Assembly: GCA_017470095.1 (NCBI GenBank)
Contig: JAFUFC010000128.1
Span: 1 to 37,713 of the forward strand
Origin: Clostridia bacterium
GTDB lineage: Bacteria; Bacillota; Clostridia; Christensenellales; Aristaeellaceae
Length of the DNA: 37,713 bases
Direction: 5' to 3'
The position numbers were made by a program, and so were the translations under genes. Shown piece after piece: positions 1 to 37,713 of this stretch; within the stretch, counting starts at the first letter, position 1, and each line of letters begins with the position of its first letter. The notes under the pieces are model-generated. The model had not been told where the DNA came from. It worked only from the letters and a program-made list of their open reading frames with translations, and searched no databases.

Positions 1-1
1 T

Positions 2-620
2 GAACTGGCCGCTGCCAAGGCCGACGCTGAAGCTGCCGCCAAGACCGCTGCCGATGAACTGGCCGCTGCCAAGGCCGACGCTGAAGCTGCCGCCCAGGCT
101 GCCGCTGACAAGGCCGCCGCCGATCTGGCCGCTGCCAAGGAAACCGCTGAGAAAGCCGCAAAAGAAGCTGCTGATAAGGCTGCCGCCGAACTGGAAGCCG
201 TTAAAGCCGCTGCCCAGGAAGCTGCTGACAAGGCCACTGCCGAACTGGCCGCTAAGGATGAAAAAATTGCCAGCCTGACCCAGGAAATTGATCTGCTCAA
301 GCAGGGCAGCGCGGACGCCGCCGACCTGGCCAAGCAGTTTGATGCCGTGAAGGCCGACGCCGAAGCCGCCGCCAAGGCTGCTGCGGAAGAGCTGGCCACC
401 GTTAAGGCTGATGCTGAAGCCGCCGCTAAAGAAGCTGCGGACAAAGCCGCTGCCGAACTGGCTGCGGTTAAGACTGACGCCGAAGCCGCCGCTAAGGAAG
501 CTGCGGACAAGGCCGCTGCCGAACTGGCCGCCGTTAAGGAAGCCGCCGCTACCGAAGTGGCCACTGTGAAAGCCGATGCCGAAGCTGCCGCTAAGGCCGC
601 CGCTGAAAGGCTGAACGCCT
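2..620 (+). repeat. Imperfect in-frame 54/66-bp repeats of the alanine-rich protein
   Basis: Units of 18 and 22 codons recur; the nearly identical block beginning GAACTGGCCGCTGCCAAGG occurs at 2 and again at 56. Later units, from about 347, are 22 codons long and almost identical to each other. Repeat length can change by slippage or recombination, so assembly here deserves care. Confidence 0.7.
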
Positions 621-721
621 CCAAAATTCAGATCGAAGAGCTGCTCCAACAGCTGGGTGAAGACAGCGCCCTCAAGACCAAAGTGGAAGACCTGCTGAAT
701 CTCTTCAAAACTGAAGAATAA
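2..721 (+). CDS. Alanine-rich helical repeat protein, C-terminal part (5' end outside window)
   Basis: The frame is open from the window edge to TAA at 719-721, so only the last 239 residues are seen. The protein is mostly Ala, Lys, Glu and Asp in repeating blocks such as ADAEAAAKEAADKAAAELAAVK-type units of about 18 and 22 residues, interrupted near residues 83-115 by a less repetitive, more polar stretch (KDEKIASLTQEI). The last ~35 residues lose the repeat and carry leucines (IEELLQQLG, VEDLLNLF). Such composition predicts one long alpha helix or coiled coil with mixed heptad and 11-residue periodicity. No enzymatic domain is visible. I do not recognise the family; TolA-like, phasin-like or LEA-like proteins have similar composition, but composition alone cannot decide. 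A good terminator follows at once, so this is the last gene of its transcript. Confidence 0.75.
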   Translation, partial: ELAAAKADAEAAAKTAADELAAAKADAEAAAQAAADKAAADLAAAKETAEKAAKEAADKAAAELEAVKAAAQEAADKATAELAAKDEKIASLTQEIDLLKQGSADAADLAKQFDAVKADAEAAAKAAAEELATVKADAEAAAKEAADKAAAELAAVKTDAEAAAKEAADKAAAELAAVKEAAATEVATVKADAEAAAKAAAERLNASKIQIEELLQQLGEDSALKTKVEDLLNLFKTEE

Positions 722-753
722 TTTTTTCGCTTTATCAAAAAAGAACACAGCAA

Positions 754-784
754 AATCCCCGCCGCAGCTTCTGCGACGGGGATT
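754..784. terminator. Bidirectional terminator between converging genes
   Basis: AATCCCCG (754-761) pairs with CGGGGATT (777-784), and CGCAG (763-767) with CTGCG (771-775), with one mismatch and a 3-base loop. An A-run lies on the 5' side (T-run for the minus strand, serving htrA) and a weaker T-rich stretch on the 3' side. Confidence 0.75.
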
Positions 785-827
785 GTTTGATGTACTGTTT
801 GTATACCATTCAAAACCGGTAAAGCCG

Positions 828-2120
828 TTACATATTCAAGTCATCGATGACCCGCAGGGTAACGGTCAGGTCGATATACTGGCCCTCGCCCACTTGGCTC
901 AAGTCGATGCCGTTCTGATCGGCAAATTGGGCCAGCCCCTCATCCCGGAATACCTTGATGGCCAGCTGATCGCCTTCATTGTAGCCAGCCAGCTTCTGGG
1001 TCAGGGCAGTGTGGGAAGAAATGACGGTGCCGTCCACTTCCACGATGATGTCGCCGGGCTGGATGCCGCCTTCGGCAGCAGGAGAATTTTCATCCACCAC
1101 TTTGACGAACGCGCCTTGCGGAATCACGCTGGCAGCGCCGGTATTGATGGTAGTTACGGTGATGCCCAGCCGGGGCTTGCCCTGCAGGGGAGAATTGACG
1201 GCGGCATCGTTGCCGGAGCCAGATCTGCCGGCGGAAGCGGTGGCGGCGAAAGCGTCATAATCCTTCAAAACCTGCTGGATCAGGGGTTTGGCCACGTTGA
1301 TGGGGATGCACATGCCGATGTTATCAATGCTGGCGGAGAAGAAGCCGTTGGAGGAATACTTCCGGGCCGGAATGCCCTGCAATTGGCCCAGGGTGTTGAA
1401 CAGACCGCCGCCGGAGTTGCCGGAGTTGATGGCGGCGTCCACCTGGATCATGGTATTGCTGATGGTGGTGCGACGACCATAACGGTCGGTGGTGGAATCT
1501 TTCACTTCACGGTCGATGGCGGATACGACGCCTACGGTCAGCGTCCGGGCAAAATCTTCGCCCAGGGGGTTGCCAATAACGATGGCCCATTCACCCACCT
1601 GCAATTGATCGCTGTCGCCCAGGGGCACGGCCTTCAAATCCAGGCCGGGCACCTGCAACACGGCAATGTCCAGGTCGGAATCATAGCCCACCACAGTGGC
1701 TTCGTGTTCGCTTTCATCCAAGGCAGTGGTCACGGTAACGCGGCTGGAGCCTTCCACCACGTGGTAGTTGGTCAGCACGTGGCCGTAATTGCTGATGACC
1801 ACGCCGCTGCCTGTGCCGGCCAGAGATTCCCGGGGCTCACTGTTGCGCCCGCCGTAACCATAGCCGAAGCCATAGCCGTAATAGGACTGGGTGGTGGTGT
1901 AGTTATTCACGCCCACCACGCTGTTGCGCACATCGTTGGCCACCTGGATGAAGGGGCTGGTCACCTGGGACGCGTCGGTGGTGGTGTTCACGATGGCGTC
2001 AATTTCCGTGTCAGGGATACCGTTGGTAGCGGCGCCAGCGTTGATCAGGGTGGTGGCGATCATCACCACGGCCAGCAGTACGGCCAGCAGACCAAAGGAC
2101 AAAGAAGCATGCTTTTTCAT
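828..2120 (-). CDS. htrA: HtrA/DegP-family trypsin-like serine protease with PDZ domain
   Basis: 430 residues. A hydrophobic N-terminal segment (about 9-30) is a signal anchor, placing the protease outside the membrane. The S1C protease domain holds His120 (TNYHVV), Asp151 (SDLDIAVL) and Ser236 (GNSGG), the complete catalytic triad. The usual GNSGGPL reads GNSGGGL here. One PDZ domain follows (about 315-425), with the RLGI carboxylate-binding loop near 317-320 and GGIQPGDII. A Tyr/Gly-rich stretch at 80-91 is unusual and sits just before the protease core. Family role: degradation of misfolded exported proteins, often under envelope stress. The ATG at 2120 is preceded by AGGAGG at the right distance. 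It stands alone between a terminator and a 150-bp gap, so it is probably monocistronic. Family call is firm; the symbol is by family only. Confidence 0.95.
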   Translation of the reverse strand: MKKHASLSFGLLAVLLAVVMIATTLINAGAATNGIPDTEIDAIVNTTTDASQVTSPFIQVANDVRNSVVGVNNYTTTQSYYGYGFGYGYGGRNSEPRESLAGTGSGVVISNYGHVLTNYHVVEGSSRVTVTTALDESEHEATVVGYDSDLDIAVLQVPGLDLKAVPLGDSDQLQVGEWAIVIGNPLGEDFARTLTVGVVSAIDREVKDSTTDRYGRRTTISNTMIQVDAAINSGNSGGGLFNTLGQLQGIPARKYSSNGFFSASIDNIGMCIPINVAKPLIQQVLKDYDAFAATASAGRSGSGNDAAVNSPLQGKPRLGITVTTINTGAASVIPQGAFVKVVDENSPAAEGGIQPGDIIVEVDGTVISSHTALTQKLAGYNEGDQLAIKVFRDEGLAQFADQNGIDLSQVGEGQYIDLTVTLRVIDDLNM

Positions 2121-2272
2121 TTGCGTAACCTCCTTTAAGCGAATGGAACGCTTTTAAATCTTTCTCTCCCTTTCGGGTACAGCCCCATTGTAAAATGGAA
2201 TTTTTACGAAATTTTGAACAGTAAATGAACAATCGCAATTTTATTTTTTTTGCGGGTCCCGCCGTGGGCCGA

Positions 2273-3142
2273 TCATACCCCGGTCAGATCAAAAGGCGGC
2301 GTATAGCTGCTCTCCGCCGACTCCTTTTCCTGGGTATAGCCCGTCAGCCCCAGCATATCAAAATGGGCCAGTACCCGCGCGTATTCCTGATCGGTGATGC
2401 GCCGCTCCAGCCCTTTCACCTGGCACCAGGGCACCGGCGTATATTGCCGCATCAAAGACACGGGCGTGCCCTTGGGCAGCCGTTCCGCAATAAAATCCAG
2501 CATCCGGCAGCTATCACCCGTGCAGCCCGGCAGAATCAAGTGGCGCACGATGGTGCCCTTTTGCATCATGCCGTTTTCATCATATTGGGGCAGACCCGTT
2601 TGGCGGCACATTTCTTCGATGGCGGCGGAAGAAACTTCAAAATAATCCGCCACCCCGGCGCACAGCTTCGCAATGCGGGGAGAAACGTGCTTGCAGTCCG
2701 GCAGGTAGATGTCGATCGCGCCTTTGAGCATGCGCAAGGTTTCGATCTTCTCATACCCGCCGCTGTTCCACACGATGGGGATGCCCGGACGGTATGCGCT
2801 CAGTGCGTCCAAAATGGCTGGAATGAACGGTGTGCCCGTCACCAGGTTGATATTATGCGCGCCCTGATCCTCCAGCATCCTGAAAATATCCGCCAGGCGT
2901 CCAACTGAAATATCCTTGCCCTGGCCTTCATGACTGATAGGAAAATTTTGGCAATAGACGCAGCCCAGCGTGCAGCCGGAAAAAAACACCGTACCGCTGC
3001 CACGAACGCCGGAAATACAGGGCTCCTCCCAGAAATGGAGGGCCGCCCGGGCCACCCGGGGCGTTTCCCCCATGCCGCAAAAACCGGTGCGCACGGCCCG
3101 GTCGATCCCGCAGTTTCGGGGGCATAACGTACAAACAGTCAT
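2273..3142 (-). CDS. Radical SAM protein, PflX/COG1313 type
   Basis: 289 residues from the ATG at 3142, which has an AAAGGA ribosome site; the frame is open further upstream but lacks a better site. The radical SAM cluster motif CxxxCxxC is at Cys57, Cys61 and Cys64 (GCTLGCVYCQN). An N-terminal CTLCPRNCG block with further cysteines (4, 7, 11, 22) is typical of the PflX-like group and may bind a second metal. The family resembles pyruvate formate-lyase activases, but its substrate is not established, so no activase role is claimed. The gene lies about 70 bases downstream of mltG in the same direction, probably in one operon with mltG and the YlbF-like gene. The gap holds a CCTTC/GAAGG hairpin that could modulate readthrough. 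Confidence 0.9.
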   Translation of the reverse strand: MTVCTLCPRNCGIDRAVRTGFCGMGETPRVARAALHFWEEPCISGVRGSGTVFFSGCTLGCVYCQNFPISHEGQGKDISVGRLADIFRMLEDQGAHNINLVTGTPFIPAILDALSAYRPGIPIVWNSGGYEKIETLRMLKGAIDIYLPDCKHVSPRIAKLCAGVADYFEVSSAAIEEMCRQTGLPQYDENGMMQKGTIVRHLILPGCTGDSCRMLDFIAERLPKGTPVSLMRQYTPVPWCQVKGLERRITDQEYARVLAHFDMLGLTGYTQEKESAESSYTPPFDLTGV

Positions 3143-3212
3143 TTTTCTTTCCTTTCGTAAATCAAGGCCCCCTTCCGAAGAAGAAGGCCCCGAAGCGTTC
3201 CGATTGGTAATT

Positions 3213-4400
3213 TTACAAGCCCTGCTCCCGATCGTATGCCTGCCACAAGGGCGCATAGATGCTCACGGCCAGGTTATGTTCTTCCAATGTGCGGCTGAAA
3301 TACAGTTCGCCGGTGTTGGGATCCTTCGAGCAGAAATACAGGTACTGATCCGCCACGAACTGTTCATCCGGGTACAGCGCTGCCTGGATAGCCGCCGCGG
3401 AGGGCGAGCAGATGGGGCCCACGGGCAGGCCCTTGTTGACGTAGGTGTTGTACGGCGACGCCACCTGCAAATCGGCGTTGGTCAGACTCATACGCTTCAC
3501 GCCGGAAACATACTTCACCGTCACATCGCTGCCCAGGGTCATGTTCAATTTCAAGCGATTGTGAAACACGGCGGACACCTTCGAAAAGTCGGCGGTTTTG
3601 GCTTCTTTCTCGATCATGGAAGCCAGGGTGATCACCTGGTCCATGGTCATGCCCAATTCGTCCGCCCGGTCGTGGTATTCGTTGGTAAAGACCGCTTCCG
3701 TCTGGCTCAGCAGCTTTTTGATAATATCCGCCGCCGTGGCGTTGGTGTAAATTTCGTAAGTGTCCGGCGCCAAATACCCTTCCAGGGCAAACAGCCGGGA
3801 AGACACGTTGGCCGTGGCCAACACATCAGCCACGTAATAATAAGCGGAAAAATCCTGCCCCGTTCGGCACAAGCTGAGGAACTGCTCCTCATCCGTAATC
3901 GCGCCCTGCTCTTTCAGGGAAGACGCAATATCCCGGATGGTCCAGCCGGGAATAACGGTCATGTTCCGGGTGATGGGGTTGCCATCGCCAGTAGTGAGCA
4001 GTTCCATGATCTGCTGCATGCTCATATCCCTGCTGACCTTGTATTCTCCCGCCTGAATTTTCTGTCCATAGCCCAGGAAATCGGCGTAGTATTTGAATAC
4101 CGTGCGGTTGCGAATCAGGTTTTCCGTTTCCAAGTTGTTGGCCACCCGGGTCAAGCTGCTGCCCGACGCCACGGTGAAGATGATTTCCTGATGATCCTGC
4201 TCATTGACCGGGGCGAAGAAATGGCGGTTCACCCAGTTGATGCCGCCCATCACCACGCCGCCCACCACCAGCAGCACGCACAAACCGATGGCAAAGGGGC
4301 GCAGGGCCGTCCACAGCCAGCTGTACCAGTACAGGCCGTATTCCCGCTCCTTGCGCAAGCTTTCGCCGGTGTATTCTTTGTCTTGATCGCGTTTTTTCAA
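3213..4400 (-). CDS. mltG: Endolytic murein transglycosylase MltG (YceG family)
   Basis: 395 residues. A basic cytosolic tail is followed by one membrane segment (about 34-53), then an extracellular LysM-like and catalytic domain. Family motifs are intact: LEGYLAPDTY (207-215), the catalytic glutamate at Glu264 (ASMIEKEA), and SPYNTY...GLPVGPICSPS near the C terminus. MltG cleaves nascent glycan strands and sets their length during peptidoglycan synthesis. The start codon is TTG at 4400: it lies six bases after a clean AGGAGG, and no in-frame ATG competes before the membrane segment. It sits 16 bases after the YlbF-like gene and before the radical SAM gene, forming a probable three-gene operon. 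Confidence 0.95.
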   Translation of the reverse strand: MKKRDQDKEYTGESLRKEREYGLYWYSWLWTALRPFAIGLCVLLVVGGVVMGGINWVNRHFFAPVNEQDHQEIIFTVASGSSLTRVANNLETENLIRNRTVFKYYADFLGYGQKIQAGEYKVSRDMSMQQIMELLTTGDGNPITRNMTVIPGWTIRDIASSLKEQGAITDEEQFLSLCRTGQDFSAYYYVADVLATANVSSRLFALEGYLAPDTYEIYTNATAADIIKKLLSQTEAVFTNEYHDRADELGMTMDQVITLASMIEKEAKTADFSKVSAVFHNRLKLNMTLGSDVTVKYVSGVKRMSLTNADLQVASPYNTYVNKGLPVGPICSPSAAAIQAALYPDEQFVADQYLYFCSKDPNTGELYFSRTLEEHNLAVSIYAPLWQAYDREQGL

Positions 4401-4416
4401 TGGAATCCTCCTTGGA

Positions 4417-4761
4417 TCACACAGGCAGCGGAATATCCATCCCCGCCGCTTGGGTCAGGATGCCGAAAATATCGGCCATCATTTTTTGCAGCCGCATTTC
4501 CGCCATCAAAAAGCCCGAAGTGCGGCTGTCGGCAAACAAAAGCATATTCAAAGATTGGAAGCGCTGGGCGTCCTCTCCCTCCATGCCTTGGCCGGAGAGC
4601 ATACGCATCTGCAAACTGGTTTGCAGCCGCTTATACTCATTCACCAGGGCCTTAATGCCCGCATCAGCGTCGATTTCTTCCTTCAATCGGGCATACTCCC
4701 GGTATTCTTCGCTTTCCTGAATGGCCCGTCCCAGTTGCTTGGCCAATTCCGTTGCCTGCAT
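4417..4761 (-). CDS. YlbF/YmcA family protein
   Basis: 114 residues from the ATG at 4761, which has a GGAGGGA site 5 bases away; the frame is open upstream but the extra residues do not resemble the family. The protein is helical, with the pattern ATELAKQLGRAIQESEEYREY then a variable acidic/leucine region, as in the Com_YlbF family (formerly DUF964). In Bacillus subtilis YlbF, YmcA and YaaT form a complex that adjusts RNase Y activity and so affects competence, sporulation and biofilm genes; whether this homologue does so is inference. It is the first gene of the ylbF-mltG-radical SAM operon, behind an extended -10 promoter. Confidence 0.8.
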   Translation of the reverse strand: MQATELAKQLGRAIQESEEYREYARLKEEIDADAGIKALVNEYKRLQTSLQMRMLSGQGMEGEDAQRFQSLNMLLFADSRTSGFLMAEMRLQKMMADIFGILTQAAGMDIPLPV

Positions 4762-4816
4762 AGCGTTCCCTCCATTGTTGCCAACGATGCAAAGGGATTT
4801 TTTCATCCCTCCTTTT

Positions 4817-4825
4817 ATTATACCA
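4817..4825 (-). promoter_or_regulatory. Extended -10 promoter of the ylbF-like/mltG operon
   Basis: On the minus strand the sequence reads TGGTATAAT, a perfect -10 with the extended TGn motif. No good -35 is present (TTTTCA at 17 bp). The expected leader is about 50 bases. Confidence 0.6.
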
Positions 4826-4895
4826 GCATTTTTCCCAATTGAAAAGATGCCGCCCCCTTTCCCGCTCAAAAACCCTCGTCAATCCGCTTTTTTCC

Positions 4896-4924
4896 TTGCA
4901 TTGCCAGGCAATATGGCGTATAAT
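4896..4924 (+). promoter_or_regulatory. Sigma-A promoter of the ATP-grasp gene
   Basis: TTGCAT (4896-4901), 17-bp spacer, TATAAT (4919-4924). The start codon is about 55 bases downstream. Confidence 0.8.
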
Positions 4925-4981
4925 AGAAATGATATGATTGGGGGAATATCCTGATCAGGATCAAATTTTCGGAGGAACATC

Positions 4982-5989
4982 ATGAGCCGTATCACCTACG
5001 TCATCAAACGCATCGGAAAGATGGATTTTAACCGCATGCAGGAAACCGCCCGGATGCTGCACAAGAAAACGGGCAAGCCCACTGCCTGGCTATTGGCCGA
5101 CATGGGCAAATGCGCCATGAAATACAACGCCGGATACATGGACTATAAAATTGCTGAAATGTACCGCTTGAACGACGCCCAGCGCCGCACCGTCATCACC
5201 CGGGGCATCTCCAACGAGATCGTTCGCCGGATGAACGATAAGGCCTACTGGCATTTCTTTGACGATAAAACCCAGTTTAACACCTTGTTTGAAAAATGGG
5301 TGCAGCGGGACTGGATCCGGGCCGATGAATCCATGACTCAGGACAAGCTGTCCGCCTTCCTCAAAGGCAAAGACCAGGTGATTTACAAGCCGCTGGAAGG
5401 TTCCAGCGGCCAGGGCATCGTGAAATATAAGCAGGAAGATTGGCAGGAATTGCCCCTGTTCATGGATCAGTTGTCTGAAGCGGGCCCGGGCATCCTGGAG
5501 GAAGTGGTCATCCAGCATCCCGAAATGGCCCGGATGTGCCCCACCTCCGTCAACACCGTGCGCATCGCCACGTTGCTTGGCGACAAAAAAGAAGGCATCG
5601 TGTACGCCTTCCTGCGCATCGGCAACGGACGGGTGATGGACAATGTGGACTGCGGCGGCATGGCCGCCCGGGTGGACCTGGACAGCGGCAAGCTGCTCAC
5701 CGTGGGCGCGGATAAGCAGGGCAACACATTTGCGAAGCACCCCATGACCGGCACCGACATCATTGGCTTCCAAATTCCCTTTTTTGAGGAAGCCAAGCAG
5801 ATGTGCATCGAGGCCATGCGGGTGGTGCCCCAGGTGCGGTTTGTGGCTTGGGATGTGGCCATCACCGAAAAGGGTCCCCGGTTCATCGAAGGCAATTCCT
5901 TTCCCAGCCATGCCGTGCCCCAGTTCGCCGCCCATTATCCCGACGGCATCGGCATCCTGCCCGAATTTAGGAAGTTTATTGATATTTAA
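4982..5989 (+). CDS. ATP-grasp enzyme, sugar-transfer-associated type
   Basis: 335 residues, with a GGAGGA site before the ATG. The ATP-grasp fold is recognisable: Lys136 in YKP, the flexible GSSGQG loop (140-145), NTVRIATLL (191-199) and the metal-binding end FIEGNSFP (301-308) with Glu303 and Asn305. The pattern best fits the sugar-transfer-associated ATP-grasp family (PF14397). ATP-grasp enzymes join a carboxylate to an amine or thiol through an acyl-phosphate; members of this subfamily often sit in capsule or envelope clusters, but the substrate is unknown. Here no glycan genes surround it: it is alone behind its own strong promoter. Fold confidence is high, exact function low. Confidence 0.85.
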   Translation: MSRITYVIKRIGKMDFNRMQETARMLHKKTGKPTAWLLADMGKCAMKYNAGYMDYKIAEMYRLNDAQRRTVITRGISNEIVRRMNDKAYWHFFDDKTQFNTLFEKWVQRDWIRADESMTQDKLSAFLKGKDQVIYKPLEGSSGQGIVKYKQEDWQELPLFMDQLSEAGPGILEEVVIQHPEMARMCPTSVNTVRIATLLGDKKEGIVYAFLRIGNGRVMDNVDCGGMAARVDLDSGKLLTVGADKQGNTFAKHPMTGTDIIGFQIPFFEEAKQMCIEAMRVVPQVRFVAWDVAITEKGPRFIEGNSFPSHAVPQFAAHYPDGIGILPEFRKFIDI

Positions 5990-5999
5990 CCAGCTTTTC

Positions 6000-6024
6000 C
6001 GGAAGAAAACTGCTTGTTCTTCCG
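6000..6024 (+). terminator. Possible terminator after the ATP-grasp gene
   Basis: CGGAAGAA (6000-6007) pairs with TTCTTCCG (6017-6024) across a 9-base loop. The tail TTATAT is a poor T-run, so efficiency is doubtful. Confidence 0.4.
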
Positions 6025-6084
6025 TTATATGGCTGTCAAGAACCAACCGAAAGCGCTGCTGAACGCGCCAAAGGAGCTGAAACC

Positions 6085-7671
6085 ATGGATTTGATCAGAA
6101 CGCTGCTGGTGTACATGATGCTGGCCGTGGGCGCTTCCACTGAAGGCGCGCCCGCCGTAACCCCGCTTCCTGTCACCCCCACTCCGGCCCCATCGCCCAT
6201 CGCGGTGGTGGTTTCCTCCCCCATTCCTGCCGCCACAGCCACGCCGGCCGTCCGTTATACCACGCTGTATGTAGGCGATAAGGGCGAAAACGTGCGCAAA
6301 ATGCAGCAGCGGCTGAAGGATCTGGGCTATTATTCCGGAAAAATCGACGGCCAATATGGCCAGCAGACCCGCCGGGCCGTGGAGGCTTTCCAAACCAATA
6401 ACGGCCTGAAGGTGGATGGCATTGCGGGCCGCGCCACCCTGACGGTGCTCTATGAAGGCAAGGGGCTGGCCACCCCCGGTCCCAACGGTACTGCCCGGCC
6501 AACGGCCACGCCGCCGCTGAATGTAACAGTGCCGGTGTATTATGTGGATCAGAACGGCAGCATCCTGCGTCGGGTGGATATGGTGCTCTATGAGGGCTCC
6601 ACCACTATTTACGCCAATGCCGCCAACGTCAGCGCCGGGTACACCCTCCTGTCGGATAACGCCGCGGTAGTCACCGTGTCCAAGGGTGTGGCAAAGCCGG
6701 ATTCGGTGTACTTCCGTTATCAGGCTGCCCCCACCGCCGCGCCTGCGCCCCAGGAAATTTCCATGCCGGTCATTTATATGACTGATACCGGCGATGTGAT
6801 GCTGCGAGAGAGCGTAACCCTGCCCAGCGGCGCCATCACCCCGGTCACTGTCGGCCACTCTATTGATGAATCGACCTTCCGGCTCATCAGCCCGGACACC
6901 GTGAACGTCACCGTTTCCGTCCAGGGCGCCGCCTCCCCCGCCACCGTAATTTTTACCTACCGGTTCACTGAACCGACCGCCGCGCCGGAATCCACAGCGA
7001 CTCCCGAACCGACCGCCGAGCCCACGGCGACTCCCGAACCCACAGCCGAACCCACAGCGACTCCCGAGCCGACCGCCGAACCCTCGGCAACTCCCGAGCC
7101 GACCGCCGAGCCCACGGCGACTCCCGAGCCCACCGCCGAGCCCACGGCAACTCCCGAGCCCACCGCCGAACCAACGGCAACTCCCGAGCCCACCGCCGAA
7201 CCAACGGCGACTCCCGAGCCCACCGCCGAACCAACGGCGACTCCCGAACCCACCACCGAACCCACGACAACTCCCGAGCCCTCGGCGACTCCCGAGCCCA
7301 CCACCGAACCCACAGCCTCGCCCCAGCCCCTGTCGAAAGGCGGGGATGCGATGCTGCTCAACGGCGTCACCCAGTCCCTATCCTGGTATCAAGATAACAA
7401 ATCCAATGCTTATGTCAGCCTGAAAAAGCTGGCGCAAGCCCTGGGTCTGTCCTATACCGCCAACGCAGAATGCGTGCTGAATGGGCACTATGTGGCCGCC
7501 ATTTACAATGACGACAGCGGCATCATCGCCCTGACGGTGGATGAAAAGAACTACGAAAAGAACGGCGCCCTGCAAAGCGGCGATCTGCTGGTGAACGCCC
7601 ACTTCCTGGAAGCCATCGGCGCTGAAGTCACCATGAGCGATGGAAACCTGTCCATTGAGCTGAGCAAATAA
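6085..7671 (+). CDS. Secreted peptidoglycan-binding protein with Pro/Thr/Glu repeat linker and Cu-amine-oxidase-N-like stalk domain
   Basis: 528 residues; ATG follows AAAGGAG. A short hydrophobic start (about 3-16) suggests export. Order: a Pro/Thr/Ala spacer, a PG_binding_1 domain (about 59-113: GDKGENVRKMQQRLKDLGYY, then DGIAGRATLTVLY), two beta-rich modules starting VPVYYVDQNG and MPVIYMTDTG that look like duplicates of each other, a TATPEPTAEP repeat linker (about 303-412), and a C-terminal domain (about 417-528, starting MLLNGVTQSLSWY) resembling the copper amine oxidase N-terminal (stalk) domain of wall proteins. The protein probably attaches to or spans the cell wall; no catalytic domain is visible. 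It has its own terminator. Similar linker style and PG_binding_1 use recur in the barnase protein at 33279. Confidence 0.85.
   Translation: MDLIRTLLVYMMLAVGASTEGAPAVTPLPVTPTPAPSPIAVVVSSPIPAATATPAVRYTTLYVGDKGENVRKMQQRLKDLGYYSGKIDGQYGQQTRRAVEAFQTNNGLKVDGIAGRATLTVLYEGKGLATPGPNGTARPTATPPLNVTVPVYYVDQNGSILRRVDMVLYEGSTTIYANAANVSAGYTLLSDNAAVVTVSKGVAKPDSVYFRYQAAPTAAPAPQEISMPVIYMTDTGDVMLRESVTLPSGAITPVTVGHSIDESTFRLISPDTVNVTVSVQGAASPATVIFTYRFTEPTAAPESTATPEPTAEPTATPEPTAEPTATPEPTAEPSATPEPTAEPTATPEPTAEPTATPEPTAEPTATPEPTAEPTATPEPTAEPTATPEPTTEPTTTPEPSATPEPTTEPTASPQPLSKGGDAMLLNGVTQSLSWYQDNKSNAYVSLKKLAQALGLSYTANAECVLNGHYVAAIYNDDSGIIALTVDEKNYEKNGALQSGDLLVNAHFLEAIGAEVTMSDGNLSIELSK
6991..7260 (+). repeat. 30-bp minisatellite, nine in-register units encoding TATPEPTAEP
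   Basis: Nine 30-bp units follow with only synonymous or conservative changes, then degenerate partial units to about 7320. The repeat is in frame, so unit gain or loss would change linker length without frameshift. Confidence 0.9.
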
Positions 7672-7688
7672 ACCAGCCCCTAAAATCA

Positions 7689-7722
7689 AACTGGCGGAGA
7701 CAAAATCTCCGTCAGTTTTTTT
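7689..7722 (+). terminator. Intrinsic terminator
   Basis: AACTGGCGGAGA (7689-7700) pairs with TCTCCGTCAGTT (7706-7717), with one G-U pair and a CAAAA loop, and runs into seven or more T. Confidence 0.9.
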
Positions 7723-7729
7723 CACATTC

Positions 7730-7757
7730 GCAACCTTTTCACTTGTTCAATCGTATC
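7730..7757 (+). promoter_or_regulatory. Candidate ECF-type autoregulatory promoter
   Basis: GCAACC (7730-7735), 16-bp spacer, CGTATC (7752-7757). AAC at -35 and CGT at -10 are the hallmark of many ECF sigma promoters, and the pair sits 38 bases before an ECF sigma gene. No sigma-A promoter was found in this gap. Confidence 0.55.
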
Positions 7758-7795
7758 TTGGATGAAAGGACCTTTCAAGACTGCGAGGATACACC

Positions 7796-8281
7796 ATGAG
7801 ACAAAACCTGGATGAACTGATCCCCCGGACGCAGGGCAGCCTGTACCGGGCAGCCTTCTCCGTCTGCCGGGACCGGCAGGAAGCGGAAAACATCGTGCAG
7901 GAGACATATCTGACCTACTACCGCAGGCATCAGGAATTCGACAGCGAGAATCACCTGCACGCCTGGCTGCTGCGGGTGGCGATCAACCGGGCCAAGGACG
8001 CATGCCGTTCCTTCTGGCGGCGGAACCGGGTGGATATTGATTCCGTGGCCGCCCAGCTGCCCTTTGAAACGCCCCAGGACGGGGAGGTTTTCAAGGCCGT
8101 CATGCGCCTGCCGGAAAAGCAGCGCGTCACGATTTACCTCTTTTACTACGAGGACCGGCCCATCCGGGACATCGCCCGCATCCTGCGCACCCGGGAAAAC
8201 ACGGTGAAAAGCCATCTTCGCCGGGGACGCATGGCGCTCAAAAACATTTTACAGGAGGGTTGGAGTGATGACGAACCGTGA
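7796..8281 (+). CDS. ECF-type RNA polymerase sigma factor
   Basis: 161 residues, with GAGGA seven bases before the ATG. Sigma region 2 spans about 10-75 (LYRAAFSVCRDRQEAENIVQETYLTYYRR) and region 4 about 100-155 (LPEKQRVTIYLFYYEDRPIRDIARIL, then TVKSHLRRGRMALK, the -35 recognition helix). No region 3, as expected for group 4 sigma factors. It directs RNA polymerase to stress or envelope genes; the trigger is unknown. Its last codons overlap the start of the membrane protein downstream, the usual sigma/anti-sigma arrangement. An ECF-like promoter upstream suggests autoregulation. Confidence 0.95.
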   Translation: MRQNLDELIPRTQGSLYRAAFSVCRDRQEAENIVQETYLTYYRRHQEFDSENHLHAWLLRVAINRAKDACRSFWRRNRVDIDSVAAQLPFETPQDGEVFKAVMRLPEKQRVTIYLFYYEDRPIRDIARILRTRENTVKSHLRRGRMALKNILQEGWSDDEP

Positions 8282-8843
8282 CAGAATCCATCGGGCCTTT
8301 GATGCCCTGCAGCCCTCCCAACGTATCATTGTGGAGGAAAAAAATATGAACAAGCATATTGTGAAAACATCCTTCTCAGCCGTCTGCGCGGCACTGATCC
8401 TGCTCTTAGGTGGCTTGACCGTCGCTTACGCCGCCGATCTGGGCGGCTTCCGGGAAACGATGACCGTCTGGTTCGGCGGAAAGCAGCAAACCGTGGAGGT
8501 GACCCAGCCCCAGGAAGGCATGATCGAATGGACCGATGAGGAAGGGCATGTCCATTCCGCCGGCGGCGTTGCCATCGACGATGACGGCGCCGAGCGGCCC
8601 CTTGCGCTGGAAGAGCTGCTGGCGCATGAATTCAGCGGCGGCCCCGTGATTGATTTCTTCGACGACGAAGGCACCGCATTCCTGGAATTCTACGAGCACT
8701 ACATCGAAGTGACCGACCAGGTGCCTTCAGGCCGCATCGAAGCCAAGCTGGACCACGACGGCGTTACCTATTATATCACCGAAATCGGCAGCCGGGAGAC
8801 AGGCTGGCAAGTACACGTATCCACCAAAGGGTTTGAGCCGTAA
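8268..8843 (+). CDS. Probable membrane-bound anti-sigma factor
   Basis: 191 residues from ATG 8268, nine bases after AGGAGG; GTG at 8265 is the alternative. It overlaps the sigma gene by 14 bases, indicating coupled translation. Layout: a cytosolic tail of ~33 residues (DRIHRAFDALQPSQ, like other Clostridial ECF partners), one membrane helix (about 34-55), then an acidic outer domain (about 57-191) with no recognised family. The tail is shorter than a zinc anti-sigma domain and has no HxxxCxxC. The role as anti-sigma rests on position and topology; the outer domain would be the sensor. Terminated by the hairpin at 8909. Confidence 0.75.
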   Translation: MTNRDRIHRAFDALQPSQRIIVEEKNMNKHIVKTSFSAVCAALILLLGGLTVAYAADLGGFRETMTVWFGGKQQTVEVTQPQEGMIEWTDEEGHVHSAGGVAIDDDGAERPLALEELLAHEFSGGPVIDFFDDEGTAFLEFYEHYIEVTDQVPSGRIEAKLDHDGVTYYITEIGSRETGWQVHVSTKGFEP

Positions 8844-8908
8844 AACACGCCTTCGCGTATTCGCAACAATAAAAACGATTATTTCCAGTAACCTCTCGTT
8901 TCCTTATA

Positions 8909-8932
8909 GGGCGGATGGTATCCGCCCGTTTT
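8909..8932 (+). terminator. Terminator formed by a GGGCGGAT palindrome
   Basis: GGGCGGAT (8909-8916), GGT loop, ATCCGCCC (8920-8927), then GTTTTT. It probably ends the sigma/anti-sigma transcript. The same palindrome recurs at 8978 without a T-run. Confidence 0.75.
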
Positions 8933-8977
8933 TCATTGCATCTGCCGGAAATCCACGTAGCCTTCACCGGTAGTTTC

Positions 8978-8996
8978 GGGCGGATAATATCCGCCC
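8978..8996. repeat. Second copy of the GGGCGGAT-N3-ATCCGCCC palindrome
   Basis: GGGCGGAT, AAT, ATCCGCCC, followed by CTAC. Only the 3-base loop differs from the copy at 8909. The rest of the gene-free stretch 8844-9222, outside the listed repeats, shows no gene or RNA I recognise. Confidence 0.75.
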
Positions 8997-9093
8997 CTAC
9001 ATTGTCTGCGGTACGAAAACAAAGCGGATGATCGGCTCTCCTCCATCTCTTCTTTCTGCGGCGCACAATCAAGATTGAATCAGGAAGAAGCAA

Positions 9094-9182
9094 CAGATCC
9101 TTCGCGCTGCAGCGCTCAGGATGACAAAGAAGAAGCAGACCGTCCCCTTTGTCATCCTGAGGCCCACAGGCCGAAGGATCTG
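9094..9182. repeat. Pair of inverted 36-bp palindromic repeats
   Basis: Copy A (9094-9129) begins CAGATCCTTCG and ends CTCAGGATGACAAAG; copy B (9147-9182) is its inverse. The outer arms are identical, but the core differs: GCGC-TGCA-GCGC in A, GGCC-CACA-GGCC in B. Each core is itself a perfect hairpin. Resembles dispersed intergenic REP-like elements of bacteria; lies between converging genes. Confidence 0.8.
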
Positions 9183-9222
9183 TTCGTTGGGTGCCATTCA
9201 ATAATTTAGAACGAAAACAGTA

Positions 9223-10665
9223 TTAGTACGCCTTGGCGAAATACATGACCTTGCTGGCCCTCCTGCCGCAGCAGACGCAGGTGTCGCCGAAAGGCGTCTG
9301 ATCGAAGGGCATGTTGCGGGAGGTAGCGTTGGTTTCTTCCTTGATCTTGTCCTCACAGGCCCGGTCGCCGCACCACATGGCCCGGGCGTAGCCGCCGTCC
9401 ACCTGGGCTTTGAGCTCATCGTAGGTATACACGTCCTTGGTGTGGGCCAGGCGGAATTCATCGGCAATCTTGTACATGTTCTGCTGGATATCGTCCAGCA
9501 GTTTTTTCAGTTCTTCCGCCAGATTGTCCAGGGACACGGTGAACTTTTTAAACGTATCCCGGCGCATGACCGTGGCCACGCCGTTCTCAATATCCTTGGG
9601 CCCGATTTCGACCCGCACCGGCACGCCCTTGAGCTCCCACTCGTTGAACTTCCAGCCGGGAGACACATTGTCCCGGTCGTCCAGCTTCACGCGGATGCCT
9701 GCGGCCTTCAGGGCGCTGTATACTTCTTCGCACTTTTCCATCACGCCGCCTTTGTGGGCCGCGATGGGCAGGATCACCGCCTGATAGGGCGCGATCATGG
9801 GGGGCAGCTTCAGGCCCCGCTCGTCGCCATGGGTCATGATGATGGCGCCGATCAGCCGGGTCGAAACACCCCAGCTGGTCTCATGGCAGTACTCCAGCTT
9901 GCCTTCCTTGCTCAGGTACTGGATTTCAAAAGGCACGGCAAAATTGGTGCCGAAATTGTGGCTGGTGCCGGCCTGCAGGGCCTTGCCATCCTGCATCATA
10001 GCTTCCACGGAATAGGTGGCCCGGGCCCCGGCGAATTTTTCCTTGTCGGATTTTTGACCGGCGAACACAGGAATAGCCAGGTTCTTTTCGCAGAAGGTCT
10101 TGTACACGTTCAGCATCTGCTGGGTTTCTTCTTCCGCTTCCTCGGCAGTGGCGTGAACGGTGTGGCCCTCCTGCCACCAGAATTCGGCGGTGCGCAGGAA
10201 GGGTCGGGTGGTCTTTTCCCAGCGCATGACCGAGCACCACTGGTTATACTTGAGGGGCAGATCCCGGTAGGACTGCACCCACTTGGAAAACATGGTGCAG
10301 AAAATGGTTTCGCTGGTGGGGCGCACGGCCAGCCGCTCCTGGAGGGGCTCGGTGCCGCCCTGGGTGACCCAGGCCACTTCGGGCGCAAATCCTTCCACAT
10401 GATCGGCTTCCTTCAGCAGCAGGGATTCAGGAATCAGCATGGGCATCGACACGTTTTCATGCCCCGTTTCTTTGAACATGGCATCCAGCTGCTCATGGAT
10501 CAATTCCCAAATGCGGTTGCCGTAGGGCTTGAGCGCCATGCAGCCCCGGACAGGGGTATAGTCCATCAGGTCGGTCTGGGTGACCACGTCGGTATACCAC
10601 TGGGAGAAATTTTCATCCCGGGGGGTGATGTGCTGCACAAATTCCTGTTTCTTTTCCTTTGCCAT
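9223..10665 (-). CDS. proS: Proline--tRNA ligase (short, archaeal/eukaryote-like type)
   Basis: 480 residues from ATG 10665 with AGGAGG; frame extension upstream runs into the T-box leader and is not coding. Class II motifs: motif 2 near 148-165 (RWEKTTRPFLRTAEFWWQEGHT region) and motif 3 near 272-284 (GAIIMTHGDERGL). The C-terminal domain carries Cys432, Cys437, Cys463 and Cys466, a zinc site, and ends in the typical YFAKAY. This is the ~480-residue form lacking the large editing insertion between motifs 2 and 3. It charges tRNA-Pro. Expression is controlled by the T-box leader directly upstream. No partner genes; the downstream 3' region holds the palindromic repeats. Confidence 0.97.
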   Translation of the reverse strand: MAKEKKQEFVQHITPRDENFSQWYTDVVTQTDLMDYTPVRGCMALKPYGNRIWELIHEQLDAMFKETGHENVSMPMLIPESLLLKEADHVEGFAPEVAWVTQGGTEPLQERLAVRPTSETIFCTMFSKWVQSYRDLPLKYNQWCSVMRWEKTTRPFLRTAEFWWQEGHTVHATAEEAEEETQQMLNVYKTFCEKNLAIPVFAGQKSDKEKFAGARATYSVEAMMQDGKALQAGTSHNFGTNFAVPFEIQYLSKEGKLEYCHETSWGVSTRLIGAIIMTHGDERGLKLPPMIAPYQAVILPIAAHKGGVMEKCEEVYSALKAAGIRVKLDDRDNVSPGWKFNEWELKGVPVRVEIGPKDIENGVATVMRRDTFKKFTVSLDNLAEELKKLLDDIQQNMYKIADEFRLAHTKDVYTYDELKAQVDGGYARAMWCGDRACEDKIKEETNATSRNMPFDQTPFGDTCVCCGRRASKVMYFAKAY

Positions 10666-10681
10666 GGTTCGGCCCTCCTCC

Positions 10682-10717
10682 AAAAAATAACCCTCCGTCC
10701 TTTGCAGGGACGAAGGG
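10682..10717 (-). terminator. T-box terminator hairpin of proS
   Basis: On the minus strand CCCTTCGTCC pairs with GGACGGAGGG across CTGCAAA, followed by TTATTTTTTG. It overlaps sequence needed for the T-box antiterminator, giving the on/off switch. Confidence 0.85.
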
Positions 10718-10901
10718 ATGCTTCGCGGTACCACCTTGCTTGGCGCGCAAACGCGCCCGGCTTTCCCATCCGATAACGGGGATGACCCGGCGGGGATTGG
10801 CCGCTGGCCCACGGGCGGGATGGCATGCGCACGCGCGCTTTCAGCCAGTGACGCGCTCTCTTTTCTTCACTCACGCCTGATCCCGTGGATTGCCTATGAA
10901 C
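10682..10901 (-). promoter_or_regulatory. T-box riboswitch (proline) upstream of proS
   Basis: The T-box core AGGTGGTACCGCG is present on the minus strand at 10736-10724, followed directly by a terminator. The base of Stem I is CCACGGG (10888-10882) with CCCGTGG (10815-10809). T-boxes sense uncharged tRNA: the specifier pairs with the anticodon and TGG pairs with the tRNA CCA end, so transcription proceeds when Pro-tRNA is uncharged. A Pro codon CCA (10823-10821) lies on the 3' side of Stem I and is a candidate specifier, not proven. Confidence 0.9.
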
Positions 10902-10907
10902 AAAGGC

Positions 10908-10936
10908 ATTATACAGGATTCCAGCAGAAAAAGCAA
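10908..10936 (-). promoter_or_regulatory. Sigma-A promoter of the proS T-box transcript
   Basis: TTGCTT (10936-10931), 17-bp spacer, TATAAT (10913-10908), giving a leader of about 235 bases. It lies just past the stop of the Nudix gene. Confidence 0.8.
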
Positions 10937-10946
10937 GAGCGGCAGG

Positions 10947-11399
10947 TTATTTTTTTCGATTTTCCAAATACCGCTGGATCACTGGCCGAATGGGGGGTGA
11001 AATTTCCGGCAGTGCATCGATGGAAAAGAAACGCAGTTCTTCAATTTCCTCTTCCTGTGGGCGGATTTTGCCGTGGTATTTCCGGCATACATACACAATT
11101 TCCACGTTGTAAACCTCGTCGCCGTTGGGATAAACATAGTGGGCTTCCGGGCCGGAATTGACCGTCAGGAATTTTAGCTCGTCGGCGATGAGGCCCATTT
11201 CCTCCTCCAGCTCCCGTTTGGCGCATTCCTCGATGGATTCGCCCAGCTCGATGGACCCACCGGCGTAGCCCCACTGGTGGTTATCGGTGCGTTTACCCAG
11301 CAGAATTTGGCCCTGCTCATTTTCTATGATCACGCTGCCCGCGCATTGCAGTAAAGGCGCGTGACCCACGAATTTGCGCAAATCCATGATGTAGCTCAT
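10947..11399 (-). CDS. Nudix hydrolase
   Basis: 150 residues from ATG 11399 with AAAGGAAG upstream; the frame is open further but without a better site. A perfect Nudix box, GX5EX7REUXEEXGU, spans 48-70 (Gly48, Glu54, Arg62, Glu63, Glu66, Glu67, Gly69). Nudix enzymes cleave nucleoside diphosphates linked to another group; the loop GKRTDNHQWGYAGG before the box resembles MutT/NADH-type members, but the substrate cannot be told. It lies between uvrA and proS on the same strand; a 172-base gap after uvrA without a clear terminator leaves co-transcription with uvrA possible. Confidence 0.93.
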   Translation of the reverse strand: MSYIMDLRKFVGHAPLLQCAGSVIIENEQGQILLGKRTDNHQWGYAGGSIELGESIEECAKRELEEEMGLIADELKFLTVNSGPEAHYVYPNGDEVYNVEIVYVCRKYHGKIRPQEEEIEELRFFSIDALPEISPPIRPVIQRYLENRKK

Positions 11400-11571
11400 G
11401 TTCCGCTTCCTTTCGATCATTCGCCGCAGTAAGCGACGGCATCCGCCTGAAACTGCAATCCCGCTTCCCTGCCTACGTTGCCTACGCAATAAGAGAGAAA
11501 ACAATAATTCCCAACTTTTACGATGCCCGCGTGGGCCCATTCCTGGTGGATATCTTTCCTTTCAATCCCGT

Positions 11572-14382
11572 TCATTTCAATATTTCCTTCAAGAACTGGC
11601 CGGTGTAGCTTTCCTTCACCCGCGCCACGTCCTCCGGCGTGCCTTTGGCCACCACGGTGCCGCCCCCGTCTCCCCCTTCGGGACCCAGATCAATGATGTA
11701 ATCGGCGGTCTTGATGATGTCCAGGTTGTGCTCAATGACCAGCACCGTGTTGCCCTGGTCGGTCAATTGCTGGAGCACCTTCACCAGGCGGCTCACATCG
11801 TCCATGTGCAGGCCGGTGGTGGGTTCATCCAGCAGCACCAGGGTTTTACCCGTAGCCCGGCGGCTCAATTCCGTGGCCAGCTTCACCCGCTGGGCTTCGC
11901 CGCCGGACAGGGTGGTGCTGGGCTGGCCCAGCTTCATATAGCCCAGGCCCACGTCGTAGAGCGTGCGAAATTTAAGCATAATAGCGGGATGGGCCTCGAA
12001 CACGCCCATAGCTTCCTCCACCGTCAGATCCAGCACATCGGCAATTGAAAGCCCCCGGTACTTGACCTCCAGCGTTTCCCGGTTATACCGTTTGCCCCGG
12101 CACACTTCACAAGGCACATAAATATCGGCCATGAAGTGCATTTCAATTTTCAGCAATCCATCGCCCGAGCAGGCCTCGCACCGGCCGCCCTTCACATTGA
12201 AAGAGAAGCGGTTCTCTTTATAACCCCGCACCTTCGCTTCCGGCAGTTGGGCAAACACTTTGCGGATCAGATCGAACAAGCCTGTATAGGTGGCCGGATT
12301 GCTCCGGGGGCTGCGGCCGATAGGCGACTGATCGATATTGATGATTTTGTCCAGCTGCTTTACGCCGTCGATGCCGTCGTAATCAGCCTTGCGGGGCCGG
12401 GCCCGGTTCAATTGATGGGCCAAGGCCGTGTACAAAATAGCGTTGACCAGGCTGCTCTTACCGCTGCCGCTGACGCCGGTGACACAGCAGAACACTCCCA
12501 GGGGAAAATCCACGTCGATATTCTTCAGGTTGTGCTCCCGGGCGCCTTTCACCGTCAGCCAGCCCTTCACCTTGCGGCGGCTGTCCGGCACCGGAATGCA
12601 TTTTTTCCCGCTCAGGTATTGGCCTGTGATGGATTCGGGGGCGTTCATTACGTCCTCGACTGTACCCTGGGCCACAATCCGTCCCCCGTGCTCTCCGGCC
12701 CCAGGACCGATGTCCACCAGATAATCGGCGCTGCGAAGCGTTTCTTCATCGTGCTCCACCACGATCAGGGTGTTGCCCAATTGCTGCAAATGCCGCAAGG
12801 TGCGAAGCAAACGCGCGTTATCCCGCTGGTGCAGGCCGATGGAGGGTTCGTCCAGGATGTACAAAACCCCTACCAGGCCGGAGCCAATCTGGGTGGCCAG
12901 ACGGATGCGCTGGGCTTCGCCGCCGCTTAAGGTAGCCGCCGCTCGGGAGAGGGTCAAATAATCCAGCCCCACATCGCACAAAAAGCCCAGACGAGCATCC
13001 ACCTCCCGCAGAATAGGCGCGGCGATCATGCTCTCTTTTTCGGACAATTTCACATGCTGGAGAAATTCCCGGGTGCGGCGCATGTTCCACTCGCTGACTT
13101 GGGCAATATTGCAGCCGCCCACGGTGACGGCCAGGGCCTCCGGCTTCAGCCGCCGCCCTTTGCAGGCGGGGCAGGTTTCATGGGCCATGTATTCTTCGTA
13201 AGCCGCTTTCATGCCCTCGCTCTGGGTTTCCTGGTACCGGCGCTCCAAAGAAGGAATCACGCCCTCGAAGGTGGTTTGATAGGTGCCGGTCTCAAATTTG
13301 ATTTTCAGTTTCTGGCTGCCGGTGCCGTAAAGAATTTTATCGACCACATCCCGGGGCAGGTCCTTCACCGGCGTGTCCATGGAAAAACCGTAAAAATCCG
13401 CCATAGCTTGGAACATGGCATGGGCGGTGGAGTTGGCTTCGCCGCTGTTCCATCCCATGCAGGATACCGCGCCCTCATTCAGCGACAGGCCAGGATTGGG
13501 GATCACCAAGTCGGCGCTGACCTTCATCAGTTCCCCCAGGCCGGAGCAGGTAGGGCACGCGCCGTAAGGATTGTTGAAGGAGAACATTCGGGGAGCCAGC
13601 TCCTCGATGTTCACGCCGCAGTCCGGACAGGCGTAATTCTGGGAAAACATCATCTCCTCCCCGACCGGGGTGATCAGGGCGGAGGCCAGGCCGCCGGATT
13701 GCTTCATGGCGGTTTCGAGGCTGTCGGCTAAACGCTGCTGAATGCCGGGGCGCACCACCAGCCGGTCTACCACCAGGTCAATCTGATGCTTTTTCTGCTT
13801 GTCCAATTGTGGCACATCGTCCAGCTCGTACATTTCCCCATCGATCCGGGCCCGAACGAAACCGCCCTTCCGGGCGTCCTCCAGCAGCTTCACGTGCTCC
13901 CCCTTCCGGGAGCGCACCACCGGGGCCATGATCTGCACCCGGGTGCCCTCGGGCAGCGCCATCACCGCATCCACCATTTGATCCACCGTCTGCTGGCGGA
14001 TTTCCTTGCCGCAGTTAGGACAGTGGGTCAGCCCAGCCCGGGCGTACAGAAGGCGCAGATAATCGTGAATTTCCGTCACGGTTCCCACGGTCGACCTCGG
14101 GTTCCGGGCAGTAGTTTTCTGGTCGATGGAAATAGCAGGCGACAAGCCCTCGATGGAATCCACCTCCGGCTTATCCATCTGGCCCAGGAACATCCGGGCG
14201 TAGGAGGACATGCTTTCCACATACCGGCGCTGGCCCTCGGCGTAAATGGTATCAAATGCCAAGGAGGATTTGCCGGAACCGCTTAAACCGGTGAACACCA
14301 CCAGCTTATCCCGGGGGATGGTGATATCGACGTTTTTTAAATTGTGTTCCCGGGCGCCTCGGACGATGATCTTGTCTTCCAT
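11572..14382 (-). CDS. uvrA: Excinuclease ABC subunit UvrA
   Basis: 936 residues from ATG 14382 with GGAGG; full family length. Two ABC ATPase modules: Walker A at 32-40 (GLSGSGKSS) and 636-644 (GVSGSGKSS); signatures LSGGEAQRI (485-493) and LSGGEAQRV (825-833), each followed by a DEPS/DEPT Walker B. Two zinc modules: Cys252/255/276/279 and Cys735/738/758/761. UvrA recognises bulky DNA damage and loads UvrB in nucleotide excision repair. uvrB lies about 2.5 kb away on the same strand but separated by two opposite genes, so uvrA and uvrB are not one operon here. A LexA box lies inside the promoter, so induction by DNA damage is likely. Confidence 0.98.
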
Positions 14383-14413
14383 GGTTTCCTCCGCATTTTC
14401 ATAGTGCCCGGCA

Positions 14414-14442
14414 ATTATAGCACATTTGTTCCCATTTGTGAA
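14414..14442 (-). promoter_or_regulatory. uvrA promoter
   Basis: TTCACA (14442-14437), 17-bp spacer, TATAAT (14419-14414). The spacer is occupied by a LexA-like operator. Confidence 0.8.
14420..14431 (-). promoter_or_regulatory. LexA (SOS) box in the uvrA promoter
   Basis: Minus strand reads GAACAAATGTGC, one mismatch from the Gram-positive SOS consensus GAAC-N4-GTTC. It lies between -35 and -10, so bound LexA would block polymerase. uvrA is a classic SOS gene. Confidence 0.7.
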
Positions 14443-14472
14443 GAGGAACATGCAGCCTTTTTTGCTGTTTTC

Positions 14473-14501
14473 TTGCAATCTTTCTTCCGATATGCCATAA
14501 T
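14473..14501 (+). promoter_or_regulatory. Promoter of the small unknown gene/CotH unit
   Basis: TTGCAA (14473-14478), 17-bp spacer, CATAAT (14496-14501); about 35 bases before the start codon. Confidence 0.65.
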
Positions 14502-14535
14502 AAGAAACAACCCCTTGTAAAGGAGATGATCGTGC

Positions 14536-14820
14536 ATGGCCACCGGCATTTGGGTTCGCCTGATGCGCAAAACCCACATTGACAAAGACACCACTGTGGA
14601 ATGCTCCCTTGACAATTGGCAGGAAGCCCTGGATTCCGCCTGCCACAAGCTGGATGTGCCCCGGCCCATCATTCTGCCCCGGCATGAAAGGGACTGGGAG
14701 CAGTTTTCCCAGGCGCGTTTTTTAAAGGATCATTTTATGGAGGATGTACCCTTTGACCGGATGGAAGTGGAATTTATCGATCCGGACAAGAAAAAGCGGA
14801 ACAATCCGATGTACTATTAA
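14536..14820 (+). CDS. Small conserved-looking protein of unknown function
   Basis: 94 residues; ATG is preceded by AAAGGAGAT. Soluble, charged, no cysteine pair or membrane segment: it starts [18 protein letters not shown] and ends with a charged [10 protein letters not shown] tail, with the motif [17 protein letters not shown] in the middle. I do not recognise a family. It has its own promoter and reads into the CotH gene 13 bases later, so the two share a transcript. Codon use is like its neighbours. The clear start site, promoter and no overlap support a real gene. Confidence 0.8.
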
Positions 14821-14833
14821 AATGGAGAACGTC

Positions 14834-16804
14834 ATGCGAAAATTCTTTGCAACCTTGCTTTTGTGCCTGCTCTTCATCTCCGCCGCTTCCGCCGAAATCG
14901 TGATCAGCGAGGTGATGACCTCTAACGGCGTGTATACGGGCGGCGAAGCCTACGACTGGATTGAGCTGCACAACACCGGAAAAAAAGCTATTAACCTGAG
15001 CGGCTGTTATTTATCTGACACCCAAAAGAACCTGACCCAATGGGTGTTTCCCAAGAATACGACCATCAAGGCGGACGGCTACCTGCTGGTATACTGCACC
15101 GGCAAGGAATTAAAGCCCGGCAGCAAAAGCACCTTCTATGCCAATTTTAAGCTGTCCTCTTCCGGCGATCAGGTATTTTTAACAGACAAAGACGGCGTAA
15201 CGCCCATCACATCCCTGGATATCCCCCAGCAGTACAGCAACGTATCCTGGGGCATCCCCCTGGGCGGCAGTGAATACCACTTTTTTGCCAACGCCACTCC
15301 GGGCAAGAAAAACGCGAAGTCAGGCTATGAATACCGGGTGGCTTTGCCGAAGATTCTCACCGCCGGCGGGTTCTATGACGCCGCCGTCACCGTCCAGGCC
15401 CAGGCGGCGGAAGGCGCTGCCCTGCGCTACACCGTCGACGGCTCCACCCCCACGTCCAAATCCAAGCTGTTTCCGGCGGAAGGCGTCGCATTCACCAAGA
15501 CCGGCGTTTTGCGCGTCCGGGCGTTCCGGGAGGACGCCGTACCCTCGGAAACGGTGTCCGCCACTTATTTCATCGGCGAGAGCCAGCCAGTGCCCGTCAT
15601 TTCCCTAATCACCGACAATCAATACATGTTCGACAACAAGATCGGCGCCCTGGTGAAAGGCCCCAACGCCAATTACCCCAATTACGAAAAGGATTACGAA
15701 TACCCCATGAATGTGGAATACTTCAACCTGGACGGGGTATGCGAAATCAATCAGCTGGGCACTTTCACCGCCGCGGGCCACTCCGCCCGGCAAAACGCCC
15801 AGAAATCCATCGCCATCTACGCCCGGAAGGCTTATGGCCCCGACCGGTTTTATTTCAATCCTTTCCCCCACCGGGATTATACCAGCTACAAATCGCTGCT
15901 GCTCCGGTCAGCCAATTCGGACGCGTTCTACTGCCGGCTGCGGGACCCGGTCTATTCCTCCCTGGCCGAGCCCTTGAATCTGCTCTACCAGGACGCCCTG
16001 GCCATCGAAGTGTACATCAACGGCCAGTACTGGGGCCACTACAATCTGCGGGAAAAAATCAACAAATATTTCGTGGCGGCCTATGAGGGCGTGACCAAGC
16101 AAAAGGATATCGACCGCATCGATATCCTGGCCCGCACCGGCCGGGATGAATTTTTGCAAAACGGCGACAACAAAGACTGGATCGAGCTGTGCGATTTTTG
16201 CAAAAAAAAGGACCTGAACGCTCCGGAAAACTTGCGATACGTAACGGATCGGCTGGATATCGACAGCCTGTTCACCCACACCGCTTTCGAGGTGATTCTG
16301 GGCAACACCGATTTCACCAACGTGCGAGTGTACCGGGTGCCCGGGGGCAAATGGAAATATCTGCTGTTTGATGTGGAGGCCGGCTTCAAAAACCTGGACC
16401 CCATTCCCATGAATTATTTTATCAAGAAAGTTAATGACAGGGTGCAGGGCTTCCGCCATGAGCCCCTGGCCGCGCTGCTGAACGTGCCGGAAATGAAGGC
16501 ACGCTTCCTCACCCGGTTTGCGCAGGTGCTGGAATTGTCCTTCCAGTGGCCTTACGTGGAAGCTCACTTCGCGCCCTGGGAAACGCTCTTTGAATCCACC
16601 CTCATGCCCCGGCATATCGCCCGTTGGCCCCACTTCACCATGACCGCCTGGCGGCAAAACGTGGACGCGGCCAAGTATTACGCCCGGGTGCGCCCCACCA
16701 AGATCGTGGCCATGCTGCAAAAGCACATGAAGCTCACAAACGCGGAGGTTGAACAGTATTTCGGGGATGTGCAGCGGCTGCTGGAGCAGGTGAATGTAAA
16801 GTAG
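14834..16804 (+). CDS. Secreted CotH-kinase-family protein with lamin-tail and chitobiase-like domains
   Basis: 656 residues from ATG 14834 (GGAG six bases before); ATG at 14822 is in frame but has no ribosome site and would spoil the signal peptide. Signal peptide 1-20, cleavage after SAASA. Then a lamin-tail domain (about 21-140: ISEVMTSN, DWIELHNTG), a chitobiase/beta-hexosaminidase C-terminal-like module (about 180-246: LRYTVDGSTPT), and the CotH domain (about 285-600) with GHYNLREKI (401-409), NTDFTN (491-496) and LLFDVEAGF (510-518), matching CotH kinase active-site motifs. CotH proteins phosphorylate spore-coat or extracellular proteins; the modules suggest a surface or polysaccharide target. 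A bidirectional terminator follows. Confidence 0.92.
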   Translation: MRKFFATLLLCLLFISAASAEIVISEVMTSNGVYTGGEAYDWIELHNTGKKAINLSGCYLSDTQKNLTQWVFPKNTTIKADGYLLVYCTGKELKPGSKSTFYANFKLSSSGDQVFLTDKDGVTPITSLDIPQQYSNVSWGIPLGGSEYHFFANATPGKKNAKSGYEYRVALPKILTAGGFYDAAVTVQAQAAEGAALRYTVDGSTPTSKSKLFPAEGVAFTKTGVLRVRAFREDAVPSETVSATYFIGESQPVPVISLITDNQYMFDNKIGALVKGPNANYPNYEKDYEYPMNVEYFNLDGVCEINQLGTFTAAGHSARQNAQKSIAIYARKAYGPDRFYFNPFPHRDYTSYKSLLLRSANSDAFYCRLRDPVYSSLAEPLNLLYQDALAIEVYINGQYWGHYNLREKINKYFVAAYEGVTKQKDIDRIDILARTGRDEFLQNGDNKDWIELCDFCKKKDLNAPENLRYVTDRLDIDSLFTHTAFEVILGNTDFTNVRVYRVPGGKWKYLLFDVEAGFKNLDPIPMNYFIKKVNDRVQGFRHEPLAALLNVPEMKARFLTRFAQVLELSFQWPYVEAHFAPWETLFESTLMPRHIARWPHFTMTAWRQNVDAAKYYARVRPTKIVAMLQKHMKLTNAEVEQYFGDVQRLLEQVNVK

Positions 16805-16811
16805 AAAAATC

Positions 16812-16842
16812 AAAAAAAGGGGGCCTACGCGGCCCCCTTTTT
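16812..16842. terminator. Bidirectional terminator between the CotH gene and uvrB
   Basis: GGGGGCC (16819-16825), TACGC loop, GGCCCCC (16831-16837), flanked by an A-run on the left and TTTTT on the right, serving both strands. Confidence 0.92.
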
Positions 16843-16877
16843 CAATGCTCCGGTTTACGTCAATGCTCCGGTTTGCG
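16842..16877 (-). repeat. 18-bp tandem duplication covering the uvrB stop codon
   Basis: Minus strand reads CG(C/T)AAACCGGAGCATTGA twice in direct tandem. Each unit encodes RKPEH-stop, and the second is in frame with the first, so only the first stop is used unless read through. Confidence 0.9.
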
Positions 16878-18875
16878 CACCCGCTCCCGGCGGCGGCGGG
16901 AGGGCTGGTGCTTGTCCATGGGCGTATCCCCCCGAATGGCGAACAGCTGGTCGCGCAGCTTGGCGGCCTTTTCAAAATCCAGGGCTGACGCGGCGGTGAG
17001 CATTTGATCCTCCAATTGCTTGATCCATTCCGCCTTCTCGTCGTCCCCCACCTGATTGGGAATTTCCTCGCTGGCCTTGTCCGTAATTTCCAGCAGAGCG
17101 CGCACGGCGGTTTTTACCGATTCAGGAGTAATGCCGTGCTCCTGGTTATATGCTTCCTGCAAGGCCCGGCGGCGGTTGGTTTCCCCAATGGCGGCCATCA
17201 TAGAATCGGTAGGCGCGTCGGCATACATGATCACCCGGCCTTCGGCGTTGCGGGCAGCCCGGCCAATGGTCTGAATCAAACTGGTTTCGGACCGGAGGAA
17301 GCCCTCTTTGTCCGCGTCCAGAATGGCCACCATGGCCACCTCCGGCAAATCCAGCCCTTCTCGCAGCAGGTTAATGCCTACCAGCACATCATATTCGCCC
17401 ATGCGCAATTCCCGAATCAACTTGGTGCGCTCCAGCGTCACGATATCGGAATGCAGATACCGCACCCGAATGCCCAGTTCGTCCAAGTATTCCGTTAGGC
17501 TTTCGGCCATTTTCTTGGTCAAGGTGGTCACCAGCACCCGCTCGCCTTTCGCCACCACCTGGTTGATCTCCCCCACCAGATCGTCCACCTGACCGGTAGC
17601 CGGGCGCACGATAATCCTGGGGTCCAATAGCCCCGTAGGCCGAATGATCTGCTCCACAATCTGGCTGGCCTGTTCCCGTTCATAGGGCGCAGGAGTGGCG
17701 GATACATAAATCACCTGATGGATTCGTTCTTTGAATTCATCAAAGGTCAGCGGCCGGTTATCAAAGGCAGAGGGCAAGCGGAAGCCGTAATCCACCAGCA
17801 TGTTTTTCCGGGCCCGGTCGCCGGCATACATGGCGCGGATCTGCGGAATCGTCACGTGGCTTTCATCGATCATCAACAGAAAATCATCGGGAAAATAATC
17901 CAGCAGGCTGAATGGCGGCTCCCCGGGCTGGCGACCGTCAAAATAGCGGCTGTAATTTTCGATGCCGCTGCAAAAGCCGATCTCCCGCAGCATTTCAATG
18001 TCATACCGGGTGCGCTGGGAAATGCGCTGGGCCTCCAGCAGCTTCCCCTCCTTTTCAAACTGGGCCGCCCGCTCAATCATATCCTGCTCGATGTGGGCGA
18101 TGTTTTCCTCCCGGTTGGCCACGCTGGTGGCGTAGTGAGTGGCCGGAAAAATGGCGGCGTGCTGGACCGTGTGCAGCACGTGTCCATCCACTACGGAAAA
18201 CTCGCTGATGCGGTCAATTTCATCGCCAAAAAACTCCACCCGGATGCCATTTTCCTTCTGTCCAGCGGGAATAATCTCCACCGTGTCCCCACGAACGCGG
18301 AAATTTCCGCGGTCAAATCCCACATCATTGCGCTCATACTGGATATCCACCAGGTGGCGCAAAAGGTCGTCCAGCTCCATTTGCATGCCGGGGCGCAGGG
18401 AAATCATCTGTCCTTCGTACTCGCTGGGGTCGCCCATGGAATAAATGCAGCTGACCGAGGCGACAATAATCACATCCCTCCGCTCCTTCAGCGCGGCGGT
18501 GGCGCTGTGGCGCAAGCGGTCGATTTCCTCATTGACAGAAGCGTCTTTTTCGATATAGGTATCCGAAGAAGGGATGTAGGCTTCCGGCTGGTAGTAATCA
18601 TAATAGGAAACGAAATATTCCACCGCACTATCCGGAAAAAACGCCTTGAATTCGGCGCACAGCTGGGCCGCCAACGTTTTGTTATGGGCAATCACCAGCG
18701 TGGGGCGCTGCACTTTTTCAATCACTGACGCCATGGTGAAGGTTTTGCCTGAGCCGGTCACGCCCAGCAGCACCTGGGCTGGCAAGCCCTCTTTCACGCC
18801 CCGGGCCAGTGCTTCGATCGCCTGGGGCTGGTCTCCCCGGGCGGTGTAAGGGGCCTTTAAAACGAACTGGTTCAT
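16860..18875 (-). CDS. uvrB: Excinuclease ABC subunit UvrB
   Basis: 671 residues from ATG 18875 with a GAGGGAG site; frame extension upstream is not conserved. Walker A GVTGSGKT at 38-45, the beta-hairpin with [18 protein letters not shown] near 95-115, a DESH Walker B, helicase motifs ([16 protein letters not shown]), and a C-terminal UVR domain (about 620-655) that contacts UvrC. UvrB verifies damage and hands DNA to UvrC in excision repair. No LexA box was found upstream, unlike uvrA. The stop region is duplicated (see repeat). Confidence 0.98.
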
Positions 18876-19212
18876 AGTTATCTCCCTCAAATACAAGAAA
18901 ATCGAAATCACTGGAAAGGCGGAGCGCGAAGATGATGATATAGTGGAAAAATGACCGGCAAGCTTCCTGTGCTCTATGCAAATCTCCACACTTCACACTC
19001 AACTCTTTACGCTTTTTATTTTACCATACGCGCTATTCTTTGCCAACATAAAAAAATTGGCTGGAAACGGACGAAAGACTGGGCCGTTTGGCGCTCCTAT
19101 GCTGAAAAAAACTTGCTGGAAGCGGCTTTCTTGCCCGGTTTTGCCGGTCATCTTTTTGCATCCCGGGGACACAATGACTGCGAAAACGAAAAATTTTCGG
19201 AGGTGCGTCCCC
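18876..19212. other. 337-base divergent region between uvrB and murA
   Basis: Holds the uvrB promoter (19018-19046, minus) and a GCCAA/TTGGC inverted repeat at 19042-19062 that overlaps its -35. I find no convincing plus-strand promoter for murA and no small gene or known RNA. Confidence 0.6.
19018..19046 (-). promoter_or_regulatory. Candidate uvrB promoter
   Basis: TTGGCA (19046-19041), 17-bp spacer, TAAAAT (19023-19018). It implies a leader of about 140 bases with no recognised element. Confidence 0.6.
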
Positions 19213-20466
19213 ATGCCACAATACAAAGTGACCCAATCGCCCCGCTTATCCGGGGAAGTGCCGGTGAGCACGAGCAAAAACGCGGTGCTGCCCATCCTGG
19301 CGGCGGCGCTGCTGACACCTGAAGAAGTGCTGATCCATCAGGTGCCGAGCCTGACCGACGTGCACCATATGATGGGCATCCTGCGCGCCTGCGGCGCGGA
19401 AACAGCCACCCAGGGAAGCACCGCCGTCCTCCGGGCCGTCAGCGTGGGCAGCCCCCATGAGCACGCGCTGCTGCGCACCATGCGGGCCTCCGTGCTGGTG
19501 CTGGGGCCCATTTTGGCCCGAACGGGCAGCTGCGAATTATCGATGCCTGGCGGCTGCGCCATCGGCCAGCGCCCCATCGATCTGCACTTGAAGGGCCTGC
19601 AAAAATTGGGCGCCAAGGTGGAGCAGGACGGCGGCACAGTGCGGGTCAGCGGCGCGCTGAAAGGCGCCAATATTTACCTGGATTTTCCCAGCGTGGGCGC
19701 CACGGAAAACCTGCTCATGGCCGCGGTGCTGTCGAAAGGCGTCACCCGCATCGAAAACGCCGCCAAAGAGCCGGAAATCACCGACCTGTGCCATTTCCTC
19801 ACCGCCATGGGCGCGCGCATTGCCGGCGCGGGCACCGCCAATCTGACGGTGGAGGGCGTCGAAGGACTGCACGGCGCTGCCTACACCCCCATCCCCGACC
19901 GCATCGAAGCGGGCACCCTTGCCTGCGCCGCCGCGCTGACGGAAGGAAGCGTGCTGCTGGAAAGCGCCCGAAGCGACCACATGCGGGCGCTGCTGTTTAA
20001 GCTGACAGAGTCGGGGCTCATCTGCCAGGAGGACGCCCGGGGTCTGCGCCTGCGGGGCAAGGCCCGCCATCCCATGGAGGCCCGCACTTTATCTTACCCC
20101 GGCTTCCCCACCGACTTGCAGGCGCCGCTGATGACCGTAGCCTGCCAAACCCACGGCTTATCCGTCTTTCTGGAAACAATTTTTGAAAACCGCTACATGC
20201 ACGTGATTGAGCTTCGACGCCTGGGCGCTCAGATCCGGGTGGAGGGTCAATTGGCCCTGATCCAGGGCGGCAAACCGCTCAACGGCGGCCACGTCACCGC
20301 CACCGATCTGCGGGCCGCCGCGGCGCTGATGCTGGCAGGGCTGATTGCCCAGGGCGAAACGGTGGTGGACGACCCCGCCGGGCATCTATTGCGAGGGTAT
20401 GAAGGGCTGGAAAACAAGCTGCGTGCCCTGGGAGCCGACGCGGTGCGCCTGGTGGAAAGCCCATAA
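19213..20466 (+). CDS. murA: UDP-N-acetylglucosamine 1-carboxyvinyltransferase (MurA)
   Basis: 417 residues from ATG 19213 with CGGAGGT upstream. Contains Lys22/Asn23 (SKNAVLP) and the active-site Cys115 (PGGCAIGQRPIDLH), the cysteine that fosfomycin alkylates in other MurA enzymes; the number matches the E. coli enzyme exactly. MurA transfers enolpyruvate from PEP to UDP-GlcNAc, the first committed step of peptidoglycan synthesis. Clostridia often carry two murA copies; this one is alone, 85 bases before ftsH, which has its own promoter. Whether it is the housekeeping or the second copy cannot be told here. Confidence 0.97.
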   Translation: MPQYKVTQSPRLSGEVPVSTSKNAVLPILAAALLTPEEVLIHQVPSLTDVHHMMGILRACGAETATQGSTAVLRAVSVGSPHEHALLRTMRASVLVLGPILARTGSCELSMPGGCAIGQRPIDLHLKGLQKLGAKVEQDGGTVRVSGALKGANIYLDFPSVGATENLLMAAVLSKGVTRIENAAKEPEITDLCHFLTAMGARIAGAGTANLTVEGVEGLHGAAYTPIPDRIEAGTLACAAALTEGSVLLESARSDHMRALLFKLTESGLICQEDARGLRLRGKARHPMEARTLSYPGFPTDLQAPLMTVACQTHGLSVFLETIFENRYMHVIELRRLGAQIRVEGQLALIQGGKPLNGGHVTATDLRAAAALMLAGLIAQGETVVDDPAGHLLRGYEGLENKLRALGADAVRLVESP

Positions 20467-20499
20467 AATTCCCAAATCATGACGGGATTGTGTCAGGTA

Positions 20500-20528
20500 T
20501 TGACTTTCTTTTACCTTCGATGTATCAT
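20500..20528 (+). promoter_or_regulatory. ftsH promoter
   Basis: TTGACT (20500-20505), 17-bp spacer, TATCAT (20523-20528); 23 bases before the ATG. Confidence 0.8.
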
Positions 20529-20551
20529 ATACCCCGAAGGAGGAATTTTCC

Positions 20552-22393
20552 ATGAGAGAACAACCGGACCAAAGAAAACCCATATTGTATTATTGCGGTA
20601 TCGTCATCATCCTGATGCTGCTGCTGAATATTTTCGTCTTTCCTTCCCTTTTGCAGGCCCAGGTGACGGAGGTCACCTACGACCAGTTCTTATCCCTGGT
20701 GGAGGAGGGAAAAGTGACCGAAGTGGCTTATCAGGATAACCAGATCCAGTTCATCGCCGCCGATGGCAGCAGCCGGCCGGCCTTTTACAAAACCGGCGTC
20801 TGGCCCTGGGATGATGGGCTGACGGACAAACTGCTGGCGAAAAACGTGACCTTTGCCGCAGCCATCCCCACCCAGGCCTCTCCCCTGATGAGCCTGCTCA
20901 TTTCCTTCGTGCTGCCTATGCTGTTCTTTGTGTTTGTGGGCCGCTGGCTGATGAACACCATGACCAAGCGCATGGGCGGCACCAACGCCCTGACGCTGGG
21001 CAAATCAAACGCCAAAATTTATATCGAATCACAGACCGGCAAAACCTTTGCCGATGTGGCAGGCCAGGATGAAGCCAAGGAAGCGCTGACCGAGATCGTG
21101 GATTTCCTTCACGACCCGGGCAAGTACGCCGACATCGGCGCGAAGCTGCCCAAGGGCGCGCTGCTGGTGGGCCCTCCGGGCACCGGCAAAACGCTGCTGG
21201 CAAAAGCCGTGGCTGGGGAAGCGAAGGTGCCCTTCTTCTCCATTTCCGGCTCCGAATTTGTGGAAATGTTCGTGGGCATGGGCGCGGCAAAGGTGCGCGA
21301 TCTGTTCAAGCAGGCGGAAGAAAAGGCCCCCTGCATCGTGTTCATCGATGAAATCGACACCATTGGCAAAAAGCGCGACAACGGCGGCATTTCCGGCGGC
21401 AACGATGAACGGGAACAGACGCTGAACCAGCTGCTGGCCGAAATGGACGGCTTTGACGGCAAAAAGGGCGTAGTCATTTTGGCTGCCACCAACCGGCCCG
21501 ACATCCTGGACCCTGCCTTGCTGCGCCCCGGTCGGTTTGACCGGCGCATCCCCGTCGAACTGCCCGACTTGCAGGGACGATTGGCCATTTTGAAGGTGCA
21601 CGCCAAGAACGTAAAAATGGATAGCGGCATCGACCTGAGCGCCATCGCTCGGGCCACCTCCGGCGCATCCGGCGCAGAGCTGGCCAATATTATCAACGAA
21701 GCCGCCCTCCGGGCCGTGCGGATGGGCCACCACACCATCCATCAAAGCGACTTGGAAGAAAGCGTCGAGACCGTCATCGCTGGTTACCAGCGCAAAGGCG
21801 CGGTGATTTCCGACAAGGAAAAGAAAATCATCGCCTACCATGAAATTGGCCATGCCCTGGTGGCCGCCAAGCAAAAGCATTCCGCCCCGGTGACCAAGAT
21901 CACCATCATCCCCCGCACCTCCGGCGCTCTGGGCTATACCATGCAAGTGGAGGAGGATGAACGGGTGCTCCTGTCCCGGGAGGACGCCATGAACCAACTG
22001 GCCACTCTGACCGGTGGCCGCACGGCGGAGGAATTGGTGTTCCATTCCATCACCTCCGGCGCGTCCAACGATATTGAAAAGGCCACCCGCCTGGCCCGGG
22101 CCATGGTAACCCGCTACGGCATGAGCGATCAGTTCGACATGGTGGCTCTGGAAACCGTCACCAACCAGTATCTGGGCGGCGACACCAGCCTGGCCTGCTC
22201 CGCCGATACCGCCACCAAAATCGACGCCGAGGTCAACGCCATCGTGAAACAAGCCCACGATACCGCCCGGGACATCCTGTCCGCCAACATGGACAAGCTG
22301 CATGAATTGGCCGCCTACCTGCTGGAAAAGGAAACCATTACCGGCGAGGAATTCATGAAGATTCTGGATGAGAAGGCGGAAGAAAACAAATAA
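20552..22393 (+). CDS. ftsH: ATP-dependent zinc metalloprotease FtsH
   Basis: 613 residues; GAAGGAGGA site. Two membrane segments (about 12-34 and 112-133) flank a short outer domain, then the AAA module: Walker A GPPGTGKT (207-214), Walker B IVFIDEID (262-269), SRH near 313-331 ([19 protein letters not shown]), followed by the zinc protease domain with HEIGH (430-434) and the downstream acidic ligand region [10 protein letters not shown]. FtsH extracts and degrades membrane and regulatory proteins. The loop after Walker B reads IGKKRDNGG rather than the usual GRxRG, and the C-terminal tail is short; both suggest a divergent or second FtsH. It is followed by two hairpins. Confidence 0.97.
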
Positions 22394-22403
22394 AATCAAT
22401 ACA

Positions 22404-22441
22404 GGGGGAACCGCCTTTTGAATCCCCAAAGCGGTTCCCCC
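22404..22441 (+). terminator. Hairpin after ftsH
   Basis: GGGGGAACCGC (22404-22414) pairs with GCGGTTCCCCC (22431-22441). The T-run is poor. It resembles the hairpin after glmS in sequence. Confidence 0.55.
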
Positions 22442-22476
22442 TCTCCCTCCGAAAAGCTGGATGATATCACCATAGC

Positions 22477-22504
22477 GCCGCCCGATAGGCGGCTTATTTT
22501 ATTG
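22477..22504 (+). terminator. Second, stronger terminator downstream of ftsH
   Basis: GCCGCC (22477-22482), CGATA loop, GGCGGC (22488-22493), then TTATTTTATT. Confidence 0.65.
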
Positions 22505-22537
22505 GGCTCCCCCATCACTTCATCCTCGGCAGACGCA

Positions 22538-23125
22538 TCAAAGTCCCTTGGATTCCGGCAACACATCCTCTCTCATATCCTTTTCCTTGCTTTCGTGCGA
22601 ATCCTCTTCGTCCCATAGCGGAGAAAAATGTGTCCACAGAAATTCTTTTATTTCTTTTACATTCTCATCGTTAATATGCTCTTTCACCCAATTGGCGTGC
22701 ATTTTCTGTTCCTTTTGATCGATCTTATCATACCGGTGAATCACCACATGGCGCCGGCTTTCTTCCTTCAATATTTCCTCATACACATCCGGAATATATT
22801 CGCACTGCCTGACAAGCACGTCGTGGCTGCATTCCCAAGTGTGCCCTTTTGTGTTGACCATGTCGAAGCGATCCTGTAAAAGATACAAATATCCTTCCTT
22901 ATTTCTGTATAAGGCTTCAAGCTGATGGGGAAAGCGTTCAAAGTAATGCTGCTTGCCATCATCTCTCAAACCCATGGTGACAAAGTTTTCTTTGCGCGTT
23001 CTGCAGCAAACCAGAGCATATCCCCTGTCCTCCGTAAAATAAGCAACCAATCCATTAGTCGCATGAGAAGGTGAATTCGCCTGTATTACGGATAGATTTT
23101 TAATGACCGAACCATGATATAGCAT
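22538..23125 (-). CDS. Orphan protein, possible ADP-ribosyltransferase-like fold
   Basis: 195 residues; ATG 23125 is preceded by AGGAGAT and a sigma-A promoter. The gene is visibly A+T-richer than its neighbours, which suggests transfer. The start MLYHGS, then YFTEDRGYAL (29-38) and an acidic CEYIPDVYEEIL (108-119), recalls the H-Y-E order of ADP-ribosyltransferase-like domains such as DUF3990. His4, Tyr29 and Glu109 would be the triad. The C-terminal third is charged and helical (EESKEKD-type), without motif. No antitoxin or partner gene is adjacent. The gene is real; the fold is a guess that a structure search would decide. Confidence 0.8.
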   Translation of the reverse strand: MLYHGSVIKNLSVIQANSPSHATNGLVAYFTEDRGYALVCCRTRKENFVTMGLRDDGKQHYFERFPHQLEALYRNKEGYLYLLQDRFDMVNTKGHTWECSHDVLVRQCEYIPDVYEEILKEESRRHVVIHRYDKIDQKEQKMHANWVKEHINDENVKEIKEFLWTHFSPLWDEEDSHESKEKDMREDVLPESKGL

Positions 23126-23158
23126 ACGATCTCCTTCAATTTTTCATTTTCCATATAG

Positions 23159-23186
23159 ATTATAACATAAAAAATCAGTTTTCCAA
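23159..23186 (-). promoter_or_regulatory. Promoter of the orphan gene
   Basis: TTGGAA (23186-23181), 16-bp spacer, TATAAT (23164-23159) on the minus strand, about 30 bases before the start codon. Confidence 0.65.
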
Positions 23187-23220
23187 ATCACGCGTAATTA
23201 AATGATGTCACCTCCCCACC

Positions 23221-23250
23221 GGATAAAAATCGGTGCCCATTGGTAGAATA
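23221..23250 (+). promoter_or_regulatory. Possible sigma-F-like sporulation promoter
   Basis: GGATA (23221-23225), 15-bp spacer, TGGTAGAATA (23241-23250). It partly matches the sigma-F/G pattern and precedes a SpoIIQ-like gene. No sigma-A promoter is better. Confidence 0.4.
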
Positions 23251-23268
23251 AAACCCGGGAGGACGCAT

Positions 23269-23829
23269 ATGATCAAAAAATGGATGGAAACGTGGGGATA
23301 TTATGTGCTGGCGGTGCTGTGCATGGCGGTAATCATTTTTTCCGCCGTTTGGACGCGGAAGAACCAGGACCCATTGCCGAACGCCGAGGCCCTGTCCGAC
23401 GGCAGCCAGCGCCTCTCCGACGTGACGCCCCAGCCCACGGCGCGGCCGACGCGGCGTCCCGTAGATGGCCCTGTGCTGCGTTCCTTCAGCCAAGCGCCGG
23501 TGTATTTTGACGCCTGCCACCTGTGGCGCGTTCATCCCGCCACTGATTTTGCTGTCTCTCCCGGGGACCCGGTGTACACCATCCTGGGCGGCACAGTGGA
23601 GATGTGCGATGGCGAAGTGCGCGTTGATCACGGCAATGAACTGCGCAGTGTGTACCGGGGCGTGCAGGAGATCCAGGTGACGAATGGTCAATTCGTCCGG
23701 GCCGGAGACGTCATCGCCCGGGCATCCAGCAGCGTCCCGTTCGAGGGGACGGGCCACGTCTGCGTAGCCATCTACCAGGATGATCAACCCTTGGATTTGG
23801 AAAAACTGCTTGACAGTCCATCGCAATAA
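23269..23829 (+). CDS. SpoIIQ-like protein with degenerate LytM (M23) domain
   Basis: 186 residues from ATG 23269 with GGGAGG. One N-terminal membrane segment (about 9-28), a Pro-rich linker, then a LytM-like domain (about 78-180). Of the M23 zinc and catalytic residues, the HxxxD motif is present (His89, Asp93); the HxH motif is reduced to His163-Val-Cys165; the YaH histidine is replaced (VYRGV). So hydrolase activity is doubtful. In sporulation, SpoIIQ in the forespore membrane meets SpoIIIAH across the septum, a structural role that needs no enzyme. A sigma-F-like promoter is compatible. glmS follows with its own promoter. Confidence 0.85.
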   Translation: MIKKWMETWGYYVLAVLCMAVIIFSAVWTRKNQDPLPNAEALSDGSQRLSDVTPQPTARPTRRPVDGPVLRSFSQAPVYFDACHLWRVHPATDFAVSPGDPVYTILGGTVEMCDGEVRVDHGNELRSVYRGVQEIQVTNGQFVRAGDVIARASSSVPFEGTGHVCVAIYQDDQPLDLEKLLDSPSQ

Positions 23830-23838
23830 CCATATAAT
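23810..23838 (+). promoter_or_regulatory. Consensus sigma-A promoter of glmS
   Basis: TTGACA (23810-23815), 17-bp spacer, TATAAT (23833-23838), both perfect. The -35 lies inside the last codons of the SpoIIQ-like gene. Confidence 0.92.
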
Positions 23839-23844
23839 ATTAAA

Positions 23845-23877
23845 AATCAATCAAAATTTTTATAATTATGATTGATT
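23845..23877 (+). promoter_or_regulatory. Inverted repeat in the glmS leader
   Basis: AATCAATCA (23845-23853) and TGATTGATT (23869-23877), perfect 9-bp arms, 15-base loop. It starts about 7 bases after the -10, so it could be an operator or an mRNA hairpin. Confidence 0.5.
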
Positions 23878-23909
23878 GATAAATTATTTGCAATTTTCGG
23901 AGGACAATT

Positions 23910-25715
<1,806 letters not shown>

Positions 25716-25733
25716 AAAAAGAAAATTAATGGA

Positions 25734-25768
25734 GGAAACCGCTCTTTGACTTCCAAAGAGCGGTTTCC
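25734..25768 (+). terminator. glmS terminator hairpin
   Basis: GGAAACCGCTCTTTG (25734-25748), ACTTC loop, CAAAGAGCGGTTTCC (25754-25768): 15 perfect pairs. T-run weak (CATTTTC). Stretch 25769-25869 is A+T-rich with no gene seen. Confidence 0.8.
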
Positions 25769-25869
25769 GCCATTTTCGCTTCCGAAAATGTCACCTTTTT
25801 CATGGGTGAGCCTATTCAGGTCATGAATAACAAAATGAACAACAAATATAATGATGTCCTTTTTCTTTA

Positions 25870-26099
25870 GAGCATGTTTCTAAAATCAGGAATGTTCAGT
25901 TTCGAGTAGCTCGGCCCGCACTTCAAGGCGCTTTGACGAAGTTTTACTGGGGCCGAAGTGCCCGGAACATGCTCCAGTAAAGCATGTTCCGCGCAAGCCG
26001 GGCGGAAGCCCAGGAGCGGAGGATCAGTCGAGGAAAAGCAATGCAGAAATGCTGGCCGTGACGCCGTAAACGCATCCTTCCAAATTTAGGAACAGGCTC
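25870..26099. mobile_element. MITE-like element, about 230 bp, TA target duplication
   Basis: Terminal inverted repeats GAGCATGTTTCTAAAAT (25870-25886) and, at the right end read inverted, GAGCCTGTTCCTAAATT (26099-26083): 14 of 17 match. A TA lies at each end (25868-25869, 26100-26101). No open frame codes for a transposase, so it would need one in trans, perhaps of the IS5/IS427 or IS630 kind by its ends. A second inverted pair sits inside (CGGAACATGCT 25963-25973, AGCATGTTCCG 25981-25991), giving two back-to-back half-units. Confidence 0.7.
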
Positions 26100-27304
26100 T
26101 AATCCTCGCTGGATTCATAAGCGGGAATGTTTTCAAAAAAATCATTCTTGAGGATGTCTTCGCCCACGGAGCTGAACGCCAAGCCAAAGCGGTAGCAGCT
26201 GTAATTGCTGTCCCGAGGCTCCACCACAAAAGGTACGCGCTTACCGTTCTTTTTGTATCCTTTTCCCTCCTGGGACGCGTGAAGCTTGTAAGCATCGGCG
26301 GCCACTTCATAGCCCGTTCGCCCGCCAAAGGCGGCGAGGGGCTGGTCCCAATCCATTTCGATGGGATTGTCCGGATAAAGGTGCAGATACAGCTTTTTCA
26401 CCTGCCAGCCGCTACTGCCATTGGCAGCTGAAACCACGCACCGCTTCAAAGCGTCGGCGCACACCCGATGCGCGCCGTGGCCATATTCGCCGTTCATGTC
26501 ATGGCTCAGCACCACTTCGGGCCGGTATTGCTGAATTAAATCCGTCAGGAACTGGTCCACCTTGCTTTTTTTCCACACGTCATAACCGGTTTTCAGCTTA
26601 TTGGAATAAGAATCCTGAAATTCGCCGATCACCGGATAGGTGCGCACGCCCATCTCCCACAGGCCGTTGAGCAATTCGCTCCGGCGCTCCATGGTGCTGT
26701 AGGTCATATACGCCACCACCACGTTCATCTGCTTTTCCCCGGCGTAGGTGGGAATAGCTCCGCCAAAGAACAGAATCTCATCATCCGGATGGCCGGAAAC
26801 TACCAGCAAATCAGCCTTTGAAGGCGCGGGCTGCCAGCGCTGCACGAAGGCAGGCGTCTCTCCTTCCCCAAAGGCGTACAGCTCATTGATGGTCAACGCC
26901 ACCTTTTTTTCCGAAACCGGCACAATGCGAACTTCCTTTTCCCCATCCAGGGGCGCATATTCATGCGCGTATACGCCCTGGCTTTCAAACACCGTGTCCC
27001 ATTTGCTGCCGTGCTTTGCCTCCACCTTCCATGGGGTCAACTTGTCGCCAAAGCACACATACACACCGTAAATCGACTTGCCGGACGGGGCTTTCAGCGT
27101 CACATTGGGCGCTTTTTCTTTGTTGCTCACGTATTCCTTGCCAAAATTACGGTCCCGCAGACGATCCACATTGGTGCGGTATTTCCCCTTAGTAGCGGTA
27201 ATATCGCACTGCAGCGTAATATCCTCCGCCTCCTGGGCCAGTCCCGCCAGGGGCAGGAGCAACATGAGCAAAAAAAACGCAAGGATAAACCGTTTTTTCA
27301 TCAT
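26099..27304 (-). CDS. Secreted PIG-L-family deacetylase with N-terminal beta domain
   Basis: 401 residues from ATG 27304, nine bases after GGAGG; the ATG at 27313 touches the site and 27301 is a near alternative. A signal peptide (hydrophobic 6-23) is followed by a beta-rich module (about 28-146) resembling F5/8-type-C carbohydrate-binding domains, then the PIG-L fold with SGHPDDEILFFGG (170-182; His172, Asp175) and HDMNGEYGHGAHR. Family enzymes remove N-acetyl groups from GlcNAc-containing substrates using zinc; the secreted form suggests a surface glycan target. Its stop TAG is made from the target TA plus the first G of the MITE. The start overlaps the 3' extension of ispH-rpsA. Confidence 0.9.
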   Translation of the reverse strand: MMKKRFILAFFLLMLLLPLAGLAQEAEDITLQCDITATKGKYRTNVDRLRDRNFGKEYVSNKEKAPNVTLKAPSGKSIYGVYVCFGDKLTPWKVEAKHGSKWDTVFESQGVYAHEYAPLDGEKEVRIVPVSEKKVALTINELYAFGEGETPAFVQRWQPAPSKADLLVVSGHPDDEILFFGGAIPTYAGEKQMNVVVAYMTYSTMERRSELLNGLWEMGVRTYPVIGEFQDSYSNKLKTGYDVWKKSKVDQFLTDLIQQYRPEVVLSHDMNGEYGHGAHRVCADALKRCVVSAANGSSGWQVKKLYLHLYPDNPIEMDWDQPLAAFGGRTGYEVAADAYKLHASQEGKGYKKNGKRVPFVVEPRDSNYSCYRFGLAFSSVGEDILKNDFFENIPAYESSED

Positions 27305-29387
27305 TTTTTCCATCCTCCGGAAAAAAATCTGCCGCACCCGGCAACCAGGTGCGGCAGGCAAGTGACAAAGAGTATTCTTCGTCAGCGGGGGCTTCTTCGC
27401 CAGGGATTTCCATGGCTTCGTCTTCCACCAAGGCTTCGTCGGCCAAGGCTTCCCGGATGCTCAAGCTGATGCGCTTGGCTTCGGGATCAACCGCCAGCAC
27501 CTTCACCCGCACAGGCTGGCCAACTTCCAGCACATCTTCCACCTTGGCGATACGGGTCAGCGCGCACTGGGAAATGTGCACCAGGCCATCCACACCGGGC
27601 TCCAGCTCGATGAACGCGCCGAAGGGACGGATGCGCACCACGTTGCGCTCCAGGATGGTGCCCACGGGATACTTTTCTTCGATGTTGTCCCAGGGCTTGG
27701 GCTGCAGCTGCTTGTAGCCCAGCTGGATGCGTTCCCGTTCCCGATCCAGGGACAGAACCTTCACTTCCACTTCCTGGTTCACGCTCAGCACATCGCTGGG
27801 ATGGCCCACGCGGCTCCAGGCCAGGTCGGTGATGTGAATCAGGCCATCCACGCCGCCCAGATCGACGAACGCGCCGAAATCGGCAAAACGGCGAACGATA
27901 CCGGTCACGATGGCGCCTTCTTCCAGCTTCTCCCACGCGGCAGCCTTCTTAGCGGCGTTTTCTTCTTCGATGACCTGCTTGCGGCTGGCCACGATGCGCT
28001 TCTTCTGCTGGTCAACGTCGATGATCTTGAGCTTCATCTTCTGGCCCACGAACTGATCGATCTTCTCAACATAGCGCTGGGCCAGCTGGGAAGCGGGCAC
28101 AAACGCGCTGACGCCGCCTTCGACGGTGGCCAGCAAACCGCCCTTCACAGCGGATTTGCCTTCGGCTTCCACATATTCATTGTTTTCATACTTGGCCATG
28201 AGGGCTTCCCAGGCCTTGCGGTTAACGATGTTGCGCTGGGACAAAAGGACGTTGCCTTCGCCGTCGTTGACTTTGACGACCTCAACCTCGATTTCGTCAC
28301 CGAGCTGTACGTCCTTTTCCACCATATCGGCGCGCTTGATCAGTCCATCAGACTTATAGCCGATGTCGACGCCCACTTCGTCATCGCTGATCTGCACCAC
28401 TTTGCCGGTGACGGTTTGGCCGGGGCGAATGCGAACCACAGTCTTTTCAATGTCTTCCATGGTCAGGGCCTGCGCGTCGGCGGCTTCCTGCTGGGGTTCA
28501 TTAGTGACGGGTTCCTGGTTGATTTCCTGGTCGATGTGTTCCATGTCGTTCATGCGTGTGACAACCTCCTTAAATGACCAATCCGGCGTAGACGCACCGG
28601 CGGCTATTCCTATGTGAGATGTGTGGATATTTGCAAAGTGCAAAGGGATTTCCTGTGCACGTTCCACCAAGATGGTACGCGGGCAAATGGCCCGGCAGAC
28701 CTCAAATAATTTCCGGGTGTTGGCACTCTTCCTGCCGCCCACCACGATCATAGCGTCCACCTGGGAGGCCAAGCTAACAGCCTCCGCCTGGCGCTTTTGC
28801 GTGGCGGGACAGATGGTACATTTCACTTCCAACTGTGGAATCCGCGCTTTCAGCCGGGCAATAATTTGCTCCCACTCCCCCGGCGGGAAGGTGGTCTGGC
28901 TGACGGCCAGGGCCTGTCCCATAGGAGGCAGGGCATCCACATCCCGTTCGCTGCGGATGATATGGCATTCGCCCTTGCACCAGCCCGCAGTACCCTGTAC
29001 TTCAGGGTGATCAGGCTCCCCCACCAAGATGACGGGAACACCCTTTTCGCCGCTCTCCCGCACGATCTTGTGCAAAGCCCGAACGAAGGTGCAGGTGCAG
29101 TCCCGGATGATCAGCCCCTGCTTTTTACAGGCTTCTTCTACTTCCGGGGTCACCCCATGGCTGCGCAGCAGGATCATGCCGCCCTTTTGCGCATCCTCCA
29201 CCCGTTCAATCGGCCGGATGCCTTCCCGCGTCAGGGAAGCCACCGCCTCGGGATTGTGAATCAATTCCCCCAAAGAGTAGCAGAGAATGCCTTGCGCCTT
29301 CGCCTCCCGGGCCGCTTCGGACGCATGTTCGACGGCCTTACGCACGCCGGCGCAATAGCCGGCATAGCGGGCAATGGTGTACGGCAT
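27189..29387 (-). CDS. ispH: IspH-ribosomal protein S1 fusion, stop codon apparently lost
   Basis: 732 residues from ATG 29387 (M3 of the open frame; ATG 29393 is too close to the GGTGG site). Residues 1-280 are 4-hydroxy-3-methylbut-2-enyl diphosphate reductase: Fe-S cysteines Cys12, Cys99, Cys193 and His44, His77; last step of the MEP isoprenoid pathway. Residues 320-386, 405-471, 488-558 and 574-645 are four S1 RNA-binding domains. Such fusions are known in Clostridia. Residues 672-732 are read through a terminator and into the PIG-L gene and look unlike any S1 tail: codon TAC (27374-27372) stands where a TAA/TAG would end the protein as APADEE. An internal start for S1 exists at 28553. 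Confidence 0.9.
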   Translation of the reverse strand: MPYTIARYAGYCAGVRKAVEHASEAAREAKAQGILCYSLGELIHNPEAVASLTREGIRPIERVEDAQKGGMILLRSHGVTPEVEEACKKQGLIIRDCTCTFVRALHKIVRESGEKGVPVILVGEPDHPEVQGTAGWCKGECHIIRSERDVDALPPMGQALAVSQTTFPPGEWEQIIARLKARIPQLEVKCTICPATQKRQAEAVSLASQVDAMIVVGGRKSANTRKLFEVCRAICPRTILVERAQEIPLHFANIHTSHIGIAAGASTPDWSFKEVVTRMNDMEHIDQEINQEPVTNEPQQEAADAQALTMEDIEKTVVRIRPGQTVTGKVVQISDDEVGVDIGYKSDGLIKRADMVEKDVQLGDEIEVEVVKVNDGEGNVLLSQRNIVNRKAWEALMAKYENNEYVEAEGKSAVKGGLLATVEGGVSAFVPASQLAQRYVEKIDQFVGQKMKLKIIDVDQQKKRIVASRKQVIEEENAAKKAAAWEKLEEGAIVTGIVRRFADFGAFVDLGGVDGLIHITDLAWSRVGHPSDVLSVNQEVEVKVLSLDRERERIQLGYKQLQPKPWDNIEEKYPVGTILERNVVRIRPFGAFIELEPGVDGLVHISQCALTRIAKVEDVLEVGQPVRVKVLAVDPEAKRISLSIREALADEALVEDEAMEIPGEEAPADEEYSLSLACRTWLPGAADFFPEDGKNDEKTVYPCVFFAHVAPAPGGTGPGGGGYYAAVRYYRY
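27321..27357 (-). terminator. Intrinsic terminator inside the ispH-rpsA reading frame
   Basis: Minus strand: CTGCCGCACC (27357-27348), 9-base loop, GGTGCGGCAG (27338-27329), then ATTTTTTT. Ten perfect pairs and a full T-run. It begins 15 bases after the codon where the stop would be expected. Confidence 0.88.
28551..28570 (-). promoter_or_regulatory. Internal ribosome site for S1 within ispH-rpsA
   Basis: AGGAGGTT (28570-28563), nine bases, then in-frame ATG (28553-28551, Met279). It sits exactly at the IspH/S1 border and would yield a free S1 protein besides the fusion. Confidence 0.65.
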
Positions 29388-29563
29388 ACACATACCACCC
29401 CTACTTTGAGCGAATAAGGAGTGTTTCGCCGTCCATCCTTTTTTTCCTGCTATTTACAATCAAAAATTTTAAAAAAATTGATAAGGGAATGTTTTTTTAT
29501 TGTTTTTTGGGCCAAGCGTCCTTGATAGAACGGCGTTATCTCCAAAATAGTGGCTGCGACAGC

Positions 29564-29590
29564 AAAAAACGGGCCGCCCATACAGGCGGC
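29564..29590 (-). terminator. Terminator of the structured RNA or membrane-protein gene
   Basis: Minus strand GCCGCC (29590-29585), TGTATG loop, GGCGGC (29578-29573), then CCGTTTTTT. Confidence 0.8.
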
Positions 29591-29735
29591 ACATTCGTTT
29601 TCATTTGTCCCGGAATACGGCTGACGGCCTTTCCGCATCAGGCGCAGCCAGGCGTGTTTTTCAGTTCAGCTTGATCGCCTGGGGTTCAGGGGTCTTCGTC
29701 CCCTGACGCGAAAACCCAAGCCGCGGAAAAAGGTG
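29564..29735 (-). ncRNA. Candidate structured RNA upstream of ispH
   Basis: On the minus strand a 7-bp stem, TTTCCGC (29729-29723) with GCGGAAA (29636-29630), encloses hairpin TCAGGGG/CCCCTGA (29706-29686) and stem CCAGGCG/CGCCTGG (29682-29648); a small GGC/GCC hairpin and a strong terminator follow. I do not recognise it as 6S, tmRNA, RNase P or SRP RNA. It might be the 3' UTR of the membrane-protein gene, an independent small RNA or a leader. No promoter was found. Bases 29394-29563 hold no gene; a promoter for ispH is expected there but none is clear. Confidence 0.45.
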
Positions 29736-29752
29736 AATCATCACATGCCCGA

Positions 29753-30160
29753 TCACCTGGCTTGCATGCTGCCCAGCACCATGCCGGATAATCCGCCTGC
29801 CGCGACGCCCATCAGCAGATCGATGAAATAGCCCAGCAGGGTCATTTTCTGCTGCGTCAACAAGGCATATACCAGCACGCCAATGCCCATGTAAATCAGC
29901 CCGATCACCACGCCTCGGCGAATGCCGTTTTCATCGCCCCGGGGCACCGCGGCTCTGACGCCCAGAAAAATGGCCCCCAGCTTGATCAGCTGGTTCACAA
30001 TGCGGATGATGCCGTCCTGCACATCGGTGAGCCCAATGATCACCGCAAACAACACCACTGCCACCACCGTGACCCCAATGGAAACCAGCACGCCCTTCCA
30101 CCATGCGTGATGCCTGCCCGTCGTGCGCCGGATGCGCCGGGACGCTTGCTGCGCCGTCAT
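29753..30160 (-). CDS. Small membrane protein, TIGR04086-like
   Basis: 135 residues from ATG 30160, nine bases after AGGAGG. A basic N-terminal tail (RRIRRTTGRHH) precedes four predicted membrane segments (about 21-43, 57-73, 83-101, 108-130). The arrangement and the KLGAIFLGVRAAV segment resemble the putative membrane family TIGR04086 of Bacillota, whose function is unknown. It lies 51 bases downstream of cca on the same strand, probably co-transcribed. Possible end at the terminator 29564. Confidence 0.8.
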   Translation of the reverse strand: MTAQQASRRIRRTTGRHHAWWKGVLVSIGVTVVAVVLFAVIIGLTDVQDGIIRIVNQLIKLGAIFLGVRAAVPRGDENGIRRGVVIGLIYMGIGVLVYALLTQQKMTLLGYFIDLLMGVAAGGLSGMVLGSMQAR

Positions 30161-30211
30161 ATCAAAAATCCTCCTTCGTTTTTGTTCCAATCTATGCGAA
30201 GGAGGAAAAGA

Positions 30212-31441
30212 TCATGCCTGCATGGACGCTGCGCGTTTCATCAGCGCTTCTTTTTCGTTGGGTATTTCTGACCGCACCACCGCCAGCAGCAGCGCATTCA
30301 ATGTTTGCCCGATGGCTTTCCCTTTTAGGCCGAGCGCCGCCATATCCCGGCCGTTCACGGCCAGTTGGCCCAAGGTGCAGCAGGCGTTTCCCTGGATCAG
30401 CATCTCCGCTTCCCGCAGCTTTTCTCGGGTGTCCGCTTCAATTGTTTCCTTTTGATCAGGCTGCCGGACCACCCTATCCGCCTGACGCAGCAGCAGGCAT
30501 TGCCGAAGCTGATCCGGACCCAGGCGCATCAGCATTTCCTGCATGGGCACATCCCTGTCCAACGCCCGGCATTCCCGCACCAAATGGCTCACATTTTCAG
30601 TAAGCTTCACCGGCATTTTCAGCGCCCGCAGCACACCCGCCGTCTCCAGTCCCGCGTCCAGAAGCAGCGCCGCCCATCGGATGGCCAGATCGGGCGCGGC
30701 ATAATCGATCCGCCGCAGGGAGCAAGGCCAATCCACTTCATGTCCCGTAAGCAATCGCAAGGGCAGCACCGTGCCCAATACATCCGGGTATTCCGCCAGC
30801 ACTTCCCCGGCGTGCCCGCCCAGCAGCAGACCGTTCAATTCCGAAGAAATGCGCTCTGTACTGATGCGAAGAAGCCCTGCTTTGCCTTCGTGGATGGCCC
30901 GGGCGGTATGCTCCTCAATAGGGAAACCCAGCCGGGCCGAAAACCGCAAGGCCCGCAGGATGCGCAGCGCATCTTCCTCCAGCCGCTTCTCCGCCACGCC
31001 CACGCAGCGAATGATTCCTGCCGCGCAGTCCTCCCGTCCCCCAAAGGGGTCACACAATCCTCGGGTGGGAGAATAAGCCATGGCATTGATAGTAAAATCC
31101 CGGCGGGATAAATCGTCCTCCACCCGACGGGTGAAGCGCACCGTTTCCGGGTGACGCCCGTCCAGGTAGTCCCCGTCCTGGCGGAAGGTGGTTATTTCCA
31201 AAGGCATGCCGCCCATCAGCACCGTCAGCGTGCCATGCTTCAAGCCCGTTTCAATAGTGCGCTGGTTTTCAAACACTCGCTGCATTTCCTCAGGAGACGC
31301 GGCGGTGCACACGTCATAATCGTGGGGCATAATTCCCAGCACTTGATCCCGCACGCAGCCGCCCACCGCGTAGGCGGCATAGCCCGCCGCCTCCAGCGCG
31401 TCAATGGCCCTGACCACCTGCTTGGGCAAGAAAAAATTCAT
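30212..31441 (-). CDS. cca: CCA tRNA nucleotidyltransferase (class II)
   Basis: 409 residues, AGGAGG eight bases before the ATG. Nucleotidyltransferase head: GGCVRD (27-32), catalytic Asp41 and Asp43 (HDYDVCT), RRDFTINAMAY (113-123), and the EEDALRILRALRF template motif (about 155-167). It adds or repairs the 3' CCA of tRNAs. The C-terminal region is helical and lacks a clear HD domain. Own promoter diverges from the YkgJ-like gene and shares its -35 with it. Confidence 0.95.
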   Translation of the reverse strand: MNFFLPKQVVRAIDALEAAGYAAYAVGGCVRDQVLGIMPHDYDVCTAASPEEMQRVFENQRTIETGLKHGTLTVLMGGMPLEITTFRQDGDYLDGRHPETVRFTRRVEDDLSRRDFTINAMAYSPTRGLCDPFGGREDCAAGIIRCVGVAEKRLEEDALRILRALRFSARLGFPIEEHTARAIHEGKAGLLRISTERISSELNGLLLGGHAGEVLAEYPDVLGTVLPLRLLTGHEVDWPCSLRRIDYAAPDLAIRWAALLLDAGLETAGVLRALKMPVKLTENVSHLVRECRALDRDVPMQEMLMRLGPDQLRQCLLLRQADRVVRQPDQKETIEADTREKLREAEMLIQGNACCTLGQLAVNGRDMAALGLKGKAIGQTLNALLLAVVRSEIPNEKEALMKRAASMQA

Positions 31442-31465
31442 GCCTGCCGCCTCCTTTCTTTTTCC

Positions 31466-31494
31466 ATCTTAATCCCTTCCGCCTGCCTTGTCAA
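31466..31494 (-). promoter_or_regulatory. cca promoter
   Basis: TTGACA (31494-31489), 17-bp spacer, TAAGAT (31471-31466). Confidence 0.8.
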
Positions 31495-31516
31495 TCCTGG
31501 CTTTTCGTGATAGAAT
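31488..31516 (+). promoter_or_regulatory. Promoter of the YkgJ/methyltransferase/barnase unit
   Basis: TTGTCA (31488-31493), 17-bp spacer, TAGAAT (31511-31516). Its -35 overlaps that of the cca promoter by five bases, so polymerase cannot occupy both at once. Confidence 0.75.
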
Positions 31517-31546
31517 AGAGTGAAGATTTATGCGGAGGAAAAAAGC

Positions 31547-32029
31547 ATGGACGCGCTCAAGGCCGTGATCGCCGCCCGGGAATTATTGGCCCAGGTAACG
31601 CCGTTAAAGCAGGACTGCGGTCGCTACTGCGGCGGTGCCTGCTGCCAAAGCGATGAGGATGGCCAGGGCGGCATGCTGCTGTTTCCGGGCGAGGAAACGC
31701 TTTATAGGGATTTACCGGAAGGCTTTAGCCTAATGCGGGATGACGCCGTGCTGAAAAACGCTTGGCTGCTGCAATGCGAGGGCTTTTGCAATCGAGAGGA
31801 CAGGCCCCTTTCCTGTCGCCTGTTTCCCTTGCTGCCCACCCGGACGGGGTGTAAAATGGACTGGCGTGGCTGGGCGGTGTGCCCTTTGATGGCGCACGGA
31901 AAAACGGGGCTGAACCCTGCCTTCACCGCCGCTGTAAAAGAGGCGGGAAAAATCCTATACAGCTGTGAGGAGCATGCCGCGTTGCTGGATGCCATTCACC
32001 AGTATAATGAGCAATTAAAACAATTTTGA
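31547..32029 (+). CDS. YkgJ-like cysteine-rich (zinc/iron-chelating) protein
   Basis: 160 residues from ATG 31547 (GCGGAGG site); earlier in-frame starts precede the transcription start. Cysteines cluster as in the YkgJ family (PF03692): Cys24, 28, 32 and 33 (CGRYCGGACC), then Cys77, 81, 90 (CEGFC, RPLSCRLFP), Cys102 and Cys112. The family is thought to bind zinc or an Fe-S cluster; its reaction is unknown. It is the first gene of the unit with methyltransferase, barnase, barstar and regulator; the 25-base gap to the next gene has no terminator. Confidence 0.88.
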   Translation: MDALKAVIAARELLAQVTPLKQDCGRYCGGACCQSDEDGQGGMLLFPGEETLYRDLPEGFSLMRDDAVLKNAWLLQCEGFCNREDRPLSCRLFPLLPTRTGCKMDWRGWAVCPLMAHGKTGLNPAFTAAVKEAGKILYSCEEHAALLDAIHQYNEQLKQF

Positions 32030-32054
32030 ACCGCTGACAGTTGGGAGGATGCTT

Positions 32055-33278
32055 ATGGGCTGGGTACAAGTGCCTTGCCGTCAGGAAACGCACATCGGCG
32101 CCGCCGCCGGCGATTTGCTTTTGCAGGATGCGCGAGGCGATTTTTCCGCCTGGAAGGGCCAGGCGCAATGCGTGTATCTGGATCCGCCGTTCATGACCGG
32201 AGAAGAATTTTTCCTGCGGATGCGTGTAGGCGAAAAAGGCTGGGAAACGGGCAAAAATCCTCTGGTTCTGCCCGCGTACAGCGATCAGTTTGAAAGCAAG
32301 GACGTCTATCTTTCCCTGCTTCGCGCCGCGCTGGAAAACGCCAAAATGCTTTTGAACGAAACAGGTTCCCTTTTTTTGCATCTGGACACACGCATGGCTG
32401 CCTACGCCCGGATTTTGTGCGATGAAATTTTCGGCGAAAACAATTTCGTCAACGAGATCATCTGGGCTTACCAGTCCGGCGGCCGCAGCATGAAGCGCTT
32501 TTCCCGAAAGCATGACGTGATTTTGTTCTACCGCAAATCCCGGCGGCAGTATTTTGATATTACCGCCGTTCCCCTGCCCCGCAGTGAAAACCGCAGCAAC
32601 CATATGCGTCGCTGTGTAGACGAAAACGGCCGCAGCTACCGCACCATCCAATCCGGCGGCAAAACCTATACTTATTATGATGATGAACCGGTTTATCCCG
32701 GCGACGTGTGGGCCGATGTGAGCCACTTGCAGCAAAAGGACCCCCAGCGCACCGGCTATGACACCCAAAAACCCATGGCGCTGCTGAGCCGCATCATTCT
32801 TTGCTCCACCCGTCCCGGCGATCTGGTAGCCGACCTGTTCGGCGGCTCCGGCACCACCGCAGCGGCGGCTGCCCATCACGGGCGGCGGTATTTGTCGGCC
32901 GATTTGAGCGCCGCGGCCCTGACTGTGTGTCGCAAACGGCTGCTGAACACCGCTCTGACCCTGACCGCCCCCACCCAAAAGCTGCAAAACGCCCGCATGG
33001 AAGCGGATTTTATTCCCGGCATCGCCTTCCACGATGTGCATTTGGCAGATTATGATCCCGGACCAAACGTCCCCATCCGGGGGCTGGACGCGGTGGACCA
33101 ATGGTCGGTGGGCTTTTACCAGGACGGGGTGTTCCGCTCCCAGTCCAACGCCGCCCGGCGCAGGCAGAGCCCCGCGCTTCCCGATTTGCTGCAATTGCCC
33201 CAGCTTCGGGGGACCCCCGCCATCCTGATCGCTGATATTTACGGCAACCGCAGCGTATGGCTGCAGGAGGAAACATAA
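32055..33278 (+). CDS. Orphan site-specific DNA methyltransferase (beta class, N6-adenine/N4-cytosine)
   Basis: 407 residues from ATG 32055, six bases after GGGAGG; ATG 32049 touches that site. Catalytic motif IV DPPF (43-46) lies N-terminal and the SAM-binding motif I FGGSGTT (262-268) C-terminal, the beta-class order. A target-recognition region lies between (about 140-230). A C-terminal extension of ~100 residues (from about 300; GLDAVDQWSVGFYQDGVF) has no motif I know. DPPF leaves N6-adenine or N4-cytosine open. No restriction endonuclease is adjacent, so it is an orphan methyltransferase. Its stop touches the ATG of the barnase gene, indicating coupling. Confidence 0.92.
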   Translation: MGWVQVPCRQETHIGAAAGDLLLQDARGDFSAWKGQAQCVYLDPPFMTGEEFFLRMRVGEKGWETGKNPLVLPAYSDQFESKDVYLSLLRAALENAKMLLNETGSLFLHLDTRMAAYARILCDEIFGENNFVNEIIWAYQSGGRSMKRFSRKHDVILFYRKSRRQYFDITAVPLPRSENRSNHMRRCVDENGRSYRTIQSGGKTYTYYDDEPVYPGDVWADVSHLQQKDPQRTGYDTQKPMALLSRIILCSTRPGDLVADLFGGSGTTAAAAAHHGRRYLSADLSAAALTVCRKRLLNTALTLTAPTQKLQNARMEADFIPGIAFHDVHLADYDPGPNVPIRGLDAVDQWSVGFYQDGVFRSQSNAARRRQSPALPDLLQLPQLRGTPAILIADIYGNRSVWLQEET

Positions 33279-34100
33279 ATGGATCAACGGCCCAATAAGA
33301 AAAAGTATTCGTCCCTGGCCCGCCTTGTGGCCCTGATTGCAGCGCTGATCGTGATCATAGGCACCATTTTTGTGGTGTTTCAGCCGGGAAAAAACAGCGC
33401 TGATTCAGCTGTCCTCCCCCACGCCTATGCCGCCGCGCCCACGGAAAAACCCTGGAAGGATTTGAAAAAGGGGTCCTCCGGCGAAGCCGTTAAGCGCGCC
33501 CAATGCGCGCTGTCAGCGCTGGGTTTCTATGAAGGGAAACAGGACGGCAATTTCAGCAAGGCTTTTGAGGAAGCGGTGCTGGCCTTCCAGCAGGATTGGG
33601 ATTTGGAAGCAACCGGCGTGATCGATCAAGACACCTACGAATTGATCACCGCCGATCTGCCGGAAAATCCGCCCACGCCCGCTCCCGCCGTCACGCCTCC
33701 GGCCACAGCACCGCCTGCCCAGGCAGCAGCCACGGAAGCGCCCTCTGAGCAGCCCTTTGTGGTTCAAGGGGCTTCCTATTCCGACAAAGAACACGTAGCG
33801 GCTTACTTGAAAGCCTACGGCCAACTGCCGCCCAACTACATCACCAAGCAGGAGGCCCAAAGCCTGGGCTGGGTGGCCAGCTACGGCAATTTGTGGGAGG
33901 TAGCCCCGGGCAAGAGCATCGGCGGCGACCGGTTCGGCAATTACGAGGGCCAGCTGCCCGTCAAGTATGGCCGGCGATACTTTGAATGCGATATCGATTT
34001 TGACGGCAGCTTTCGCAACGCCAAGCGCATCATTTTCAGCAACGATGGCCTGATCTTCTACACCGAAGATCATTATAATACCTTTGAGGAGATCAAATAA
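33279..34100 (+). CDS. Membrane-anchored, peptidoglycan-binding barnase (guanyl-specific RNase)
   Basis: 273 residues; ATG directly follows the methyltransferase stop, with AGGAGG in that gene's last codons. Order: basic tail, membrane segment (about 13-33, possibly a signal anchor), PG_binding_1 domain (about 60-125: LKKGSSGEAVKRAQCALSALG), Pro/Ala linker (128-158), and a barnase domain (about 165-273). The catalytic residues of Bacillus barnase all align without a gap at a constant offset of 163: Lys27 = Lys190, Glu73 = Glu236, Arg83 = Arg246, Arg87 = Arg250, His102 = His265. Barnase cleaves RNA after guanine. The RNase would sit outside the cell, tied to the wall. Barstar follows at once. 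Confidence 0.95.
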   Translation: MDQRPNKKKYSSLARLVALIAALIVIIGTIFVVFQPGKNSADSAVLPHAYAAAPTEKPWKDLKKGSSGEAVKRAQCALSALGFYEGKQDGNFSKAFEEAVLAFQQDWDLEATGVIDQDTYELITADLPENPPTPAPAVTPPATAPPAQAAATEAPSEQPFVVQGASYSDKEHVAAYLKAYGQLPPNYITKQEAQSLGWVASYGNLWEVAPGKSIGGDRFGNYEGQLPVKYGRRYFECDIDFDGSFRNAKRIIFSNDGLIFYTEDHYNTFEEIK

Positions 34101-34388
34101 ATGAACCGCGTACAGCTTTCCGCCCGCTCCTGGCGCTCCGCCCAGGACGTCCATGAAGCCCTGGCAAAGGGCCTAACCTTTCCCGGCTATTACGGCCGCA
34201 ATCTGGACGCGCTGCACGATTGCCTGACCGAATTAGGCGACACGCAATTGGTTATCGAGGACTGCGCCGCCGCGTCCCACAACATCGAAACCTGGTCCGG
34301 GTTCCTGGCTGTGTTTTTCGATTCCGCCGCCGAGAATCCCCGGCTGCAAATCCGCCTGCTGCCCGGCAACGGAGACTATGGAGATTAA
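34101..34388 (+). CDS. Barstar-family RNase inhibitor (immunity protein)
   Basis: 95 residues; ATG follows the barnase stop without a gap (TAAATG), with GAGGAG in the barnase 3' end. The barstar helix FPGYYGRNLDALHDCL (27-42) is clear: Tyr30, Asp36 and Asp40 match barstar Tyr29, Asp35 and Asp39, which plug the barnase active site; Asp74 aligns with Glu76. Trp38 of barstar is His39 here. No signal peptide, so it acts in the cytosol, protecting the cell until the RNase is exported. Coupled translation would keep inhibitor at or above toxin level. Confidence 0.95.
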   Translation: MNRVQLSARSWRSAQDVHEALAKGLTFPGYYGRNLDALHDCLTELGDTQLVIEDCAAASHNIETWSGFLAVFFDSAAENPRLQIRLLPGNGDYGD

Positions 34389-34409
34389 AATCAGGAGGAA
34401 TAAAACCTT

Positions 34410-35135
34410 ATGAGCAGATTGGGTGATCTGATTCGCCTGGAGCGCACTCGTCAGGGCCTGACCCACAAGCAGGTGGCCCGGAAGTGCGGCGTCAGCGATA
34501 AATACTTGATGGAAGTGGAAGCGGGCACCCGCATCATTGCCGACGACCAGGCCCGCCGCATCTTGAAAACCATGGGCATGACCCAGCAGACAGAAGCGGA
34601 TTTTACGCTGGACGATATTGCCGCCACGGTGGACCTGCAATCCGCCGTGCCCCAATTGACCCGGGCTGTGGAGCCTAAAAAAGCCGCCAAGCCCATCCAC
34701 GAAGAAAAGGATGGCGATCCCGGCGTGGCCGGCTCCATCTGGTTGGACGCCCTGAGCGGCGTACTTAAGCACGTGCCGGTGTACAACGCCGTCATGAAGG
34801 AAGTGGGCCACCGGCTGTTGCCCATCACCAACGGCAAAATCGAAGGCGCGTCTCCCGACAAAGTATACTATTTTATGGCGCCGGATAACCATTTGCGGGG
34901 CTTCCGCATCCAGCGAGGCGATCTACTGCTGGTAGTGCCCGCCCAGGCCGTGGTGGACGGGGCCATCATGCTGCTGCAAACGCCCCAGGGACGGGTGCTG
35001 CGCAAGATGAAGCGAGTGAACGATTATCAGGCCATGCTGCAAAAATATGACGAGTCCTTTGAAAGCGAAATCAAGAATTACAACGAAATCACCGTGGTGG
35101 GCCGATGTGTGCGGCTGGAAGCGGATTTAACGTAA
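34410..35135 (+). CDS. XRE-family regulator with degenerate LexA/S24-like C-terminal domain
   Basis: 241 residues; AGGAGG 11 bases before the ATG. An HTH_3 domain (about 4-58: LGDLIRLERTRQGLTHKQVARKCGVSDKYL region) is followed by a linker and a domain (about 145-240) resembling the S24/LexA peptidase fold: YFMAPDNHLRGFRIQRGDLLLVVPAQ, VLRKMKRV, and the closing ITVVGRCVRLE. The nucleophile motif GDSM reads PDNHL, so the serine is missing and self-cleavage is unlikely; the lysine region is kept. It probably binds DNA near this unit or elsewhere, sensing a ligand or partner instead of cleavage. Last gene of the unit. Confidence 0.85.
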   Translation: MSRLGDLIRLERTRQGLTHKQVARKCGVSDKYLMEVEAGTRIIADDQARRILKTMGMTQQTEADFTLDDIAATVDLQSAVPQLTRAVEPKKAAKPIHEEKDGDPGVAGSIWLDALSGVLKHVPVYNAVMKEVGHRLLPITNGKIEGASPDKVYYFMAPDNHLRGFRIQRGDLLLVVPAQAVVDGAIMLLQTPQGRVLRKMKRVNDYQAMLQKYDESFESEIKNYNEITVVGRCVRLEADLT

Positions 35136-35142
35136 CAAAAAC

Positions 35143-35176
35143 GGAGGGAACCCATGAGGGTTCCCTCCTTATTTTT
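35143..35176. terminator. Terminator after the regulator, overlapping the AAG gene end
   Basis: GGAGGGAACCC (35143-35153), ATGA loop, GGGTTCCCTCC (35158-35168), then TTATTTTT. Plus-strand terminator; the A-run before it makes it usable for the minus strand too. Confidence 0.9.
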
Positions 35177-35678
35177 GCGCAATAAAACGCCAAGGCATGC
35201 TCTTCCACGGCTCGGCAGCATAATCGATACCCACCCGGGGTGCGGTGCGCACAGCGGGATGCGCCCCTTCCTCCATCCAAATTTCATCCGACGCGGGTAG
35301 GTACAGGCCGTTTTGCCCGCCGGTAACCTGAAAAGCCTTGGTCCATTTGGCGGGGCCATCAAGGGGCTTATCCATCGCGCGGATCAGCACGCCCTGGGGT
35401 ACATCCTTGGGCCCGGTGACCACATTGAACAGCCAGTGCAGCCCATATACCAAGTACACATAGCTGTGGCCGCCCTCCCGGTACAGCATCTCCGTCCGGG
35501 GGGTGCGGCCCTTGCTGGCGTGGCATGCCAAATCCTCCTGACCCCGATACGCTTCCGTTTCCGTGACGCATCCCCGGATCACCGTACCATCCGGCAATCG
35601 GCGGCAGATCACCGCACCCACCAATTGCGGAGCCACTTTCAGCACATCCTGGCGGAAAAAATCCCCATCGATTTTCAC
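35169..35678 (-). CDS. 3-methyladenine DNA glycosylase (AAG/MPG family)
   Basis: 169 residues. The start is GTG at 35678, overlapping the stop of the DUF1667 gene as GTGA; no ribosome site of note, so translation is coupled. Family motifs: ETEAYRG with catalytic Glu42 and Tyr44, ACHASKGRTPRTEMLY, YVYLVYGLHWLFNVV, and VLIRAMDKP. The enzyme flips out and removes alkylated or deaminated purines. Somewhat short (about 200 is usual), ending soon after the C-terminal GIDYAAEPW motif. Last gene of the patB-pepV-DUF1667 unit. Confidence 0.93.
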   Translation of the reverse strand: MKIDGDFFRQDVLKVAPQLVGAVICRRLPDGTVIRGCVTETEAYRGQEDLACHASKGRTPRTEMLYREGGHSYVYLVYGLHWLFNVVTGPKDVPQGVLIRAMDKPLDGPAKWTKAFQVTGGQNGLYLPASDEIWMEEGAHPAVRTAPRVGIDYAAEPWKSMPWRFIAQK

Positions 35679-36034
35679 GGCACAGCCTTGGTAGCGATCA
35701 CATCAACGCCGCTGCCGCACACATTTTCGATCAGCACATCCCCAGCGGCAATGGGCGCTTCAAACGGATGATCCATCACGGCACGCATGCAATCGTCAAT
35801 TAGCTTCTTGGGGATGGGCGTGCGGGTTTTCAGGCTGACGGGCATTTCCCTTTCCCGCACTGGGGCCACGGCGGTAACCATGCGCAGCGGGGCCACACAC
35901 TCCTGCCGGGCATAGCTGTCGCCGCGCTTGCAGGTGTTGCCCTTCACGGACAGCACTTGCTCTCCTTCGTGGGTCACTTCCATGCGGCAGCCCACAGGGC
36001 AGTTGATACAGGTGATCATTTCGGTGGTGGCCAT
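35675..36034 (-). CDS. DUF1667 protein
   Basis: 119 residues from ATG 36034, six bases after GAGGA; ATG 36040 overlaps the PepV stop and is the alternative. Cysteine motif CINCPVGC (about 7-14) plus a further CKRG, then a tail of the DUF1667 pattern (RTPIPKKLIDDCMRAV, ...GVDVIATK). The family is often coded with an FAD-dependent glycerol-3-phosphate dehydrogenase/oxidase; no such gene is here. The cysteines may bind zinc or an Fe-S cluster. Function unknown. Confidence 0.85.
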   Translation of the reverse strand: MATTEMITCINCPVGCRMEVTHEGEQVLSVKGNTCKRGDSYARQECVAPLRMVTAVAPVREREMPVSLKTRTPIPKKLIDDCMRAVMDHPFEAPIAAGDVLIENVCGSGVDVIATKAVP

Positions 36035-36036
36035 GC

Positions 36037-37425
36037 TCATTCCTCGCTCTCGGTTCTGTTGTCGCCTGCCAGGCGGATGATGGCCCGGGCAAAAATGCGG
36101 GCGTTCTGATAAATGGATTCCTCAGTCATGAATTCATCGGCCTGATGGGCCATTTCTACTTCGCCGGGGAACAGCGCGCCGAAGGCCACGCCCTCCTCCA
36201 TGCTCTGGGCATAGGTGCCGCCGCCGATGGCGATGGTTTTTTTCTCCGCGCCGGTCACTTCATGATACGCTTCCAGCAGTTCCTGCACCAATTCAGTATG
36301 TTCACTGACGTAATGGGGCTTATGGCTGGTGGGCACAGTAATTTCAAAATCCGGCAGGCGCATTTTGATCATTTCCACCATGGCATCCCGGTTCAGCAGC
36401 ACGGGATAGCGGATGTCCATCAATGCTTCTACGCTGTCGTCATCCACCTTAATGATGTCCAAACTGCCGGTCAGTTCGCCGGAAATGGCGTCGCTCATGG
36501 CGATGCCCAGATTTTCGCCATTATAGGTCATGCCCACAGCATCAGCCAGGGACAGCAGCGCACCGGTGGCGCCCAGTTCTTTGAAGATCAGCAGCATCTG
36601 GCCGATTGCATTGCGGCCATGGGACGGGAACGCGGCATGGCCGGTCATGCCAGTAGTTTCAATGATCACAGCGCCGTTGCACAGCATGGTTGTTACCGGG
36701 AAGCCCAGCTTCTTGCCCGCTTCCTGGGCCCGTTCAGCCATGGCTTCATCTCCTTCCACCAAAGCGGAAGCAAAGCCGGGAATCACATTGGCCCTCTCGC
36801 CCACCTGCATAGACAACACGTGCAGCCCTTCATGGCTGTTTTTGCCGACAAACTGAATGTGGGCGCCTCCTTTTTCAATGTTGATGACCGGATAATCCGC
36901 ATCCGGGCTGAAGCCGGAACGAGGCATTTCGGTGACCTGCTTATAATACCGCATATCGGAAGAGCCGCATTCCTCATCGCACCCCAGAATCAGGCGCACC
37001 TTGCGCTTCAAGGGAATGCCCGCTTCCTTCACCGCCCGCATGGCATACAGCACCGCCACAGCCGGGCCTTTGTCATCGCTGGTGCCTCGGCCATAAATTT
37101 TGCCGTCGATGCGCTGAGCGCCGAAAGGATCCCGGCTCCAGCCGTCACCCACAGGCACCACATCCAGATGGGCCAGGATAGCCAAAGCGTCCCGGGTGCT
37201 GCCATCGCCCAGGTCAGCGTGGCCGGCGTAACCGTCAAAAATCTCCGTTTTCAGGCCGAAGGCTTCGCAATCGGCCATGGCGGTGTCCAACGCCTTGCGC
37301 GCCTCAACGCCAAAGGGGGCGTCCGGCGCGGGTTCGCCCTTCACGCTGGGAATGCGCACCCACTTTTGCACGGTTTCCATCATTTCTTCCCGATAGGATG
37401 CCAGAATTTCATCAATCCGATCCAT
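36037..37425 (-). CDS. pepV: M20 dipeptidase, PepV family
   Basis: 462 residues; GGAGG eight bases before ATG 37425. Di-zinc site of the M20 family: His86 and Asp88 (LAHLDVVP), bridging Asp117 (GRGTSDDKGP), Glu151 as base and Glu152 as ligand (DEECGS), Asp175 (SPDADYP), and a late His (MAHQADE). The length, the SPDADYPV motif and the lid domain fit PepV, which hydrolyses dipeptides in the cytosol. The stop overlaps the next gene's first ATG, so the genes are coupled. Confidence 0.95.
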   Translation of the reverse strand: MDRIDEILASYREEMMETVQKWVRIPSVKGEPAPDAPFGVEARKALDTAMADCEAFGLKTEIFDGYAGHADLGDGSTRDALAILAHLDVVPVGDGWSRDPFGAQRIDGKIYGRGTSDDKGPAVAVLYAMRAVKEAGIPLKRKVRLILGCDEECGSSDMRYYKQVTEMPRSGFSPDADYPVINIEKGGAHIQFVGKNSHEGLHVLSMQVGERANVIPGFASALVEGDEAMAERAQEAGKKLGFPVTTMLCNGAVIIETTGMTGHAAFPSHGRNAIGQMLLIFKELGATGALLSLADAVGMTYNGENLGIAMSDAISGELTGSLDIIKVDDDSVEALMDIRYPVLLNRDAMVEMIKMRLPDFEITVPTSHKPHYVSEHTELVQELLEAYHEVTGAEKKTIAIGGGTYAQSMEEGVAFGALFPGEVEMAHQADEFMTEESIYQNARIFARAIIRLAGDNRTESEE

Positions 37426-37427
37426 AT

Positions 37428-37713
37428 TTATTTATCCTCCTTCAGGGCATCGCACAAGCGTTCCATGCCCGCAATCAACTGTTTCCGGGGACAGCCGAAA
37501 TTGACCCGTAAAAAGCCGTCTCCCTCCTGGCCAAAGAAAGTGCCGGCGGTAAAGGCCACGCCGTGGCGCTTGCATCTTTCCATCAATTCCTGGCAATTGT
37601 AGCCCCAGGCACGCAGATCCATCCAGGCCAGGTATGTGGCTTCGACGGGCGTCAATTTCGCTTTGGGCAGCCGTTCCCGTACAAATTCAGCCAGCGCCTT
37701 CCGATTGCCGTCA
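37428..37713 (-). CDS. MalY/PatB-family aminotransferase, C-terminal part (5' end outside window)
   Basis: The frame stays open to the window edge; only the last ~95 residues are seen. GNRKALAEFVRERLP followed by PVEATYLAWMDLR, GVAFTAGTFFGQEGDGFLRVNFGCP matches the C-terminal domain of PLP-dependent MalY/PatB (cystathionine beta-lyase type) enzymes. The PLP lysine is outside the window. The stop lies two bases before the PepV ATG, so both share a transcript. Confidence 0.9.
   Translation of the reverse strand, partial: DGNRKALAEFVRERLPKAKLTPVEATYLAWMDLRAWGYNCQELMERCKRHGVAFTAGTFFGQEGDGFLRVNFGCPRKQLIAGMERLCDALKEDK

What the first reader, a model, noticed from the sequence alone, without database searches (positions are those of the whole stretch)
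33279..34388. Wall-anchored barnase fused to a peptidoglycan-binding domain, with its own barstar
The sequence shows a membrane segment, a PG_binding_1 domain, a Pro/Ala linker and a barnase domain whose Lys27, Glu73, Arg83, Arg87 and His102 equivalents are all kept at one constant offset. A barstar with the key aspartates follows without a gap. Classic barnase is a free secreted enzyme; tying it to the cell wall suggests a contact-dependent or surface RNase, for competition or RNA scavenging. This layout is unfamiliar to me.
Basis: partly seen in the sequence, partly recalled or inferred. Interest (0 to 1): 0.75.

Follow-up and report, generated by a model that had tools for sequence, protein, structure and literature searches.

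The report
Barnase RNase carrying a cell-wall domain
A genus of uncultured rumen and gut bacteria makes a barnase-type RNA-cutting enzyme joined to a predicted cell-wall-binding domain, with its inhibitor gene right behind it, probably to keep RNA breakdown at the cell surface rather than to poison neighbours.

Summary
ORF 33279-34100 joins a hydrophobic N-terminus, one PG_binding_1 domain, a Pro/Ala linker and a barnase domain (63 of 102 residues identical to barnase, all five named catalytic residues kept). Barstar starts at the next base. The fusion is no one-off: 28 of 29 genomes of the genus have one barnase each, and 27 of those 28 carry PG_binding_1. It was in none of the other 250 of 277 distinct barnase ORFs sampled from family, order, class and phylum. 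Many of those carry other predicted retention features (lipobox, N-terminal anchor, SH3_3). The window's family is also rich in PG_binding_1 domains (40 in this genome). So the wall domain looks like one lineage's version of a wider habit of keeping barnase at the envelope. A contact-dependent weapon is not supported: the C-terminal domain is always barnase, no delivery or pre-toxin domain was found, and barstar contact residues are nearly fixed. An envelope-retained RNase for extracellular RNA breakdown, with barstar as cytoplasmic safety, fits best. RNase activity, wall binding and function are untested, and this genome lacks the 5'-nucleotidase family that 27 of 29 genus genomes have. The hydrophobic segment may be a cleavable signal peptide. 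New variant of a known kind.

The parts
33279..34100 (+). PG_binding_1-barnase fusion gene, 273 aa (stop included in coordinates)
   Evidence: RBS-like AGGAGG upstream
33318..33386 (+). hydrophobic N-terminal stretch, aa 14-36 (signal peptide or signal anchor)
   Evidence: homologous stretch in the genus alignment A1
33423..33431 (+). AYA, aa 49-51, candidate signal-peptidase site; an [AV]xA lies within 22 residues before the PG domain in 26 of 27 orthologues
33477..33644 (+). PG_binding_1 domain, aa 67-122
   Evidence: same place found
33654..33764 (+). Pro/Ala-rich linker, aa 126-162, fast evolving
33792..34094 (+). barnase domain (PF00545), aa 172-272, K190 E236 R246 R250 H265
34101..34388 (+). 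barstar gene, 95 aa, no gap to the barnase stop; the only PF01337 match in this genome
32049..33278 (+). N6_N4_Mtase DNA methyltransferase gene; stop abuts the barnase start; upstream of the fusion in 26 of 27 loci
34410..35135 (+). HTH + S24-like regulator gene, 21 nt after barstar, likely the last gene of the transcription unit
31520..32029 (+). cysteine-rich ORF without a Pfam match, conserved first gene of the cluster
35143..35168 (+). terminator-like hairpin (11 pairs) after the last gene; consensus scan only

Best explanation
An exported, catalytically competent barnase-type RNase kept at the cell envelope. The N-terminus sends it through Sec and is either cleaved at the AxA site or stays as a membrane anchor. 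The PG_binding_1 domain then holds it in the wall, and the Pro/Ala linker lets the barnase domain reach RNA outside the membrane. Barstar, made from the adjoining start codon, stays in the cytoplasm and blocks any enzyme that has not been exported. The likely use is breaking down extracellular RNA close to the cell for phosphate or nucleosides. SHOWN (sequence): domains, catalytic residues, adjacency, conservation. INFERRED: export, wall binding, RNase activity, barstar binding, scavenging.
For: All five named catalytic residues kept in the window. Across 27 orthologues E73, R87 and H102 are kept in 27, K27 in 26, R83 in 23. The barnase domain is the most constrained part (median dN/dS 0.185, against PG 0.316, linker 0.591, N-terminus 0.684). 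Barstar within a few nt downstream in 27 of 27, with D35 and D39 kept in 27 of 27. N-terminal hydrophobic stretch in the genus alignment and [AV]xA before the PG domain in 26 of 27. PG_binding_1 is abundant in the lineage: 40 matches in this genome, 25-57 in 16 other family genomes against 10-15 in 4 genomes of other families of the order. Other sampled barnases carry other predicted retention features. 5_nucleotid_C proteins occur in 27 of 29 genus genomes. Precedent: B. subtilis YhcR, a sortase-anchored wall nuclease that helps reclaim eDNA phosphate (PMC11458576, abstract and passages).
Against: This genome has no 5_nucleotid_C match (92% complete), so the downstream step of scavenging is not seen here. 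R83 is Ala in 4 of 27 orthologues. One genus member (L003) has the barnase without the PG domain. PG_binding_1 is a Pfam prediction, and its binding of peptidoglycan was not tested. The gene sits between a methyltransferase and a regulator, not among uptake or phosphate genes. By the looser rule 90 of 277 sampled barnases look like ordinary cleavable secreted proteins.
Confidence: 0.5

Rival explanations
1. Contact-dependent or polymorphic toxin: the wall-displayed barnase is passed to neighbouring cells, and barstar is the immunity protein.
For: Barnase domains are used as tips of polymorphic toxins with barstar immunity, and PGB and SH3 domains occur in such toxins (PMC3482391, passages). 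Toxin-then-immunity gene order. In the sample L244 is such a protein, with a Pre-toxin TG domain.
Against: No pre-toxin or delivery domain in the window protein or in 27 orthologues at E 0.001. The C-terminal domain is barnase in 28 of 28 genus loci, single copy per genome. Barstar contact residues are nearly fixed (D35 27, D39 27, E80 26, Y29 25, H38 25, E76-to-Asp 25 of 27), so sister species would probably be immune to each other (inference). No match in phage records and none confirmed in viral contigs.
Confidence: 0.1
2. Plain secreted barnase. The PG domain only slows its passage through the wall or is a leftover; the enzyme ends up free in the medium.
For: Candidate signal-peptidase site before the PG domain in 26 of 27. 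The PG domain is less conserved than barnase. One relative has lost it or lacks it (L003).
Against: PG domain present in 27 of 28 genus barnases and under purifying selection (median dN/dS 0.316).
Confidence: 0.2
3. Guard against foreign RNA or mobile elements at the surface, or part of a small defence-like operon with the methyltransferase and the HTH-S24 regulator.
For: Tight gene spacing with an N6_N4 methyltransferase in 26 of 27 loci, and an HTH-S24 gene nearby in 19 of 27. No restriction enzyme was recognised among the neighbours scanned.
Against: PADLOC has no match for the barnase or barstar. The HTH-S24 gene was not found within roughly 4.7 kb downstream in L033, L038, L039, L040 and L041. 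The genes look like a vertically kept cluster, with moderate distance correlation (Spearman 0.40 methyltransferase against barnase domain).
Confidence: 0.1
4. Intracellular toxin-antitoxin pair (growth control or addiction).
For: Toxin and antidote genes overlap functionally and abut.
Against: Export-type hydrophobic N-terminus and a wall domain. In 14 of 17 genomes whose barnase lacks a neighbouring barstar, a barstar lies elsewhere, so tight linkage is not required.
Confidence: 0.04

Closest known systems
Barnase / binase (PF00545) with barstar (PF01337), Bacillus
   Same: Catalytic domain 61% identical without gaps, the five named catalytic residues kept; cytoplasmic inhibitor with D35 and D39 kept.
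   Different: Bacillus barnase is a free 110-aa secreted enzyme (PMC8625414, passages). Here a PG_binding_1 domain and linker precede it; R59 is Tyr and barstar W38 is His.
Wall-anchored secreted nucleases such as B. subtilis YhcR
   Same: Works like: a Sec-exported nuclease held at the wall (PMC11458576, passages).
   Different: YhcR is sortase-anchored and Ca2+-dependent, with DNA substrate in that paper; here a non-covalent PG_binding_1 domain and a metal-independent barnase fold (recalled). No homology claimed.
Barnase-tipped polymorphic toxins (Zhang et al. 2012)
   Same: Barnase at the C-terminus followed by barstar; PGB and SH3 modules are listed among toxin architectures (PMC3482391, passages).
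   Different: No pre-toxin domain, no repeats, no swapping of the tip in 28 of 28 genus loci.
Lipoprotein and anchor-type barnases of other Clostridia and Negativicutes
   Same: Same barnase domain, usually with barstar next door (216 of 277), predicted retention at the envelope.
   Different: Retention by lipobox, N-terminal anchor or SH3_3 instead of PG_binding_1.

Membership tests
Barnase family (PF00545) | Profile match over the whole domain | tested here: met
   67.8 bits against a cut-off of 24, profile positions 3-97 of 98
Barnase family (PF00545) | Catalytic residues K27, E73, R83, R87, H102 | tested here: met
   All five in the window; 22 of 27 orthologues have all five, exceptions K27R in 1 and R83A in 4
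Barnase family (PF00545) | RNase activity | not testable with these tools
   Needs an enzyme assay
Barstar family (PF01337) | Profile match and D35/D39 | tested here: met
   58.8 bits against a cut-off of 23.4; D35 and D39 in 27 of 27
Barstar family (PF01337) | Inhibits its partner | not testable with these tools
   Complex prediction not available; needs a binding assay
Peptidoglycan-bound surface protein | PG_binding_1 domain | tested here: met
   57 bits against a cut-off of 23; 27 of 27 orthologues
Peptidoglycan-bound surface protein | Actual binding to peptidoglycan | not testable with these tools
   Needs a sacculus pull-down
Sec-exported protein | Hydrophobic N-terminus with SPase I site | tested here: inconclusive
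   Hydrophobic aa 14-36 and AYA at 49-51, but the gap is longer than usual (recalled); [AV]xA in 26 of 27; no signal-peptide predictor was available
Polymorphic / contact-dependent toxin | Constant N-terminus with swapped C-terminal toxin domains | tested here: not met
   C-terminal domain is barnase in 28 of 28 genus loci
Polymorphic / contact-dependent toxin | Pre-toxin, repeat or delivery domain | tested here: not met
   Three Pfam families only (PG_binding_1, Ribonuclease, PG_binding_2) across 27 members at E 0.001
Known anti-phage defence system | PADLOC model match | tested here: not met
   No match for barnase or barstar at E 0.01; the neighbour methyltransferase matches MTase models

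The most novel reading that the evidence does not exclude
Barnase in gut Clostridia is, as a rule, an envelope enzyme. The catalytic core stays while the retention device is exchanged (lipobox, N-terminal anchor, SH3_3, polybasic tail, PG_binding_1), and the window's genus has fixed the peptidoglycan-bound form. That would define a class of surface RNases whose selected trait is local RNA degradation, and would recast free Bacillus barnase as one variant.
Probability: 0.4. Interest if true: 0.55.

Novelty: new variant of a known kind. Interest (0 to 1): 0.4.

Why it matters
The natural role of barnase, one of the most studied model enzymes, is not settled as far as I know (recalled). A genus in which the enzyme is kept in single copy and joined to a wall domain, and relatives with other predicted retention features, suggest that where the enzyme acts is under selection. 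That makes the role testable: release the enzyme from the wall and see what is lost. It also gives natural barnase-barstar pairs with altered contacts (R59 to Tyr, barstar W38 to His), useful for studying how this interface evolves.

Tried and rejected
Contact-dependent toxin: rejected as the leading reading, because the C-terminus is not polymorphic and no toxin-delivery domain was found.

Phage, plasmid or virus cargo: no match in 50,697 phage records. In viral contigs 59 stretches matched the search patterns and none was confirmed. In plasmid records there were 6 matches, none covering 80% of the query; 5 cover the barnase part and one the PG part of an S41 peptidase.

Single gain of the PG domain on the barnase tree: the 27 PG members form an exclusive group, but with support 0.034, so the tree says nothing, and L003 falls outside that group. 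Synteny is the better evidence for orthology.

A claim that most barnases are tethered: weakened after counting. The loose rules give 165 of 255 exported-looking ORFs with a retention feature (88 lipobox, 50 anchor-like, 27 PG; 22 MuF-like or truncated ORFs left out); with a stricter lipobox pattern (52 of 88) this is 129 of 255. An earlier rule set on 161 ORFs gave different class counts. The sample leans towards the window's relatives: 8 places and 2 weak places were not fetched, and the list was cut.

Barstar residue counts were off by one in numbering and were redone.

Nucleotide scavenging support was sought through 5_nucleotid_C: absent in the own genome, present in 27 of 29 genus genomes.

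Full report
Observation. The window holds a 273-aa ORF at 33279-34100 with PG_binding_1 (aa 67-122) and Ribonuclease (aa 172-272), and a 95-aa barstar at 34101-34388. The barnase domain is 63 of 102 residues identical to the PDB barnase sequence without a gap, and K27, E73, R83, R87 and H102 are all present at one offset. The methyltransferase stop, the barnase start, the barnase stop and the barstar start abut. The genome has one PF00545 and one PF01337 match.

Operon. Five same-strand genes run from 31520 to 35135 with gaps of 19, 0, 0 and 21 nt. A promoter-like match lies at 31488-31516 and an 11-pair terminator-like hairpin at 35143-35168, but such matches are not much above shuffled expectation (5 against 2.0, and 9 against 5.7). 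The first ORF has no Pfam match.

Distribution. Of 29 genus genomes including the window's, 28 have one barnase match each; the exception, G009, is 80% complete. 27 of the 28 carry PG_binding_1; L003 does not. The methyltransferase was found upstream in 26 of 27 PG loci, and the 27th locus ends just upstream of the gene. PF00545 is frequent in the family (142 of 200 genomes) and rarer in draws from the order (66 of 396), class (57 of 391) and phylum (19 of 398). Among 277 distinct barnase ORFs collected from these searches, only the 27 genus members have the PG domain by a local profile. The hosts named are uncultured rumen and gut Clostridia MAGs.

What replaces the PG domain elsewhere. Simple rules on the 277 ORFs give 88 lipobox, 90 with an AxA-type site, 50 anchor-like, 27 PG_binding_1, 10 MuF-like and 12 without a usable N-terminus. 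Only 52 of the 88 pass a stricter lipobox pattern. SH3_3 is above the Pfam cut-off in L283 and below it in L009. These are rules of thumb, not predictor output, and the sample leans to relatives of the window.

Why PG_binding_1. The domain is a common module of this family: 40 matches in the own genome, 25-57 in 16 other family genomes, and 10-15 in 4 genomes from other families of the order. The genome that lacks it in its barnase (G017) still has 42 matches. So the fusion probably reuses a local surface module (inference).

Selection. Mean pairwise identity across 27 orthologues is 0.748 for barnase, 0.612 for the PG domain, 0.364 for the linker and 0.361 for the N-terminus; median dN/dS is 0.185, 0.316, 0.591 and 0.684 (pairs with 0.1<dS<1.5). 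E73, R87 and H102 are kept in 27 of 27, K27 in 26 and R83 in 23. The four R83-to-Ala members group together with support 0.997 and may be less active (inference).

Barstar. D35 and D39 are kept in 27 of 27, Y29 in 25, T42 in 24, E80 in 26; E76 is Asp in 25; W38 is His in 25 and Tyr in 2 (canonical numbering recalled). Barnase R59 is Tyr in 27 of 27. In the 25 commonest pair types over the sample, barnase R59 goes with barstar W38 in 12 of 15 cases, and Tyr at 59 goes with His or Tyr at 38 in 85 of 101. This hints at co-variation, without control for relatedness. Barstar is within 400 nt downstream in 216 of 277 ORFs and in 27 of 27 PG members. In 17 other genomes checked because a barnase lacked an adjacent barstar, 14 have one somewhere in the genome.

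Export. [AV]xA precedes the PG domain in 26 of 27. In the window it lies about 13 residues after the hydrophobic stretch, longer than usual (recalled). Whether the N-terminus is cleaved stays open.

Mechanism. Best reading: a surface RNase with cytoplasmic barstar as safety, used for local RNA breakdown (confidence 0.5). The scavenging part rests on analogy with YhcR (PMC11458576, abstract and passages) and on 5_nucleotid_C proteins in 27 of 29 genus genomes; the own genome is one of the two without it, which counts against.

Known literature. Zhang et al. 2012 (PMC3482391; passages) describe barnase toxins with barstar immunity, PGB and SH3 modules in toxins, and 'simple barnase-barstar gene pairs'. 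In the listings I saw no paper on a PG_binding_1-barnase fusion; the library holds only open-licence PMC papers and I opened passages of three papers, so absence from print is not shown.

Noticed in passing
L088, L089, L136, L140, L252, L257, L262, L276 and others (24 ORFs): Tandem double-barnase proteins in the window's family: each has exactly one domain with all five catalytic residues (first in 18, second in 6), while the other has lost His102, in one case being only a partial match. A recurrent live/dead pair, perhaps an RNA-binding or barstar-holding pseudoenzyme.
   Followed up: partly
L054, L273, L285, L286, L314, L333 and others (31 ORFs): Barnases with a lysine-rich stretch and a Thr/Pro linker after the N-terminus; 29 of 31 have no barstar within 400 nt. 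The tail might bind the wall or RNA by charge.
   Followed up: partly
L129, L143, L147: In one sister genus the barnase gene is directly followed by a lipoprotein gene with a PG_binding_1 array, as if the fusion were split over two genes.
   Followed up: partly
L102, L103, L123: Barnase after an alpha/beta hydrolase domain (L102, Pfam Abhydrolase_5 E 3e-45; L103 by eye only) and after a TPM domain (L123).
   Followed up: partly
L244:271-1788: Barnase tip with a Pre-toxin TG domain, a polymorphic-toxin layout, in a phylum-level relative.
   Followed up: no
L064, L155, L165, L168 and others: Barnase domains after short cysteine-rich, phage-head-like (MuF-like) N-termini, mostly with barstar (8 of 10 by one rule; 17 ORFs by another rule).
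   Followed up: no
window 6085-7671: Another PG_binding_1 protein (528 aa) with a long Pro/Thr/Glu repeat region and a C-terminal domain I did not identify.
   Followed up: no
L031:6029-7048: In some relatives an M28-like peptidase gene (by eye) sits between barstar and the HTH-S24 gene; it is absent in the window.
   Followed up: no
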